A stretch of DNA of 64,000 bases from Malaciobacter mytili LMG 24559 (GTDB lineage Bacteria > Campylobacterota > Campylobacteria > Campylobacterales > Arcobacteraceae): contig NZ_CP031219.1 in assembly GCF_003346775.1 (NCBI RefSeq), positions 1,984,001 to 2,048,000 of the forward strand, read 5' to 3'. The notes under the pieces were generated by a model. That model worked only from the letters and a program-made list of their open reading frames with translations, did not search any database and was not told where the DNA came from. Of this stretch, positions 1-64,000 are shown piece by piece. The position numbers and the translations under genes are program-made. Position 1 is the stretch's first letter, and every line of letters starts with the position of its first letter.

Positions 1-459
1 AGCTGGGAGATTGTTTTAGGGCTTATTTTAGTTTTATTAAATGCCCTAGGAAGTAAATCACGCCCTGAATACTTTGCTCTTGTAACTTCTCTTATTACAG
101 GAGTATGTATAGACTTTTGGATATTTACAGCAGGAGTTTTTATAGAACCACAAAGTTTAGCTTTTCAAACTATATGCTTTTTTATAGGATTAGTATTGAT
201 GTGTTTAGGTGTTGCTTTAAATATACAAGCAGATTTTGCTCCAAATCCAATGGATAGGTCAATGATAGTATTATCAAAACTAATAAATTGTAGTTTTTCT
301 ATCTCAAGGGCAATTTTAAGTTCTATTTTTGTAATTTTTGCTTTTATTTTTAATGGACCAATTTTAATAGGTACTTTAATAGTTGCAATATTTGCAGGCA
401 TAATAATAAAGTTTTTTATTCAATATGTACATAAATTTGATTTAAAATATTTTAGTTGA
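1..459 (+). CDS. YczE/YitT-like integral membrane protein, 5' end missing
   Basis: The frame is open from the first base of the window to a TGA at 457-459, so the gene starts outside the window; 152 residues are visible. They form about four hydrophobic segments with the loop QADFAPNPMDRSMI between the second and third, resembling the IKADLGVSPWD-type loop of YczE/YyaS membrane proteins. An internal ATG at 196 would give only 87 residues and would split a transmembrane segment, so it is not the start. Substrate and role are unknown. It converges on the minus-strand tRNA cluster. Confidence 0.7.
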   Translation, partial: SWEIVLGLILVLLNALGSKSRPEYFALVTSLITGVCIDFWIFTAGVFIEPQSLAFQTICFFIGLVLMCLGVALNIQADFAPNPMDRSMIVLSKLINCSFSISRAILSSIFVIFAFIFNGPILIGTLIVAIFAGIIIKFFIQYVHKFDLKYFS

Positions 460-484
460 TTAAAAAGGAGTTACTTTAAAAAAG

Positions 485-559
485 TGGCTCCGAATACTGG
501 ATTCGAACCAGTGGCCAAGTGATTAACAGTCACCTACTCTACCGCTGAGCTAATTCGGA
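485..559 (-). tRNA. tRNA-Asn (GTT), copy 3 of 3 in transcription order
   Basis: On the minus strand the sequence folds as a standard cloverleaf: acceptor arms TCCGAAT and ATTCGGA, discriminator G, encoded CCA, anticodon loop CTGTTAA (anticodon GTT), and a GGTTCGAATCC T-arm. The 75 nt including CCA are identical to the two copies upstream. It is the promoter-distal copy. Confidence 0.97.
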
Positions 560-582
560 ACGCAAAAATAGATTTAAATAAG

Positions 583-657
583 TGGCTCCGAATACTGGAT
601 TCGAACCAGTGGCCAAGTGATTAACAGTCACCTACTCTACCGCTGAGCTAATTCGGA
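583..657 (-). tRNA. tRNA-Asn (GTT), copy 2 of 3
   Basis: Identical in sequence to the other two copies, with the GTT anticodon and an encoded CCA. It is separated by 23 nt from the downstream copy and 30 nt from the upstream copy, and the spacers differ. It is almost certainly processed from the same transcript. Confidence 0.97.
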
Positions 658-687
658 ACTTATTTAAAAAAGTATTCATTAAAGAAA

Positions 688-762
688 TGGCTCCGAATAC
701 TGGATTCGAACCAGTGGCCAAGTGATTAACAGTCACCTACTCTACCGCTGAGCTAATTCGGA
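688..762 (-). tRNA. tRNA-Asn (GTT), copy 1 of 3 (promoter proximal)
   Basis: Same 75-nt tRNA-Asn with GTT anticodon and encoded CCA. It lies about 20 nt downstream of the predicted start site of a perfect consensus promoter at 790-818, which would drive all three copies. Confidence 0.97.
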
Positions 763-789
763 ATATGTTATTTCCTTTAATGGGCTGGA

Positions 790-818
790 ATTATAGTAAA
801 AATTTGCACTTTTGTCAA
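790..818 (-). promoter_or_regulatory. Consensus sigma-70 promoter of the tRNA-Asn cluster
   Basis: Read on the minus strand there is TTGACA (813-818), a 17-nt spacer, then TATAAT (790-795). Both hexamers match consensus exactly. A full -35 box is unusual in Campylobacterota, whose promoters often lack a conserved -35, and fits a strong stable-RNA promoter. Confidence 0.9.
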
Positions 819-834
819 GTAAATATCGAGATTT

Positions 835-1740
835 TTACAAAATTTTATAAAATTTTAATCCACTACTATCAATTATAGAAATTTTACCTTCTTTTAAGAG
901 ATTTTCTAACTCTTTTTTTGAATTTTCATCATACATATTTTCAATATCTTCAAAAGTTAAAGGACGCCTACTTAACATAGAAATTATCTCTTCTTTTGTG
1001 AAACTTTGAAGTAATTTTGGTCTATTTTTATAAGCAATATTTACATTTATACCTTTAAAAGAGTTTGCAATACTTTCTAATGTTTCAAAACTAACAGGTT
1101 GCACTTTATATGCAGGTGGTCTATCTATTGTTCCTATATCTACTCTTGTGGGATTAATTTTTTTAATAGCTTCATATAATAAAGCTATCTCTTCTTTATT
1201 ATCATTTAAATCTTTTACAAAAAGAACTTCTAAAATAAAATCATTTTTAAACTTTTTAGAAAACTCCATCATAGCAGGAACTATTTTATCAATTTCAATA
1301 CTTTTATGAACCCTATCTAGTTTTTTAAAGCATTTCTCACTTACACAGTCTAAAGATAATTTAACCATATGAAGTTTTAATAAGGCATCAAAAACCTCTT
1401 TTTTATAAATAGTACTACCATTTGATAAAATAAGTGTTTTTGTATTAAGTTTTAGCAGCTCTTGTATTAATTCATCCAATTTGGGATATAAAGTTGGTTC
1501 TCCATTTGCAGTTAGTGTTATAACATCAATTTTAGGATGCTTTTCAAAGCTTTTTTTAACTTCATTTATTATCTCTTCAACACTTGGGTATTCACTCATT
1601 TTATCCATAGTTTTAGCAGGTTTTAATTCACAATATAAACAATCAAAATTACACTGTTTTTTACTAACTGATAAATCTATTCCTAAAGAAATACCAAATC
1701 TTCTTGAAGGAATTGGACCAAAAATTATTGAATTTGACAT
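835..1740 (-). CDS. Radical SAM protein of the COG0731 type
   Basis: A 301-residue radical SAM enzyme. The N-terminal segment GPIPSRRFGISLGIDL is followed by the 4Fe-4S/SAM motif with Cys30, Cys34 and Cys37 (CNFDCLYC), and the glycine-rich TANGEPTLYP comes next. This N-terminus is typical of the COG0731 Fe-S oxidoreductases related to the tRNA-wybutosine enzyme TYW1. The substrate in bacteria is not established, so no reaction is assigned. It lies downstream of hemE but behind a hairpin terminator (1763-1794), and is probably transcribed separately. Confidence 0.85.
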   Translation of the reverse strand: MSNSIIFGPIPSRRFGISLGIDLSVSKKQCNFDCLYCELKPAKTMDKMSEYPSVEEIINEVKKSFEKHPKIDVITLTANGEPTLYPKLDELIQELLKLNTKTLILSNGSTIYKKEVFDALLKLHMVKLSLDCVSEKCFKKLDRVHKSIEIDKIVPAMMEFSKKFKNDFILEVLFVKDLNDNKEEIALLYEAIKKINPTRVDIGTIDRPPAYKVQPVSFETLESIANSFKGINVNIAYKNRPKLLQSFTKEEIISMLSRRPLTFEDIENMYDENSKKELENLLKEGKISIIDSSGLKFYKIL

Positions 1741-1762
1741 TGATTTTTTTCCTTTTAAATAA

Positions 1763-1794
1763 AAAAAGAGAAGATCAAACGACCTTCTCTTTTT
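1763..1794 (-). terminator. Intrinsic terminator after hemE
   Basis: A 10-bp stem, AAAAGAGAAG paired with CTTCTCTTTT, encloses a 10-nt loop, and a T-run follows on the minus strand. It lies between the hemE stop and the radical SAM gene start. The plus strand also carries T-rich sequence after the stem, so it could work both ways. Confidence 0.75.
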
Positions 1795-1817
1795 ATTTTT
1801 TCTAATTTTTAATAGAT

Positions 1818-2852
1818 TTAAGCTTTTTTTGAAACTCTATGACATTCATTTACAAAGTGTTTTGCATTTTCAACTGGTACATCAGGTAAAATACCATGAC
1901 CTAGATTAAAAATATGTCTTTTTCCACCCATTATTTCTTGTATTTTTTCAATACAAGCTGTTGTTTTTTCTTTTGAGTATAATCTACAAGGTTCCATATT
2001 CCCTTGTAATACATATTTATCTCCAAGTTTTTCTTTTGCCAATGCCATTGGAGTTGACCAATCAACACCAAATACATCAAAATTTCCATAAATATCATCT
2101 AAATATTGTCCAATACCTTTAGGGAACATAATAACAGGAATTTCTGGATATTTTTCTTTTAAATATTCTGCAATTTCAACCATATATTTCCATGAGAACT
2201 CAAAATATGCATTTTTTTCTAAAGCTGCTGCCCATGAATCAAAAATTTGAACAACATCAGCACCTGCAAGAATTTGATTTTCCATATAATGTTTTACAAC
2301 TTCAGTAACTTTTGCAAGTAATTTATGCATAAGTTCTGGATTTGAATAGATAAGTTTTTTACAAATATTATATGTTTTAGTTCCTTGTCCTTCAATCATA
2401 TATGTTGCAAGTGTCCAAGGTGCTCCTGTAAATCCAATAAGAGCCTTATCTTCAGGTAGTTTTTCTTTTAATAGTTTAATTGTTTCATAAACATAAGTTA
2501 ATTTATCAGCTGCTTCTTTTCCACCTAAAAGTGCATCAATATCAGCCTCAGTTTTAATAGGATCTTTAAAAATAGGTCCTTCACCTTTTACAAACTCTAG
2601 GTGCATTCCCATCTCATTTGGTACAACTAAAATATCACTAAATAAAATAGCCGCATCCACTCCAACTATATCAAGTGGTTGAATTGTAACTTCACAAGCC
2701 ATCTGTGGATTATGACATAAATTTAAAAAGTTTCCAGCTTTCGCTCTAACTTCCATATATTCTGGTAAATATCTTCCTGCTTGTCTCATCATCCAAACTG
2801 GAGTATAAGGTGTCTCTTTCCCAAAACAAGCATCAACAAAAATTTTTGACAT
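1818..2852 (-). CDS. hemE: Uroporphyrinogen decarboxylase
   Basis: Cytoplasmic haem-pathway enzyme that removes the four acetate carboxyl groups of uroporphyrinogen III to give coproporphyrinogen III. Its 344 residues match the family length. The signature [16 protein letters not shown] at residues 17-32 carries the substrate-binding Arg, and [16 protein letters not shown] and the C-terminal [14 protein letters not shown] segment are also diagnostic. It is the last gene of the gyrA-asd-UPF0114-hemE chain, 12 nt after the preceding stop and followed by a terminator. Confidence 0.97.
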
Positions 2853-2864
2853 TTATAAACCTTT

Positions 2865-3377
2865 TTATTTTTTTCCAACTTTTCCTAAGAAGAAAAGTCC
2901 TATTGATAAAGCTGTAACAGCTAAAGCGAAATATAACATCTCTAAAGCCGTTGTATATTCTGTGTGTAAAACTCTTTGAAAAAAGTTTACAACAAGTACC
3001 ATTACTATAACTTTTGCAATTTTGTCTTTTAATTGATCTAATGTTTTAATTGATAGAATTTTTTGATCATCTAAAGCATGTTGATTACAATCTATGGGAG
3101 AGATAAAAAGCTCATACACTCCAAAAGAGAAAATTAGCATAACAACAGCAATTAAATATAAATCAACTGCTCCAATAATACCACTTACAATATCTTCATG
3201 GTAGTTTTCAGGATGAGCTCCTGTTGTAATAGTAGTATATGTAAACTTAGCAACTTCAAAAATATCCATACTTGCAACAATAAAAAGAACTAATGCTCCA
3301 AGTAATCCAAAAATAACAGCCAAGATTACAAGAAATCTTGACTGCCACATTGCGCTTTCAAAAAGCTTTTCAATCAT
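2865..3377 (-). CDS. UPF0114 (YqhA-like) membrane protein
   Basis: A 170-residue protein with about four transmembrane segments and the conserved start MIEKLFESAMWQSRF, matching the UPF0114/YqhA family (MERFLENAMYASRW in E. coli). Other shared features are the polar segment after the second hydrophobic region and a central SIKTLDQLKDKIAKVIV. The function of the family is unknown. The start overlaps the asd stop by one base and hemE follows after 12 nt, so the genes are co-transcribed, but nothing links it mechanistically to haem or lysine synthesis. Confidence 0.85.
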   Translation of the reverse strand: MIEKLFESAMWQSRFLVILAVIFGLLGALVLFIVASMDIFEVAKFTYTTITTGAHPENYHEDIVSGIIGAVDLYLIAVVMLIFSFGVYELFISPIDCNQHALDDQKILSIKTLDQLKDKIAKVIVMVLVVNFFQRVLHTEYTTALEMLYFALAVTALSIGLFFLGKVGKK

Positions 3378-4414
3378 TAGTTATTATTCTCCATTTCAAT
3401 CCATTTTAAAGCAATTCTAACAGAATTAGTTGCTGCTCCAACTCTTACTTGATCCGCAACATTAAAATAGTGTACTATATTATCAGCATAAACATCTTTT
3501 CTAATTCTACCAACATAAGTAATATCTGTATCAGTAGCAATAATTGGCATAGGATATTGTTTATTTTCTAAATCATCAATAACTTCTACATTTTCAAAGT
3601 TATTTAATGCTTCTCTTACTTTTTCAACATCAACTACAACATTATCTTCAAAAGTAACAGTAATTGATTCACTATGACTTCTTAATACAGGAACTCTTAC
3701 ACAAGTTGCTGCAATTTGCATTTTTTTATTCATAATTTTTTGAGTCTCATTTACCATTTTCATCTCTTCTTTAGTGAATCCATTTGGTTGAGCAACATCA
3801 ATTTGAGGAATAACATTTAAAGCAATTTGATGTGCAAATGCTTCTTTTTCACTCTCTTCTAATTTAAAAGCAAAAAAAGCTTGCATTTGTTTTACAAGTT
3901 CTTCCATACCAGCTTTTCCAGCACCACTTACAGCTTGGTAAGTTGATACATCAACTCTTTTAATTCCATATAATTCATCAAGAGGTTTTAAAGATAATAC
4001 CATTTGAATAGTAGAACAATTTGGATTTGCAATAATTCCCGTTTCTTTCCATTTAGCAATCTCTTCTGGATTAACTTCTGGTACTACTAAAGGAATATTT
4101 GGCTCCATTCTAAAATGACTTGTATTATCAATTACAACAGCTCCTGCTTCAACTGCATATTTAGCAAATTTTGCAGAAATACTTCCACCTGCACTAAAAA
4201 AAGCAATTTCAACTTCATTTTCTTCAAAAGAAGTTTCAGTTAATTCTAATACTTTATACTCTTTATTTTTATATTCAATTGTTGTTCCAGCACTTTTAGC
4301 ACTTGCTAAAGGTACTATATTATTTACAGGGAAATCATATGCTTCCATAACTCTAAATAGTTCTTCTCCAACTGCACCTGTTGCTCCAACAACAGCAACA
4401 TTAAATTTTCTCAT
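3377..4414 (-). CDS. asd: Aspartate-semialdehyde dehydrogenase
   Basis: Reduces aspartyl-4-phosphate with NADPH to aspartate semialdehyde, the branch point to lysine/diaminopimelate, threonine and methionine. The 345 residues carry the nucleotide-binding GATGAVG at 10-16, and the catalytic Cys133 in NPNCSTIQ. The length and the VSGAGKAGMEEL segment place it with the shorter ASADH form. It overlaps gyrA and the UPF0114 gene by one base at each end (TAATG junctions), which indicates translational coupling. Confidence 0.96.
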   Translation of the reverse strand: MRKFNVAVVGATGAVGEELFRVMEAYDFPVNNIVPLASAKSAGTTIEYKNKEYKVLELTETSFEENEVEIAFFSAGGSISAKFAKYAVEAGAVVIDNTSHFRMEPNIPLVVPEVNPEEIAKWKETGIIANPNCSTIQMVLSLKPLDELYGIKRVDVSTYQAVSGAGKAGMEELVKQMQAFFAFKLEESEKEAFAHQIALNVIPQIDVAQPNGFTKEEMKMVNETQKIMNKKMQIAATCVRVPVLRSHSESITVTFEDNVVVDVEKVREALNNFENVEVIDDLENKQYPMPIIATDTDITYVGRIRKDVYADNIVHYFNVADQVRVGAATNSVRIALKWIEMENNN

Positions 4415-6981
4415 TATTCATTTTCTCCATTTTCTAATAAGTTTGAGTTTGTATTTTCTTCATCTAAAGAAGTATTTTCTACTAAATTTGTATCATCAAT
4501 TATACCAGCTAAATCTGTTGCTGATTCAATATCTAATTCATCATCTTCTTCTTTTGGACACTTAGCAATTGATACAACTTTATCACCTTTATCAACATTT
4601 ACTATAATTACCCCAGAAGTATTTCTTCCAGCTTTTCTAATAGTTTGCATATCAACTCTAATCATTTTTCCAATTGAAGTTAAAGCCATAAGGTCTTGTG
4701 ATTCATCAACAATAACAGAACCTACGATATTTCCAGTTTTTTGATGTAATTTCATAGCAATAACACCAGAACCAGCTCTATTTGTAAGTCTATATTCATC
4801 TACTGTTGTTCTTTTTCCAATACCTTTTTCAGATACAGTTAATAACTCTTGCTCTTCATTTATAATAACATCAGCATCAACAACAAAATCAGAGTCATGT
4901 TTAAACTTAATACCTCTAACTCCCCTTGTACTTCTACCTTGTTCTCTTGTTTTTTCAATTTCAAATCTAATACATTGACCTAAACTTGTAAAAATCATAA
5001 AGTATTGTGCACCAGGAATTGTAATTTTTGCTGTAACTATCTCATCAGTATCATCAAGAACAATAGCTCTTACTCCATTACTTCTTATATTACTAAATTC
5101 AGCCAATGAAGTTCTTTTTACAATACCATTTCTAGTAAAGAATGCTAAAGATTTAGTTTCATCAAAATCAGTAGTTGGAATAATAGCCATAATTTTTTCT
5201 TCAGCTCTTAAGTTGATTAAATTAACTACTGCTTTTCCTTTAGCTGTTCTACTACCTTCAGGAATTTTATATACTTTTAACCAATATAATTGTCCCATAT
5301 TTGTAACAAACATTAAAGTATCATGCGTATTTGTAACAAAGAATCTTTCAATAAAATCATCATCATGTGTAGTAACTGCTATCTTACCTTTACCACCTCT
5401 TCTTTGTTTTTCATATGATTTAATTGGAACTCTTTTTACATATCCATTATGAGTAATAGTAACAACCATTGGCTCATTTGGAATTAAATCTTCAATATCA
5501 ATTTCATCATATGAATCTTCAATTTCTGTTCTTCTTGCATCAGAATATTTATCTTTAATTTCAGTAATCTCTTCAGTAATTATTTCATTTAATTTTTCTT
5601 CAGATCTTAAAATAGCTTCTAATTCAGCAATTAAAATTAATAACTCTTGATATTCTGCTTCAAGTTTATCCCTTTGAAGACCTGTTAATCTTCCAAGTCT
5701 CATATCTAATATAGCTTGAGACTGAATAGGAGATAATTCAAATCTACTTTGAAGTTTTTCTTTTGCATCAGTATCATTTGAAGAAGATCTAATAATTTTT
5801 ACAACTTCATCAATATTATCAACAGCAATTTTTAAACCTTCTAAAATATGCGCTCTAGCTTTTGCTTTTTCTAAATCAAAAATTGTTCTTCTAATAATTA
5901 CAGTTTTTCTATGAGATAAGAAAAGAGTTATTAATTCTGGAAGATTAAATACTTTTGGTTCTTTATTATGAACTGCAAGTAAGATAATCCCAAAAGTTGT
6001 CTCCATTGGAGTTGACTTATAAAGATTGTTTAATACAATTTCACTCATTGCATCTTTTTTAAGTTCAATAACAACTCTAATACCTTCTCTATCAGACTCA
6101 TCTCTAACTTCAGCAATTCCATCAATATGCTTATCTTTTGCTAAAGTGGCAATTTGTTCAATAAGTCTAGCTTTATTAACTTGGTAAGGTAATTCATCTA
6201 ATACAATAACTTCTTTTTTACCTCTAGTTTCAATATGGTGCTTTGCCCTTATCTTAACTCTTCCTCTTCCTGTTTTATATGCTTCAATAATTCCTCTTCT
6301 TCCAAAGATAATTCCACCAGTAGGGAAATCAGGTCCTTGAACAAATTCCATTAACTCTTCAGCAGTAGCTTCAGGATTTTCAATCATATGTAAAACTGCA
6401 TCAAGTAATTCTCCTAAGTTATGAGGAGGAATTTTTGTAGCCATACCAACAGCAATACCTTCACTTCCATTTAATAAAAGTGTTGGAACTCTTGTAGGTA
6501 AAACAGCAGGCTCTTTTAAAGTGTCATCATAGTTAGCAACAAAATTTACAGTATCTTTGTCAATATCTCTTAATATCTCTTCAGAGATTCTAGTCATTCT
6601 AGCCTCTGTATACCTCATCGCAGCCGCATTATCTCCATCAACAGAACCAAAGTTTCCTTGTCCATCAACAAGAGGTGCTCTCATTGAAAAGTTTTGAGCC
6701 ATCCTAACTAAAGCATCATATACAGAGCTATCTCCATGTGGGTGATACTTACCTATAACATCCCCTACAATCCTTGCAGATTTTTTATAAGGAGATCTTG
6801 CACTCATATTTAAATCATGCATTGCATAAAGAATTCTTCTATGAACAGGCTTTAATCCATCTTTTGCATCAGGTAATGCCCGTCCAATAATAACACTCAT
6901 TGAATAGTCTAAGTAAGAAGCTTTAACGCTATCTTCTATGTTAATATCTATAATATCTTGATTTTCGAAAAGGTTTTCCAT
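4414..6981 (-). CDS. gyrA: DNA gyrase subunit A
   Basis: Breakage-reunion subunit of DNA gyrase, 855 residues. The catalytic tyrosine is Tyr124 in AAMRYTEAR. The C-terminal beta-pinwheel begins with an intact GyrA box, QRRGGKG, as needed for DNA wrapping. The quinolone-determining region reads [17 protein letters not shown]: Ser85 and Asp89 align with E. coli Ser83 and Asp87, so the common resistance substitutions are absent. The C-terminus ends in an acidic Asp/Glu/Asn-rich tail of about 40 residues. It lies downstream of a strong terminator (7068-7102), so it should have its own promoter in 6982-7067. Confidence 0.98.
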
Positions 6982-7067
6982 AAAAAAACGCCTTTATTTT
7001 ATAAAATTGATATATTTTAGCTAAAAAGGCCTTAGTATTAGTTAATATGAGAATTTAAGCTAGGAAT

Positions 7068-7102
7068 AAAAAAGGGATTGAAAAAAATTCAATCCCTTTT
7101 TT
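7068..7102 (-). terminator. Intrinsic terminator after the YdcH-like gene
   Basis: A perfect 15-bp stem (7068-7082 with 7088-7102) and a 5-nt A loop. Both outer arms are A/T runs, so it can terminate in both directions. It isolates the small upstream gene from gyrA. Confidence 0.85.
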
Positions 7103-7109
7103 AATAGTT

Positions 7110-7322
7110 TTAGTTATTTTTATAGTCCATTATCATACTATAAATTTCATCTTTAATTTTAAGCTTTTCTTTTTTCTTTTTTTCTATCTCAAATTGATCA
7201 GCCAAAGATTTTTCCATTTCAACAATTTCATCATCTAATTCATTATGTTTTTCAAAGATTTTATGAAAGTGAGCATTTTCTTGCTTTAATTTTGTGATAA
7301 CATCTCTGTGTTCATGAAACAT
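7110..7322 (-). CDS. YdcH/DUF465 family small protein
   Basis: A 70-residue, charged, helical protein beginning MFHEHRDVITKLKQEN, closely following the YdcH pattern (MFPEYRDLISRLKTEN). The FEKHNELDDEIVEMEKS core and the Lys-rich KKKKEKLKIKDEI stretch are also family features. Function is unknown. AAAGGA precedes the ATG, and a TATAAT box lies at 7353-7358 on the minus strand. It is a stand-alone unit ended by the hairpin at 7068-7102. Confidence 0.88.
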   Translation of the reverse strand: MFHEHRDVITKLKQENAHFHKIFEKHNELDDEIVEMEKSLADQFEIEKKKKEKLKIKDEIYSMIMDYKNN

Positions 7323-7419
7323 TTTTCATCCTTTAATTTGAGTTATAACACAATTATAACAGTTAATTTCTTAGAATAGATTTTTTATTTAAAGAAAGTA
7401 TTAAAAAAGTAGATTTTTA

Positions 7420-7450
7420 ATTTTTAGGGTAATAAAACTACCCTAAAAAT
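7420..7450 (-). terminator. Stem-loop downstream of argJ
   Basis: A 12-bp perfect stem (7420-7431 with 7439-7450, core AGGGTA/TACCCT) starting 8 nt after the argJ stop. Neither side carries a clean T-tract, so it may be a weak terminator or a 3'-end protecting structure. Confidence 0.45.
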
Positions 7451-7457
7451 AATAGAT

Positions 7458-8639
7458 TTATGTTCTATAATCTGCGTTTATTTCCACATATTTATAACCT
7501 AAGTCACAACCATATGCAGTAAAGTTATAAGTTCCCACACCTAAATCACAAACAATTTTAAATTTATCATTTTGTAAAACTGATGCAGCTTTTGCTTCTT
7601 GTTCTTTATCAAAGAAGATTTCACCCTCTTTATATACAATTACATCATTATATGAAATAATTAACTTATCTTCATCACAAGTTATTCTACTTGCTCCTAT
7701 TGTTGAAGCAATTCTTCCAAAGTTTGGATCTTCACCAAAAAGTGCAGTTTTAACTAAAAGTGAATTTGATAAAGCTTTTGCAGCTTTTTGTGCTTCTTCA
7801 TAAGTTGCTGCATTTTTTACTTCAAAAGCAACTGCTTTTTTTGCACCTTCACCATCAGCTACCATTAACATAGCCATATCATGCATAACCATTCTTAAAG
7901 CTTCAAAAAATGCTTCTTTATTATAAGCATTTGATTTTTTATTTGTTAAAAGCAAAACTGTATCATTTGTTGAAGTATCACCATCTACTGAAATAGCATT
8001 GAAAGTTGTTTGGCTATTTAATTTTAAAGCCTCTTTCATATCTTCTTTAGGAACAGCAGCATCTGTACAAATAAAACAAAGCATTGTTGCTAAATTTGGG
8101 TTTATCATACCTGCACCTTTTGCAACAGAACCTATTTTAAATGAACTTCCATCTTCAAGTTTTACTTCATACATAGAAGTTTTAGAATAAGCATCAGTTG
8201 TCATAATTGCTTTTGATAAATTTTCACCATTTTTTGCACTTAAATTAAATGTTTTTGCACCATTTACAATTTTTTCAACTGGAAGTGGATTTGCAATAAC
8301 ACCCGTACTACTCATAATAGGATTTGTTAATTCAAAAGGTAAAGAAGCAAAAACAGTATTTATATTTTCTATTCCTTTTTTACCAGTTAGTGCATTTGCA
8401 TTTTTTGAATTAATTAAAACAAAATTTGTTTTAAAATCCTTTTCATACATTAAATAGTGTTTTAAAGGTGCAGCTTGAAACTTATTTTCTGTAAAAATAG
8501 CTTCAACATCACATAAAGTATCACTATAAATAAAACCTAAATCTAAAGCATTATTTGCTTTTAATCCAGCATGAATCCCATCACAAAAAAATCCATCTAT
8601 TTGGTCAATATAACCTTTTATTGGCAAAATAGTAAACAT
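7458..8639 (-). CDS. argJ: Bifunctional ornithine acetyltransferase / N-acetylglutamate synthase
   Basis: Transfers the acetyl group from N-acetylornithine to glutamate and makes N-acetylglutamate from acetyl-CoA in arginine synthesis. The self-processing site is Thr185 in the segment KGAGMINPNLATMLCF, which splits the precursor into two subunits. I place the start at the ATG at 8639 (393 residues, MFTILPIKGY): AAAGGA lies 8 nt upstream and it begins one base after the stop of the K+ channel gene. The longer open frame to 8672 runs into that gene and has no Shine-Dalgarno sequence. Confidence 0.95.
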   Translation of the reverse strand: MFTILPIKGYIDQIDGFFCDGIHAGLKANNALDLGFIYSDTLCDVEAIFTENKFQAAPLKHYLMYEKDFKTNFVLINSKNANALTGKKGIENINTVFASLPFELTNPIMSSTGVIANPLPVEKIVNGAKTFNLSAKNGENLSKAIMTTDAYSKTSMYEVKLEDGSSFKIGSVAKGAGMINPNLATMLCFICTDAAVPKEDMKEALKLNSQTTFNAISVDGDTSTNDTVLLLTNKKSNAYNKEAFFEALRMVMHDMAMLMVADGEGAKKAVAFEVKNAATYEEAQKAAKALSNSLLVKTALFGEDPNFGRIASTIGASRITCDEDKLIISYNDVIVYKEGEIFFDKEQEAKAASVLQNDKFKIVCDLGVGTYNFTAYGCDLGYKYVEINADYRT

Positions 8640-8640
8640 C

Positions 8641-9768
8641 TTATAAATCCTTTGGTTTTTGACTATACGCAAGTATTCTTTTAGATTTTGAAATCCCTTT
8701 TTGATTCCCTACTAAAAGCAATTTACAATTTGCTCTAATTATTGTTGTTCCTTTAGGCATTTGGATAAATTTGCCATTTGCTTCAGTAATACCAATAATA
8801 GAAACTTTCATTCTATCCCTTAAGTGTAAATCTTGAATTTGTTTATCAACAGCCCAAGATTCTTCACTAACAAAAGCCTCTTCCATATCAATAGGAGTAT
8901 CTTTTTTATATAAAAATTCATCAAGTACATTTTCCATATCAGGCCTAATAGCCATTGCACTAACTCTTTTAGCCATTAACGATGGAGGAGCAACCACTTT
9001 ATCTGCTCCAAGTTTTTTTAATCTTACTTTATCATTTTGTGTTTCAGCATTTGAAATAATTAAATATGGACTTCTTCCAAGCTCTTTTTCATATAATCTT
9101 ACTGATGCAATAAGTGTAATGTTATCTGAAATATTTTTTGATAAAGAAATAGCTCCTTTTGCTGAACTTAAATGAGATTTTAAAAAAGCAATCTCTTTAT
9201 AAGGTTCTTCTTTTACAAAATATGGATAATTGTGTTCTTTTGCAATTTGTTCCATATCTTCTCTTGAATCAACCACCACAAAAGGTATATGATTTTCTCT
9301 AAACTGTTTAGCCAATTGAGAAGTATATTCATTGTGGTGAAATATAACAAAATGTCTTCTAAGCCTAGCAATTTTATAAAGCATATTTCTTTCCTTAATT
9401 AACTTGAAAAGTGTTCCATTTGATATTGTATTAATCAAAATCCCCACTGAGAAAGTAAGTACTGCAAACCCTGATAACATCAATGTAACAGTAAATACAA
9501 TACCTGCATTACTAAAGTTCCCCTCATTTAAAGCACCAAATCCAGTTGTTGTAAATGTATATGCAGATTGAAAAATTGCATGCATTATTGAATAATCTTC
9601 AATATATACATATCCAAATGTACCTATCATTAAAATTATTTGAATTAAAATAAGTGGTAGTCTAAAAGGTTTTAATTGAGAATAAATTAAAGGGTTTAAG
9701 TCGTATTCAGGCTTGCTTGACCGTATTTCCCAGCCAAGAGCTTTTTTTGTTTTTTTAAAGAAGCTCAT
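8641..9768 (-). CDS. RCK-domain potassium channel
   Basis: A 375-residue two-helix channel subunit: TM1 around 36-56, pore helix with the K+ filter TTTGFG at 73-78, TM2 around 87-112, then a cytoplasmic TrkA-N/RCK domain and a C-terminal TrkA-C-like domain. The filter is a TVGYG variant as in many prokaryotic KTN channels. Its nucleotide-binding loop reads FVIFHHNEYTSQLA rather than the usual GxGxxG, so NAD binding is doubtful. It lies 24 nt after rpmB and directly before argJ in an apparent operon. Confidence 0.88.
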   Translation of the reverse strand: MSFFKKTKKALGWEIRSSKPEYDLNPLIYSQLKPFRLPLILIQIILMIGTFGYVYIEDYSIMHAIFQSAYTFTTTGFGALNEGNFSNAGIVFTVTLMLSGFAVLTFSVGILINTISNGTLFKLIKERNMLYKIARLRRHFVIFHHNEYTSQLAKQFRENHIPFVVVDSREDMEQIAKEHNYPYFVKEEPYKEIAFLKSHLSSAKGAISLSKNISDNITLIASVRLYEKELGRSPYLIISNAETQNDKVRLKKLGADKVVAPPSLMAKRVSAMAIRPDMENVLDEFLYKKDTPIDMEEAFVSEESWAVDKQIQDLHLRDRMKVSIIGITEANGKFIQMPKGTTIIRANCKLLLVGNQKGISKSKRILAYSQKPKDL

Positions 9769-9792
9769 GAAAGCACTTTTCTAAGCGCCTTC

Positions 9793-9981
9793 TTATGAGT
9801 GTTTTTTAAGAGTTCTTAACTCTTTAGCTGAGATTCTGATTTTTTGAGTTGTACCATCTTCTAAAGTAACTCTAACTGTTCTTAAGTTTGGTAAAAATCT
9901 TCTTTTAGTTCTATTTTTAGCGTGGCTTACGTTGTTACCAACCATTGCCCCTTTTCCTGAAATTGCACATCTTCTTGCCAT
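9793..9981 (-). CDS. rpmB: 50S ribosomal protein L28
   Basis: A 62-residue basic protein with the L28 pattern: [33 protein letters not shown], split here as the N-terminal CAISGKG and the central [17 protein letters not shown] precedes the ATG. It is the first gene of an rpmB-K+ channel-argJ run on the minus strand and lies at the edge of the LOS locus. Confidence 0.97.
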
Positions 9982-10065
9982 ATCGTTTTCCTTCTTAATT
10001 TTTAGTGAAAAATATTCGCGTATTATATCTTATTATTCTTAACCTTTATTTAAAAATCTAAGAAT

Positions 10066-10935
10066 TTATACACTTTGTATTAGGGTGTGCATTTTTTCTA
10101 AACTTTTATCTAAAGTAAACTCTTCTGCTGCTTGTTTATTTTGTTTTTTAATTAGTTTTAAATCTTCTTTTCTTCCAAGTAAAGCATCTACTTTAAAAAC
10201 TGTACTTCCATCACTTGGAGTATTCATTGTTGAAAAAACATCAACAACTTCCCTTGCACTAGAGTAAGAAGAGATAAAAACAGCACATTTAGCAAACATT
10301 GCTTTTAAAATATTTGTAGCAAAAGCACTGCTATGTGTTGGCAAAATAAAAATATCAGCTAAATAATATAGTTTATCAAGCTGTTTATAATCTTCTAAAA
10401 ATAGTATTTTATCTTTTATTGCAAGTTTTGAAACTTGAAATTTTAAAGCTGTTATTTGTTTATTATCACCTGCAATAATAACTTGTATATTTTTATAATT
10501 TATATTGCTAATTATATCAATAAACTCTTTTATTCCTGAAGTTTTAAAATTCTTTGCTGTAAAAAATATAATTTTATTTTCACTATTAATTTTTAAATCT
10601 AAATATAATTGTTTTTTTATCTCTTTTTCTTTATACAAAGGCATATTAATTGAAGGATAAAGTACTTCAATTTTATTATCAAAATGGGGAAATTTTTCTA
10701 TAATTTTATTTTTACTAAAGTATGAATTTACAATAGTAAACTTTGAGTTTTCTATTTTTTTTATATCTTTATCTTCTAATTTTCCGCTATGAAAATATAT
10801 TTGAGCATAATTGTCTTTTTTAAAAGTCAATTTTTCTATTAAAGTCTTTTTTTTAATTACTTTGATATTTTCCTTTTTCAATAAAGCTTCAATTAGATTT
10901 GTTTTACTTTTAAAATCAATAGTTATTAGTTTCAT
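10066..10935 (-). CDS. Glycosyltransferase, GT4-like, LOS locus
   Basis: A 289-residue protein from the ATG at 10935, which is preceded by TTTAGGT; the frame extends further to a TTG at 10968 with no ribosome binding site. The C-terminal half has the GT-B donor-binding pattern: IIFFTAKNF, then QVIIAGDN, LEDYKQLDKLYYLADIFILPT and SAFATNILKAMFAKCAVFIS. The canonical EX7E is changed to SAFATNILKA, so the first Glu is missing. The N-terminal acceptor domain is short. It is presumed to add a sugar to the LOS core, but the substrate is unknown. It stands alone, divergent from gmhA. Confidence 0.7.
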   Translation of the reverse strand: MKLITIDFKSKTNLIEALLKKENIKVIKKKTLIEKLTFKKDNYAQIYFHSGKLEDKDIKKIENSKFTIVNSYFSKNKIIEKFPHFDNKIEVLYPSINMPLYKEKEIKKQLYLDLKINSENKIIFFTAKNFKTSGIKEFIDIISNINYKNIQVIIAGDNKQITALKFQVSKLAIKDKILFLEDYKQLDKLYYLADIFILPTHSSAFATNILKAMFAKCAVFISSYSSAREVVDVFSTMNTPSDGSTVFKVDALLGRKEDLKLIKKQNKQAAEEFTLDKSLEKMHTLIQSV

Positions 10936-11062
10936 TATGTACCTAAAAATTTTTATTAATTTTAGCAAATTTTTTTAAAATCACTATAAAATAAAAGTTT
11001 CATTTAGTTTAAAATATTCTTATGTTAAAATCCAGCCTTATAAATAAAAAAGGATTTCTTAT

Positions 11063-11629
11063 ATGAAAAAAGTGATTGCAGAAGAGTTTCAATCTCATCT
11101 TGAAACAATTAATAATGTAATAAATAGTATGCAAGAAAAACTTGAAGCTGCATCACAACTTGCAGTTGAGACATTAAAAAATGGAAATAAAATATTAATC
11201 TGTGGAAATGGTGGAAGTGCAGCAGATGCTCAACATATTGCTGCTGAATTAACTGGAAGATATAAAACAGAAAGAAGAGGACTTCCAGGTATTGCTCTTA
11301 CAACTGATACAAGTGCCTTAACTGCTATTGGAAATGATTATGGTTATGATAGAGTTTTTGATAGACAAGTTGAAGCTTTAGCAAATAAAGGTGATTTACT
11401 AATAGGTATTAGTACAAGTGGAAATAGTAAAAATGTTATAAATGCCTTAAAAGTTGCAAAAGAACTTGGTTGCAAAACACTTGGATTAACAGGAAGAGAT
11501 GGGGGAGAGATGAATAATATATGTGATATAAATCTTGTAGTTCCTTCAAATAATACACCAAGAATTCAAGAAATGCATATTCTTTTTGGTCATACTATTT
11601 GCCAAATTATTGATAATGAACTAAGTTAA
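11063..11629 (+). CDS. gmhA: Sedoheptulose-7-phosphate isomerase
   Basis: First step of ADP-heptose synthesis: isomerises sedoheptulose 7-phosphate to D-glycero-D-manno-heptose 7-phosphate. The 188 residues contain the SIS-domain phosphosugar loops [19 protein letters not shown] and [10 protein letters not shown], and the metal ligands expected of GmhA (HIAAE, and the Glu/His of QEMHILFGH). AAAAAGGA precedes the ATG. It is the only heptose-pathway gene in the window, and its last four bases overlap the convergent waaF. Confidence 0.97.
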
Positions 11630-12564
11630 TTATCAATAACTTTTAAAACATCATTAGAAGTTATAAGCTTCATACAATTATGATGTTTTAAGGGGCAACT
11701 TCTTTTCATACAGGGTGCACACTCTAAATTTTTAGTAATTATTTTGCCTTTTTCATTATTCCATTGATTTGTTTCACTAAACTTTGTAGGTCCAAAAATA
11801 GCTATAGTTTTAACTTTATAAGCTGCTGCCACATGCATAGGTCCACTATCATTTGTAATAAATAAATCAAGTCCAGCAATTTTTTCTATAAGTTCAGGAA
11901 TTGTAGTTTTCCCTGCAAGATTTTCATAATTTAAAATACCATTTTTAATTAACTCTTCTTCAATATCTTTAGCAATATCAGTCTCCATGGGACCTCCAAA
12001 AATCACTATATTATATTTTGAAGAAAGGGAAATGGCAACTTTAGCAAACTCATTTGGATACCATCTTTTTGCACTTCCATAAGTAGCTCCTGGATTTATA
12101 CCTAAAGTTGGTTTTAAATAAGTAAAAGGTTTGAAATATAGCTTTAAATCCCCTGCTTTATTATTTAAGTTTAATACTTTATTTACAAAATCATTATATC
12201 TTAAAACTAAATGTATCTCTTCTTTTACTAATCTTCTATAATTAAACTTTTTTTTAGCTTTTATAAAAAACATCATAAACTTTGAAGAAAAACTTCTTCT
12301 AAAAGAGATAGCTAAATCAACTTTTCCCACTTCTTTTGCAATTTTTATAAGATTTAAATATCTATTATTTTGTTTTTTACTATTATCAATTATTACTTTA
12401 GTTACATTTTTAAAGCCTTTAAAAGCTTGTGTTGAAACATAAGAACCAAGAAGAATAATCTTAGCATTTGGGTATGTTTTTATTATATTTTCAATTGCAG
12501 GAGTTGTCATTATGGCATCTCCTAACCAAGTAGGTATTTCTATAAATATTGTTTCAATTTTCAC
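11626..12564 (-). CDS. waaF: ADP-heptose:LPS heptosyltransferase II
   Basis: Adds the second heptose to the inner core. It is a GT9 protein of 312 residues with the N-terminal [32 protein letters not shown] in the centre and the ADP-heptose-binding [12 protein letters not shown]. The C-terminal cluster [17 protein letters not shown] is normal for WaaF. It overlaps the GH-like gene upstream by 11 nt and is the last gene of the minus-strand block 16906 to 11626. The waaF-gmhA adjacency matches one border of Campylobacter LOS loci. Confidence 0.94.
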
Positions 12565-13615
12565 TATTAATCATCTCTTTATATGCATAAAATTGTGGTA
12601 ATTTTACTATTTTACCATCTCTATTATCAACTAAACCATAACCAGGAGCTATTAGTTGATGCCAATAAACTCTATTTATTTTTTTACTCTCTTTTGCTAT
12701 TTTATGATATTGCATCATATATTTTGTATATAACTCATTTGATACACACTCTTTTTGGCTTGTGGGAGCATAAGGAGCAGTATCTAATATAGGCCAGTTT
12801 ACTTCAGTAATATATACCTCATCACTGCATTTTGGTGAAAGTTTTACTAAACTATAAAGTAAATCTATTTTATTTTTTGTATCAAAAAAAGCATATTGAG
12901 TATTATAAGGGCTTCCCCTTCTATCCACATATAATAGTGAACTTACTTTATCATATTTAATATTTTCTAAATTAAACATCGCTCTTGCATTATAATAATA
13001 TTCAAAATCTATAACACTAGGCCCTAAAAGTTTTAATTTTGGAAATTTTTCATCTCTTAAAGTTTGTGCTACTTTATAAAAGTCTAAATACTCTTTTACA
13101 CTAAAAAATCCCCATTTAGCTCTATTTATAGTTGTTGCAATTTGATATTCATCTACTAAAGTATCAAATTTTTTAAAAATAGTATTTAAACTATTTTTTA
13201 ATAAAGTTGGATTTTCTATATGTTCTCTATCTTGCATAATATTTATTAAAATATTTTTTGAAGAGTTTATGGTAAAACTTTTTGCAAAGTTTACATATAA
13301 ATCAATATTTTTTATATCCCATAAAGGAACTCTAATAAGTAGGTTTTTAACTCCTAACTCTTCTATTAACTCTTGTTGAGTATTTCCTTTATCTAAATTT
13401 ACACCTATTGCATAAAAATCTTTGTTTAAAATCTCTTTTTTACCTTTAAAGAACTTCATAACTAAAATTGCAAAAGGTAAAATAAAAAGTGAAGTAAAAA
13501 ATAGTTTTATATAATCAAAAATATGCTTTTTTCTCATAGCTTTTTTATAAGCTTTATCTTTAATTACATGGGGTTGGTCAGAATAATTATCCCAAATAAA
13601 TGGTTCTTTATTCAT
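12554..13615 (-). CDS. Membrane-anchored glycoside-hydrolase-like protein
   Basis: A 354-residue protein from the ATG at 13615, which has AAGG 8 nt upstream and begins one base after the preceding stop. A single hydrophobic segment around residues 31-50 would anchor it as a signal anchor. The rest looks like a TIM-barrel of the GH-A type: the strand VYITEVNWP carries the glutamate expected at the nucleophile position. The usual Asn-Glu of the acid/base strand is replaced by TTINRAKWG, so catalysis is uncertain. Co-transcription with waaF and a kinase suggests a role in trimming or building LOS, by inference only. Confidence 0.6.
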   Translation of the reverse strand: MNKEPFIWDNYSDQPHVIKDKAYKKAMRKKHIFDYIKLFFTSLFILPFAILVMKFFKGKKEILNKDFYAIGVNLDKGNTQQELIEELGVKNLLIRVPLWDIKNIDLYVNFAKSFTINSSKNILINIMQDREHIENPTLLKNSLNTIFKKFDTLVDEYQIATTINRAKWGFFSVKEYLDFYKVAQTLRDEKFPKLKLLGPSVIDFEYYYNARAMFNLENIKYDKVSSLLYVDRRGSPYNTQYAFFDTKNKIDLLYSLVKLSPKCSDEVYITEVNWPILDTAPYAPTSQKECVSNELYTKYMMQYHKIAKESKKINRVYWHQLIAPGYGLVDNRDGKIVKLPQFYAYKEMINSEN

Positions 13616-13616
13616 T

Positions 13617-14231
13617 TTAAAGCCTTGTAAAAGGACGCTTGCCAAGTTCAGCTCTTTTTACATCCTTTTCATACATTTTCATAAATTTTGCCCATTGTCT
13701 TTTTATTTTATATTTAGTGTAGCCTTTAAAATTACGATATAACCAAAATTTAAATCCCATTCTTTTTGAACCAAGCCCATCAACTATAATTATTTTATAT
13801 TTATCTTTTTGTATTTCTTGACAAAAAAGATTTGTTAAACTTGTATCAACAAAAAGTATAAGATTTTTTTCTAAATATTGTTTTAGCTCTTCTATTAATT
13901 TTTTTTGTTCTTTTAATGTTAATATTTTATTTGCAACCATATATCTAAATGATTTAGTAGGCTTTCCATCATAATTCAAAGCTCTATCAAAAACAAGACC
14001 TTCTCCTAAATTTGTACTAATAAAACCATAACAATCTGTAATATGAGATAAATCAGTTTTTTTTCTTTTTAAATCATTTATATAAATATATTCTAATTTA
14101 TTTTGATTATTATGATTACCTTGAGTATATAAAATCTTTATAACTTTACTATTATCCAAAGGATGCAAATAACAAGCTCTCTCACCTCCCTTTGCAATTA
14201 ATAAACTCTCATTTAATTGTATTTGTGACAA
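13617..14231 (-). CDS. YrbL-family kinase-like protein, copy 1
   Basis: A 204-residue member of the PhoP-regulatory-network YrbL family. The glycine loop AKGGERACYLHP, the Lys strand KVIKILY, the catalytic-loop equivalent VDTSLTN and the metal-binding VDGLG are all in order, indicating a protein-kinase-like fold. The start is a TTG preceded by GAGGAG. It overlaps the P-loop kinase-like gene by 19 nt. The biochemical function of the family is not established; its position suggests core phosphorylation or regulation. Two paralogues lie at 18677 and 23075. Confidence 0.8.
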   Translation of the reverse strand: MSQIQLNESLLIAKGGERACYLHPLDNSKVIKILYTQGNHNNQNKLEYIYINDLKRKKTDLSHITDCYGFISTNLGEGLVFDRALNYDGKPTKSFRYMVANKILTLKEQKKLIEELKQYLEKNLILFVDTSLTNLFCQEIQKDKYKIIIVDGLGSKRMGFKFWLYRNFKGYTKYKIKRQWAKFMKMYEKDVKRAELGKRPFTRL

Positions 14232-15196
14232 TTAGACTCCTCTTTTAATACCTTTGCATTAATAGCTGTTGAAAGTAAAACATTTTTACAGTTTTCTAAA
14301 GCTTGCTGTGTATTAATATATGTATAAATAATAGAAGGCTTTTCTAAATATATTTTAAAATTTAAGTTTCTATATTTTTTTATATCTCTTTTTGTTAGCT
14401 CATCTTTTCTTAATAAAATTGTTTTAGCTTTTGCATCTAAATGAATCTTCCAATAAACTTTTGGAATATAGTTTAAAATTTTTTTCCAGTTTGTTCTTAT
14501 TTTAGTTTTTTTATCTAAAAAAGATATATTTTCAAGCAAATAATCATTAAAAAATCTATCTATAAAAACAACTTTTTTTCTTAAATATGTATTATATACC
14601 AAATAAGGATAATAAAAAAGTCCAGATAAAATTGCTAAAGAATAATATATATCATCATGTTGATCTTTTAGTGGTTTTTCTTTTAGTTTTCTTTTTAATA
14701 TTGTTTTTGTTATAGGATAAGTAAGATTATAAAGAAAAGACCTTCTTACTATTTTTTTAAATCTTTTATATAAAAACTCTTTTTCATTTATATCAATTGA
14801 GTTTGTTAAAAGAGTAGTTTTCCCTACTCCATCAGGACCTATTACAGGAAAAATTTTAAGCTTTTTATACTTTTCTACGATTTTCAAATAGTTTTTTTTA
14901 TCTATTTCATTAATTAATGAAGGTTCACATAAATAAATATAAACTCTATTTTGAGTTTCCATATCTTTATCATATATATCTACTTTTACAAGTTCAAACT
15001 CATCCCTATAAATAGTAAAACAATATGAATTTTTACTACATTTTTTAAAAATAGTTTTTAAAACTATATTTAAATTCTGTTTTTCAATTAAAAATTTATT
15101 TTCACTCTCTTCAATATTTTTAGCAATAAGATTTTTACTTTTAAGTTTTTCTAAAACTAATAAATTTAATTCTTCAAAATTATTACAATATTTCAT
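14213..15196 (-). CDS. Thymidylate-kinase-like P-loop protein in LOS locus
   Basis: A 327-residue protein. The first 115 residues match nothing I recognise. A Walker A motif GPDGVGKTTLL follows near residue 121, then DQHDDIYYSL, the strand KKVVFIDRFFNDYL (DR motif of nucleoside monophosphate kinases) and a late kinase-like YWKIHLDAKAKTILLR segment. This is a TMK-like fold with an added N-terminal domain. It is unlikely to be the housekeeping Tmk, because of its length and context; it may phosphorylate a sugar or lipid intermediate. The ATG at 15196 lies inside the 3' end of the upstream GT9 gene. Confidence 0.65.
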   Translation of the reverse strand: MKYCNNFEELNLLVLEKLKSKNLIAKNIEESENKFLIEKQNLNIVLKTIFKKCSKNSYCFTIYRDEFELVKVDIYDKDMETQNRVYIYLCEPSLINEIDKKNYLKIVEKYKKLKIFPVIGPDGVGKTTLLTNSIDINEKEFLYKRFKKIVRRSFLYNLTYPITKTILKRKLKEKPLKDQHDDIYYSLAILSGLFYYPYLVYNTYLRKKVVFIDRFFNDYLLENISFLDKKTKIRTNWKKILNYIPKVYWKIHLDAKAKTILLRKDELTKRDIKKYRNLNFKIYLEKPSIIYTYINTQQALENCKNVLLSTAINAKVLKEESNCHKYN

Positions 15197-16160
15197 CAAC
15201 TAATTTTTCTAACCTTTTTTCAATTTTATAATAAAGTTCTTTTGTATAATTATTAGGTATACAATAGTTATTTTGATTTATTTCTTCACTTATAGTTCCC
15301 CATCTTTTTGCACTTGCAAAAAGAGAATCTCCAAAAAATGAAATAGTTTTTATATTAACTGCTCCTGCAAGATGCATAGGTCCTGTTGAAGTACTTATAA
15401 AAATCTCAAAATTTGATAATAATTTACAAAAATCTATAAGTGATAGTTTTGATTCATATAAAATTGCATCAAAATCAATTTTTTCTTTAATATATTCTAA
15501 ACTTTTATAATCATCTGGACCAAAAGTAAAAACTATTTTTAAACCTTTTTTATTACTTATTGCTTTTGCTAAATTAATATAATCATCAAGGGTTAAATTT
15601 CCATCACTACTTCCTCCAAATCCAGCATGAAAAACAATATATTTAAAATCCTCATTTATTTGAAACTGTTGTTTAAAAATATTTAAAATTTCTAGTTTTT
15701 CTTTAGAAGAAAAATTTAAAAGAGGTCTTTTAAAATCTAATGAAATATCTGGTTTAAAATATTTTAATAAATCTAAGTTATACTCAAATTCCCTTTTTTT
15801 TACTTGACTTCTTCTTTGAGTTACTCTTTTATTTGAAAAAATTTGTGCAATTTTTGTTGCTGGAGCAATTCTTGTTTTAACTCCTGCTAACATCAAAGCT
15901 ATTGCAAGTTTTGTATCAGTAAAAGCACTTATACTAACATCAATTTTTTTTTCTTTTATTTTTTTAGCTAAAGTAAAAACACTATCTTCATATAAAATTA
16001 CATCATCAATAAAATCTAGTTTTTTTGAAAATTCATAATTTACTTTTGAAACTAATACAATAATTTTGGTATCTACTAATTGCTGTTTTGCTATTTTAAT
16101 CATTGGCAAAGTTAATACATAATCACCAATTTTATCATGCCTAGTAATAAGTAAATTCAC
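15183..16160 (-). CDS. GT9 family heptosyltransferase
   Basis: A 325-residue GT9 protein related to WaaC/WaaF/WaaQ. It begins MNLLITRHDKIGDYVLTLPM, has HAGFGGSSDG in the middle and STSTGPMHLAGA in the ADP-heptose-binding region. It differs clearly from the two other GT9 proteins in the window and probably adds a further heptose to the core, comparable to WaaQ. It overlaps its downstream neighbour by 14 nt, and its start shares one base with the stop of the WaaP-like kinase. Confidence 0.85.
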   Translation of the reverse strand: MNLLITRHDKIGDYVLTLPMIKIAKQQLVDTKIIVLVSKVNYEFSKKLDFIDDVILYEDSVFTLAKKIKEKKIDVSISAFTDTKLAIALMLAGVKTRIAPATKIAQIFSNKRVTQRRSQVKKREFEYNLDLLKYFKPDISLDFKRPLLNFSSKEKLEILNIFKQQFQINEDFKYIVFHAGFGGSSDGNLTLDDYINLAKAISNKKGLKIVFTFGPDDYKSLEYIKEKIDFDAILYESKLSLIDFCKLLSNFEIFISTSTGPMHLAGAVNIKTISFFGDSLFASAKRWGTISEEINQNNYCIPNNYTKELYYKIEKRLEKLVDEIL

Positions 16161-16906
16161 TAGTTTTTACCTCTTATTTTTCTTTTAAACTCTACAAAAT
16201 TTTTTAATTTTTTATCACATTTTTTTAAAATATCAATGGCTTTTTTTTCTTCTACTTGGGCTAAAGAAGCATACTCTTTTGCAATAATATTTAAACTATC
16301 TTCATCTAACCAAAGCTTTGCAAAATTATCTAACCCTACTTCTAAAGAAATGGGTTTAAACTGCATTCTATTAATATCAACGATAGAAAAATCATAACTA
16401 TCTTCTTTTTTTATTACTAAAATATTTCCAGCAGAATAATCTTTATGATAAACATTATTTTTATGTAAGTTATAAGTGAATTGTACAAATTTTTTAATAA
16501 TAATTTCTCTATGTTTAAAATCTAAATCTCTTAAAGGTTCCCTAATTGTAAAGTTATAATCTAGTTTCTCACTAATAAAAAAACTTTGTTTAAATAAAAA
16601 GTTTTTATAAAATTCTATATAACCAATTGGTTTTGGAGTATTTATTCCTAAAGCTGTTAGCTTTATGGCATTTTCATATGATTTTTTAGCTTTTGAATCT
16701 CTAAAATATGCATAAACAATTTGATTAACTATATTTGGTATTTTAAATGCTTTAACAACAGTTCGAATACCTTTATACTCAATTACTTTTAATTCATTTC
16801 TTGCTTTATGAATAGTATTTGAGTTTTCTTGAAAAAACTCTTTTATATTTATTAAGAACTCTTTTATATTTTTATACTCATTATTTAGTTCAAATTTAAT
16901 ACTCAA
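16160..16906 (-). CDS. WaaP/Kdo-kinase-like LPS kinase
   Basis: A 248-residue protein of the lipopolysaccharide kinase fold. Lys52 (VVKAF) sits at the ATP-lysine position. The catalytic loop is HKDYSAGN with His154, Asp156 and Asn161, and the metal-binding aspartate is Asp177 in VDINR. All expected kinase residues are present, so it should be active on core heptose or Kdo. The start is TTG with AAGGA 6 nt upstream. It heads the operon that runs through GT9, TMK-like, YrbL 1 and GH-like to waaF. Confidence 0.8.
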   Translation of the reverse strand: MSIKFELNNEYKNIKEFLINIKEFFQENSNTIHKARNELKVIEYKGIRTVVKAFKIPNIVNQIVYAYFRDSKAKKSYENAIKLTALGINTPKPIGYIEFYKNFLFKQSFFISEKLDYNFTIREPLRDLDFKHREIIIKKFVQFTYNLHKNNVYHKDYSAGNILVIKKEDSYDFSIVDINRMQFKPISLEVGLDNFAKLWLDEDSLNIIAKEYASLAQVEEKKAIDILKKCDKKLKNFVEFKRKIRGKN

Positions 16907-17040
16907 TTTTTTCCTTAATATTATAATAGATATATTTTATCAAAAGATTGTATATGTTCCTATTAAACTTAGTTGTTTATGACTTTTTAATAATATTTTA
17001 AATAATATGCTTGCCTAATTTTTCTTTTTTAAGGGGCCTA

Positions 17041-18675
17041 ATGAAAAACTTTATATCTAAATTTAGTTATAACATTATTTTAGCTGTTATTATTACTTTG
17101 CTTTTTATTTGTGTAGAACAAACATACAGAGTATATAATGATATTTTATCATTTAATTTAAATATAAAAAGTATAATTGAACAATTTATAATTAACTTGC
17201 TACTTGTATCAATTGTAAAAACAAGAGCAATTTTTATTGTATATTTTATTTTATCTTTATTTGTTTGGTTTCAAATTGCACACTTTGCATATTTTGGAAC
17301 ATGGATTTTTCCTTTAGAATACTACTTATTCTTTACAAAATTTAAAGAGACATATGATACATTTAGAACAGTAACAGAAATTGCGATTTTACCTACGATT
17401 ATGATTGCTGTACTTATTATTTGTATTTACTTTTTATTAAAATTCAGTGATGAAAAAAGATTAAAAATACCTTTTTTATCTATTATTCTAATTGCTTTTA
17501 TAATTTTTTTACCAGCAAGAGTTTATATAAAAAATACAAAACAAGGTAATAGACCAAATGTAGAGTATTATGCATTAAAAAATACATTTACAACTTTAGG
17601 ATATTTATTTGGTAATATTATTCCAAAAAAAATATCAGGACATAGTGGACTAGAACAACCAATAACAGACACACCAGATTTAGTTTTAAAAAATCCAGAT
17701 ATAAATGTTATTATGATTATGGGAGAATCTTTACATAGGGATTATATGTCTTTATTTGGATATAATGTAAATACTACACCTTTTTTAAATTCTTTAAAAA
17801 ATAACGAAAATTTCATATATAAAAAAGGAATTTCTTCAGGAGTAGTAACAGATGTGGGAATTCCTTCATTTTTTAATATTATAAAAGAACCAGATGGTGT
17901 TCCTCAAATAATTTCAACAAATACATGCTTATTTAAGATGGCTAAAAATAATGGATTTGAAACTTATTTTTATAGTGCACAAGCACAAGGACAACTTGCA
18001 CAGTTAAAAAGTTATTTGTGTACAAAATGGATTGATAAATATGAAGATGGAACAACTATTACAAAAGATATAGATACTCCAACAAAAGATCAATTTTTAG
18101 TTGATAAAATTGATTCAGTTGATTTTGAAAAACCAACATTTTTAACATTACATTATCGTTCAGCACATACACCTTTTAAAGAAACATATCCAAAAGAATT
18201 TGAAGTTTTTACAAAAGAAAATTCAAATAAAGATACATTACAAAATACTATTGAATATCAAAATGCAGTATATTATATTGATTATATATTATCTGAAATT
18301 GTAAAAAAAGTTCAAATGAAAACAAAAAGACCAACATTTTTTGTTTTAACTTCTGACCATGCTACAAACTTAGGGGATAAGGATAGAAATGGACATGGTA
18401 GATTAGACTATGATTCAGTTTATCAAGTACCATTTTTTGTATATGGCATAAATAATGCAAAAAATTTAAAAGATAATTTTTCTGATTTTCCTTATATTTC
18501 TCATTATCAAATAGGAAAAGTAGTAAGTTATTTATTAGGGTATAAACAAGAAACTCCACATTTCAATAAAAAAGAAGATTATTTTGTTTGTGACTCGGAT
18601 ATTTCTGGATTATCTGGAATTTTAAAAGTCTCTTTTGACGAAGAAAATAATCAAATTCCAACACTTATAGAGTAA
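17041..18675 (+). CDS. EptA-like phosphoethanolamine transferase
   Basis: A 544-residue inner-membrane enzyme with five N-terminal transmembrane helices and a periplasmic alkaline-phosphatase-fold domain. MGESLHRDYMSLFGY carries the metal ligand Glu229, and the nucleophile is Thr270 in SSGVVTDVGIP; TSDHATNLGDKDRNGHG completes the site. It should move phosphoethanolamine from phosphatidylethanolamine to lipid A or core. Cysteines flanking the nucleophile in MCR-1 (Cys281, Cys291) are serines here, so that disulfide is absent. I chose the ATG at 17041 because AAGGGG precedes it; the frame opens earlier at a TTG at 17011 without a binding site. It lies on the opposite strand to its neighbours. 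Confidence 0.85.
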   Translation: MKNFISKFSYNIILAVIITLLFICVEQTYRVYNDILSFNLNIKSIIEQFIINLLLVSIVKTRAIFIVYFILSLFVWFQIAHFAYFGTWIFPLEYYLFFTKFKETYDTFRTVTEIAILPTIMIAVLIICIYFLLKFSDEKRLKIPFLSIILIAFIIFLPARVYIKNTKQGNRPNVEYYALKNTFTTLGYLFGNIIPKKISGHSGLEQPITDTPDLVLKNPDINVIMIMGESLHRDYMSLFGYNVNTTPFLNSLKNNENFIYKKGISSGVVTDVGIPSFFNIIKEPDGVPQIISTNTCLFKMAKNNGFETYFYSAQAQGQLAQLKSYLCTKWIDKYEDGTTITKDIDTPTKDQFLVDKIDSVDFEKPTFLTLHYRSAHTPFKETYPKEFEVFTKENSNKDTLQNTIEYQNAVYYIDYILSEIVKKVQMKTKRPTFFVLTSDHATNLGDKDRNGHGRLDYDSVYQVPFFVYGINNAKNLKDNFSDFPYISHYQIGKVVSYLLGYKQETPHFNKKEDYFVCDSDISGLSGILKVSFDEENNQIPTLIE

Positions 18676-18676
18676 A

Positions 18677-19243
18677 TTATTTACTCTTTAAGTATTTATT
18701 TACAAACTTATCCCATCTTCTACTAATTCTTCTTCTAGCAAAATAAGGGATTTTATTTGGCAAAGTAAAATGAGAAACATCTCCTAATCCATCTATTAAA
18801 ACTAAATCAAAATCTGTTTGACTATTTTTTCTAAGTAGAATATTTTTAGGCATCATTCCATAATTAAAAATAATACAATTATCTAAAAAATATTGTTTAT
18901 ATACTTCTAACTCTTTTTCATATGCTTTAGCACCATTTTCTTTTAAATAGTAAGCAAAACTTTTAGAAACTTCACCTGTATAATCTCTTATTAATTCAAG
19001 TACAAAACCATCACCTTTATTTGTTTTAACTTCCCCAAAATATTGAGGTAAATGTTTCCAGTTTTTAATACCTCTTTTTTGTAGTTGTTTATAATATAAA
19101 ATCTCTTTTTGAGATTGTTTACTTATTTGTCTTTTATTTCCAACATAAGTAACTTTAACTGTTTTATTTTTATCATCAGGGTGTAAATAGCAAGCTCTTT
19201 CATTTCCCTTTGCTATAAAATCTTTATCATCTAAAATTAACAC
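18677..19243 (-). CDS. YrbL-family kinase-like protein, copy 2
   Basis: A 188-residue YrbL-family protein with AKGNERACYLHP, TVKVTY, the loop NYGMMPKNIL and IDGLGD. Its catalytic-loop region resembles E. coli YrbL (SLKPQNIL) more than copies 1 and 3 do, so the three are old paralogues rather than a fresh duplication. The start is GTG with AGGAG 5 nt upstream. It follows the GT4 gene after 8 nt and ends one base from the convergent EptA-like gene. Confidence 0.8.
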   Translation of the reverse strand: MLILDDKDFIAKGNERACYLHPDDKNKTVKVTYVGNKRQISKQSQKEILYYKQLQKRGIKNWKHLPQYFGEVKTNKGDGFVLELIRDYTGEVSKSFAYYLKENGAKAYEKELEVYKQYFLDNCIIFNYGMMPKNILLRKNSQTDFDLVLIDGLGDVSHFTLPNKIPYFARRRISRRWDKFVNKYLKSK

Positions 19244-19251
19244 CTCTACTC

Positions 19252-20349
19252 CTAAATCATTTCAAATAGTTTATTTAATTTTTCAAATTGTTTATTATTA
19301 TCAAAACATTCATCAACTTTTATTTTTGCATTTTTAGCAAGAGTTTGTTTTAATTGCATATTAAAATATAATTCTTCAATTTTTAATGCTAAATCATTTG
19401 CATTTCCACTTTCAAATAAAAGTCCAGTTTCTCTATCATCTATGATTTCTAAAACTCCCCCACTATTTGCTGCTATTACAGCTGTTTGATTCTTCATAGC
19501 TTCAATTGTTACTAAACCAAAAGTCTCATTTTTTGAAGTCATTAAAATAACATCACAAGCTTGCATAAATTTATAAGGTTCTTTTGTAAATCCTACAAAT
19601 TTTATAAATGCTTCAAGATTATAATCTTTAAGCATTTGTTTTAACTTATCAAGATATTCTTCATTCATTGCATGACCTACAATATATGCTTTTATATCTA
19701 AGTTTTTTGATTTTAATACTTTCATTGCTTCAATTAAAAGATATTGACCTTTAAACTCATTTATTCGACCAACTAATCCTACCATAAAAGAATTTTCTAC
19801 TTTTAATTCTCCTTTAAAAGCTTCAATTTCTTTTTCATTTAGTAATTCAACTTCATTTGCACCTAAATATAAAGTTTTTGTTTTTGGTCTTATCTTATTT
19901 GGAATAAACTTAATAATTTGTTCTTCTAAAGCCTTTGTAACACAAATAATAGTATCTATATTTTTATATAAAAATTTATGATAAAAATCATTTTTAAATC
20001 TTGTCATTGTCATATGACGAGTTTGAACTATTTTAGGCTTCTTTTTTGAAAATATTTTTGCTAAAACTACAATAGGAATATCTTTTGTCCAATGAAGATG
20101 AACTATATCTATATTTTTATCATCTATAATTTTTGCAAGTTTTAAAGAAGAAAAAATAGAAAAACTACTTTTTCTTTTTATCTCAAACTTTTCTAAAGTA
20201 GTAATATAATCTTTTAATTTGGAAGTTGTAGATACTACACAAGAAACCTCAAACTCTTTTGAAAGTTCATTTGCACATCTACTCATATAAAGTTCTAATC
20301 CACCTAAATCAGGGGATAAACAAACTTCTAAGATTTTTTTACTTTTCAT
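19252..20349 (-). CDS. GT4 family glycosyltransferase
   Basis: A 365-residue GT-B glycosyltransferase. The N-terminal domain has the acceptor-side glycine motif SPDLGGLELYMSR, and the C-terminal domain has GLVGRINEFKGQYLLIEA, the donor loop and the EX7E motif ETFGLVTIE. The motifs are complete, so it should be a retaining transferase using a nucleotide sugar in LOS core extension. Its 5' end overlaps the GT2 gene by 11 nt and YrbL copy 2 follows. Confidence 0.9.
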   Translation of the reverse strand: MKSKKILEVCLSPDLGGLELYMSRCANELSKEFEVSCVVSTTSKLKDYITTLEKFEIKRKSSFSIFSSLKLAKIIDDKNIDIVHLHWTKDIPIVVLAKIFSKKKPKIVQTRHMTMTRFKNDFYHKFLYKNIDTIICVTKALEEQIIKFIPNKIRPKTKTLYLGANEVELLNEKEIEAFKGELKVENSFMVGLVGRINEFKGQYLLIEAMKVLKSKNLDIKAYIVGHAMNEEYLDKLKQMLKDYNLEAFIKFVGFTKEPYKFMQACDVILMTSKNETFGLVTIEAMKNQTAVIAANSGGVLEIIDDRETGLLFESGNANDLALKIEELYFNMQLKQTLAKNAKIKVDECFDNNKQFEKLNKLFEMI

Positions 20350-21082
20350 TTCGTTGCATCTCTAACATAAGAGCATATTTCATATAAGAACTAAATGCAG
20401 AAATTACAGCAACATTCCAGCCATTTATACCGTGAAAAGCTCCACCTTTTAAAATAAGTGCTTTAAATAAAGCCCCTACTCCATGAATAAAAGGATCAAA
20501 AACATTTGCTCTTTTTCCATCTTCATAGGCTAAAACAGCACCTCTTTTTATAAATTTTTCAGTAGTTCTTATCATATGTGCATAATCATCATATGAATAA
20601 TGTAACATATCAGCTTCCAAATCACATATATTTTGTGTTTGTACTTTTGCATGACCTTTTGCAGTAGAATAACCACATCTTCTTTTATTGTATAATCTTG
20701 CAACCCTATCTGGATACCAAAGTTTTATAAAATTTTTACCTACATATGTTTTTCTTGCAAAAGAAAATGCATCATAAGTAGTATTTTCTAAATCTAACTT
20801 TTTTATCTCTTCTATTGCATTTAAATCCAATCTTTCATCAGCATCAATACTTAAAATCCACTCATTTTTAGCAAAAGGAGCACCAAAAGCTTTTTGTGGG
20901 CCATCACCTAAATATTCTTGCTTTATTACCTTTGCTCCTAAACTTTCTGCAATTTGACAAGTTTTATCTGAACTTAAAGAATCCACAACTAAAACTTCAT
21001 CACAAACAGTTTGAACTGATTTTATAACTTCTTCAATATTTTTTTCTTCATTTAATGTAATAATATTTGCTGTAATTTTCAA
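20339..21082 (-). CDS. GT2 family glycosyltransferase, WaaE/KdtX-like
   Basis: A 247-residue GT-A transferase starting ITANIITLNEEKNIEEVI, with the VVDSLSSDKT strand and the metal-binding SIDADERL. The C-terminal WYPDRVARLYNKRR and HAKV segments are typical of WaaE/KdtX-type LOS beta-glucosyltransferases that modify heptose I. The start is TTG with AAGGT upstream. It is the first gene of a short minus-strand unit with GT4 and YrbL copy 2. Confidence 0.88.
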   Translation of the reverse strand: MKITANIITLNEEKNIEEVIKSVQTVCDEVLVVDSLSSDKTCQIAESLGAKVIKQEYLGDGPQKAFGAPFAKNEWILSIDADERLDLNAIEEIKKLDLENTTYDAFSFARKTYVGKNFIKLWYPDRVARLYNKRRCGYSTAKGHAKVQTQNICDLEADMLHYSYDDYAHMIRTTEKFIKRGAVLAYEDGKRANVFDPFIHGVGALFKALILKGGAFHGINGWNVAVISAFSSYMKYALMLEMQRNEK

Positions 21083-21170
21083 AATTAAAAGACCTTAGTA
21101 AGTAAAATAGTCCAAGATTATATAATAAAGTTAATTTAAATGTGATATAATTACGAAAAAAGAAAAGAAT

Positions 21171-22025
21171 ATGCTTAAAAATCTAAAATATTTTATAAGG
21201 TATTTATTAATTCCTGACCCTTTATATATAAAATACAAATTTAAAAAATATTTGAAATACAATTTAAACTTAAAAAATCCAAAAAGTTTTAATGAAAAAC
21301 TGCAATGGCTAAAGATAAATGATAGAACTAAATTGCATACAAAATGTGCAGATAAATATTTAGTTAGAGAATATATTGAAGAAAAAATTGGAAAAGAATA
21401 TTTAATACCTTTAATTTTTGTAACTGATAAAATTGAAGATATTTCAATAGAAAAATTGCCAGATTTTCCAGTTATAATAAAACCTAATCATTCTCGTGGC
21501 GCATATATTATAAAGGATAAATTTAAATCAAATTTAAAAAGTATTCAAAAAAAATTAAAAGATGAATTAAAAGTTAATTTTTATTATAGAACAAGAGAAT
21601 GGCAATATAAGCACATAAAACCTTTAATAATAGTAGAGAAACTTCTTTTAGATGAAAATAATCAAATACCTAGTGACTATAAATTTTTATGTATGAATGG
21701 AAAAGTTCAACTAATTCAAGTAGATGTAGATAGATTTGATAAACATGAAAAAACTTTATATAATAAAAATTGGGAAAGACAAGATTTTGAATTTAATTTT
21801 CCTAAAGGTAAAGATATAAAAAAGCCTAAGCTTTTAGAAAAAATGATAGAAATTTCAGAAATTCTTTCAAAAGATTTTATTTTTGTACGTGTTGATTTAT
21901 ACACATTACAAGATAAAATTTATTTTGGAGAATTAACATTTCATCCAGCAGGTGGTTTTGGTTGGTTTAATCCTCCAGAATTTGATTTTATATTAGGGGA
22001 AAAATTAATTTTAAAAAAAACATGA
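21171..22025 (+). CDS. TupA-like ATP-grasp protein
   Basis: A 284-residue protein of the TupA-like ATP-grasp group found in capsule, teichuronic-acid and LPS clusters. Characteristic parts are NPKSFNEKLQWLKINDR, CADKYLVREYIEEKIG, PVIIKPNHSRGAYII, EKLLL, DYKFLCMNGKVQLIQVD and VRVDLYTLQDKIYFGELTFHPAGGF. It is probably an amide- or peptide-forming ligase acting on a surface sugar, by family inference. A TATAAT box at 21146-21151 precedes it. Its stop overlaps the next ATG by 4 nt (ATGA). Confidence 0.82.
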   Translation: MLKNLKYFIRYLLIPDPLYIKYKFKKYLKYNLNLKNPKSFNEKLQWLKINDRTKLHTKCADKYLVREYIEEKIGKEYLIPLIFVTDKIEDISIEKLPDFPVIIKPNHSRGAYIIKDKFKSNLKSIQKKLKDELKVNFYYRTREWQYKHIKPLIIVEKLLLDENNQIPSDYKFLCMNGKVQLIQVDVDRFDKHEKTLYNKNWERQDFEFNFPKGKDIKKPKLLEKMIEISEILSKDFIFVRVDLYTLQDKIYFGELTFHPAGGFGWFNPPEFDFILGEKLILKKT

Positions 22026-23092
22026 AACAAAAAACAGTAATTATATGTTTATCAAGAGTAAATGGAGGTATGGAGTTAGCTTCTGTAAAATTAGCAAGAT
22101 TATTAAGTACTAAAGTAGAAGTAGAATTTATAGCAAGAGATAATAGTTATATTGTAAATAAAAAAGAGCATTTTGAAGGCTATAATATAAAAGTTCATAC
22201 AGTTAGTTTTTCAAGTAATTTAAGCATAAGTCTAATAAAAAGTGTAAGAAAAATATTAATAGAAAATAAGATTAAAAATATTATATTTCTAGGTGCATCA
22301 GAGATGAAATCTTTATACTTTGCAACATTAGGATTAGATATTAATTTTATTATTAGACAAGGTTCTAAAAAAACAACTTCAAAAAAAGATTTTTTTCACA
22401 AGATTTTTTATAGTAATGTAGATTATTTTGTTGGAAATTGTGAATATATGAAAAAAAATATTATAGATATTTTACCAATTCCTAAAAAAGCAAAAGTTAG
22501 TAGAATTTATTCCTCTTTAAGATTAGAAGAAAATATTTTATTTAAAGAATACAACCAAATTATAGATTTAGTTCATGTGGGTAGAGTTCATCCAGGGAAA
22601 GGCCAATTAGAAGCTATTAAAGCTTGTGAAATTCTATATAACAATAATATAAAATTTAATATAAAATTTCTTGGAGATATTCAAGATAAAAACTATTATG
22701 AAAATATTAAAAAATATTTAGATACCTTAGAATATAAATCAAGTATAGAGTTTGTAGGATATACAAGTGAAGTAAAAAAATATCTTCAAAAAAGTGATGT
22801 ATTTATCTTTCCGAGTTTAGGAGAAGGAATGAGTAATGCAATTATAGAATCTCTTGGATTTGGACTAATTCCAATTATTTACAATGATACTTCATCTCCT
22901 GAGTTTAAAGATTTGGGCTTTCATATATACTTAACACAAAATAATACTATTGAAGAATTAAAAACTTTAGTTTTAAAAGTAGCAACAAATATAGAAGAAG
23001 AGAAAATAAAAGCAAAAACAAATCATAAAAAAGCTTTAGAAGTTTTTGCTTTACAAAGAGAACAAAAAGAGTATTTAGAGCTTTTGGTTTAG
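22022..23092 (+). CDS. GT4 family glycosyltransferase
   Basis: A 356-residue GT-B enzyme translationally coupled to the TupA-like gene. It starts KTVIICLSRVNGGMELASVKLARLL, and its donor domain has VGRVHPGKGQLEAIKA and a complete EX7E, EGMSNAIIE. The sugar is unknown. The pair 21171-23092 forms a plus-strand island between minus-strand LOS genes, and its 3' end overlaps the convergent YrbL copy 3 by 18 nt. Confidence 0.9.
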   Translation: MKQKTVIICLSRVNGGMELASVKLARLLSTKVEVEFIARDNSYIVNKKEHFEGYNIKVHTVSFSSNLSISLIKSVRKILIENKIKNIIFLGASEMKSLYFATLGLDINFIIRQGSKKTTSKKDFFHKIFYSNVDYFVGNCEYMKKNIIDILPIPKKAKVSRIYSSLRLEENILFKEYNQIIDLVHVGRVHPGKGQLEAIKACEILYNNNIKFNIKFLGDIQDKNYYENIKKYLDTLEYKSSIEFVGYTSEVKKYLQKSDVFIFPSLGEGMSNAIIESLGFGLIPIIYNDTSSPEFKDLGFHIYLTQNNTIEELKTLVLKVATNIEEEKIKAKTNHKKALEVFALQREQKEYLELLV

Positions 23093-23671
23093 CCTTATTT
23101 TCTCTTTAACTCTTTTTATATTACTTATAAACTTTTCCCACTGTTTATAAGTTTTATAATTTCTATAACTAGAAAAGTACATACTAAAGAAAAGTTTAAT
23201 ATCTTTTCTTTTACTTCCTAAACCATCAATTATAATTAATTTATAATCATCTTCAGATAATCTTTTACATAATACATTTACAGAAGTTGGATCTGAAAAA
23301 ATAATTTTATATTTAAATAAATATTTTTTCAAATCATTAAGAAGAGTTTCTACTTTATTATTATCAAATTTATTTAATTTTAAATAATGTCTTAATGTTT
23401 TTGAAATATTTCCATCATAATCAATTATTTTTTCAAAGACTAAACCTTCTCCTAAATTTGTATCAATTTTTCCATAACATATTGAGATATTATTATAATC
23501 TATATTTTGTTTATTTAAGAAATTATAATAATATAATTCTTGGTCATTTTGATTATTTTTACCTTTTTGATTATATACTATTTTAATTATTTTGTTTTTA
23601 TCAAAAGGATGTTCATAACATGCTCTTTCACTACCTTTTTGCAATAAATCTTTATTTTGTAATATTATCAT
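23075..23671 (-). CDS. YrbL-family kinase-like protein, copy 3
   Basis: A 198-residue YrbL-family protein: QKGSERACYEHP, KIIKIVY, catalytic-loop equivalent FSDPTSVN and IIDGLGSKR. It shares NLGEGLVFE and IDGLGSKR with copy 1, so these two are the closest pair. It overlaps the 3' end of the ligase-like gene by 20 nt and is probably translated from the same message. Confidence 0.8.
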   Translation of the reverse strand: MIILQNKDLLQKGSERACYEHPFDKNKIIKIVYNQKGKNNQNDQELYYYNFLNKQNIDYNNISICYGKIDTNLGEGLVFEKIIDYDGNISKTLRHYLKLNKFDNNKVETLLNDLKKYLFKYKIIFSDPTSVNVLCKRLSEDDYKLIIIDGLGSKRKDIKLFFSMYFSSYRNYKTYKQWEKFISNIKRVKEKIRLNQKL

Positions 23672-24935
23672 CTTTAATATCTTTATTTTCTAAGAAACTT
23701 CTATAAGCTATAACAGATAATAAAACAAAAACTGAAATCAATATATAATTAATTGGTTTTTTTGCAAATGTTGCATTAGCTAATGAAATATAAAAAATAG
23801 GAACATAAATACAAAGAGAAATAAGATAATACTCTTTATTTATATTTTTTAATTTATAAATTAAATATAAAATACTTAAAACTAATAAAAAGTATCCTAT
23901 TAATCCATATCTAGTAATTAAATCAAAATGCTCACTATGATAAGTTGAAAAAATCTTTTGATATGTATAATTCTTGTCATTTTCTTGATAGTTTTTTAAA
24001 TATTCCACATTATCTTCTGGACCAAAACCTAGTAAAGGATGTTCTTTTAAAGCCTCTATACCTACTTTATTAAAATAAATTCTAAGACCTAAACTTCCAT
24101 CAAATTTATTTGTATAATATATTTTTTTTATTTGATTTAATGCATTTTCAAATCTATCCATTTTATTTGTCTTTTCTATAATAAAAAATGAAATAGTTAA
24201 AACACTTACTAAAACAAGTAAACTTATTAATAATTTTTTAATATTAAATAACTCTTTTTTATAATATATGATAAAAATTGTAATAATAGATAATATTAAA
24301 GAAACTTGTGCTGTTCTACTATTATTTACAAATAAAGAAAAGAAGCATACAATTGACATTGTATAGTAAAATATTTTATGCTCTTTTTTAGAAAAAATAG
24401 CAAATATAAAACTTGCAATTGTACCTATAAGCATATATTGTGTTACTATTGCATAGCCCATAATTCCTTTTGGATTATCTATATTACTACCATTGTCTAC
24501 TATTTCAAATAATCCTAAAAATATCAATAAAGAAAAAACAGAATATGAGAAAAATGAAAAAACCAATACTTTTATACAATTTTTAGCTTCATTTACATTT
24601 AGTGAAGTAAATAATACAGGAATAAATAAAAAGTAGTATTTATGAAAACTATTTACATATGAAAATGCATCTTTAAAAGAAGAACTCCAAAGAGAACTAA
24701 TATATGTAAAAATTATAAATAAAAACAATATAATAAGTGGACGAAATGAAAAAATTTCTTTTATTTTCTTTGTAATTTCAAATTTATATTTAATTATCCA
24801 TAATAAAAATAAAATGACAGTTAAAACTCCCATTTGTGATTTAAAAAGATTCCAAGGCATCATAAAAAAATAAAAATATATAAATAAAATATATAAATTT
24901 TTTTCTTTTATTCTTTCTTTAATATCTTCAAACAT
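23652..24935 (-). CDS. O-antigen ligase / Wzy-like membrane protein
   Basis: A 427-residue protein with about ten to twelve transmembrane helices and one long periplasmic loop. The loop carries the ligase signature LKEHPLLGFGPEDN and the HSEHFDLITRYGLIGYF pattern, equivalent to the conserved Arg/His region of WaaL/Wzy_C proteins. It could ligate an outer chain to the core or polymerise a short repeat. No Wzx flippase or Wzz is visible in the window, so ligase or ligase-like is the better label. Confidence 0.78.
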   Translation of the reverse strand: MFEDIKERIKEKNLYILFIYFYFFMMPWNLFKSQMGVLTVILFLLWIIKYKFEITKKIKEIFSFRPLIILFLFIIFTYISSLWSSSFKDAFSYVNSFHKYYFLFIPVLFTSLNVNEAKNCIKVLVFSFFSYSVFSLLIFLGLFEIVDNGSNIDNPKGIMGYAIVTQYMLIGTIASFIFAIFSKKEHKIFYYTMSIVCFFSLFVNNSRTAQVSLILSIITIFIIYYKKELFNIKKLLISLLVLVSVLTISFFIIEKTNKMDRFENALNQIKKIYYTNKFDGSLGLRIYFNKVGIEALKEHPLLGFGPEDNVEYLKNYQENDKNYTYQKIFSTYHSEHFDLITRYGLIGYFLLVLSILYLIYKLKNINKEYYLISLCIYVPIFYISLANATFAKKPINYILISVFVLLSVIAYRSFLENKDIKDDNITK

Positions 24936-24988
24936 AATTTACCCTCTTTTAAGTTTTATAATTTATAAATAAAGCTTTAATAAAATAG

Positions 24989-26995
24989 TTATTTATTAGC
25001 TTTTTCATATTCACTTTTTATTAAATATTCAACAATTGCTAAATTAGCTTTATAATAGTTTAAAAGCTCACTACTTGTTTTATCTTCTAAATTTTCTAGC
25101 TTTTCTATTTTTTCATTATGATTTACAATCATTGAACCATTAAAGCCATAATGTTTTTCATTTTTATCAAAAAGATTTTTCCCAATTGCAACATACTCTT
25201 TATCTTTTAATGTTAAATTGTATAAAGTTGGGAAAATATCTTTATGTGAACCTGCAACGTTTGTATTAATTTGCAGTTTTTCTTTTAAACTTTTAGGAAT
25301 ATAAAAATATAAAGGAATATTTTTAGAGTTTAAAAGTTCATTTTCATCATACTTCATAATACCATCTATTGTATTATTATCAGCTGTAATTGCTACTATT
25401 GTGTTATCTTTAAACTTACTTTCTTTAAATTTATCTAAAAAAGCTCCCACTTGATCAACAGCATATGCATATGAAGAAAATCTTTGTTTTGCTAGATCTA
25501 AATCACCTGTTATATGATTTTTAATATTATCATTAAATACCAAGCTATTTCTTTTATAATCTTTTGGTACATTATAAGGAGGATGATTATTTGTAGTTAA
25601 TGCTACTATAAACTGCTTTTGTTTTGAAGTTTCAAGCTTATTAAAAATATGTGACATCAAATACTCATCATATATTCCCCAAGGATGAAAATATTCATCT
25701 TTTGGTTTTGTTTTATTATTTAAATGTTCAAAAATATTTATTTTACCTTCAATATTTTTATACCCTTGAAATTTTACAAAATTACCTAAGTTTCTCCAAG
25801 TTAAATCACCACCATAAATAAAAGTAGTTTCATAACCTGCTTTATTATACAAAAATGCAGGAGTATAAGAAAAAGAAGTCTGTTTATAAATAGATTGAGA
25901 AAAAGCAAAAGACTTTGGCCTATGTGTAATATTTAATAATAGTGCTTGTAAACTTGAAATTGTTCCATCACCAGCTGAAATAAAGTTTGTAAAAAGAGTA
26001 TCTTCATCAAAATGTTTTTTTAATCTTCCTAAGATATTAAACTCTTCACTTTGATATTTTAATATTGGCATACCAAAGCTTTCAACCATAATTACAACTA
26101 CATTATATTCTTTATCATCTATTTTTTTAGTTTTATATGTAATATTTTTTAATAAATCTTCTTTATTAATATTACTTGAACCTTTATATACTTCAAAGGC
26201 TTTTTCGATATTTTTCTCATAGCCAGTTGCTTTAAATAAGTCATATTTTCTACTTAAATATTTTTCTCTTGCATTTAAAGCATTTGTAAATGCCCTAAAA
26301 CCATTATGTGATACTTTATTTATAAATTCATTAGTAGAAACGTTTGGTATCATTTTTCCTAAAGGATACATTCCAAGTGTTCCTCTTATTACTAAAAAAT
26401 TTAAAATAAATAAAATTAAGAAAATCAAACCAGAAATTCTTAAACCAAAAAATGAGTTATAATTTTTATTTTTTATAGTAAATATTTTTTTAATTATTAA
26501 AAATAAACTAATTAAATATATACAAAAAATTGTTAATATTAAAACAACATTGTAATTTTGCCAAAAAGTAATCATTAAGGCTTTAGTATCGTCATCAAAA
26601 AGACCAAAAAATAAAATATTTATATGATCTTTAAAATATGAATAAAAACCAAAATCTGCACCAAGAGATATAGACACAATTAAAAAACAAACAAAAAGGT
26701 AATAAACTAAAAATTTACTAAATAACTCTAATAAAAACTCTTTTTTTATATAATAAAATAAAATCAAACCTAATGTTGGCAATACTTGTATATAACCTAT
26801 AACTGTTAAATCTATTCTAAAGCCTAAAAAAAAGGCATTTAAAATATCTAAATAAAATCCATCTATACTATTTAAAGGTGAGAAGTAATTAAAAAAAACT
26901 ATTCTAAATAAAGACATTACTACTAAAAATAGCAAATAAGAAAATAGTAGTTTTTTTAAAATATTTAAAACTTTAGACATAATAATATTATTCAT
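24989..26995 (-). CDS. LTA-synthase-like membrane sulfatase-fold transferase
   Basis: A 668-residue inner-membrane protein with five transmembrane segments in the first 210 residues and a periplasmic sulfatase-fold domain. Glu305 (VESFG) and the nucleophile Thr345 (AGDGTISS) sit as in LtaS and MdoB. The usual GDH metal motif reads ADNNT, so the His is Asn. Relatives move phosphoglycerol or phosphoethanolamine from phospholipid to an acceptor. In a Gram-negative LOS locus the acceptor is probably LOS or a periplasmic glycan. dgkA close by could recycle the diacylglycerol. Confidence 0.82.
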   Translation of the reverse strand: MNNIIMSKVLNILKKLLFSYLLFLVVMSLFRIVFFNYFSPLNSIDGFYLDILNAFFLGFRIDLTVIGYIQVLPTLGLILFYYIKKEFLLELFSKFLVYYLFVCFLIVSISLGADFGFYSYFKDHINILFFGLFDDDTKALMITFWQNYNVVLILTIFCIYLISLFLIIKKIFTIKNKNYNSFFGLRISGLIFLILFILNFLVIRGTLGMYPLGKMIPNVSTNEFINKVSHNGFRAFTNALNAREKYLSRKYDLFKATGYEKNIEKAFEVYKGSSNINKEDLLKNITYKTKKIDDKEYNVVVIMVESFGMPILKYQSEEFNILGRLKKHFDEDTLFTNFISAGDGTISSLQALLLNITHRPKSFAFSQSIYKQTSFSYTPAFLYNKAGYETTFIYGGDLTWRNLGNFVKFQGYKNIEGKINIFEHLNNKTKPKDEYFHPWGIYDEYLMSHIFNKLETSKQKQFIVALTTNNHPPYNVPKDYKRNSLVFNDNIKNHITGDLDLAKQRFSSYAYAVDQVGAFLDKFKESKFKDNTIVAITADNNTIDGIMKYDENELLNSKNIPLYFYIPKSLKEKLQINTNVAGSHKDIFPTLYNLTLKDKEYVAIGKNLFDKNEKHYGFNGSMIVNHNEKIEKLENLEDKTSSELLNYYKANLAIVEYLIKSEYEKANK

Positions 26996-27005
26996 AATAA
27001 CTCTT

Positions 27006-27770
27006 TTATAAATTTTTTAAAAGTTTAAAAAGTTTAAAAAAACTTTTTACATCTCTGCCAAGAAGTTTATTTATTAGTTTTATATCACTTAAAAAAATTA
27101 AAAAAGAGATTTTATTTGCAAGCTTTATTAATCTATTTTTAAAATCATTATTATTTGTTAAAGAGATATATTTATCAATTATATATCTATAATCCAATTG
27201 AAAACTTGCTCTTGTTTTAGTAAAAGATAATAATAAAAGTAAAAAATCTCTAAATTGAAGTAATTTTAAATCTATATTATCTTCAAAGCTATCTTCTAAG
27301 TCTATTGTAAATATTTTACCCTCATAATAAGTAAAATTTCTAGCTTGTGCACCACCATGAAAATCATTATTATTATGTATTTTTGATAACTCTATTAATA
27401 AATTATCAATAAAATAGTACATTTTTTCTTTTGTAATATCTCTTTTTCTAATATATGAATTTACTGTTTTACCACAGTCTTCTAAAACAAAAAAATCTTC
27501 ATTTTTAAAGACTACTTGTGGAGTATTTACCCCATACTCTTTAAATCTTTCTATTTTTAAAGTTTCAAAAGTCATAGCCTCTTTTGCTGTTTTATTTTTA
27601 ACAGGTAGCAACACTTCAAAAGGAAAAAGCGAATAATAAAACTTATGTAGTTTTGAAGAAAAAGTTGCTCTTGCTTTTTTTATCCAATATTTCTTATCTT
27701 TAAAAATAATAGGAATAATCTCACTACTATTTTTACTATTTTCTTCTATTACAAAATCTTCAAAATTCAT
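27006..27770 (-). CDS. InaA/Kdo-kinase-like protein with altered catalytic loop
   Basis: A 254-residue kinase-fold protein. Lys31/Lys32 could be the ATP lysine. VLEDCG is the hinge, the catalytic-loop equivalent is HGGAQARN (138-145) and the metal motif is IDLED (156-160). A Gly stands where the catalytic Asp of HRDxxxxN is expected. I place the start at the ATG at 27770, which overlaps the dgkA stop as ATGA; the frame also opens at a TTG at 27791. Probably acts on LOS or a lipid, but an inactive kinase is possible. Confidence 0.65.
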   Translation of the reverse strand: MNFEDFVIEENSKNSSEIIPIIFKDKKYWIKKARATFSSKLHKFYYSLFPFEVLLPVKNKTAKEAMTFETLKIERFKEYGVNTPQVVFKNEDFFVLEDCGKTVNSYIRKRDITKEKMYYFIDNLLIELSKIHNNNDFHGGAQARNFTYYEGKIFTIDLEDSFEDNIDLKLLQFRDFLLLLLSFTKTRASFQLDYRYIIDKYISLTNNNDFKNRLIKLANKISFLIFLSDIKLINKLLGRDVKSFFKLFKLLKNL

Positions 27771-28117
27771 ATTAATACCAATACCCAACAAACAACATGC
27801 AAAATAATAGAAAACATAACAGCAGTTGAGCCTATATCTTTTGCAGTTTTAGCTAAAGGTGCATACTCTTTTGTCACTAAATCAACTACATTTTCAATAG
27901 CTGAATTTACCAACTCAATTATTAAAACTAAAATACCACTAACAAGAAGTATTAGCTTATTTGTTAAACTAGCATCAATTATAATAATACCTGCAATTAT
28001 AAAAATTGCACAAAATAGTTCCAATCTAAATGAACTCTCAGTTTTTAAAACATGCTTTAAACCACTTAGAGCATATTTTGTATTTTTAAATAGGTGATAT
28101 TTGGGTTTATTATTCAT
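27767..28117 (-). CDS. dgkA: Diacylglycerol kinase
   Basis: A 116-residue integral membrane kinase with three transmembrane helices. It carries the signature ELVNSAIENVVDLVTKEY followed by LAKTAKDIGSTAV. It phosphorylates diacylglycerol to phosphatidate so that the lipid can be reused. Diacylglycerol is the by-product of the phosphoethanolamine and phosphoglycerol transferases encoded in the same locus. It starts 2 nt after the acyltransferase stop and overlaps the next kinase by 4 nt. Confidence 0.96.
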   Translation of the reverse strand: MNNKPKYHLFKNTKYALSGLKHVLKTESSFRLELFCAIFIIAGIIIIDASLTNKLILLVSGILVLIIELVNSAIENVVDLVTKEYAPLAKTAKDIGSTAVMFSIILHVVCWVLVLI

Positions 28118-28119
28118 TA

Positions 28120-29028
28120 TTAATTTCTTTTATATAAATCTTTATAATATTTTTTCCATCTTTTATGTTGCCAAAACCATAAATGAGGTAAATCTAAAAT
28201 TTGCTTTTCTATTATATTAGATTGCATTTGTGTTAATTCTTTTATATGATCTTCTGTTTTAAACTCTATTTTTAAAGGATCAATTGCTTCTCCCACTTTT
28301 AAAGTAAAGTTTCTAAAATCATTCATTACTGAAAAAATAGGAATAATTACTGCATCAAATTTTAAAGCTAGTCTTGATGTTGAATCAGTTGCTAATACTT
28401 TTTTATTAAAAAATTCTATTTCAATCCCATTTTTCATATGTTGATCAATTACAACAGCAACTGCTTTATTTTCTTTAAAAGCTTTTAACATTCCTTTTGC
28501 AGCTACTTTTTTTTCTAACATTGTAATATTATTTTTATTTCTTACTTTTATATACATATCATTAATATATGGATTATCCATTTTTCTATTTACAACGGCT
28601 ATTTTTCCAAATTTTAATGCCACATAAGGTAAAGCAAATTCCCAACCACCATAATGAGCAGCTATATAGATTATTTTTCTATTATTTTTCATTGCATCTA
28701 AAATAACCTGCTCATTTTCAACATTTCCTTTTGAAAATAGTTTTTCTTTTGAAATTGATTGATTTTCAACAAACTCATACATATTAAAGAATAAAGATAT
28801 ATAAGAGTTAAAAATTATATCCTCTTTCTTTTCATCAGAAATAGAATTTCCATAAACTAAATCTAAATTTACTTTTGCAATATGTTTATGCTCTTTATTA
28901 TATTTATATGCTAATTTAGCCAATAATATTAATATTTTTTTTGTGATAAATTTTGGTGTATATAAAATTATAAATTTAAAAGTGTTATATAAAAAGTACC
29001 TAAAATAGTCCTTTATTTTTCTTCCCAT
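28120..29028 (-). CDS. lpxL: Lipid A late acyltransferase (LpxL/HtrB type)
   Basis: A 302-residue membrane-anchored acyltransferase with an N-terminal hydrophobic segment and the catalytic HX4D/E motif as HYGGWE in YIAAHYGGWEFA. VIDQHMKNGIEIEFFNK and LWFWQHKRWK are typical of LpxL/LpxM. It adds a secondary acyl chain to Kdo2-lipid A. AAAGGA precedes the ATG, which lies inside the waaC 3' end (29-nt overlap). waaC followed by htrB is the standard start of Campylobacter LOS loci. Confidence 0.93.
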   Translation of the reverse strand: MGRKIKDYFRYFLYNTFKFIILYTPKFITKKILILLAKLAYKYNKEHKHIAKVNLDLVYGNSISDEKKEDIIFNSYISLFFNMYEFVENQSISKEKLFSKGNVENEQVILDAMKNNRKIIYIAAHYGGWEFALPYVALKFGKIAVVNRKMDNPYINDMYIKVRNKNNITMLEKKVAAKGMLKAFKENKAVAVVIDQHMKNGIEIEFFNKKVLATDSTSRLALKFDAVIIPIFSVMNDFRNFTLKVGEAIDPLKIEFKTEDHIKELTQMQSNIIEKQILDLPHLWFWQHKRWKKYYKDLYKRN

Positions 29029-30034
29029 TAAAAATTTCCTTTGCCAATTCTACTATTTCATTTTCATTTATATCTTTAATTGAGAAATCATTTCTGTCTA
29101 ATTTAAAAGGATTTACACTACTTTTAGATTCAATAATTTTATTAATATCTGTAAGATAAGTATTTCTATAACCTGGAGTATTTCCAAAAAGAGTAATAGA
29201 AGGTATATTTAAAGCCCAAGCCATATGAGTAGGACCGGTATCATTTCCTATTACTAAATCTACTTTTGATATTAAAGCTTTTAAGCTATTTAAATCTAAT
29301 TTTGGTAAAACTTTTGCAGTTGAAGTGTTTTTTATAAATAATGCATCATTTTTTTCAGTTTCACTTCCCCAAACTATTAAACAATTTTCATTTAAAGTAT
29401 TTATTATTTTAGCGAATTTTTCTTTAGAATACATCTTGCTAGGCCAACTAGCACCAATTACAAAAAGAATATTCTTTTTTTTATTATCTAAATAGTCATA
29501 TATTACTTTATTTTCATTTTTAAAAAATAAAAAAGGTTGTTTTTTTAAAATTTCTTCTTTTGTAATTTCAAACTCTAAAGAAGAAGATAAAACTTTAGCA
29601 TTTCTTTGAATTGCATTTTTATCATATGCAATATTTACTTTTTTTGTATAAAAAAAGCTTGCTAATTTTTCCCTAGTTGAATCTTTATCAAAACCAGCCC
29701 TATTCTTTCCAAGAAATTTAGCAACTATTGCAGACTTTACAAGTCCTTGAGCATCAATTACTAAGTCATAGGAATTTTTAGAATACTCTTTTAATAGTTT
29801 TATTTGAGAAAAGATTTGCTTTTTATCTTTTTTTATACTTTTTAAATTTAGTTTTACGATTTTATTTATATGTGGATTATTTTCTAAAACTTGTGCAAAA
29901 GCACTTTCTACAAACCAATCAATTTGTATATTTGGATAAGATTTTTTGATATATTGTAAAGCTACCATTGCATGGATTATATCTCCCATTGCAGATAGTT
30001 TTACAATAGCTATTTTTTTTATATTATTTAACAT
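29000..30034 (-). CDS. waaC: ADP-heptose:LPS heptosyltransferase I
   Basis: Adds the first heptose to Kdo2-lipid A. It is a GT9 protein of 344 residues: IAIVKLSAMGDIIHAMVAL, VIDAQGLVKSA, FVIGASWPSKMY and GNDTGPTHMAWALN. The GDIIHA and DAQG motifs separate WaaC from WaaF. It overlaps the 3' end of the ppx/gppA gene by 7 nt and the acyltransferase by 29 nt, so transcription may start upstream of ppx/gppA. Confidence 0.95.
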   Translation of the reverse strand: MLNNIKKIAIVKLSAMGDIIHAMVALQYIKKSYPNIQIDWFVESAFAQVLENNPHINKIVKLNLKSIKKDKKQIFSQIKLLKEYSKNSYDLVIDAQGLVKSAIVAKFLGKNRAGFDKDSTREKLASFFYTKKVNIAYDKNAIQRNAKVLSSSLEFEITKEEILKKQPFLFFKNENKVIYDYLDNKKKNILFVIGASWPSKMYSKEKFAKIINTLNENCLIVWGSETEKNDALFIKNTSTAKVLPKLDLNSLKALISKVDLVIGNDTGPTHMAWALNIPSITLFGNTPGYRNTYLTDINKIIESKSSVNPFKLDRNDFSIKDINENEIVELAKEIFNGKKNKGLF

Positions 30035-31500
30035 ACTAGCTTTATTTCTAAATTCTTTGGTAATTCTAATTTATCTAAAGAAGATTCTACTATAAAAGAG
30101 TATTCAGGCATCTTAATAGTTAATAACTCATCTTCTAGTAAATACTGAACTTTTGGTTTTGAAAAGTCTTGATTTATAGTAAGATTTAATGAAATCATAA
30201 ATGACAACCATTGCATTGTTTCAAAAGAGGGTAATAAATCTTTATAAATTTCCATATCTTTTCTTGTTGGCAATGATTTTTTAGAAAACTTAATAATATG
30301 AGCTACAATTACTCTTGAACTATGTAAAAAATCATAATTTAAACCATTTAATATAAAGTTAAATGTATTATCATTTACTTTATAATAATTAAGTGTAGTT
30401 CCAATTGAATGAAGTTTTGAAGCTATAACCAATAAAGTTTTATATCTATCTTCTAGATTATGTAAAGGTTTTAAAGCTTCAAAAATCTTTGCAGCATTAT
30501 TTCCATAATATGCACTTTGATTTCCATCTGTTTCAAATCTATCTAATAAAGACCTAACACTTACATTAAAATTTGAAGGGAATCTATGATTTGAATTTCT
30601 TAATATATCACAAAGATAAACCCCTTCTCTAACACCAACTCCAGAAGTAATTACTTTTTTAGTTTTTAACTCTTCTAAAATAGTATTAAAAATAAATGTT
30701 CCTTCTTTTATTGTGTCAAATCTATCTTTTTTTATACCTAAATCTTTTAGCTTATCACTATCTTTTGATTCAATTATTAAATTAATTAATTTTTTATTTT
30801 TAGAAACCTCATAAGTAAAGCCATGCAACACATCTAAAGGATAATCAATACTTTTCATTATTGCTTTAGAAATAGCCCTAATACTTCCACCAATTCCAAC
30901 TACAACACTAGGTATTTCAATCTCTAATTCAAAAATCTTTTCTAAACTCTTCTTAATATACTCTTTTGCACCATTTATATTGTTTTTATCAAAAAATAGT
31001 TCTTTTAGTCTAACTGTTCCAATATCCAAAGAGATTGATTTTTCAATTTTGCCTTCCTTTATAAAACAAAATTCAGTAGAACCTCCACCAATATCAACAG
31101 TTACAAACTCATTGTTATGAAGTAAATTTACAGCAGCAACACCACCATAATAAGCCTCTTTTTCACCATTAATTACTTTGATATTTAAACCTAAGTCTTT
31201 TTTTACTCTTGATAAAAAAACTTTTGAATTTGGTGCATCACGAAGTGCAGATGTAGCAACACAAATCACTTTTTTTGCTTTTAGTGATTTTGAAATATTT
31301 AAAAAAGATTTTAAAGAATTAAAAGCTCTATTCATAGGAATTTCTTGAAGATTGCCACCATTTTCATAACAACCCTCAGAAATTTTCACCCTACTTTTGG
31401 TTTCATTTATTAAATGAAATGCAAATCTACTACTTTTTTGTAATACAACCATACGCATTGAGTTTGACCCAATGTCTATAATAGTTGTAATTTTCGCCAT
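30028..31500 (-). CDS. Ppx/GppA phosphatase family protein
   Basis: A 490-residue exopolyphosphatase / guanosine pentaphosphate phosphatase family protein. The N-terminal actin-like fold begins IIDIGSNSMRMVV, TSALRDAPN and VTVDIGGGSTEFCF give the phosphate-binding loops, and GIGGSIRAI is the second-lobe glycine motif. The C-terminal part around residues 310-490 is an HD-like helical domain. It hydrolyses polyphosphate or pppGpp, and the sequence alone does not decide between them. The order ferredoxin, ppx, waaC suggests one message. Confidence 0.9.
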   Translation of the reverse strand: MAKITTIIDIGSNSMRMVVLQKSSRFAFHLINETKSRVKISEGCYENGGNLQEIPMNRAFNSLKSFLNISKSLKAKKVICVATSALRDAPNSKVFLSRVKKDLGLNIKVINGEKEAYYGGVAAVNLLHNNEFVTVDIGGGSTEFCFIKEGKIEKSISLDIGTVRLKELFFDKNNINGAKEYIKKSLEKIFELEIEIPSVVVGIGGSIRAISKAIMKSIDYPLDVLHGFTYEVSKNKKLINLIIESKDSDKLKDLGIKKDRFDTIKEGTFIFNTILEELKTKKVITSGVGVREGVYLCDILRNSNHRFPSNFNVSVRSLLDRFETDGNQSAYYGNNAAKIFEALKPLHNLEDRYKTLLVIASKLHSIGTTLNYYKVNDNTFNFILNGLNYDFLHSSRVIVAHIIKFSKKSLPTRKDMEIYKDLLPSFETMQWLSFMISLNLTINQDFSKPKVQYLLEDELLTIKMPEYSFIVESSLDKLELPKNLEIKLVC

Positions 31501-31502
31501 AA

Positions 31503-31757
<255 letters not shown>

Positions 31758-31810
31758 TTACTTACCTAAATCCTAAGTTGAAATATTAATCTTGGATTTA
31801 TAACCTAAAA

Positions 31811-32533
31811 TTAATTAATAATATCTTTAATTAGATTAAAAATATGTATTTTTTTAGCAACTATTAAGAATTTGTCACTTTGGTAAATATTTAAATCTTC
31901 ACAAATATATACTCCAGCTGCAATATCAAACTCTCTAATTTTTCCATAAAAAAGAACAAAAGAGTAATTTCTTGCATCACATAAACTAAGTGCTATAGCA
32001 CCTAAACTTCTGTACTTTATATTATTTTCATACAATTTTTCACAAAGCTTTGGATTTGTATAAGCCCTTTCAAAAATTCCAATATTACTATCTTGAAGTT
32101 CTAAAAAATCTATATATTTATTTGTTGCTAAATTAAGTTTTTTTATTTTTTTATTTTCATCTTTATAAATAAGTATTCCTGTTGCTAAATTACATACAAC
32201 AGCAATTATAGTTTTATTATCTTTTTGTAGTGCAATAGAAGTTCCAAAATATGGTAAATTAGAAGAAAAATTATCGCTTCCATCAATAGGATCGATTATA
32301 ATTTTATAAGAAGAATTTGAAGAGATATAACCACTTTCTTCAGAAAAAATATCCCCATAAGGTTTTAAATACTCTATAAAAATATTTTCAGCAAATAAAT
32401 CAATATTTAAACTTTTATCTCCACCAAAGCCAATTTGACCACTATAAATATAATCTAAGTTTGATATATGAGTATTTATATACTCATATATCTTTTTATT
32501 TGCTTTAATACAATCTTTTATAAAAGCCTTCAT
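31811..32533 (-). CDS. Inositol-monophosphatase-family phosphatase
   Basis: A 240-residue Mg-dependent phosphatase of the IMPase/CysQ superfamily. Metal ligands are visible as SEESG (Glu) and IDPIDGSDNF, and EFDIAAGVYI is the C-terminal Asp motif. The family includes inositol phosphatase, PAP phosphatase and fructose-1,6-bisphosphatase. The usual DPIDGTTNF reads DPIDGSDNF, which does not settle the substrate. Its start lies one base after the gltD stop. Confidence 0.85.
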   Translation of the reverse strand: MKAFIKDCIKANKKIYEYINTHISNLDYIYSGQIGFGGDKSLNIDLFAENIFIEYLKPYGDIFSEESGYISSNSSYKIIIDPIDGSDNFSSNLPYFGTSIALQKDNKTIIAVVCNLATGILIYKDENKKIKKLNLATNKYIDFLELQDSNIGIFERAYTNPKLCEKLYENNIKYRSLGAIALSLCDARNYSFVLFYGKIREFDIAAGVYICEDLNIYQSDKFLIVAKKIHIFNLIKDIIN

Positions 32534-32534
32534 C

Positions 32535-33911
32535 TTACGATAATGCTTTTATAATCTCTTTTGCAGCTTCTCTTCCATCAGCAGCAGCTGTTACAGCAAG
32601 GTGAGCACCTCTTTGGCAATCTCCACCTGCATAGAATTTTTCATTAGAAGTTTGGTATTTAGAATTTATTTCAATTCCTCCCCAAGAGTTTATTTCAACA
32701 TTTGCTTCTTTTAAGAAAGCAGGAACTTCAGGAGAGAAACCTAATGCCATAATTATAATATCAGCTTCTTCTAAGTATTGACTATTTTCTACAACTGTTA
32801 CTCTTTGTCTTCCACTTTCATCTGGTTCACTTAAAGTTGTCTCTTCTAATTCAATAGCAACAGCAATACCATTTTCTATTTTTATAGATTTTGGAGAAAC
32901 ATTAAAAATAAATTCAACACCCTCTTCTTTAGAGTTTATTACCTCTTTTTTACTTCCTGGCATATTAGCTTCATCTCTTCTATAAAGACACTTAACTGTT
33001 TTTGCCCCTTCTCTTACTGATGTTCTAACACAGTCCATAGCAGTATCTCCACCACCAATTACAACTACATTTTTATCTTTTACATCAATAAAATCTTCTA
33101 CTATATTTCCAAAATTTCTTTTTTGAATTCTTTTTAGAAAATCAATAGCTAAGTGAACATTTGGTGCATTTTCACCTTCTATTTTCGCCCATCTACCAGC
33201 AGTTGCTCCAATTCCTAAGAAAATAGCATCAAACTCTGATTCTAAAGATTCAATAGATTTATCTTTTCCAATTTCACAGTTTACATGAAGTCTCATACCA
33301 GCTTCTAATAACCAGTTAATTCTTCTTTCCACTGCATTTTTATCAAGTTTAAAGCCGGGAATACCATAAGTTAATAATCCACCAGCTCTATCATCTCTTT
33401 CAAACATCTCAACTGCAATTCCTTTTCTTAAAAGAAATGTTGCAGCAGAAATTCCAGCAGGTCCAGAACCAATAATTGCTACTTTTTTATTTAATTTAAT
33501 TGGAGCAAATTTTGGTTTCATTCCATTTTCAAAAGCTGTCTCATTAATATGAGTTTCAACTGCACCAATTGATACAGCACCATGACCTGTATTTAAAGAA
33601 CAAGCACCTTCACATAAAACATCATGAGGACAAATTTTTCCTAAAATTTCAGGGAATGGAGAAGTCTCATTTGATAAAGCAAAAGCTAACTCCAAATTCT
33701 TTTCTGCTGTTTGTTTAAGCCAAGCAGGTATAAAGTTATGTAAAGGACACTTAGAGTGGCAGTATGGATCTCCACACTGCATACATCTATCAGATTGTTC
33801 TCTTGCTTTATTTTTTTCAAAAACTTCATAAACTTCATTATAATCTTTTAATCTTTGTAAAACATCTCTTTTATTAGGATTAACTCTTTCAAATTTTGTA
33901 AAATTTAACAT
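32535..33911 (-). CDS. gltD: Glutamate synthase small subunit
   Basis: NADPH-oxidising beta subunit of glutamate synthase. I start it at the ATG at 33911 (458 residues): GGAG lies 9 nt upstream and it follows the gltB stop by 4 nt, whereas the ATG at 33926 has no binding site. The N-terminal 4Fe-4S cysteines are in CMQCGDPYCHSKCP and CPHDVLCEGACSL. The FAD motif is IIGSGPAGISAA and the NADPH motif VIGGGDTAMDC. It feeds electrons to GltB. Confidence 0.96.
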   Translation of the reverse strand: MLNFTKFERVNPNKRDVLQRLKDYNEVYEVFEKNKAREQSDRCMQCGDPYCHSKCPLHNFIPAWLKQTAEKNLELAFALSNETSPFPEILGKICPHDVLCEGACSLNTGHGAVSIGAVETHINETAFENGMKPKFAPIKLNKKVAIIGSGPAGISAATFLLRKGIAVEMFERDDRAGGLLTYGIPGFKLDKNAVERRINWLLEAGMRLHVNCEIGKDKSIESLESEFDAIFLGIGATAGRWAKIEGENAPNVHLAIDFLKRIQKRNFGNIVEDFIDVKDKNVVVIGGGDTAMDCVRTSVREGAKTVKCLYRRDEANMPGSKKEVINSKEEGVEFIFNVSPKSIKIENGIAVAIELEETTLSEPDESGRQRVTVVENSQYLEEADIIIMALGFSPEVPAFLKEANVEINSWGGIEINSKYQTSNEKFYAGGDCQRGAHLAVTAAADGREAAKEIIKALS

Positions 33912-33915
33912 TATC

Positions 33916-36900
33916 TTAGTCTCCATTCTCTGGGTCTAATGGTAATACAGTCATATTTTTTGGTTTTACCATCCAGAAGTTTCTTATTTCTGCTCTAAAA
34001 TTATCTAAAATTGATTCAGCTTTTTCACTTCCAGTCTCATTTAAATAATCAACTAATAATCTTTTTAAATATAATCTTTCTCTTTCTGTATCATCTGTAT
34101 CAATTCTTACAGCTTCAATTAATTCTTGGTTCATTTTATCAACAAATGTTTTTTGATCATCATAAATAAATGCTAATCCACCTGTCATACCAGCACCAAA
34201 ATTAATCCCTGTAGGTCCTAAAATAACAATAATACCACCTGTCATATATTCACAAGCATTATCACCAGTTCCTTCAACTACTGCTGTACATCCTGAGTTT
34301 CTAACAGCAAATCTCTCACCTGCTGTTGCTTTAACATAAAGTGTTCCACCAGTTGCACCATATAAACATGTATTACCAATACCAGCAAAGTTTTTACCTT
34401 GATGTAATGGATTAATGATGATTTTTCCACCATTCATACCTTTACCAACATAGTCATTTGCAACACCATCTAATTGTAAAGTCATACCTTTACTTAAAAA
34501 TGCACCAAATGATTGCCCAGCAGTACCTTTTAAATTAATATTAATTGTATCTTCAGGAAGACCTGCATCCCCATAAAATTTAGCAATTTCACCTGAAATT
34601 AATGCACCAAAACTTCTGTTTAAGTTACAAATTTCTTCATTTATTTTTACTTTTAAAGTTGGTTTTTCAATTGCTCTATGTACTTTTTTAAGAACTTCTT
34701 TTTCAAATTTATTTTTATCAAATGGTTCATTTGATTCTTTTTGACAAGTATCAATTCCCTCAACTCTTCTTAAAATATTTTGAAAATCAAATTTTTGTGC
34801 AAATTCATCATCAATAACTTTTAATAAGTCACTTCTACCAACTATTTCTTCCATAGTTTTGTAACCAAGCTTAGCTAGAATTTCTCTAACATCTTCTGCT
34901 AAGAATGTAAAGTAAGAGATTAATCTTTCAACTGTTCCAGTGAAGTGTTCTCTTAAATCTTCATCTTGTGTAGCAACACCAACAGAACATTTATTTGTAT
35001 GACAAATTCTTAAGATTTTACAACCTAATAGTGTTAATGAAGCAGTACCAAAAGCATAAGATTCAGCACCAAGCATAGCAGCCTTAATTACATCAAGACC
35101 TGTTTTTAATCCACCATCTGTTTGTAAATGTACAAACTCTCTTAAGTGATTAACTTTTAAAGCATTATGAGCCTCAACTAAACCTAATTCCCAAGGATTA
35201 CCTGCATGTTTAATTGATGTTAAAGGAGCAGCACCAGTTCCTCCATCTCCACCAGAGATAATAATCTTATCTGCATATGCTTTTGCCACACCAGCAGCAA
35301 TTGTTCCAACACCTAAAGATGATACTAGTTTTACAGTGATTTTTGCTTCTGGATTAACTTGTTTTAAGTCAAAAATTAATTGAGCTAAATCTTCAATTGA
35401 ATAAATATCATGGTGTGGTGGTGGCGAAATTAATGTAACACCTGCAACTGTATGTCTAAGTGTTGCAATAAGTGGCGTTACTTTATGTCCTGGTAATTGT
35501 CCACCTTCACCTGGTTTTGCACCTTGTGCAACTTTAATTTGTAACTCTTCTGCACTTCTTAAATATCCAGGAGTAACCCCAAATCTTCCAGAAGCAACTT
35601 GTTTAATTTTTGAGTTTTTTAAAGTATTAAATCTTTTTGGATCTTCTCCACCCTCACCTGAGTTAGATGAACCTCCAATAGTATTCATAGCCATTGCTAA
35701 AGCTTCATGAGCTTCTGGTGATATAGAACCACATGACATAGCAGCAGTTGCAAATCTTTTAAATATCTCTTCTTTTGATTCAACTTCACTAATATCAATA
35801 GCTTGTCTATCAGAATTAAAATCTAAGAAATCTCTAATAAATTTTTTATCTCTGTTTTCAACTAACTCTTTTAAACTTTTAAAATCAGAAATATCTTCTT
35901 TTTTTGTTGCATTTTTATTATGCATTGCTTTAGTCATTGCTGGACCATAATCGTGATATTCACCACCATCAATATATTTATAAAATCCTCCTAAATCAAG
36001 AGGGAACATATGATGATTATCATAAAATGCATTATAATGAGATTTTTCTATTCTTTTTTCAATATCTAAATAGCAAAGCCCACATAATTCACTATGTGCA
36101 CCTTCAAAACACTCAGTTACGATTTTATCAGATAATCCAATTACATCAAATAATGCTGAATTTCTATAACTTGCAACAGTTGAAATTCCCATTTTAGACA
36201 TAATTTTTAATAAACCTGCATTCATAGATTTTTGAGTATTTTTAAGTAGTCTTTGTAACTCATATTTTGAAATTTCTTTTCTTTCATATAAAGCTACTAC
36301 TGTTGCATACATCATATATGGATAAATAGCAGTTACACCAAATGCAAGAAGTACAGCAGCCATATGTGGATCATATACTTCACCTGTAACAGATACTATA
36401 CAAACACAATGTCTAATTCCCTCTTTTAATAATAATTGATTAACATAACCAACTGCCATTGCCATTGGAATTAATTTTTTAGCTTTAGAAATTTTTCTAT
36501 CATCTAAAATAACAACTGCAACATTATCATTTTTTACAGAATCAACTACTTTTTTACCTAATGCTTTTAAGCTTGTTTCTAAATCATTTTCAAAAGTTGT
36601 AGAGAATATTTTATTTTTATAATATTCATCATATCTTGGAGATTTTGTATTCCCAAAAGAGTAAAGTACATCATATTTTTCTTTCATTAAAATAGGACTT
36701 GCAACTTTTAATCTTTTTGCATATTCCTCTTTTTCATCTAAAATATTATGTAGTCTTCCAAACCCAGTTTCTAAAGACATAACAACTTTTTCTCTATAAG
36801 GGTCAATTGGAGGGTTTGTAACTTGTGCAAATTTTTGTCTAAAGAAATCTGTAAAATTTCTATTTACTTTTGAAAATGCTGCAAGTGGAGTATCATCTCC

Positions 36901-38355
36901 CATTGATCCAACTGGTTCTTTTCCATCTTTTGCCATTGGCTCAATAACTTGATCAATTGCTTCATAAGTAATATTAAAATATTTTTGTTTTTTTTCTATT
37001 TCTTCTAATTTATAATCATCAATTTCTAAAAATGACTCATCAATATACTCTTGTAAATATCTCATTCCATTATTTAGCCATTTTGAATAGTTTTGAGATG
37101 ATTTTAAATAGTTGTTAATATCTTCTTCTTTTAATATTTTTCCATATTTTAAATCAAGAGCAATCATTTGACCAGATTGTAGCCTTCCTCTTTCTAAAAT
37201 ATTGTTTTCATCTAAATCTAATGTTCCATATTCAGAAGTAATATATAATTTTTTATCTTTAGTAATAACATATTTAGATGGTCTTAAACCATTTCTATCA
37301 ATTAAACATCCAATATGTCTTCCATCAGTTAATGAAACTGCAGCTGGACCATCCCAAGCTTCCATTGCTGCTGCTGTATATTCATAAAATGCTCTTAAAT
37401 CAGAATCCATATGAGGAGAGTTTTGCCAAGGTGCTGGAACTAAACTTCTTGCAGCTTTAAAAAAGTCTACTCCATTTGCTAACATAAACTCAAACATATT
37501 ATCTAAAGAAGTAGAATCCGAACCATTTTTTTGTAAAATAGGTAAAATTCTTTTTAATTCTTCTTCTGAAAATACTTCAGATTTAATATTCTCAGATTTT
37601 ATTTCAACACTAAATCTATTTGCTTCAACAGAGTTAATCTCACCATTATGTGCAATAGCTCTAAATGGTTGAGCTAATCTCCATTGAGGTAAAGTATTTG
37701 TTGAAAATCTTTGATGAAATAGTGAAAATGAAATTTTAAAATCTTCATCTCTTAAATCAACATAAAAATGTTTAATATGCGTAGGCATAATTAGCCCTTT
37801 GTACGCAATTACTTTTGAAGAAAATGTAGGGATATAGAAATCTTTTTTATCTTTTAATTTATGTTCACACTCTTTTCTTGTTAAATATAATAGTGCATCA
37901 AATCTCTTTGATGACATTAAAGTATTTGGTGTTACAAATACTTGAATAATATGAGGTAAAGTATCTAAAGCTTGTTGTCCTAAAGCATCAGTATCTATAG
38001 GTACAGTCCTTGTCATTAATACTTTTAAATCATTATTTTCACAAAATTCATTAAATACTTCAATATCTTTTAAATCTCTTGTAAAAATCATAGCTACCGC
38101 ATAAGTTTCAGGTAAATCAATACCTTGCTCACTAGTAACCTTTCTCATAAAATAATCTGGCATTGATAATAATAATCCAGATCCATCTCCCGTTTTACCA
38201 TCCGCTGCTACTGCACCTCTGTGCATCATTCTCTCTAGCGAAGTAATAGCATCTTCTAAGTTTTCATGACTTGGTTTGTTCTCTAAATGAGCAACTAAAC
38301 CAAAACCACAGTTATCTTTAAAAGATGTTAATAAGTCTAAATTAGAACCCATCAT
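33916..38355 (-). CDS. gltB: Glutamate synthase large subunit
   Basis: A 1479-residue alpha subunit that makes two glutamates from glutamine and 2-oxoglutarate. The amidotransferase nucleophile is Cys16 in DNCGFGLVAHL, so the propeptide removed on maturation is only 15 residues. The FMN synthase domain carries ISGGDGGTGAAPLTS, and the 3Fe-4S cysteines are around GCKILRICHTNKCSVGVATQ. The C-terminal domain is the GXGXG beta-helix with MNGGKIIINP and MTGGLAF. Two ATGs abut at 38355 and 38352, and AAAGGA fits either. Confidence 0.97.
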   Translation of the reverse strand: MMGSNLDLLTSFKDNCGFGLVAHLENKPSHENLEDAITSLERMMHRGAVAADGKTGDGSGLLLSMPDYFMRKVTSEQGIDLPETYAVAMIFTRDLKDIEVFNEFCENNDLKVLMTRTVPIDTDALGQQALDTLPHIIQVFVTPNTLMSSKRFDALLYLTRKECEHKLKDKKDFYIPTFSSKVIAYKGLIMPTHIKHFYVDLRDEDFKISFSLFHQRFSTNTLPQWRLAQPFRAIAHNGEINSVEANRFSVEIKSENIKSEVFSEEELKRILPILQKNGSDSTSLDNMFEFMLANGVDFFKAARSLVPAPWQNSPHMDSDLRAFYEYTAAAMEAWDGPAAVSLTDGRHIGCLIDRNGLRPSKYVITKDKKLYITSEYGTLDLDENNILERGRLQSGQMIALDLKYGKILKEEDINNYLKSSQNYSKWLNNGMRYLQEYIDESFLEIDDYKLEEIEKKQKYFNITYEAIDQVIEPMAKDGKEPVGSMGDDTPLAAFSKVNRNFTDFFRQKFAQVTNPPIDPYREKVVMSLETGFGRLHNILDEKEEYAKRLKVASPILMKEKYDVLYSFGNTKSPRYDEYYKNKIFSTTFENDLETSLKALGKKVVDSVKNDNVAVVILDDRKISKAKKLIPMAMAVGYVNQLLLKEGIRHCVCIVSVTGEVYDPHMAAVLLAFGVTAIYPYMMYATVVALYERKEISKYELQRLLKNTQKSMNAGLLKIMSKMGISTVASYRNSALFDVIGLSDKIVTECFEGAHSELCGLCYLDIEKRIEKSHYNAFYDNHHMFPLDLGGFYKYIDGGEYHDYGPAMTKAMHNKNATKKEDISDFKSLKELVENRDKKFIRDFLDFNSDRQAIDISEVESKEEIFKRFATAAMSCGSISPEAHEALAMAMNTIGGSSNSGEGGEDPKRFNTLKNSKIKQVASGRFGVTPGYLRSAEELQIKVAQGAKPGEGGQLPGHKVTPLIATLRHTVAGVTLISPPPHHDIYSIEDLAQLIFDLKQVNPEAKITVKLVSSLGVGTIAAGVAKAYADKIIISGGDGGTGAAPLTSIKHAGNPWELGLVEAHNALKVNHLREFVHLQTDGGLKTGLDVIKAAMLGAESYAFGTASLTLLGCKILRICHTNKCSVGVATQDEDLREHFTGTVERLISYFTFLAEDVREILAKLGYKTMEEIVGRSDLLKVIDDEFAQKFDFQNILRRVEGIDTCQKESNEPFDKNKFEKEVLKKVHRAIEKPTLKVKINEEICNLNRSFGALISGEIAKFYGDAGLPEDTININLKGTAGQSFGAFLSKGMTLQLDGVANDYVGKGMNGGKIIINPLHQGKNFAGIGNTCLYGATGGTLYVKATAGERFAVRNSGCTAVVEGTGDNACEYMTGGIIVILGPTGINFGAGMTGGLAFIYDDQKTFVDKMNQELIEAVRIDTDDTERERLYLKRLLVDYLNETGSEKAESILDNFRAEIRNFWMVKPKNMTVLPLDPENGD

Positions 38356-38838
38356 TTTCCTTTTTATTAATATAGTATAATTATTATATCCCTTAGTAAA
38401 AGTCTAATAATATAACAAAATAATATTTAAAAAATGGTTAAAAACAGTGTCTAAGCATAAATTAAGTTTATTTTAGCCTATTTTTTAGGTGGTTACAAGA
38501 AGGTACCCAATAAAAAATTACTATTTTTTTATTATGTGTGTAAAAAATTTTATATTTTTTTCATTTTTTCAAGACCTAAAAAAAATTATTTTTTAATTTT
38601 TTATTGAAAGTTAATTTATTTTTTTAAGCTAGAGATAATAAATATATATACTTTTTACTTTTTTGCTATTTTATTGCTACTATTTTAAGTTTTTCTTATA
38701 ATTAACATATGACCAATATACCACAAAATCGGCTACTGTACAATTTTTATACATAAATTTTAAAATTTACATTTTTTTACATAATAATTACATAACTTTA
38801 CATTATAATTTTCTTGTAAACAAAATCAAGGAGTAAAA
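38356..38838. promoter_or_regulatory. 483-bp divergent intergenic region between gltB and dctP
   Basis: Very AT-rich, with no open frame of note. On the minus strand a TATAAT (38383-38388) could serve gltB, with a leader of about 20 nt. On the plus strand the last 75 bases hold the dctP promoter described separately. A GC-richer patch, GGTGGTTACAAGAAGGTACCC at roughly 38490-38510, stands out but I cannot assign it. The remainder shows no clear inverted repeats or riboswitch-like structure. Confidence 0.6.
38767..38809 (+). promoter_or_regulatory. dctP promoter with four phased TTACAT repeats
   Basis: TTACAT occurs exactly at 38767, 38777, 38788 and 38798, so the spacing is 10, 11 and 10 bp, one helical turn each. 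The last copy abuts a consensus -10, TATAAT at 38804-38809, and the array covers the -35 region, where no TTGACA is present. This is the geometry of an OmpR-family activator site. An OmpR-type regulator is encoded at 43641 beside a Cache kinase. AAGGAG precedes the dctP ATG. Confidence 0.8.
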
Positions 38839-39897
38839 ATGACAAAAATCATGAAAGGTATAGTATCTAGTGCTGTAGTAGCTTCAGCATTATTTTTTAC
38901 AGGTTGTGGTGACAACAAAGGTGACTCTAAGGAAACTAAAGCTTCAGCAGAAACTGCAAAGCAAACATATACACTTAAGTTCTCGCATGTTGTAAGTCCA
39001 AACACACCAAAAGGAAAAGCAGCTGATTACTTTGAAAAAAGATTAGAAGAGCTAACAAATGGACAAATTGATGTTCAAGTTTATCCTTCTTCTCAATTAT
39101 ATAATGATAATGCAGTATTAAAAGCATTGAAATTAGACTCTGTTCAAATGGCAGCACCAAGTTTCTCAAAATTTGGTAAAATTGTTCCTCAATTAGCTTT
39201 ATTTGATTTACCATTTTTATTTAAAGATATAGACCATCTACATAGGGTACAAGATGGAGAAGTAGGAAATGCTTTAAAAGGTATGGTAACAGAAAAAGGA
39301 TATAAAGCATTAGCTTTCTGGGATAATCACTTTAAACAATTCTCTTCTTCTAAAAAAGCATTATTAATGCCAGAAGATGCTGAAGGTCAAAAATTTAGAA
39401 TTATGTCTTCAAAAGTTCTTGAAGCACAATTTCATGCAGTTGGAGCAAATCCACAAATGATGCCTTTCTCTGAAGTATATTCAGGGTTACAACAAGGGGT
39501 TATTGATGCAGCTGAAAACCCAATTTCAAACATCTATACTAAAAAATTCCACGAAGTACAAAAATACTTAACAATTTCTAACCACGGATACTTAGGTTAT
39601 TTAGTTGTTATGAGTGAAAAATTCTGGAATTCTTTAACACCTGAGTTACAAGCAAAAGTTGAACAAGCTATGAAAGAAGCAACAGATAAAGAAAGAGAAT
39701 TTGCTGAAGCTTTAAATACTGAGCAATTTAACTTAATTAAAGAATATGCAGAAAAAACTGGTAAATTAGAAATCTTTACATTAACTGAAGAACAAAGAGA
39801 AGCGTGGAGAAAAGCTGTAAGTAAAATCTACCCTGACTTCTATGATAAAGAAGTTATTGGTGAAGATCTAATTAAGAAAACTTTAGCAACGGAATAA
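38839..39897 (+). CDS. dctP: TRAP transporter substrate-binding lipoprotein
   Basis: A 352-residue periplasmic solute receptor with a lipoprotein signal peptide: a hydrophobic stretch ends in the lipobox FFTGC, so the protein is tethered through Cys23. The mature protein shows the DctP fold: TLKFSHVVSPNTPKGKAA, VYPSSQLYND, GQKFRIMSS with the carboxylate-binding Arg, and QGVIDAAENPISN. It delivers C4-dicarboxylates or related acids to DctQM. A lipid anchor is less common than a free periplasmic DctP. Confidence 0.93.
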   Translation: MTKIMKGIVSSAVVASALFFTGCGDNKGDSKETKASAETAKQTYTLKFSHVVSPNTPKGKAADYFEKRLEELTNGQIDVQVYPSSQLYNDNAVLKALKLDSVQMAAPSFSKFGKIVPQLALFDLPFLFKDIDHLHRVQDGEVGNALKGMVTEKGYKALAFWDNHFKQFSSSKKALLMPEDAEGQKFRIMSSKVLEAQFHAVGANPQMMPFSEVYSGLQQGVIDAAENPISNIYTKKFHEVQKYLTISNHGYLGYLVVMSEKFWNSLTPELQAKVEQAMKEATDKEREFAEALNTEQFNLIKEYAEKTGKLEIFTLTEEQREAWRKAVSKIYPDFYDKEVIGEDLIKKTLATE

Positions 39898-39903
39898 TTT
39901 ACT

Positions 39904-40530
39904 ATGACTATTTTTAATATTATTAGTAAAATAATAGGTCATATAAATCAAAAAATCGCAGTAGTGGGAATCACTGCTGGGGTTGTTGTAGCTTTTGTAA
40001 ATGTTGTAGCTAGATACCTTTTTGATGCTTCATTTACTTGGGCAACGGAACTTACTATTTTCTCATTTTTATGGAGTGTATTTTTTGCAGCAGCATATTG
40101 CTTTAAAAAAGATGCTCATATTGCTGTAACTGTAGTTTTAGATGTTGTACCTTCAAGAATTGCAAAAATTATGTTATTAATTTCTCACTTAGTTACTTTT
40201 ATATTTTTATGTGCTGTTGCATATTTTGGATATAAATATCTATTTGTAGTTATTGACTTAGATGAAAAATCAATAGACTTATGGAATACACCTATGTGGA
40301 TTATTTATTTAGTTATTCCTGTGTCTTTCTCTTTTGGTGCTTACAGAGTTGCTGAGAGAATTCATGGAATTTTAAGTACAAGTCATGACAAAATTTTAAA
40401 AGAAACAGAAGCTGAACAAGTACTTGCTGATATGGGTATGGGTGCTAAAGAGCATAAGGATAATGAAAACGTGAAAAAACTAAATGAAATGGTTAAAGAA
40501 GTAGAAAAGAAAACAGGAGGACTACTATGA
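39904..40530 (+). CDS. dctQ: TRAP transporter small membrane subunit
   Basis: A 208-residue protein with four transmembrane helices, DctQ family, containing the conserved RYLFDASFTWATELTIFSFLWSVF-type stretch, seen here as RYLFDASFTWATELT followed by an aromatic helix. The C-terminal 50 residues are a charged extension (EHKDNENVKKLNEMVKEVE) not needed by the family core. It lies 6 nt after dctP and overlaps dctM by 4 nt. Confidence 0.93.
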   Translation: MTIFNIISKIIGHINQKIAVVGITAGVVVAFVNVVARYLFDASFTWATELTIFSFLWSVFFAAAYCFKKDAHIAVTVVLDVVPSRIAKIMLLISHLVTFIFLCAVAYFGYKYLFVVIDLDEKSIDLWNTPMWIIYLVIPVSFSFGAYRVAERIHGILSTSHDKILKETEAEQVLADMGMGAKEHKDNENVKKLNEMVKEVEKKTGGLL

Positions 40531-41807
40531 GTGTAGCAGTATTATTTGGTATATTTTTCTTCCTTGTTATTCTTGGAACTCCTATTGCTATTTGTTTAGG
40601 TGCAGCAACATTTGTAACATTAGTTTTATTTACACCTATTTCACCTATTGAAATTTCAGCGATGATGTTTGATAAGATTGAGCACTACTCACTTATGGCA
40701 ATTCCTATGTTTATTTTTGCTGGTAACTTACTAAGTAAAGGAAGTGCAGCACAAAGAATTATTGAGTTTGCTAAATCAGTTGTAGGACATTTACCAGGTG
40801 GTTTACCAATTTCTGCAATTTTTGCATCAATTATTTTTGCAGCAGTTTCAGGAAGTTCACCTGCAACAGTTGTTGCAATTGGATCTATTATGTTTGGTGC
40901 AATTATGCAAGCAGGTTATCCTAAAAAATATGCTGTTGGAACTATTGCAACAGCAGGTTCATTAGGTATTTTAATCCCTCCTTCAATTGTATTAATTGTA
41001 TATGGTGTAACTGCAGAAGTTTCTATTGGTAAGCTATTTATGGCTGGAGTTATCCCTGGTATTTTACTAGGTATTATGCTTATGGTTGTAACTTATATTG
41101 GTGCAAGAAGATTAGGGTTTGAAAGAACTGAACCACAACCTTTTAAAGTTAGATTAAAGAAAATGAAAGATGCTTCATGGGGACTTTTAACAATTGTTAT
41201 TGTTATTGGTGGTATCTATGGAGGTGTTTTCACTCCAACAGAAGCAGCAGCTGTTGCTTGTATGTGGGCATTTTTTGTATCAGTATTTATTTATAGAGAT
41301 ATTAAATTTAGTGAATTATATTCAACTGCTTTAGAATCAGCAAAAACAACTGCAATGATTATGTTTATTATTGCAAATGCAATGTTATTTGCTCACTTCT
41401 TAACAATTGAAAATATTCCACAAGCAATTACAGAAGCTTTAGTTGAAGCAAATGTAAATAAATATATGTTCCTTTTAATGGTTAATTTACTTCTAATTTT
41501 AGCTGGTTCATTTATGGAGCCAAGTGCTATTATTATGATTATGGTACCATTATTACTTCCAGTTGCAATTGCACTTGGAATTGATCCAATTCACTTTGGT
41601 ATTGTTATTACAATTAATATGGAACTTGGGATGGTTTCCCCACCAGTTGGACTTAACCTCTTTGTTACAAGTGGTTTAACAGGTATGTCTATTAAAGATG
41701 TTATTATTGCAGCATTCCCATGGACAATGACAATTTTAGCAGGATTAATACTTGTAACTTATGTTCCAGATATTGCTTTATTCTTACCTAACTTAATGTT
41801 TGGATAA
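40527..41807 (+). CDS. dctM: TRAP transporter large permease
   Basis: A 426-residue permease with twelve predicted helices that couples Na+ entry to substrate uptake. Family motifs are IPMFIFAGNLLSKG, AAVSGSSPATVVAIGSIM, ILIPPSIVLIVYG and NMELGMVSPPVGLNLFV. Its ATG overlaps the dctQ stop, and a good terminator at 41829-41862 ends the operon. Confidence 0.96.
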   Translation: MSVAVLFGIFFFLVILGTPIAICLGAATFVTLVLFTPISPIEISAMMFDKIEHYSLMAIPMFIFAGNLLSKGSAAQRIIEFAKSVVGHLPGGLPISAIFASIIFAAVSGSSPATVVAIGSIMFGAIMQAGYPKKYAVGTIATAGSLGILIPPSIVLIVYGVTAEVSIGKLFMAGVIPGILLGIMLMVVTYIGARRLGFERTEPQPFKVRLKKMKDASWGLLTIVIVIGGIYGGVFTPTEAAAVACMWAFFVSVFIYRDIKFSELYSTALESAKTTAMIMFIIANAMLFAHFLTIENIPQAITEALVEANVNKYMFLLMVNLLLILAGSFMEPSAIIMIMVPLLLPVAIALGIDPIHFGIVITINMELGMVSPPVGLNLFVTSGLTGMSIKDVIIAAFPWTMTILAGLILVTYVPDIALFLPNLMFG

Positions 41808-41828
41808 GATAAATTAAATTTTCTTCCT

Positions 41829-41862
41829 AAAAAGTAAGAGTTTTTACTCTTACTTTTTTTTT
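41829..41862 (+). terminator. Intrinsic terminator of dctPQM
   Basis: A 10-bp stem, AAAGTAAGAG (41831-41840) with CTCTTACTTT (41847-41856), has a 6-nt loop and a run of T after it. It is about 20 nt downstream of the dctM stop. Confidence 0.88.
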
Positions 41863-41879
41863 ATCTAAAAGGTTTTTAA

Positions 41880-41990
41880 ATGAATTATGAAGAGTTTACA
41901 AATGAACTTATAAGTTTTTCTATTGTTGCTTTAGTAGTTTTATTTCTTGCTTATTTAACAAAGAAAAAACAAGACCAATATAAAGATTAG
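41880..41990 (+). CDS. Candidate 36-residue single-helix membrane protein
   Basis: A short open frame, MNYEEFTNELISFSIVALVV then LFLAYLTKKKQDQYKD. It has an acidic N-terminus, one hydrophobic helix of about 16 residues and a basic C-terminus, which predicts Nin-Cout or the reverse by charge but certainly one membrane span. AAAAGG sits 7 nt before the ATG. It lies just beyond the dctPQM terminator, so it needs its own promoter or read-through, and its last four bases overlap the convergent kinase gene. Function unknown. Confidence 0.6.
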   Translation: MNYEEFTNELISFSIVALVVLFLAYLTKKKQDQYKD

Positions 41991-43543
41991 TCTTTAGGAA
42001 TAGAGATTGAAAATCTTGCTCCATTTTGAGTATTTTGAGCTTTTAATTCCCCATTTATATTTTTTTCCACAATAATTTTTGACATATAAAGACCAATACC
42101 TGTTCCATCACTATCTTTTTTAGTAGTAAAATATGGCTCAAAGATTTTTTCAATTGGAGTTACATCTATACCTTTTCCATTGTCTTCAATAAATAAAATC
42201 ACTTTATCTTCTAGCTCTTGTGAATAGATTTTTATTTTTGGATTTTTAATTTTATTAAGTATAAGTTCATCTTTTGCATTTGACATTATATTTAAAACAA
42301 CTTGTTCAAATTCGTTTAAATAAGTATCAAGCTCAATATTTTCATCAATTTGCATTTCAATATTTATATAATTATTTGTTAAAGCACTTGAAAGAATAGT
42401 CATAACTGATTCAACTGCCGTATATAGTTGAAATTTTTGTTTATCTTTTTTAGGTAAAAAAAAGTTTCTAAAATCTTCAATTGTATGAGACATATAATCT
42501 AAAACCCTTTCTGCTTCTTGTGATTTTTGATCCATTGTCTCTTTATCTAAACTATTCATATTGTATTTAAATTTAATAAACATTAATATTGATGAAAGTT
42601 CAGAAAGGGGTTGTCTCCATTGATGTGCAATATTAGAAATCATCTCACCTAAGGCAATAAACCTAGATTTTTGAACTAATAGCTGTTCTTGCTCTCTATT
42701 TTTTGCAACCTCTTCTTTTACTCTTCGTTCTAAGCTTTCATTTAATTGCATTAATTCATCAGATTTTGCTTTTACTTTATCTTGATAGTTATTTAATACC
42801 TCATCAATTTTTTTTGAAATTAAAATAGAAATAACAATTGCAATTGTTAAAAATAGTAAAAATAATAAAATATTTTGAATAACTTGTTCTTTAATTCGAT
42901 TTTTTAAATCTTCTCTTTTTAAGCTTATTTCTTTTTCAATATCATCTGTATAAACTCCAATAGCAATTACCCAATTCCATTGCGGATATAATCTAAAATA
43001 TGACACCTTTTGTTTTATTTCATCTGAATTTGGTTTTTTATAAGCATATTGATTAAATGACTCTCCATTTAATCTAATATTATTCATAAACTCCTCCCGA
43101 AACTTTTTGCCATTTTCATCTTTATAATTTGTAGAAATATAAGAACCTAATAAATCAGGTCTATTTGGGTTTACAATCATCCTAGCAAAATCATCTCCAC
43201 CTTCCATCTTTTTAATTTCATATACAAAAAAGTAATCACTTTTTTTTGCTTGAAAAGAGATATTATTTAAAAGTCTTATAGTATCCTCTTTTAATTCTTT
43301 TTCAGAGTGTGTATCCTTAATAAGATTGTAATTTAAAATATCAATTACTGTATCTACTTCTTTTTTTAAAATTGCTTTTTGATTATTATAATATTCATGT
43401 ACATATTTTTGCATTTGTTTTTCAAAATTTGCATAAGTATTTTTTACATAAAAATAAGAGATCATAAAAATCATTGAAGACATAATTATTATAAAAATAT
43501 AAATGGTCATTTTTGAAATATTTTTTTCTGTTATAAGTTGCAA
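41987..43543 (-). CDS. Cache-domain sensor histidine kinase
   Basis: A 518-residue membrane kinase: TM1 around 11-32, a periplasmic single-Cache domain (about 35-220, with SDYFFVYE and PQWNWVIAIGVY), TM2 around 222-243, a coiled coil, and the HisKA-type box NIAHQWRQPL with His307. The ATPase domain has NIMSNAKDEL, EDNGKGI and GTGIGLYMSK. The start is TTG behind AGGAAGA. It is divergent from an OmpR-type regulator and close to dctPQM; a DctS-like role sensing carboxylates is inferred. Confidence 0.9.
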   Translation of the reverse strand: MQLITEKNISKMTIYIFIIIMSSMIFMISYFYVKNTYANFEKQMQKYVHEYYNNQKAILKKEVDTVIDILNYNLIKDTHSEKELKEDTIRLLNNISFQAKKSDYFFVYEIKKMEGGDDFARMIVNPNRPDLLGSYISTNYKDENGKKFREEFMNNIRLNGESFNQYAYKKPNSDEIKQKVSYFRLYPQWNWVIAIGVYTDDIEKEISLKREDLKNRIKEQVIQNILLFLLFLTIAIVISILISKKIDEVLNNYQDKVKAKSDELMQLNESLERRVKEEVAKNREQEQLLVQKSRFIALGEMISNIAHQWRQPLSELSSILMFIKFKYNMNSLDKETMDQKSQEAERVLDYMSHTIEDFRNFFLPKKDKQKFQLYTAVESVMTILSSALTNNYINIEMQIDENIELDTYLNEFEQVVLNIMSNAKDELILNKIKNPKIKIYSQELEDKVILFIEDNGKGIDVTPIEKIFEPYFTTKKDSDGTGIGLYMSKIIVEKNINGELKAQNTQNGARFSISIPKD

Positions 43544-43640
43544 AGTTCTTCCTAATATAAACTTCTAAGTATTTTGATTTATGCTGTACTTAGGCTTTTT
43601 TTTGATATGATACCATATCTTTTCTAATAAGGATTTTACT

Positions 43641-44324
43641 ATGAATCAAGACTTAATTAAGCAATTAAGTAGCTTCAATTTGCTTTATGTTGAAGATGAA
43701 GAAGGTATTAGAAATAATATCTATGAAATTCTAAAACATATGTTTAAAAATTTATATTTGGCAAAAAATGCCCAAGAAGCCTATAAACTTTATCAAGAGA
43801 AAAGACCTGATTTAATCATTACTGATATTAGAATGCCAAAAGAGACAGGAATTGAATTAATAAAAAGAATAAGAAAAACTGACTCAAAAGTTAGAGTAAT
43901 AATTACATCAGCTCATACAGATTTAGAGTATATGTTAGAGGCAACAGAACTTCATTTAGTAAAATATATTATTAAGCCTATTACTGAAGCTAAATTAACA
44001 GAAGCTTTAGAGGCCTTTATTAAAAGTTATGAAACTGCACCTGTATATAATCTAATTTCTAAATGGATATATGATGAAAGTAAATCTTGTGTAATTGGAC
44101 CAGAAGTAGAACATATCTTAACAAAAAAAGAAAATGCCTTTTTAAAGCTTTTAATAAATAAAAATAGAATTATTACATATGAAGAGATGGAAACACAAAT
44201 TTGGGATGATTCAAATATTATGACTCCAAATGCTATGAGACTTTTTATTAAAAATTTTAGAAAAAAATTACCAGATGGTATTTTAAAAAATATTCAAGGT
44301 ACTGGCTATAGATTAGTTATTTAA
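43641..44324 (+). CDS. OmpR-family response regulator
   Basis: A 227-residue regulator. The receiver domain has the acidic pair Asp19/Glu20 region (YVEDEEG), phospho-acceptor Asp62 in ITDIRMP and Lys112 in IIKPI. The C-terminal winged helix runs from about residue 145 (LTKKENAFLKLLI ... MRLFIKNFRKKL ... IQGTGYRLV). Its likely partner is the divergent Cache kinase, and the phased TTACAT repeats upstream of dctP are a fitting target. AAGGA precedes the ATG. Confidence 0.92.
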   Translation: MNQDLIKQLSSFNLLYVEDEEGIRNNIYEILKHMFKNLYLAKNAQEAYKLYQEKRPDLIITDIRMPKETGIELIKRIRKTDSKVRVIITSAHTDLEYMLEATELHLVKYIIKPITEAKLTEALEAFIKSYETAPVYNLISKWIYDESKSCVIGPEVEHILTKKENAFLKLLINKNRIITYEEMETQIWDDSNIMTPNAMRLFIKNFRKKLPDGILKNIQGTGYRLVI

Positions 44325-45104
44325 AAACTTATCTATAGCAGTATTATTTCCCTTTATTTTTCCTAACTCTATAAAATATCCATGTCCTAAATATATTACA
44401 AAAAAAACGGCTGAAAAAAGTGTAATAAAAGGTACTAATGAAAGCATATATAACAAAAAAGTTCTAATTCTAAAACTATTTTTTTCTTTTTTATAAATTA
44501 CATTAAACTCTTCATTACTTAAAATTGTTGAAGCCACATCATAATTTAATAGTTTATGAAAAAAGTAATAAATAGGTATATTAAAAGCTATAATATTTAT
44601 AAAAGGAATAAAATATAAAGGAATTAAAATAATAAATAAAAATACCATTACAAATAAACTTTTTATTAATATAAATAAAGGACTTAATAAACTTCCATGA
44701 CCACTCATAGGTAAAGAACTATAATGTCTTTTATGAATAACTTTTAAAATAAAAGGTGTTAAAAATCCAATTATTACTAAAGTTAAAAAAACTGAAAACA
44801 TCATAATAAAAATTATTCCAACTGTATATACTAAAAATCCAACCAACCAAGCCGTAATTGAATATTGAAGTAAAAAATTTGCCCAATCATAATAAAAAGG
44901 TGCATTTTCATCAATTATTACATTTTGTCCATTTTGAACCTGAGTTATCATAATATCAAGATTTTCTAAACCATATCCTGCAGCACTAAAAAATAAAATA
45001 TACATTACTAAAAGAGTAAATAAAAGTGGTAAAAGTGCAAACTTTAACATTTTTTTTGTAAAAAAATCTTTTAAACTAATATTTACTAATTCTACTTCAT
45101 TCAT
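44313..45104 (-). CDS. EI24-domain membrane protein
   Basis: A 263-residue protein from the ATG at 45104, which AAAGGA precedes; the longer frame to 45161 only overlaps the upstream gene. It has five or six hydrophobic segments and the EI24/CysZ-like features KMLKFALLPLLFTLLV, FLTLVIIGFLTPFILKVIHKRHY and FNIPIYYFFHKLLNYDVAS. CysZ relatives move sulfate, but no sulfur genes are near and this group is generally uncharacterised. It overlaps the radical SAM gene by 8 nt and the regulator by 12 nt. Confidence 0.75.
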   Translation of the reverse strand: MNEVELVNISLKDFFTKKMLKFALLPLLFTLLVMYILFFSAAGYGLENLDIMITQVQNGQNVIIDENAPFYYDWANFLLQYSITAWLVGFLVYTVGIIFIMMFSVFLTLVIIGFLTPFILKVIHKRHYSSLPMSGHGSLLSPLFILIKSLFVMVFLFIILIPLYFIPFINIIAFNIPIYYFFHKLLNYDVASTILSNEEFNVIYKKEKNSFRIRTFLLYMLSLVPFITLFSAVFFVIYLGHGYFIELGKIKGNNTAIDKFLNN

Positions 45105-45990
45105 TATTTTCCTTTCTATCAAATCTAGTTCTATAATCACACTTTTGGCATAATTCTTCAACTACTATACCATTTTTAAAACCATTTTGAATCTCTTTTA
45201 CTCTTTTTGTATTTAAAATCTCTTCTATTTTACTATTATTTATATTTCCTAAATTAATACATGCATTTTGATCTAAACAACAAGGAATTACCTCCCCACT
45301 ACTTAAAATACCAAAATGAGAATCTAAACCATAACAAAAACCTTTAGCTGAAACTATATTATTGTTTAAACTTGGCCAATTAAAATACTCATCAAAATTA
45401 AAAAATATTTTTTTAGCAACTCTTATATTTTTAGGTTTTGTTTTATAAATCTCTTCCACATCTAAATTTGAATTAAAAAAATCATTTGTATATTTAAAAA
45501 CTTTTTTATTAAACTCTTTTGCACTTAAACTTTCATCTAAATTCCAAATTCTTAGATTTATAAAGTATTCATGCTGTTTTTCTTGTGCATATTTTATAAA
45601 AGAAAAAATTGGTTCTAAATATTGTTCTAAACTCTTTTTATGAGAGTTTGCATTATATGAATTTATAGAGAAATTTATCTGCTTTATTGTTTTATTCATT
45701 AAAGCTTTATAGTGTTTAAACGAGATATTATTAGCTGTAGTTGTAAGATTTACTTTTAAATTATATTTATTGCTAATATTTAAATATTCCTCTAAATTTG
45801 ATAAAACTAAAGGATCACCTACAATATGATATGCCAACTCTTTAGTAATATCTTTTAATTGAAAATTTAATTTATCAAATTGTTCTAAACTCATAGTAGC
45901 ATTTGGTTTGATTTTGGGAGGACAAAAGGTACATTTTAAATTACAAATATTTGTAATTTCTATATGAACTTTTCTAAATTTTTTTATAAT
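45097..45990 (-). CDS. Radical SAM/SPASM protein with no canonical start codon
   Basis: The first in-frame ATG (45894) lies after the SAM-cluster cysteines, which are encoded just upstream: ICNLKCTFC, with TGT codons at 45945, 45933 and 45924. The C-terminal part has SPASM-type cysteines (IPCCLDQ and LCQKCDY). Between the in-frame TGA at 46011-46009 and the cysteines there is no ATG, GTG or TTG. An AAAAGG Shine-Dalgarno is followed by ATT (45990) and ATA (45987). I give the ATT as start, about 297 residues; ATA is equally possible. Substrate unknown. It may also be a gene silenced by loss of its start codon. Confidence 0.7.
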   Translation of the reverse strand: MIKKFRKVHIEITNICNLKCTFCPPKIKPNATMSLEQFDKLNFQLKDITKELAYHIVGDPLVLSNLEEYLNISNKYNLKVNLTTTANNISFKHYKALMNKTIKQINFSINSYNANSHKKSLEQYLEPIFSFIKYAQEKQHEYFINLRIWNLDESLSAKEFNKKVFKYTNDFFNSNLDVEEIYKTKPKNIRVAKKIFFNFDEYFNWPSLNNNIVSAKGFCYGLDSHFGILSSGEVIPCCLDQNACINLGNINNSKIEEILNTKRVKEIQNGFKNGIVVEELCQKCDYRTRFDRKENNE

Positions 45991-46040
45991 AAAGCCTTTT
46001 ATATTTTTTCAAAATTGTATCAAAATGTTAATATTTTTAA

Positions 46041-46075
46041 TATAAAAAACCTCCATAGTAACTCACTATGGAGGT
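46041..46075 (-). terminator. Strong intrinsic terminator, minus strand
   Basis: An 11-bp perfect stem, ACCTCCATAGT (46049-46059) with ACTATGGAGGT (46065-46075), has a 5-nt loop and a T-run on the minus strand. No annotated gene ends here, which implies a short transcript just upstream. Confidence 0.88.
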
Positions 46076-46224
46076 AAATAAGGTATATATAGTGTCTAAC
46101 TGTAAGTATTTTGCTTTTTTCAAAGCACCTTAAGCTTTTGTAATAACTTTTAAGTTAAAAGATTACAATCATAAACCATATTTATGGTGGTGTTGGTTGT
46201 TTTTTAACAACATCAACTATAAGT

Positions 46225-46287
46225 TCAAATACCTTTTAAACCTCTAGTTTTTTTACAGAAAGCTTCTTTATTTAATTGTTTTTGCAA
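46225..46287 (-). CDS. Possible 20-residue peptide or 5' part of a frameshifted small gene
   Basis: A TTG start lies 4 nt after AAGGAGGTG, the best Shine-Dalgarno in the window. The frame reads MQKQLNKEAFCKKTRGLKGI (with TTG as Met) then TGA. In the +1 frame, protein-like sequence continues directly (VFELIVDVVKKQPTPP, then TAA), so a one-base insertion may have broken a gene of about 34 codons. Whether it is translated cannot be told from sequence. Confidence 0.35.
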   Translation of the reverse strand: MQKQLNKEAFCKKTRGLKGI

Positions 46288-46443
46288 TCGCACCTCCTTG
46301 TAATCTTTATATAATGTAATTGTATAGCTAATAATATTAAAGTTTGAGAAAGTTTAAAACTAATTAAAAAAATTAATGAAAAAAGGTTAAAGGATTTAAT
46401 CTCTTTTTTGTTATAAATGCATTCTAAATAAAAAGGATTTTAA

Positions 46444-47448
46444 ATGTTAGATTTTATTAATAATATCCCAAAAGCAGAATTACATTTACATATAGAAGGT
46501 TCACTAGAGCCAGAGTTAATGTTTTCTTTAGCACAAAAAAACAATATAAAATTACCCTATAAAAATATACAAGAAGTTAAAGATGCCTATAATTTCACTA
46601 ATTTACAATCATTTTTAGATTTATATTATAATGGAGCAAAAGTTTTAATTACACAACAAGACTTTTACGATTTAACTTTTGAATATTTAAAAAAGTGTCA
46701 TAAACAAAAGATTTTGCATACAGAAATATTTTTTGATCCACAAACTCATACACATAGAGGGATTGAATTTAGCACCGTACTAAATGGTATTAAACAAGCA
46801 TTAAACGACGCCAAAAATGAATTTAAAATAAGCTCAAAATTAATAATGTGCTTTTTAAGACATTTAAGCCAAGAAGATGCTTTTAAAACTTTAGAACAAG
46901 CCCTTGAATTTAAAGAAGATATAATAGCAATTGGTCTTGATTCATCAGAAATTGGTAATCCTCCAAGTAAATTTGAAAAGGTTTTTAAAAAAGCAAAAGA
47001 GTTAGGTTTTAAACTTGTTGCCCATGCAGGAGAAGAGGCTTCTTATGAATATATAAATGAAGCATTAGATTTATTAGAAGTAAATAGAATAGACCATGGG
47101 GTTCAAGCTATACAAAATGAACAGCTAATGAAAAGACTTAAACAAATGCAAATTGCACTTACTGTTTGTCCCTTATCAAATACAAAGCTAAAAGTTTTTG
47201 AAACTATGCAAGAACATAATATTAAAAAGATGTTAGACTTTGGGATAAATGTAACTATAAACTCAGATGACCCAGCTTATTTTGGTGGATATTTAAATGA
47301 AAATTTTATAGCAGTTTATAAAGCTTTAGATTTATCAAAACAACAAATTATTCAATTGGCTAAAAACTCTTTTAATTCTTCTTTTATATCAATAGAAGAA
47401 AAACAAGACTATATAAAACAAATTGATGAATTTGTAAAAAACAATTAA
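46444..47448 (+). CDS. Adenine deaminase (adenosine-deaminase family)
   Basis: A 334-residue zinc hydrolase of the ADA superfamily. Zinc ligands are His14 and His16 (ELHLHIEGS), the His of VAHAGEE and the Asp of [10 protein letters not shown]; the catalytic Glu is in HAGEEA. The segment [18 protein letters not shown] is the hallmark of the adenine deaminase subgroup rather than adenosine deaminase, so it most likely converts adenine to hypoxanthine in purine salvage. AAAAGGA precedes the ATG. It converges on dgt with a shared hairpin. Confidence 0.88.
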
Positions 47449-47468
47449 GAAGGGAAACTCCTTCTTAA
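47445..47468. terminator. Hairpin shared by convergent adenine deaminase and dgt
   Basis: A perfect 9-bp stem, TTAAGAAGG (47445-47453) with CCTTCTTAA (47460-47468), contains the stop codons of both genes. On the minus strand TTGTTTTTTA follows, so it can end dgt transcription; the plus side has a T-run only about 10 nt later. Confidence 0.65.
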
Positions 47469-48934
47469 ACTGCACTTAGTTTTTTAAACTCATCTAAAGC
47501 AAAATCATCTGTCATTCCAGAAATATAATCAATTATTAATCTTGCTCTATAATACCACTCTAAAAGATTAAATTTTTCAATATCAGTTTTATCTAGTTCT
47601 TCAACTGCTTTAGAATAAGCAACAATATGTTTTGAAGATAATCTTCCAATAAGTCTTGCTGAAACAAAACACTGTATTTTTTGTTTTGATACTAGCTTTA
47701 AAAACTCCTGGCTTGTAAGTTGCAATATTGGTTTATAACAATTTAAAAGACCATGTAAAATTGCATGTCCTTTTAACTCTAAGGCTTGCTTTTCTTTATT
47801 ATTATAAATATATTTAATAGAAATATTTTGTAAAATCTCTATTGTTAAAGAGTATTTATTTGTTTTATCATAATCAAGTAAGGCTTTATTAAAAGTTCCT
47901 TCAAAAATCTCTTGATGATTTTCTAAATATACCTTTGAGACATATTTAACTAAATGATTTATTAAATTAGCTCTTGTTAAAGTTAGAAATAAGTTAAATT
48001 GATAAGGTTCATCTTCTTGTTCTTTAACTTTCTTATAATATTTTTCCACTAAATCTAATAAAAAATTTTCCTCTTTATTATATTTTTTATTTACTATTTT
48101 TGATTCTTCTATAATATATTTATATAAATCATCCAAACTAAATACACCTTTATCAACAGCATCTTCAATATCTGCTGTTAAATAAGAAATATCATCAGCT
48201 GCTTCCATAATATATGTAAGAGGGAATCTACAACCTTGCTTTATATCTAAAGCTTGACATACTTGTTTTACAAAATCTTTTTCAGAGTAATAAAATCCAG
48301 GTTTCTTTTTTAGATAATTTAAGTTATCCTCACCACTTGGTTTTCTTTGAAAAGCCCCTCTTGTATATTTTAAAACAGATGCTATTTGAGAATAAGATAG
48401 ATTTAATCTTTGAAGATATTTTATTATTCTAATAGCTTGTGCATTTCCATCATAATTTGTAATATCTTCAATAAGTTCTTCTTTTAAAGCAATATTATTT
48501 AAAGAAACCTCTCCATAAAGATTATCTAAACACTTAATTGCAACATTTTTCATCCAATCATTTATTGATAACTCTGCAAAATGTCCAAAAGGAGGGTTTC
48601 CTATATCATGAAGTAAACTTGACATCTCAGAAATTGAAATAAAAGCAGCTTCTAAACCTTCTAAATGAAACTCTTTTAACTTTCCTTGTATTTTTATTTC
48701 TTGTAAAATAGTTCTTGCTATATACCTTGCATTTTGTTGTACTTCAAGAGAGTGAGTTAATCTACTTCTAACTGCTGCATTTAACTCTAAAGGAAAAACT
48801 TGAGTTCTTTTTTGTAGTCTTCTAAAAGCTGGAGTTGAAATAATTCTTCCCCTATCACTTTCAACTGAGATTTCTAAATCTTCTATTGGATAATGTTCTC
48901 TATGTGTAGTAATCTTTTTTCTATAATCTATCAT
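47465..48934 (-). CDS. dgt: dGTP triphosphohydrolase
   Basis: A 489-residue HD-domain enzyme that hydrolyses dGTP to deoxyguanosine and triphosphate. The N-terminal RGRIISTPAFRRLQKRTQVFPLE and THSLEVQQNAR are diagnostic. HD-motif residues are in LLHDIGNPPFGHFAE, and EAADDISYLTADIEDA follows. The size fits the E. coli-like group. Its promoter lies in a dyad shared with the divergent gene at 49014. Confidence 0.95.
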   Translation of the reverse strand: MIDYRKKITTHREHYPIEDLEISVESDRGRIISTPAFRRLQKRTQVFPLELNAAVRSRLTHSLEVQQNARYIARTILQEIKIQGKLKEFHLEGLEAAFISISEMSSLLHDIGNPPFGHFAELSINDWMKNVAIKCLDNLYGEVSLNNIALKEELIEDITNYDGNAQAIRIIKYLQRLNLSYSQIASVLKYTRGAFQRKPSGEDNLNYLKKKPGFYYSEKDFVKQVCQALDIKQGCRFPLTYIMEAADDISYLTADIEDAVDKGVFSLDDLYKYIIEESKIVNKKYNKEENFLLDLVEKYYKKVKEQEDEPYQFNLFLTLTRANLINHLVKYVSKVYLENHQEIFEGTFNKALLDYDKTNKYSLTIEILQNISIKYIYNNKEKQALELKGHAILHGLLNCYKPILQLTSQEFLKLVSKQKIQCFVSARLIGRLSSKHIVAYSKAVEELDKTDIEKFNLLEWYYRARLIIDYISGMTDDFALDEFKKLSAV

Positions 48935-48962
48935 TACAAAGCTCTTTTTTATTTTTAAAACG

Positions 48963-48989
48963 AATTATAACTTATTTGCAGTTATAATT
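48963..48989. promoter_or_regulatory. Dyad with two back-to-back -10 boxes
   Basis: AATTATAAC (48963-48971) and GTTATAATT (48981-48989) form a 9-bp inverted repeat with a 9-nt spacer. The right arm gives TATAAT (48983-48988) for the plus-strand gene at 49014; the left arm gives TATAAT (48964-48969) on the minus strand for dgt. One protein bound here, or simple polymerase competition, could couple both. Confidence 0.65.
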
Positions 48990-49013
48990 GCATTTTGTAA
49001 AAAGGAAGATAAA

Positions 49014-49337
49014 ATGGAAATGCTTTTAAATGAATATGATATGGTAGTTGGTGCCAAATTTGAAGAAGGAACTATTCAAGATTATATTGATGATAAAAAA
49101 ACTTTTGGTTTAATAAGAATAGAAAACTCAACTGCAAATTGGTTTTTATATAATGATTTAGATAGTGATGAAGAAAGTAAAGAGTTATATAATGAAGTTA
49201 TTAAAAAAAATCACTTTATTCATGATGAATTTGGAGAAAAAATAGTATTATTTAATAAATCTGGACAAATATCATATGAAGAGTTTGTAAAAAAAATAAA
49301 TGATTATATAGAAGATGGTTTAGGACAAATTATATAA
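49014..49337 (+). CDS. Uncharacterised 107-residue protein
   Basis: I do not recognise a family. It is small and acidic (many Asp/Glu), with no membrane segment or signal peptide; a VVGAKFEEGTIQDYIDDKK opening is followed by an EEFVKKINDYIEDGLGQII amphipathic end. AAGGAAGA lies before the first of two close ATGs. It is a single-gene unit divergent from dgt and ended by a strong terminator. Confidence 0.7.
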   Translation: MEMLLNEYDMVVGAKFEEGTIQDYIDDKKTFGLIRIENSTANWFLYNDLDSDEESKELYNEVIKKNHFIHDEFGEKIVLFNKSGQISYEEFVKKINDYIEDGLGQII

Positions 49338-49368
49338 AGCTTAGTTAAAAAACTAAGCTTTATTTTTT
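49335..49368. terminator. Bidirectional intrinsic terminator
   Basis: An 11-bp stem, AAAGCTTAGTT (49336-49346) with AACTAAGCTTT (49351-49361), has a 4-nt A loop and ATTTTTT follows on the plus side. It overlaps the 3' end of the convergent tautomerase gene. Confidence 0.85.
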
Positions 49369-49562
49369 CTTATATTTGTAATTGTCTCTCCACCAATAGC
49401 ATAATTATCAGTATTAACTTCTTCAATTACAACTACAGTGCTTTTTTCACCTCTATTAAAAATCTCACTAAAAGCTTGCGTTAGTTTTTTTGCTAACAGC
49501 TCTTTTTGTTCTTTTGTTGCACCACCATCTTCATGGGTCATTTTTACATTAATTATTGGCAT
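49353..49562 (-). CDS. 4-oxalocrotonate-tautomerase-family protein
   Basis: A 69-residue protein with the N-terminal catalytic proline exposed after Met removal (MPIINVKMTHEDGGAT) and the family end IEEVNTDNYAIGG. It catalyses keto-enol tautomerisation of an unknown compound. Its start overlaps the MFS transporter stop by 14 nt, so the two are translated together under the LysR-type regulator. Family size is normal. Confidence 0.88.
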   Translation of the reverse strand: MPIINVKMTHEDGGATKEQKELLAKKLTQAFSEIFNRGEKSTVVVIEEVNTDNYAIGGETITNIRKNKA

Positions 49563-50727
49563 ATAAATACTCCTTTTTTTTATTTAAAAATAAAATTATT
49601 ACTCCTAAAAACATTATAAATGCTGTTAGATATAAAGTTGAATCATAATTTTTATATTTTTCTATTAAAGCAATGGCATATAAAGGTGCTACTATTTGCC
49701 CTACTCCATAAGAACTAGTTAAAGCACCCATTAAAAATGCAGGATTTGAACTTGCTATTTTTCCACCTAAATTTAAAAACAATCCAACTAAAGCTATAAA
49801 TGTTCCACCATATAAAATAGCACTTAGAAGATTTAAAAATAAATTTGTAGTATAAATAGGTATTAAAATACTTGCTATTAATAATAACATACAAATAAGT
49901 ATTATATTTACACTTCCAAAACTATATGCTAATCTCATCCAAATTATACAAGAAGGAATCCCAGAAAGACCCACAAGAAGCCAGGAAATAGAACCAAAAC
50001 CTTCTAAACCTTTTATACTATTTATAATATCAGGTAAAAAAGTTCCTTGAATTACAAAACCTACTCCAACTGTAAAATATGTAAAAATTAAAACTATTAC
50101 AAATAAATCAAATTTAAAAGGTTTTCCTTTTATTTTATTAAAATTTATACTTTTTTGTTCATTTAAAATATAAAAAGAATAAGAACCTAAAATTATTACT
50201 AAAATAGCCAAAATTATCCAAGCTTTTTCCCAAGTATTATTTTGTAAAACAACTCTATTTATAATATCTGTTACAGCAATAGAAAAACCAATTCCTGAAA
50301 AATGTATTCCCATTGCTTTTGTTTTATCTTCAAACTTTAATCTACTCATAACTAATGAAGAACCTACAACCATAAGCATAGCAGAACCAAAACCAGCAAT
50401 AAATCTTGAAACTATCCAAATAAAATCATTTGTATTTAGTCCCAAAAAAATAGTAGTAAAAAAGCAAATAATTAACCCTATTCTAAAAAATAAAATTTTT
50501 TTTGATAGCTCTTTTAAAAAAATTGCAAAAATAGCTCCTAATAAATATCCAAAATAGTTAATTGAAGCTAATAGCCCTGCAAAACTAATATCTATTCTAT
50601 GTTCTAACATAGAAGGTAAAAGTGAAGTAAAAGCAAACCTAGCTACTCCCATCCCTACAATCAATGCAAATATACCAGCAAGTATAATACTCACATTGTT
50701 TTCTCTATTAAAAAAAATCTCTCTCAT
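49549..50727 (-). CDS. YbfB/YjiJ-type MFS transporter
   Basis: A 392-residue transporter with twelve predicted helices. GMGVARFAFTSLLPSML in helix 1 is the YbfB/YjiJ (MFS_4) signature, and FGYLLGAI follows. The substrate is unknown. It is divergent from a LysR regulator. Its promoter shows TTGACA (50775-50780) and TATTAT (50751-50756) with an 18-nt spacer, the -35 lying inside the palindrome. Confidence 0.88.
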   Translation of the reverse strand: MREIFFNRENNVSIILAGIFALIVGMGVARFAFTSLLPSMLEHRIDISFAGLLASINYFGYLLGAIFAIFLKELSKKILFFRIGLIICFFTTIFLGLNTNDFIWIVSRFIAGFGSAMLMVVGSSLVMSRLKFEDKTKAMGIHFSGIGFSIAVTDIINRVVLQNNTWEKAWIILAILVIILGSYSFYILNEQKSINFNKIKGKPFKFDLFVIVLIFTYFTVGVGFVIQGTFLPDIINSIKGLEGFGSISWLLVGLSGIPSCIIWMRLAYSFGSVNIILICMLLLIASILIPIYTTNLFLNLLSAILYGGTFIALVGLFLNLGGKIASSNPAFLMGALTSSYGVGQIVAPLYAIALIEKYKNYDSTLYLTAFIMFLGVIILFLNKKKEYLYANN

Positions 50728-50750
50728 AGTTAAACCTAAATTTTTCTGTT

Positions 50751-50798
50751 ATAATATCACTAAAAATGATTGATTGTCAAATAATCAATCACTATAAA
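50751..50798. promoter_or_regulatory. Divergent MFS/LysR promoters with palindromic operator
   Basis: TGATTGATT (50767-50775) and AATCAATCA (50783-50791) form a 9-bp palindrome with a 7-nt centre. On the minus strand it contains the MFS -35 (TTGACA) with -10 at 50751-50756. On the plus strand TTGATT (50770-50775), 17 nt and TATAAA (50793-50798) make the regulator's own promoter. This fits a LysR-type site that controls both genes. Confidence 0.78.
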
Positions 50799-50815
50799 TG
50801 ATATAAGGATTAGTG

Positions 50816-51643
50816 ATGGATTCAAATTTACTAAAAGTTTTTTTATGCGTTGCAACATTAAAAAGTTTTTCAAAAGCAGCACTTGAACTTGATTGTGCCC
50901 AATCAAATGTAACAGCAAGAATTAAACAACTTGAAAAAAATATTGGTTTTAATCTTTTTCATAGAGTTTCAAAAGGTGTAGTTTTAACCGATGTTGCTAT
51001 AAAACTACTTCCGTTAGCACAAGAAATTATTCAAAAAATACAAAATGCAGAACAATTACTTCTACATATGAAGCATAGTGAAAACTTAAAAATTGGTTCA
51101 ACAGAATCAAATGCAGCCACAAGAATAATTACTTTATTATCAAAAATAGATAATAAATATCCAAATATGAAACTTGAACTTACAACTGGACCAACACAAG
51201 AGATAAAAGAGTTATTATTAGATTATAAAATTGATATTGGCTTTATAAGTGGAAAACCATTAGAAAAAGAGTTTAAGATTTTAAAAGAGTATAAAGAAAA
51301 AATAGTTTTATTAAAATCTTTAAAAAAAGAACCTGCAAAAAATATTTTAACTTTTAAAAAAGGATGTACATATAGAAAATATTTAGATGCTTATTTAAAA
51401 CAACAACAACAATTAGATTATAAAAATATTGAATTTGGTAGCTTGGAGACAATTTTAGGCTGTGTTAAAATGGGAATGGGAATAACTATACTTCCTTTAT
51501 CTTTTATTCAAAGGTTTGAACATACAAAAGACTTAGAAATAAAATACCTTCCTAAAGAAATAGAAAATATTCATACATATATGATTTGTAGAGTTGATAA
51601 TGAACCATTAATTTCATCTTTTTTAAAAAAACTAGAGTTATAA
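50816..51643 (+). CDS. LysR-type transcriptional regulator
   Basis: A 275-residue regulator. The N-terminal winged helix is LLKVFLCVATLKSFSKAALELDCAQSNVTARIKQLE, summarised here as SFSKAALELDCAQSNVTARI, and the C-terminal half is a substrate-binding-like effector domain. I choose the ATG at 50816, with AAGGA 6 nt before it; a GTG three bases earlier is in frame. It is divergent from the MFS-tautomerase pair and presumably regulates it and itself. Effector unknown. Confidence 0.92.
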   Translation: MDSNLLKVFLCVATLKSFSKAALELDCAQSNVTARIKQLEKNIGFNLFHRVSKGVVLTDVAIKLLPLAQEIIQKIQNAEQLLLHMKHSENLKIGSTESNAATRIITLLSKIDNKYPNMKLELTTGPTQEIKELLLDYKIDIGFISGKPLEKEFKILKEYKEKIVLLKSLKKEPAKNILTFKKGCTYRKYLDAYLKQQQQLDYKNIEFGSLETILGCVKMGMGITILPLSFIQRFEHTKDLEIKYLPKEIENIHTYMICRVDNEPLISSFLKKLEL

Positions 51644-51687
51644 AATAATATGTTATAATTTCGCAAACTAATTAAAAAGGACATATT

Positions 51688-52959
51688 ATCGAAAAATTTG
51701 GTTCATTACAATTTTCGGAAGAAATTTTAAATGCGATAAATGATTTAGGATATGAAAATCCAACTTCAATTCAAAAAAAAGCTATTGTAAAACTTTTAAA
51801 TAAACATGATCTAATAGCTGCTGCTAAAAGTGGGACAGGGAAAACTGCTGCTTTTTTATTACCTATTTTAGAACTATTAAAAAATGAAATAGATTATGAA
51901 AAACCTAGAGTACCTAGAGTTTTAATTGTTGTTCCAACAAGGGAATTAGTTAATCAAATTTCAAATAATATAAAAGATTTATCAAAATATTTAGATATTA
52001 AAAGTGCAGTTGCATATGGCGGTAAAAGTAATAAACAACAAGCTTTAAAATTACAAAAAGGTGTAGATATAATTGTAGCAACACCAGGTAGATTAATTGA
52101 TTTTATTGAAAATAAAGTTTTAGATATTTCAAGTGTAAATAGAGTTATTTTAGATGAAGCAGATACAATGCTTGAAATGGGATTTTTAGAAGAAATTGAA
52201 AAGATTTTACAAAAAGTTTCAGTATCAAGACAAATTGCAATGTTCTCTGCAACAATTTCTCAAAATGTAAAAAAGCTTGCAAAAAAGTTTTTAAAGACTC
52301 CTTGTGTTATTGAGCTTACAGATGTTAGACAAAGAGTAGATATTATTGAGCATACTGCTTATAAAGTTGATAGTTTTAGAAAAACAGAAATGTTATCATT
52401 TTTAATTGGCTCAAAAAATTATGAACAAGTTTTAGTTTTTGTAAATATGAAAAAAACAGCAGATGAAATAGCAGAACATTTTAATTTAGATGGACTAAAA
52501 ACTCTTTGTATTCATGGAGATATTAAACAAAGTGCAAGAGCAAAAGCATTAAAAGATTTTAAAAGTGGAAAAATCAGGGTTTTAGTAGCTACTGATATAG
52601 CAGCAAGAGGTATAGATATACAAGAACTTCCTTATGTTGTAAACTATGAATTACCACAAAGTACAGATGATTTTACACATAGAGTGGGAAGAACTGGAAG
52701 AGCTGGGAAAAATGGAGTTGCTATTACTTTAGCTTGTGCCAAAGAGTATAAACAATTAGAAGAAATTGAAAAAGATTTAATGATTACTTTTAAAAGAGTA
52801 GTTTTAGAAGGGTTTGAATTAACAGAAAAACAGCCAAGAGGCTTTAAAAAGAAAAAGAAAAAATTAACAGAGAAAAAACAAGTTGAAAAACCTGTAAAAA
52901 AAGTAAAATCTAAAAAAACAACAAAAAGAGATGCAAATAGAAACTTTAGGAAAAAATAG
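51688..52959 (+). CDS. DEAD-box RNA helicase with non-AUG start
   Basis: The complete helicase core is encoded from 51691: Q motif (FSEEILNAINDLGYENPTSIQ), Walker A AAKSGTGKT, PTREL, TPGR, DEAD, SAT, then the C-terminal HGDIKQ, VATDIAARGIDI and HRVGRTGRAG. A Lys-rich tail follows. No ATG, GTG or TTG lies between the in-frame TAA at 51673 and the DEAD motif, where the first ATG (52168) is. AAAAAGGA is followed by CAT ATT ATC GAA, so ATC (51688, 6 nt spacing) or ATT (51685) is the likely start, giving about 423 residues. Confidence 0.88.
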   Translation: MEKFGSLQFSEEILNAINDLGYENPTSIQKKAIVKLLNKHDLIAAAKSGTGKTAAFLLPILELLKNEIDYEKPRVPRVLIVVPTRELVNQISNNIKDLSKYLDIKSAVAYGGKSNKQQALKLQKGVDIIVATPGRLIDFIENKVLDISSVNRVILDEADTMLEMGFLEEIEKILQKVSVSRQIAMFSATISQNVKKLAKKFLKTPCVIELTDVRQRVDIIEHTAYKVDSFRKTEMLSFLIGSKNYEQVLVFVNMKKTADEIAEHFNLDGLKTLCIHGDIKQSARAKALKDFKSGKIRVLVATDIAARGIDIQELPYVVNYELPQSTDDFTHRVGRTGRAGKNGVAITLACAKEYKQLEEIEKDLMITFKRVVLEGFELTEKQPRGFKKKKKKLTEKKQVEKPVKKVKSKKTTKRDANRNFRKK

Positions 52960-53432
52960 TGAGCTCACTTAATATAGAAATAACAACACCAGCTTTACTT
53001 TTTCCTGCCATTTCATTGCTGTTATTAGCTTATACAAATAGATTTTTAACTACAGGACAACTAATAAGAGGTCTTAGTGCAAATGCAAGAGATGGCAAAG
53101 TTCCAAAGGCTTCAAAACAAATTAGAAATCTAAAAAAAAGAGTTTCTTTAATAAAAGCTATGCAAATATATGGAGTATTATCATTAATACTTTGTACAAT
53201 TTCTATGTTTTTGATTTTTTTAGAACAAAACTTTGCTGGAGAGCTTCTTTTTGGGATTAGCTTAGTTGCTATGACTTTATCTTTATTTATTGCATTGTAT
53301 GAAATTTCTATTTCAGTAAATGCCATAAATTATGAGCTAGAAGGTATTAAAAGATATTCTAAAGCACATAATAAAAAAGAGAAAAAAAGTATAGAAGAAG
53401 AAATAGAAGAGGAAGAAGAGTTAAACTCTTAA
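52959..53432 (+). CDS. DUF2721-like membrane protein
   Basis: A 157-residue protein with three hydrophobic segments (about 10-28, 66-90 and 95-118) and the family-like opening TPALLFPAISLLLLAYTNRF, with the conserved basic linker RNLKKRVSLIKAMQ. The end is a highly charged Lys then Glu tail. The GTG start shares a base with the helicase TAG and has AGGA 7 nt upstream. Function unknown. It overlaps the convergent exonuclease by 4 nt. Confidence 0.75.
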   Translation: MSSLNIEITTPALLFPAISLLLLAYTNRFLTTGQLIRGLSANARDGKVPKASKQIRNLKKRVSLIKAMQIYGVLSLILCTISMFLIFLEQNFAGELLFGISLVAMTLSLFIALYEISISVNAINYELEGIKRYSKAHNKKEKKSIEEEIEEEEELNS

Positions 53433-53956
53433 TACCTCATCTTATTAAAATAGTTCATTATTTTTAAAATCTCATATGTTTTAGTAACATCATATGTAGC
53501 TGTATGATGTTTTTTGCTATCAAACTCTATTCCATAAAAGTTACAAGTTTCATTAAGCTTTGGATTTTTTATATTACCTCTTGCATCTTTTAAATTTAAA
53601 ATATATTTATTTTCTCTCATTGTACAAATGTGATTTTTAAAATATATTTTTTTATTTAAATGCCTTAATTCAAAAGAGATATTATGAGCAATTAAAGTAT
53701 CACTTCCTTTACAAAAAGAAAAGAAATCTTCATCTTCACTAAAATAAGAAGCATAAGACTTATCTTTTCTATAATCTAAGATTAACTCAGGAGTTAATCT
53801 ATGAATAGCATAAGAGTAAGGATTAACAGGGTATCTTGAAAGATAGTATCTATGAAACTTATCTAAAACCTTATAATCTTCATTTATTTTTACAGCTGCT
53901 ACTTCTATTACATCACCAACACTAGAACTATTTGTTTCAAAATCTAAAATTATCAT
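53429..53956 (-). CDS. DEDDh 3'-5' exonuclease
   Basis: A 175-residue DnaQ-fold exonuclease. ILDFETN holds the metal pair Asp/Glu, AHNISFE the third acidic residue region, and HHTATYDV the His and last Asp of the DEDDh set. It resembles stand-alone epsilon or RNase T-like domains; DNA versus RNA substrate cannot be told. Its ATG overlaps the stop of the sodium channel gene by one base (TAATG). Confidence 0.85.
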   Translation of the reverse strand: MIILDFETNSSSVGDVIEVAAVKINEDYKVLDKFHRYYLSRYPVNPYSYAIHRLTPELILDYRKDKSYASYFSEDEDFFSFCKGSDTLIAHNISFELRHLNKKIYFKNHICTMRENKYILNLKDARGNIKNPKLNETCNFYGIEFDSKKHHTATYDVTKTYEILKIMNYFNKMRY

Positions 53957-54729
53957 TACTCTTTGCCATTTTGTTTTATTATAAGTTGTTTTAACTCTTC
54001 AAGTTGAAGTTTTAAAGATTGTATTTCTTTTAGTTCTTCAGATTTTTCTTCATTTTGTGTACCTTTAATTGTAAAAATTGCATCCACAATTAAACCAATA
54101 AATAAATTTACCATAATAAAAGTTACAACTAAAATATATATTACAAAGAATATCCAAGCATAAGGATGTTGCTCCATAATTGGTCTTGCTATTCCCATAG
54201 ACCAACTCTCTAAGGTCATAACTTGAAAAAGAGTATACATACTTTCTCCTAAAGTTCCAAACCATTGAGGAAAAGTATTAGCAAAAAGATTTGTAGCCAT
54301 TATTGCAAAAACATAAAAGAAAAGTAATAAAACCATAGAAACAGAAGCAATTCCAGGAATTACACCTATAAGTGCTCCTATTATAGTTCTCATTTGAGGA
54401 ATTATAGTTAAAAGCCTAAATAGTCTTAAAACTCGAAGAACTCTTAAAATTGATAAACCATCATTTGCAGGAATTAAAGAAATTGCAACTACAAAAAAGT
54501 CAAAAAGACTCCAGGAATCTTTAAAAAATTTAGCTTTATGCACATAAATTCTTAATATAATTTCAATTGTAAAAATAGAAATTATTACTCTATCAATAAG
54601 CTCTAAAATAGTACCATAAGAAGAGACTATTTTAGTAGAAGTACCTAAACCTAAAGTAATTCCATTAAGTATTATTAAAAAAACAATAAAGTTTTGAAAC
54701 TTTTTTGATTCAATTAGATTTTTTATCAA
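53956..54729 (-). CDS. Voltage-gated sodium channel, NavAb-like
   Basis: A 257-residue single-domain channel with six transmembrane helices that assembles as a tetramer. S4 carries gating arginines at 96, 99, 102 and 105 ([14 protein letters not shown]). The selectivity filter TLESWSM at 172-178 is identical to that of Arcobacter butzleri NavAb, with Glu174 as the high-field-strength site. [12 protein letters not shown] and [12 protein letters not shown] match NavAb almost word for word. A C-terminal coiled coil ([12 protein letters not shown]) follows. TTG start behind GAGGT. Confidence 0.96.
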
Positions 54730-54774
54730 ATTAACCTCTTAATATAAAATTTTTGCAATTTTATATTAAGAATA

Positions 54775-55569
54775 TTAACAATTTACTAATACTATCTCTT
54801 CACAATTAGTAAAAATAAATTTTTTTATATATTTTGAAGCTAAGATTTTTAAATAATTTTGTATTTCTAAAGAGATATTATCATATATTTCTATGGTACA
54901 ATAGGCTTTTTTTGAATTATAAAAAAGTGATTCAATATATTTAGCAAAAGAGTTCTCTTCAAGCTCTATTATAAAATCTTCCATTTGCTTTATCTCTTCA
55001 TAGTTATTTTCTCTACTTGCATATAAAATATCACTATTTTCTAAAATATAATTTTTTTTCAAATTATCAAACTTATTATATTTATATATTAAATTTAACT
55101 CTTTTAATTTTTCTAAATCTAAATTCAAATTAGTAGAAATTTTTTCTTTTTCAAAAAAATCAATTACTTTAATAGTATCCAAAATTAAAATATCATTTAA
55201 ACTTTTAAAACTATCATCAATAATTCTTGCAAAACAGATATATCTTGGCATCATTACAGGTATCATATTCTTTAAATCTTCATATGACTTTTTTAAATTT
55301 AAAATTGAAAGTTGCATAAAATTTGAATCTTCATAAGTAAAAGAAATATTTAAATTTAAATCTTTTTCTTCTTTTTTTATTTTTATAATATTTAATGATA
55401 AAAGGTATATTTTATTATCTTTTTCAAATTTTAAAATTAAATCTTTTTTTCTATTATTCCTATCTTTTTTAATAGATATAATTTTACCTTCCACTTCATT
55501 TTCAAATGCTTTTTTAACATAAAAGTTGAATTCATCAATAATATTTTCTATAATTTCATTACTACTCAT
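54775..55569 (-). CDS. Uncharacterised 264-residue protein
   Basis: I recognise no family. It is Asn/Lys/Glu-rich and predicted soluble, with no signal peptide or membrane segment. Its one cysteine pair region (Cys near KAYCTIEIY and the terminal TNCEEIVLVNC) has no cluster pattern. Base composition is like its neighbours. It stands alone between the channel gene and the 7TMR-DISM operon, 45 nt upstream of the channel gene. Confidence 0.6.
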   Translation of the reverse strand: MSSNEIIENIIDEFNFYVKKAFENEVEGKIISIKKDRNNRKKDLILKFEKDNKIYLLSLNIIKIKKEEKDLNLNISFTYEDSNFMQLSILNLKKSYEDLKNMIPVMMPRYICFARIIDDSFKSLNDILILDTIKVIDFFEKEKISTNLNLDLEKLKELNLIYKYNKFDNLKKNYILENSDILYASRENNYEEIKQMEDFIIELEENSFAKYIESLFYNSKKAYCTIEIYDNISLEIQNYLKILASKYIKKFIFTNCEEIVLVNC

Positions 55570-55673
55570 AGTCTCTCCAAGATTATTTACTTTTAAAAAA
55601 AGACCTATTTAAATCTTTTATAAATACAACCTGTATTAAAAATCTTTTAATTTAAAAGATTATAACTTTTTAA

Positions 55674-55693
55674 TGTCACAATTCACGTCACAA
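55674..55693 (+). promoter_or_regulatory. Bipartite motif upstream of the 7TMR-DISM kinase operon
   Basis: TGTCA-CAATTCA-CGTCACAA occupies 55674-55693. It sits in a 12-bp-period direct repeat, GTCACAATTCA at 55675 and 55687. A TATAAT box follows at 55734-55739, placing the motif about 50-70 bp upstream of the likely transcript start. The same TGTCA-N7-CGTCACAA appears inverted at 58324-58343. Confidence 0.7.
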
Positions 55694-55765
55694 TTCAGAA
55701 GTTTTATTCAAATGATAATAATTTAGTTTAGAGTATAATATAACTAAATAATTATAGGTTTTTTC

Positions 55766-57607
55766 ATGTATATTTATAGACTATTATTATTGCTTTGTTT
55801 AGTTACTTTTTCTTTTGGGAAAGTTATAGAAATCGATGATAAAACCGATTTTGAAGAACTTTTATCAAAAAGTTCTATTTATTTGGATTATGAAAATACT
55901 TTATCTATAAAACAAATACTAAATAATAATATCCAATTTAAAAATAATAATGAAAAGTTATTAGGATTTGGCTATTCTCCAAAGTTTACAGTTTGGATAA
56001 AAATTCAGCTGCATAATAAAAGTGAAAAAACTTTACATAAAATTATTGAATATGATAATGCACTTACAACAAATATTACTTTTTATTCTTCAACTAATAA
56101 TTACAAACCACACAATGAAGGATTAAAACATATAACAAAAGATAGAAAAAGTATTAATCCTATTTTTAAAATAACTTTAGAACCCAAACAAACAGCTACT
56201 TACTATATTAAAAGTTTTTCATATATTACTACTTTAATTGTAAAATTAAATCTTTGGGATAATAATAAGTTTTATGAAGAAGAGATACATCATCAAGTAA
56301 TACTTGCTTTATTTTTTGGAGCAATGTCAATTTTAGGCTTATATAATTTATTTATTTTCTTTTTTACAAAAGATAGAAGTTATTTATATTATGTTTTATA
56401 TATTTTTGGGATTATGCTTCATCATTTAATGTATGTGGGAGTTACAAATGTCTATTTAATTCCTCACTATTTTCTAATGGATTTTATAAAATATGCAACT
56501 TTTATCGTAGGTTTTCCTGCACTAGCATTAGCTCTTTTTACAAAAAGTTTTTTAAGAACATCACAATACCCTATTTTTAACAAAATTTTAAATATCTATT
56601 TAATTGCTTTTCCTTTTTTATTAACAATTTTTTTAATTACAGATGAACTTAATAAATATAGAAATATTTTCTCTGTTATTTTACTTATTTTTTTAGTAGT
56701 TATTACTGTTTATGCAGCTTTTAAAAAAAATAGACAAGCATATTTTGTACTTTTTGGATGGTTTATATTTCTAACAGCAGGTATGTTTATGTATTTATCA
56801 AGTGTTGGCATATTAAATATTTTTACAAAATTTCCATATTATATAGAAATCTCTTTAGTATTAGAAGCAATTATTTTCTCTGTTGCTTTAGCAGATAGAA
56901 TAAAACAACTACAAAAAGATAAAGAAGAAGCAAATAAAAAATTAATTTTACAACAAAAAAATGAGCAAAAAAGATTAAGAGAAAAAGTAAATGAAAAAAC
57001 ACGAGATTTAAAAATAGCTTTAGATGAGAAGGGTCTTTTATTAAAAGAGCTTAATCATAGAGTAAAAAATAATATGCAAACAATTGTCTCTTTAATAAGA
57101 CTTCAAAGTGATGATATTGAAGATGAAAAACTTCAAGATGTACTAATTACAATTCAAAATAGAATTAGTGCAATGGGACATTTACATGAGCTTTTATATA
57201 TGCAAGAAAATATTGTAGATGTAGATGCACATAAATATTTTAAGTTACTAATAGATGAAGTAAGACAAAGTTATAGCAGCATAGTAAATATAAATCTTAA
57301 TACAAAAACAAATCTACAAATGGGTCAAGCAATATATTGTGGATTAATACTTAATGAACTTATATCAAACTCTTTTAAACATGCCTTTAAAAATAAAGAA
57401 GGAAATATAGATATTTTACTTGATAAAAAAAATAATGAATATATTTTAATTGTAGAAGATAATGGAGTAGGATTTGACCAAAATAAACCAACAAATTCAT
57501 TAGGACTTATTCTAATTAAAACCCTTGCAAAAGAACAATTAAAAGGAAATATAGATATAGACTCTAAAAATAAAGTAAAAGTAGAAATTAGGTGGGCAAA
57601 TGTATAA
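55766..57607 (+). CDS. 7TMR-DISM sensor histidine kinase (HisKA_2 type)
   Basis: A 613-residue receptor kinase: signal peptide (about 1-18), periplasmic DISMED2-like beta domain (about 40-160, KFTVWIKIQLHNKS), seven transmembrane helices (about 180-385), a coiled coil, and a HisKA_2 kinase. The phospho-accepting His431 is in LNHRVKNNMQTIVSLIRLQ. ATPase motifs are LNELISNSFKHAF, EDNGVGF and LGLILIKTLAKEQL. 7TMR-DISM receptors are thought to bind small extracellular ligands such as sugars or carboxylates. It overlaps the regulator gene by 8 nt. Confidence 0.92.
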   Translation: MYIYRLLLLLCLVTFSFGKVIEIDDKTDFEELLSKSSIYLDYENTLSIKQILNNNIQFKNNNEKLLGFGYSPKFTVWIKIQLHNKSEKTLHKIIEYDNALTTNITFYSSTNNYKPHNEGLKHITKDRKSINPIFKITLEPKQTATYYIKSFSYITTLIVKLNLWDNNKFYEEEIHHQVILALFFGAMSILGLYNLFIFFFTKDRSYLYYVLYIFGIMLHHLMYVGVTNVYLIPHYFLMDFIKYATFIVGFPALALALFTKSFLRTSQYPIFNKILNIYLIAFPFLLTIFLITDELNKYRNIFSVILLIFLVVITVYAAFKKNRQAYFVLFGWFIFLTAGMFMYLSSVGILNIFTKFPYYIEISLVLEAIIFSVALADRIKQLQKDKEEANKKLILQQKNEQKRLREKVNEKTRDLKIALDEKGLLLKELNHRVKNNMQTIVSLIRLQSDDIEDEKLQDVLITIQNRISAMGHLHELLYMQENIVDVDAHKYFKLLIDEVRQSYSSIVNINLNTKTNLQMGQAIYCGLILNELISNSFKHAFKNKEGNIDILLDKKNNEYILIVEDNGVGFDQNKPTNSLGLILIKTLAKEQLKGNIDIDSKNKVKVEIRWANV

Positions 57608-58268
57608 ACTTAAAATATTAATTTTAGAAGATAATAGTATTGTTGCTTTTGAAATAAAAAGAACAGTTGAAAAACTTGGATATGGTGTTACTGATACTAC
57701 TTCAAATTTTGAAGAAGCAATAAATAGTATGAAATCAAATCCAGCAGATATTGCAATTATGGATATTGATTTAGGAGAAAATAGTAAAGATGGAATAGAA
57801 ACTGCAAAAGAAGTTCAAAAAATAAAACATATTCCTATTATTTTCCTTACAGCATTTTCAGATAATACAACACTAAGTAAAGCAATTAAACTTGACCCAA
57901 TTTTTTATTTAACAAAGCCCTTTAAAAGAGAAGATTTAAAAACAAACCTTTTGATAGCTCAAACAAAAATTAAACAAGAAAAATGTTTAGTAAAAATAAA
58001 TGAACAATTTTCATATGATTTAATAAATAATCACCTTTTTTGTAATGAAGAACCTATAAAATTAAGTAAACAAGAAAAAAAGCTTTTTAATCTTCTTGTG
58101 GAAGCTAAAGGTAATCTAGTCTCCTTTGAAACTATTGAGTATGAAGTCTGGCCTGATGGCCCAGTTTCAAATAGTTCTTTAAGAACTTTGCTTTATAGAC
58201 TTAGAATAAAACTTCAAGCTGATTTAATCGAAACTATCCAATCTTTTGGATGTAAATTAAAATCTTAA
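57600..58268 (+). CDS. OmpR-like response regulator
   Basis: A 222-residue regulator with receiver domain (Asp11, Asp55 in IMDIDLGE, Lys106 in YLTKPF) and a C-terminal winged helix (about 135-222; LSKQEKKLFNLLVEAKGNLV, SNSSLRTLLYRLRIKL, IQSFGCKLKS). It is translationally coupled to the 7TMR-DISM kinase. The motif shared between its operon promoter and the acyltransferase promoter is its probable binding site. Confidence 0.92.
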   Translation: MYKLKILILEDNSIVAFEIKRTVEKLGYGVTDTTSNFEEAINSMKSNPADIAIMDIDLGENSKDGIETAKEVQKIKHIPIIFLTAFSDNTTLSKAIKLDPIFYLTKPFKREDLKTNLLIAQTKIKQEKCLVKINEQFSYDLINNHLFCNEEPIKLSKQEKKLFNLLVEAKGNLVSFETIEYEVWPDGPVSNSSLRTLLYRLRIKLQADLIETIQSFGCKLKS

Positions 58269-58323
58269 TTTACATCCTTTCTTTTTATACATTTTCTAAT
58301 TATTAATCTCTATTATATTCCAC

Positions 58324-58343
58324 TTGTGACGCTATTCTTGACA
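58324..58343 (-). promoter_or_regulatory. Second copy of the bipartite motif, upstream of the acyltransferase
   Basis: On the minus strand 58343-58324 reads TGTCA-AGAATAG-CGTCACAA, the same 5+7+8 arrangement as at 55674-55693 but inverted. On the plus strand it ends in TTGACA (58338-58343), a possible -35 for the acyltransferase, though no good -10 follows at 17 bp. The gap between the regulator stop and the acyltransferase ATG is only 119 bp. Confidence 0.7.
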
Positions 58344-58387
58344 CTGTTTTTTTAACATATTTTAACTTTAACATAAGGAAAGAAAAT

Positions 58388-59146
58388 ATGTTCTACATAA
58401 ATAAAAATAGTTCACTAAATCAACTGCAAGAATTAGTAAAAAAAAGTATTCAAACAGAAGTTGAGTATCTTCCTGATACTTTTATAAAACAGCAACAAAT
58501 GGCTTTAGAAATCTTTAGAAAAAGAGCTTTTTTAGAAGAAGTAATTGAAAACTGTATAGCTTTCAATAAAAAAATTATCTGGGAAGAAGGTCATAAAAAT
58601 CTTTTTCTAACTACAACAGCAGAAGAGTTAATAGAAATCTTTAAACTAAGAAGTGATGTATATACAAAACTAAATTATAATAATGAATTTCCAGAAATAA
58701 TTGAAGGCTTAAATTTTGATAACTATGATTTTAATTCAGCAATTATCTATACTAAAATAAACAATGAAATTACAGGAACATGCAGACTAATTTTTGATTC
58801 AGAAAAAAAATTGCCAATTGAAGAAAAAATTAATATGAGTTATATAAAAAATAAATATTCAAAAATTGGAGAAGTTTCAAGACTAACTGTAAAACATAAA
58901 ACAGAAGGTTTAAATTTGGAGTTTAAAAATCTTACAAAAGGTATTTATTTAATCTTAAAAAATAACCCAATAGATGCAACAATTTCTGTAATTAGTAAAG
59001 AACACTTTAAACTATATTCAAAATTTGGAGGTTTTGAAATTGAAAAAGAACTATTAGGATATGGATATTTAAACTCAACTTTTGTTATCACTTCATGGGA
59101 TCCTTCAAAGATAACTAATTTTTTTAAAAAAGCCTTTTTAAGTTAA
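58388..59146 (+). CDS. LuxI/FeeM-like N-acyltransferase
   Basis: A 252-residue protein. After about 75 helical N-terminal residues comes a GNAT-related domain with the autoinducer-synthase pattern: Arg88 (KLRSDVY), the acidic FDNYD at 110-114, GTCRLIFDS with Gly130 and Arg133, a LPIEEKI loop, and EVSRLTV with Glu162, Ser164 and Arg165. LuxI has R..VF, D.YD, G..RL and E.SRF in the same order. It may make an N-acyl amino acid or acyl-lactone-like signal from acyl-ACP. AAGGA precedes the ATG. It lies directly after the two-component pair. Confidence 0.75.
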   Translation: MFYINKNSSLNQLQELVKKSIQTEVEYLPDTFIKQQQMALEIFRKRAFLEEVIENCIAFNKKIIWEEGHKNLFLTTTAEELIEIFKLRSDVYTKLNYNNEFPEIIEGLNFDNYDFNSAIIYTKINNEITGTCRLIFDSEKKLPIEEKINMSYIKNKYSKIGEVSRLTVKHKTEGLNLEFKNLTKGIYLILKNNPIDATISVISKEHFKLYSKFGGFEIEKELLGYGYLNSTFVITSWDPSKITNFFKKAFLS

Positions 59147-59170
59147 GAAGTAGCAACAGCTACTTCTTAA
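59143..59170. terminator. Hairpin between convergent acyltransferase and sbcC
   Basis: A perfect 12-bp stem, TTAAGAAGTAGC (59143-59154) with GCTACTTCTTAA (59159-59170), has a 4-nt loop and spans both stop codons. T-tracts are poor, so termination efficiency is uncertain. Confidence 0.65.
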
Positions 59171-61539
59171 AGTTCTATAACCTTTTCAAACATCTCTTTT
59201 ATCTCCATTTCATGGCTTATTAAAAATATTTGTCTATATTGTTCTTTAATTGTATGAAAAGCTTCTAAAATCTCAAGCCTTCTACTTTCATCTTGGCTAC
59301 CAAAAACTTCATCAAAGGCTAAAAATCCTATTTGTGAAGTTCCATTTAATTCACCTAATGTTTTTGAAATAGCTATTCTTAAAACTAAGTTTGCCAAATC
59401 AACTTCCCCACCACTAAACCGTTCAATTGGATATTTTTTACCATCATCATAAATATAAAAATCAAAGTCATTTGAAACCTCAATTAATTGATATTTTCCT
59501 TTAGTGATTTTTGAATACATTAAAGAAGCAATTTGAGAGATTTTTGGAGCAACTTTAGAATTTATTTTAGTTTTAAATTCTCCCATAGTGATTTTTAATT
59601 TTGTATAATCATTTAAATCCTCTATTTTTTGTTGAAGTTTTGTTTTTTGAAACTCATTTTCTTCTAGCTTTTTATTAATAGAGTTTATTTCACCTTTTAT
59701 TTTTGACTCTTCTAATTTTTTATTATGAATTAGCTCTAAAAAATCCTCTTTCGTTTTTAAATTTTTTTGATATTCTTCTTTTAAAGCAAAATACTCTTTT
59801 TCATTATAAGAAATCTTTTCATACTCTTCTTTTTGTTTTACTAATTCTAAAGCTAATATCTCTTCTTGTTTTTTATATTCACTTATAGATTTAAGTAAAC
59901 TTTCTTCTCTTTGAAGTTGAACTTCTAAACTTAATATATATTCATACTTTATTTTTACTTCTTCAAACTCTTGCTTTAATTTATTATGTTCTTGTTCTTT
60001 ATAGATATATTTTTCTAAAAGCTCTATTTGTTCATTATTCTCTTTTCCCCTTAATTCTATATCACTTAAATAAGCTTTTGAATTTATTAAAGCCTTTTTT
60101 TTATCATTAAGTAGAGTTATTTTACTATGTAGCTCTTTTTCTTTTAAAATTAAACTATCAAGATATGTTTGTTTTAATTGTATTTTAGAAACATATTCAT
60201 TTAACTGTTTTTCAAAAACTAAAATATTTTTTTTATTATTAGTTTCAATTTGAGAATATAAAGAATCTAAAACCTTATCATAATCTTCTAATAATTCCCT
60301 AGTACAAGTAGGACATTTTGAATTTTTACCTAAGGTTTTAATAGTTTGTATTTTTTCATTTGTATCATTTATTATCTTTTGTTCACCAGCAATTTTATCT
60401 CTTAAATCTCTTTCACTTATTTTTTTATCTTGTAACTGCTTTTGAGTAATTTCAATATCTTGTTTTAATTGTTTTTCTTCTTTTTCTAAACTTGGCAAGA
60501 AAATAAGTTCATCTTCTAAAGTTTTTATTTGTTCCTTTTGATTTTTATAAGAGTGTCTTAATTCCTCTTGCTGTTTTATTAACCCCTCTTTTTTTAGATA
60601 TTTTTCTTTTAAAGCCTCTTGTTCTTTTATTTTTTCTTGTAATTTTATATATAAAGTTTTAATATTTTTAGATTTTTCATACTCAATTTTTTTATTATTT
60701 AAAATAGTAAGTTCTTCTTGCAACTTTGTATTACTTACTTTTATACTTTGTATTTTTGAGCTATTTACTTTTATTTTAGAATCTAAACTATTTTTTTGTT
60801 CTTTTATCTTTTCAAAAATTTCCAATTGCTTTTTTAAAGTCTCTTCTTTTTGCCTAACTTTATCAAGCTCTTTTTGTCTAAATAATATTTTATCTTGAAG
60901 AGTTTTTAATACTTCATTATGAATTTTAATTAATTTGTTGTATTCATCAATTTGCTCAATACTTAATAAAAAAGAAGAAAAACTTTTTATATCTCTATTT
61001 AAATCTGTGATATTTTCTTGTAAAAACTTCTCTATTAAATCTATTTTTTCTAAACCTAATAGTTTTCTAATCATCTTTTTTCTTTGTTCATTATCCAAAC
61101 TACTTAAACTAGTAAGTTCTTTTTGAGAAGCAAATAATGTATGAAGAAAAGCATCTCTATTCATCTTAATAAGAGTTATTATACTTGTTGTAACATCTTT
61201 GGCTCCTGTTACAACTAATTCATTATTTTTAAAAAATTTTGCATATGCTACTAAATTCTTACCTCTAAATTCCCTTTGAATTATATAAATATTTTCATCA
61301 AACTCAAACTCTAATTCAACTTTTACTTCTTCTTTTTCATTGGCATTTACATTTTTTATAAGTTCTTTTGAATCATTATTTTTTAGTTTTCCATATAAAG
61401 CAAAACAAATAGCTTCAAAAATAGTTGATTTGCCACTGCCATTTTTACCTATTATTCCGACTAATCCATCATTAAACTCTAAAGAAAACTCTTTATACTT
61501 TTTAAAGTTTTTTAAACTAAGCCTAGATAGAATCATCAT
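59167..61539 (-). CDS. sbcC: SbcC/Rad50-like nuclease ATPase subunit
   Basis: SMC-like ATPase of the SbcCD DNA-end nuclease, 790 residues from the ATG at 61539; the next ATG at 61536 is equally good after GAGGAG. Walker A is GIIGKNGSGKST near the N-terminus, the signature RFSGGE and Walker B FLAFDEVFGSQDE are near the C-terminus, and long coiled coils flank a zinc hook CPTC (Cys409, Cys412). It is shorter than E. coli SbcC (about 1050). It overlaps sbcD by 17 nt. Confidence 0.93.
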   Translation of the reverse strand: MMILSRLSLKNFKKYKEFSLEFNDGLVGIIGKNGSGKSTIFEAICFALYGKLKNNDSKELIKNVNANEKEEVKVELEFEFDENIYIIQREFRGKNLVAYAKFFKNNELVVTGAKDVTTSIITLIKMNRDAFLHTLFASQKELTSLSSLDNEQRKKMIRKLLGLEKIDLIEKFLQENITDLNRDIKSFSSFLLSIEQIDEYNKLIKIHNEVLKTLQDKILFRQKELDKVRQKEETLKKQLEIFEKIKEQKNSLDSKIKVNSSKIQSIKVSNTKLQEELTILNNKKIEYEKSKNIKTLYIKLQEKIKEQEALKEKYLKKEGLIKQQEELRHSYKNQKEQIKTLEDELIFLPSLEKEEKQLKQDIEITQKQLQDKKISERDLRDKIAGEQKIINDTNEKIQTIKTLGKNSKCPTCTRELLEDYDKVLDSLYSQIETNNKKNILVFEKQLNEYVSKIQLKQTYLDSLILKEKELHSKITLLNDKKKALINSKAYLSDIELRGKENNEQIELLEKYIYKEQEHNKLKQEFEEVKIKYEYILSLEVQLQREESLLKSISEYKKQEEILALELVKQKEEYEKISYNEKEYFALKEEYQKNLKTKEDFLELIHNKKLEESKIKGEINSINKKLEENEFQKTKLQQKIEDLNDYTKLKITMGEFKTKINSKVAPKISQIASLMYSKITKGKYQLIEVSNDFDFYIYDDGKKYPIERFSGGEVDLANLVLRIAISKTLGELNGTSQIGFLAFDEVFGSQDESRRLEILEAFHTIKEQYRQIFLISHEMEIKEMFEKVIEL

Positions 61540-62638
61540 AATTCTCCTCATACTTAGCAAATAACTCATCAGCTTTTAATTTTAATCTATTAAACTCTTC
61601 ACTACTACAACTATTTTCTAAAAATTCAGTAAAATAATCTTTTAAACTAATAGCTTGAATATCTTCAAAAACTTGATTTTCTTCTTTTATAAATTCTCTT
61701 TTTACAACAACTTGTAAGGCTTGATTAAAATATTGTTTTAATTGTTGGTTTGAAATATCAATTGATTTTAAAGCAGTTAAATTTTTAATTATAATTTCAA
61801 TAATAAAACCTTTATATTTTTCAGGCTCTATTTTATTTAACTGCTCATCAAAAGTTAAAGCATCTATTTCAAAAGAGATGAAATCTCTTATTTTAATCTT
61901 ATGAAATTCAACTTTTAACTCTTTAGTTAAATCAGCTAAAATAAACCCTTTATTATTTCTTTTATCTCCTAAAGAAGTTCTTTCACTACTTCCACTATAA
62001 TATACATTATTAAATTTGCCTACTTTAGAAAAACCATGCCAATGTCCTAAAGCTACATAATCCATTTTTTCAAATAGATACTCTTTTTCTTTAGGATAAA
62101 CAAATTCACCAAATTCACTCATTAGAAAACTAGCTCCTACACTACAATGAAGCATCATTATATTCTTCTTAGTTTTACTTATACTATTTTCTAAAGTTTC
62201 TAAATGCTTATATATGCTATTTTCATCATTTAAATGAGCAATAGTGTGAAATACTATATCTTTAAACTCAAACTTTTCATATTTACAAGAATAAGCACAA
62301 AAAATATTTTGAAAGTTATTAAAAATTGATAAAATAGGTTTTGCTTGAATTGTTCTTGGAGTTGAATGGTTTCCTGCAATCAAAATTATGGGAATATTTA
62401 AATTATTTAGCTGATTAAATTTTTCTAAAGCAAAAGAAATAGCTCTATTACTTGGGCTACTTCTATGAAATAAATCACCAGTATGTATAATATAGTTTGG
62501 CTTAATTACTTCTATTTTTTTTACAATATCATCAAAAGCCTTATAAAAATCAGCTTCCCTTTGATTTATTCCATCACTTGTTAAAACATCTAAATCATTA
62601 AATCCCAAATGAGTATCACTAAAATGTACTATTTTCAA
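61523..62638 (-). CDS. sbcD: SbcD/Mre11-like nuclease subunit
   Basis: A 371-residue Mn-dependent phosphoesterase with FSDTHLG (Asp8, His10), HTGDLFH, LIAGNHSTPR, MLHCSVG and LGHWHG, the full five-motif set. With SbcC it opens hairpins and processes double-strand ends. It precedes sbcC with overlapping frames, so the subunits are made together. Confidence 0.95.
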   Translation of the reverse strand: MKIVHFSDTHLGFNDLDVLTSDGINQREADFYKAFDDIVKKIEVIKPNYIIHTGDLFHRSSPSNRAISFALEKFNQLNNLNIPIILIAGNHSTPRTIQAKPILSIFNNFQNIFCAYSCKYEKFEFKDIVFHTIAHLNDENSIYKHLETLENSISKTKKNIMMLHCSVGASFLMSEFGEFVYPKEKEYLFEKMDYVALGHWHGFSKVGKFNNVYYSGSSERTSLGDKRNNKGFILADLTKELKVEFHKIKIRDFISFEIDALTFDEQLNKIEPEKYKGFIIEIIIKNLTALKSIDISNQQLKQYFNQALQVVVKREFIKEENQVFEDIQAISLKDYFTEFLENSCSSEEFNRLKLKADELFAKYEENYDDSI

Positions 62639-62754
62639 ACTTCAATTTCCAATCTTTAATTTTATTATATTATTTTGCTATTAAATTTTATAAATGTCAC
62701 GATTTTATTATATCCAAAAAGTATAATACACCTTTAAAAATTAAGGTGTATTAA

Positions 62755-62829
62755 ATGTTTAGTTTTTCAACAATGATTACTGTAATAGTAGGTTTATTTT
62801 TAGCATTAGTTATTAGTGTAATTATCTAA
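62755..62829 (+). CDS. Candidate 24-residue hydrophobic membrane peptide
   Basis: MFSFSTMITVIVGLFLALVI followed by SVII and TAA: almost entirely a transmembrane helix with no charged residue. AAGGTG precedes the ATG at 7-8 nt and a consensus TATAAT lies at 62722-62727, so a dedicated promoter and ribosome site are both present. It is in a 187-bp gap and its stop overlaps the convergent gene by 4 nt. Function unknown; it may be a small regulatory membrane protein or a toxic peptide. Confidence 0.55.
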   Translation: MFSFSTMITVIVGLFLALVISVII

Positions 62830-63362
62830 TTAAATAAATAAGGAAGGTCTCTTTTTAAACTTTCACATAATTCTTCATTTAAGAAAAGTTTTGCAAAATC
62901 TCTTGTTCTATTCTTATATGCAAAAGCACAAATATATCTATTTTTTTGAATAATATTTATTGCATGTTCTAAATTTACTTTATTTTCTTCATTAGAATTA
63001 TAGTATTTATACATAACTTCAAGTGGTTTTTCAAAATTAGTATCTTTAAAAAATACAACACTTTCATCTAAAAATTCAATAACATTCTCTTTTCCAGATT
63101 TTATATTACAAAAGGCTTCTTGAATATCTTCCATTCGTAGTTCAAATTTATAACCTGCTAAAAGAAGTTTTTTTACATTTTCAATATCATTTTGTTGAAA
63201 GTAATATTGTAATAATAGTTTAAAATAGTGTTCTTGTAAATCTTCTTCTTGCGTAGATAATTCATCTAAGATAATATCAGCATCTTTTATTTTTCCATTT
63301 GCAATAAATTCATTATGAAAAACGCCTATTTGACCGATTATCTCATGTAGTCTATCACTCAT
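62826..63362 (-). CDS. Uncharacterised 178-residue helical protein
   Basis: No family recognised. Soluble and mostly helical by composition, with a TPR-like feel: DELSTQEEDLQEHYFKLLLQYYFQQNDIENVKKLL resembles paired helices of a repeat, noted here as LQEHYFKLLLQYYF. No catalytic motif is evident. A good ATG start is followed by MSDRLHEIIGQIGVF. It is the last gene before the non-coding hairpin block at the window end. Confidence 0.6.
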   Translation of the reverse strand: MSDRLHEIIGQIGVFHNEFIANGKIKDADIILDELSTQEEDLQEHYFKLLLQYYFQQNDIENVKKLLLAGYKFELRMEDIQEAFCNIKSGKENVIEFLDESVVFFKDTNFEKPLEVMYKYYNSNEENKVNLEHAINIIQKNRYICAFAYKNRTRDFAKLFLNEELCESLKRDLPYLFN

Positions 63363-63556
63363 ATATTTTCCTTAAGTATAATATATATTATAGCTTGATT
63401 ATATTAATAGCATATTAACATATGACAATTATCTTTATTATAAGATTAATCCTCATATAAAAAAACAACCAAATAAAAACCTTCTTGTGAAAAAAGCCAG
63501 ACTTTATTTAAGCCAAAAATAGGAAGATAATTTTCGAGAAAGCCTGAGGATTGTTT

Positions 63557-63925
63557 GAAATAAAAAGAGTGATTTTTATAAGTTATAGCTTATACTTTTT
63601 ATTTCATTAAAGTTAAATTACTAGATAAAAGGGTGAGCATTTGAAAAATAGCGTAAAGAATATTTTTTAAAATTCGTAAAGAAATTGTAACTTGTTTGAG
63701 GCAAGAATTTGCCGAGTCTTACAATTTTAGGATTTAAAAAAAGATTTAGCGTAATTTTTCATCTAGCGAACGATTTTTTTTGTTTACTTTTTTTATAAAA
63801 AAAAAGTATTTTAGTCTAAATATTAATTATTGAAATATATATTTATAAGTAGAAAATACAATAAGAGAATAAAACTTTTTATATTTCTTTTTTTAATTAC
63901 CTTTCTTTATCCGTAAAGAAAGGTA
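63557..63925. repeat. Non-coding block of four nested or simple hairpins
   Basis: Four structured elements lie in a stretch with no gene (63363-64000). A: GAAATAAAAAG/CTTTTTATTTC (63557-63605) encloses TATAAG/CTTATA. B: AAATTGTAA/TTACAATTT (63682-63727) encloses GGCAA/TTGCC with a GAAT loop. C: TACTTTTTTT/AAAAAAAGTA (63785-63808). D: a 12-bp stem TACCTTTCTTTA/TAAAGAAAGGTA with loop TCCG (63898-63925). CGTAAAGAA recurs at 63652, 63675 and 63912. The look is that of an interspersed non-coding repeat element; homologous copies cannot be checked here. Confidence 0.55.
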
Positions 63926-64000
63926 CAAAGAAACTCCCAGACAAGTTATTGAAGGCATAAATGCTTCCCAAAAATATTATTCTAATTTTCTGCCTTGCGG

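Follow-up and report, generated by a model that had tools for sequence, protein, structure and literature searches.

A two-component system and FeeM/LuxI-fold acyltransferase locus with a predicted activator promoter and a variable regulon in Campylobacterota

Main finding

A sensor histidine kinase (K) and an OmpR-type response regulator (R) of Malaciobacter mytili LMG 24559 probably form a two-component system with an activator regulon dedicated to it, in which a neighboring acyltransferase gene (A) would be the constant core target. The initial annotation of this DNA proposed that the three genes make up a signalling unit joined by a shared operator, through which the regulator controls both its own operon and the production of an acylated signal. 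We found this reading partly supported; it missed a genome-wide set of further promoter targets. On the evidence of promoter sequences, the unit appears to be a regulon whose promoter reaches variable accessory genes throughout the genome, beyond A.

The locus and its genes

The window, as we call the whole 64,000-nucleotide stretch that was analyzed, belongs to a genome of the Arcobacteraceae; among named organisms, Malaciobacter halophilus and Arcobacter sp. CECT 8985 are closest to this genome. The relevant features are as follows.

54775-55569, minus strand: gene D, 264 aa, fast-evolving, divergent from K, predicted target of the K-side promoter
55659-55693, minus strand: composite promoter of D (repeat 55674-55693; -10 TATAAT 55659-55664; spacing 9 nt)
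55766-57607, plus strand: K, sensor histidine kinase with a DISMED2 periplasmic domain, 7TM, HisKA_2 and HATPase_c
57600-58268, plus strand: R, response regulator with an OmpR-type winged helix and YRLR within the recognition helix
58324-58358, plus strand: composite promoter of A (repeat 58324-58343; -10 TAACAT 58353-58358; spacing 9 nt)
58388-59146, plus strand: A, predicted FeeM/LuxI-fold acyltransferase, 252 aa (Pfam FeeM 1.6e-14; AlphaFold model)
59167-61569, minus strand: SbcC/Rad50-like ATPase, neighbor convergent with A
61523-62638, minus strand: SbcD/Mre11-like nuclease, neighbor

Pfam analysis of K identified 7TMR-DISMED2 (2.8e-17), 7TMR-DISM_7TM (4e-37), HisKA_2 (3e-22) and HATPase_c, and the DISMED2, 7TM and kinase core each scored above cut-off, as is characteristic of a 7TMR-DISM sensor kinase. 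R contained Response_reg (6e-21, 75 bits) and Trans_reg_C (1e-10, 42 bits), both above cut-off; together with a putative direct-repeat operator adjoining a -10, this places it in the OmpR/PhoB class. These domains and coordinates agreed with the initial annotation of a kinase, an OmpR-type regulator and a FeeM/LuxI-like acyltransferase.

The best family for A was Pfam FeeM (PF21926), with 54.4 bits against a gathering cut-off of 27. The score against the LuxI family Autoind_synth (PF00765) was 13.5 bits, below the cut-off of 24, and that against TIGR03694, the sole NCBIfam match, was 36.6 bits, far below the curated cut-off of 112. An AlphaFold model of A built from 28 homologues (pLDDT 89) was compared with the PDB; FeeM (2g0b) was the best match, with an E value of 5e-9 and a TM score of 0.68-0.73 on the target, and LasI (1ro5) was the fourth-best. 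The residues quoted in the initial annotation (Arg88, FDNYD, GTCRL and EVSR) were all present in A, and among the 28 homologues R88, D111, D114 and E162 were invariant while R133 and R165 were nearly so. The reaction of A is probably the fatty acylation of an amine that resembles an amino acid. No LuxR-type ORF was recognised in the ORF list for 52-62 kb.

Homologues of A were also found on large plasmids, namely NZ_MK715471.1 (hit H6), NZ_CP032824.1 (H1) and four other Aliarcobacter/Arcobacter plasmids. These plasmids were annotated as non-mobilizable, and on the mussel plasmid of A. cryaerophilus the gene was broken into two pieces. A 7TMR-DISM gene and a response regulator of the A. cryaerophilus plasmid are listed in a published gene list (PMC6690266).

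A direct repeat forms part of a composite promoter

The motif described in the initial annotation, TGTCA-N7-CGTCACAA, occurred exactly at 55674-55693 (+) and 58324-58343 (-), and no other match was found in the 64 kb at up to two mismatches (chance mean 0.38). The 3.04-Mb genome contained a third copy at 1.276 Mb, located 45-47 bp before a gene for a small membrane protein and with CATAAT as its -10, which brings the total for this genome to three sites. When we searched orthologous loci taken from 40 fetched regions, the conserved form of the motif was a direct repeat with a 12-bp period, YGTCACA-N5-YGTCACAR, and it was retained before A in the Arcobacteraceae, Sulfurospirillum and relatives. 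The repeat preceded A in 32 of 41 orthologues, as compared to 0.1 in shuffled sequences, at a distance of 35-139 bp (mostly 35-46) from the start codon and nearly always on the strand opposite to A. The claim that the motif is more than a chance occurrence was thus confirmed, and a reversed-motif control gave 0 matches across the genomes of the family.

Read on the other strand, the repeat forms the upstream half of the pattern TGTGACR-N5-TGTGACR-N9-TAnnnT. We assembled a promoter set of 97 non-identical strict sites that were opposite-stranded and lay 15-75 bp before an ORF, chosen blind to the -10. TAnnnT started exactly 9 nt past the site in 96 of these 97 distinct promoters from related genomes, frequently with a G two bases ahead of it. 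Among all distinct strict sites the -10 was on the expected side in 172 out of 204 and on the opposite side in 14; it was on the expected side in 24 of the 30 sites with one mismatch and dropped to chance level at 3-4 mismatches. The composite consensus matched twice in the window, with 0 mismatches in the D promoter (55659-55692, minus strand) and 2 in the A promoter (58325-58358), and the same arrangement was found upstream of 37 A homologues. The fixed -10 at 9 nt implies activation with R substituting for the -35 element, and since the R site takes the place of the -35 before a good -10, we infer from this promoter geometry that R is an activator. According to this model, K would perceive a cue and R would become phosphorylated; phosphorylated R would bind head-to-tail to a pair of TGTGACR half-sites with a 12-bp period, one of which occupies the -35 position, and the bound R would recruit RNA polymerase to the -10 box that begins exactly 9 nt after the repeat.

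The K-side promoter faces gene D

The composite promoter on the K side pointed leftward, away from K and into D. Four other Malaciobacter genomes had a D homologue (34-38% identity) at the equivalent position, in every case with a composite promoter upstream, and the K-side promoter faced D in 5/5 Malaciobacter loci having D. D diverges faster than its neighbors, since identity across the Malaciobacter loci was 65-71% for K and A. Its match in the PDB was a weak one, to the putative homing endonuclease 5gkk (E 0.0066). Self-regulation of K-R through the site at 55674 was rejected for the window genome, as the -10 lies on the far side and faces the divergent gene D. On the other hand, the K-side site had no -10 facing away from K in the g10 genomes L049, L051 and L058, and in L045 the promoter was directed at K, so the K-R operon may control itself in other genomes.

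K, A and the site occur together

The strict repeat was detected in 44 of the 104 genomes of the family. To call K we used a threshold of 1e-120, placed at a gap in the match list. Strict sites were present in 39 of 46 genomes with K as compared to 5 of 58 others (Fisher p 6e-16); the five with sites and no recognised K were G022, G047, G056, G060 and G095. A likewise tracked K, occurring in 41 of the 46 K genomes and in 0 of the 58 others (Fisher p 9e-24). All 41 genomes with A had K, in agreement with the view of the trio as a conserved unit. K was found without A in G011, G018, G019 and G036, and in G018 and G019 (loci L091 and L092) a lipoprotein gene lay behind R, at the place of A and with its promoter. 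Outside the family strict sites were rarer, yet they accompanied K-R-A in Sulfurospirillum, Nitratifractor and other Campylobacterota.

R is the likely binder of the repeat

The best evidence on which protein binds comes from the recognition helix of R. Of the 37 loci with the repeat, 35 had a helix reading YR.R, and of the 10 loci lacking the repeat, 9 had an altered helix (Fisher 4e-7; helices were counted by eye and the lineages are non-independent). In the group with an HRTT helix (L063 and L064), a variant repeat with a period of 11, GTCACA-N5-GTCACA, was found at the expected place before A, and in the group with a WRLR helix (L067, L069 and L070) that place held GTCAAA-N6-GTCAAA. This covariation suggests that R, or close copies of it, is the likely binder of the repeat. 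These five loci also provide a natural series for the DNA-recognition code of OmpR-type regulators. We considered whether some other DNA-binding protein binds the repeat, with K, R and A merely co-regulated, since sites also occur in some genomes lacking K and OmpR-type paralogues are numerous. With helix and operator covarying in separate lineages and the site co-occurring with K, we regard this as very improbable. L039, L040, L045-L049, L052 and L054 contained a further regulator, R2, downstream of A and behind its own composite promoter; it shares about 44-48% identity with R. Many species would therefore have two regulator copies within the regulon, and the R2 paralogues may share the sites with R or be their actual binders.

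Targets beyond the trio

In the window genome the predicted targets were A as the constant core, D and the small membrane protein at 1.276 Mb. In other species this promoter stands ahead of numerous accessory genes, including anti-phage ones; the first set of targets outside K-R-A comprised 59 families. Anti-phage systems among the targets were SIR2-HerA, OLD-like, Hachiman, Tmn, bSEFIR, IetAS, SIR2-TPR and AbiZ-like. Two Hachiman systems lay behind the promoter, in two bacterial families (G072 and G371); the second, at L332, was unrelated to the first. Pairs of the SbcCD type recurred among the targets. An SbcC/Rad50-like ATPase adjoined A in five Malaciobacter genomes and in Sulfurospirillum arcachonense. 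No site was seen upstream of the window's own SbcCD-like pair; in genome G065 the strict repeat lay 36 bp upstream of the start of the SbcD/Mre11-like homologue. The remaining targets were mostly membrane proteins or lipoproteins without known function, or family-less proteins.

These systems raise the possibility of a threat response, in which the sensing of danger leads the regulon to mount anti-phage and anti-competitor defences in a coordinated way. Gac/Rsm with RetS offers a precedent: Pseudomonas needs RetS to respond to kin lysis (PMC4348357), and Gac/Rsm governs defence against both phage and bacterial antagonists through a variable set of targets (PMC11888443). However, enrichment of defence genes among the targets was not statistically established: at 1e-5, PADLOC matched about 7 of the 59 target families, and it also gave matches in both controls, the trio loci and 60 random genes, so we do not claim enrichment. 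Among the 46 remaining targets PADLOC matched one family. The site was present in a minority of loci in K genomes, 1 of 4 for Tmn, 1 of 3 for IetA and 1 of 2 for HerA; the cases are few, and these families were ascertained, having been picked because one member had the site. In a replicate outside the family about 20 targets could be read, of which one was a clear Hachiman; at about half of the sites there a simple caller found no ORF. Many targets are uncharacterised membrane proteins or lipoproteins, and 0/3 targets in the window genome were recognised as a defence system. Taken together, we consider a threat response to be nearly an even call, falling slightly short of it.

Behind 24 promoters there was no ORF of 60 aa within 250 bp, and no common RNA was evident downstream of these. 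ORF-less composite promoters at L093, L113, L117, L128, L139, L142 and L325 possibly mark small RNAs or decayed genes. Carriage of the promoter by phages was rejected, as viral sequences gave 8 matches as compared to 14 for a control with a spacer one base longer. Three large proteins behind the promoter had no Pfam or PADLOC match (L119:6-2930, minus strand, 975 aa; L163:1990-3486, minus strand, 499 aa; L324:2-3928, minus strand, 1309 aa) and are candidates for new defence or antagonism genes.

Possible roles of A

A is the constant target, and across genomes no other target was seen to depend on K. This suggests that A either supplies the signal or represents the principal output of the system. 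The strict one-way dependence of A on K favors the signal. An autoinducer loop would then operate, in which an acylated signal made by A is released and sensed by the DISM domain of K, and R raises A, giving a quorum-type circuit without LuxR. A is confined to K genomes, unlike the other targets, it has the predicted LuxI/FeeM fold with the ordered residues, and its R-type promoter would provide positive feedback. Export and sensing are purely hypothetical here, however, K occurs without A in four genomes, in two of which the lipoprotein gene replaces A at its promoter, and DISM domains of the RetS type are similar to carbohydrate-binding folds (PMC4348357). We therefore view the loop as rather unlikely. 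The lipoprotein gene behind an A-type promoter in K genomes without A favors the output instead. As an effector, A would make a protective or surface-active N-acyl lipid, one among the outputs of a stress response with K as its sensor. FeeM enzymes produce N-acyl amino acids (title of PDB entry 2g0b), A sits behind the output promoter as the other targets do, and K genomes without A put another gene at that promoter. Since the strict K dependence of A among the 104 genomes exceeds what is expected for one interchangeable output, we regard this reading as somewhat unlikely. More speculative, and in our view quite improbable, is a bacterial alarm in which a FeeM-type signal made by A is sensed by the DISM kinase and the rigid promoter primes acquired defence genes of Campylobacterota, as a parallel to Gac/Rsm immunity that arose independently and contains its own signal synthase.

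For the preferred reading of a K-R regulon with A at its core, the promoter code is readable (two half-sites, period 12, -10 at +9) and allows regulon members to be listed in any Campylobacterota genome. The tie between a FeeM-type enzyme and a specific sensor kinase provides a testable trigger for that enzyme. The accessory targets, mostly family-less, could be new defence or antagonism genes, and coordination of immune genes by DISM kinases may extend beyond Pseudomonas.

Comparison with known systems

We found no description of this regulon or promoter design in the literature searched, in which coverage of subscription papers is thin, and a search for Arcobacter with LuxI, 7TMR-DISM or phage defence returned nothing relevant beyond the plasmid gene list (PMC6690266). 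The closest functional analogue appears to be the Gac/Rsm danger-sensing pathway of Pseudomonas (RetS/LadS-GacS/GacA). The two have in common a DISM-type kinase, RetS being counted among the 7TMR-DISM kinases, and a variable regulon that includes phage-defence systems. They differ in that a single kinase and an OmpR-type activator would here act directly on promoters, with an acyltransferase as core target; hybrid kinases, a GacA-type regulator or a small-RNA/RsmA step were not noticed here.

FeeM (PF21926, 2g0b) is the top match of A by both family and fold, but A has ~15% identity to it over the structural alignment, ~80 extra N-terminal residues and an adjoining two-component system. A shares the fold and the ordered R, D..D, R and E..R residues with LuxI and LasI, whereas it scores below the Autoind_synth cut-off and adjoins a two-component system. 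The PEP-CTERM/exosortase-associated acyltransferases of TIGR03694 are of the same superfamily as A, which is far below their cut-off. Finally, the class II promoters of PhoB/OmpR likewise have a direct repeat over the -35 position and a fixed distance to the -10, while the promoter described here has a half-site period of 12 bp (11 in one lineage) and a spacing that is invariant across dozens of unrelated genes.
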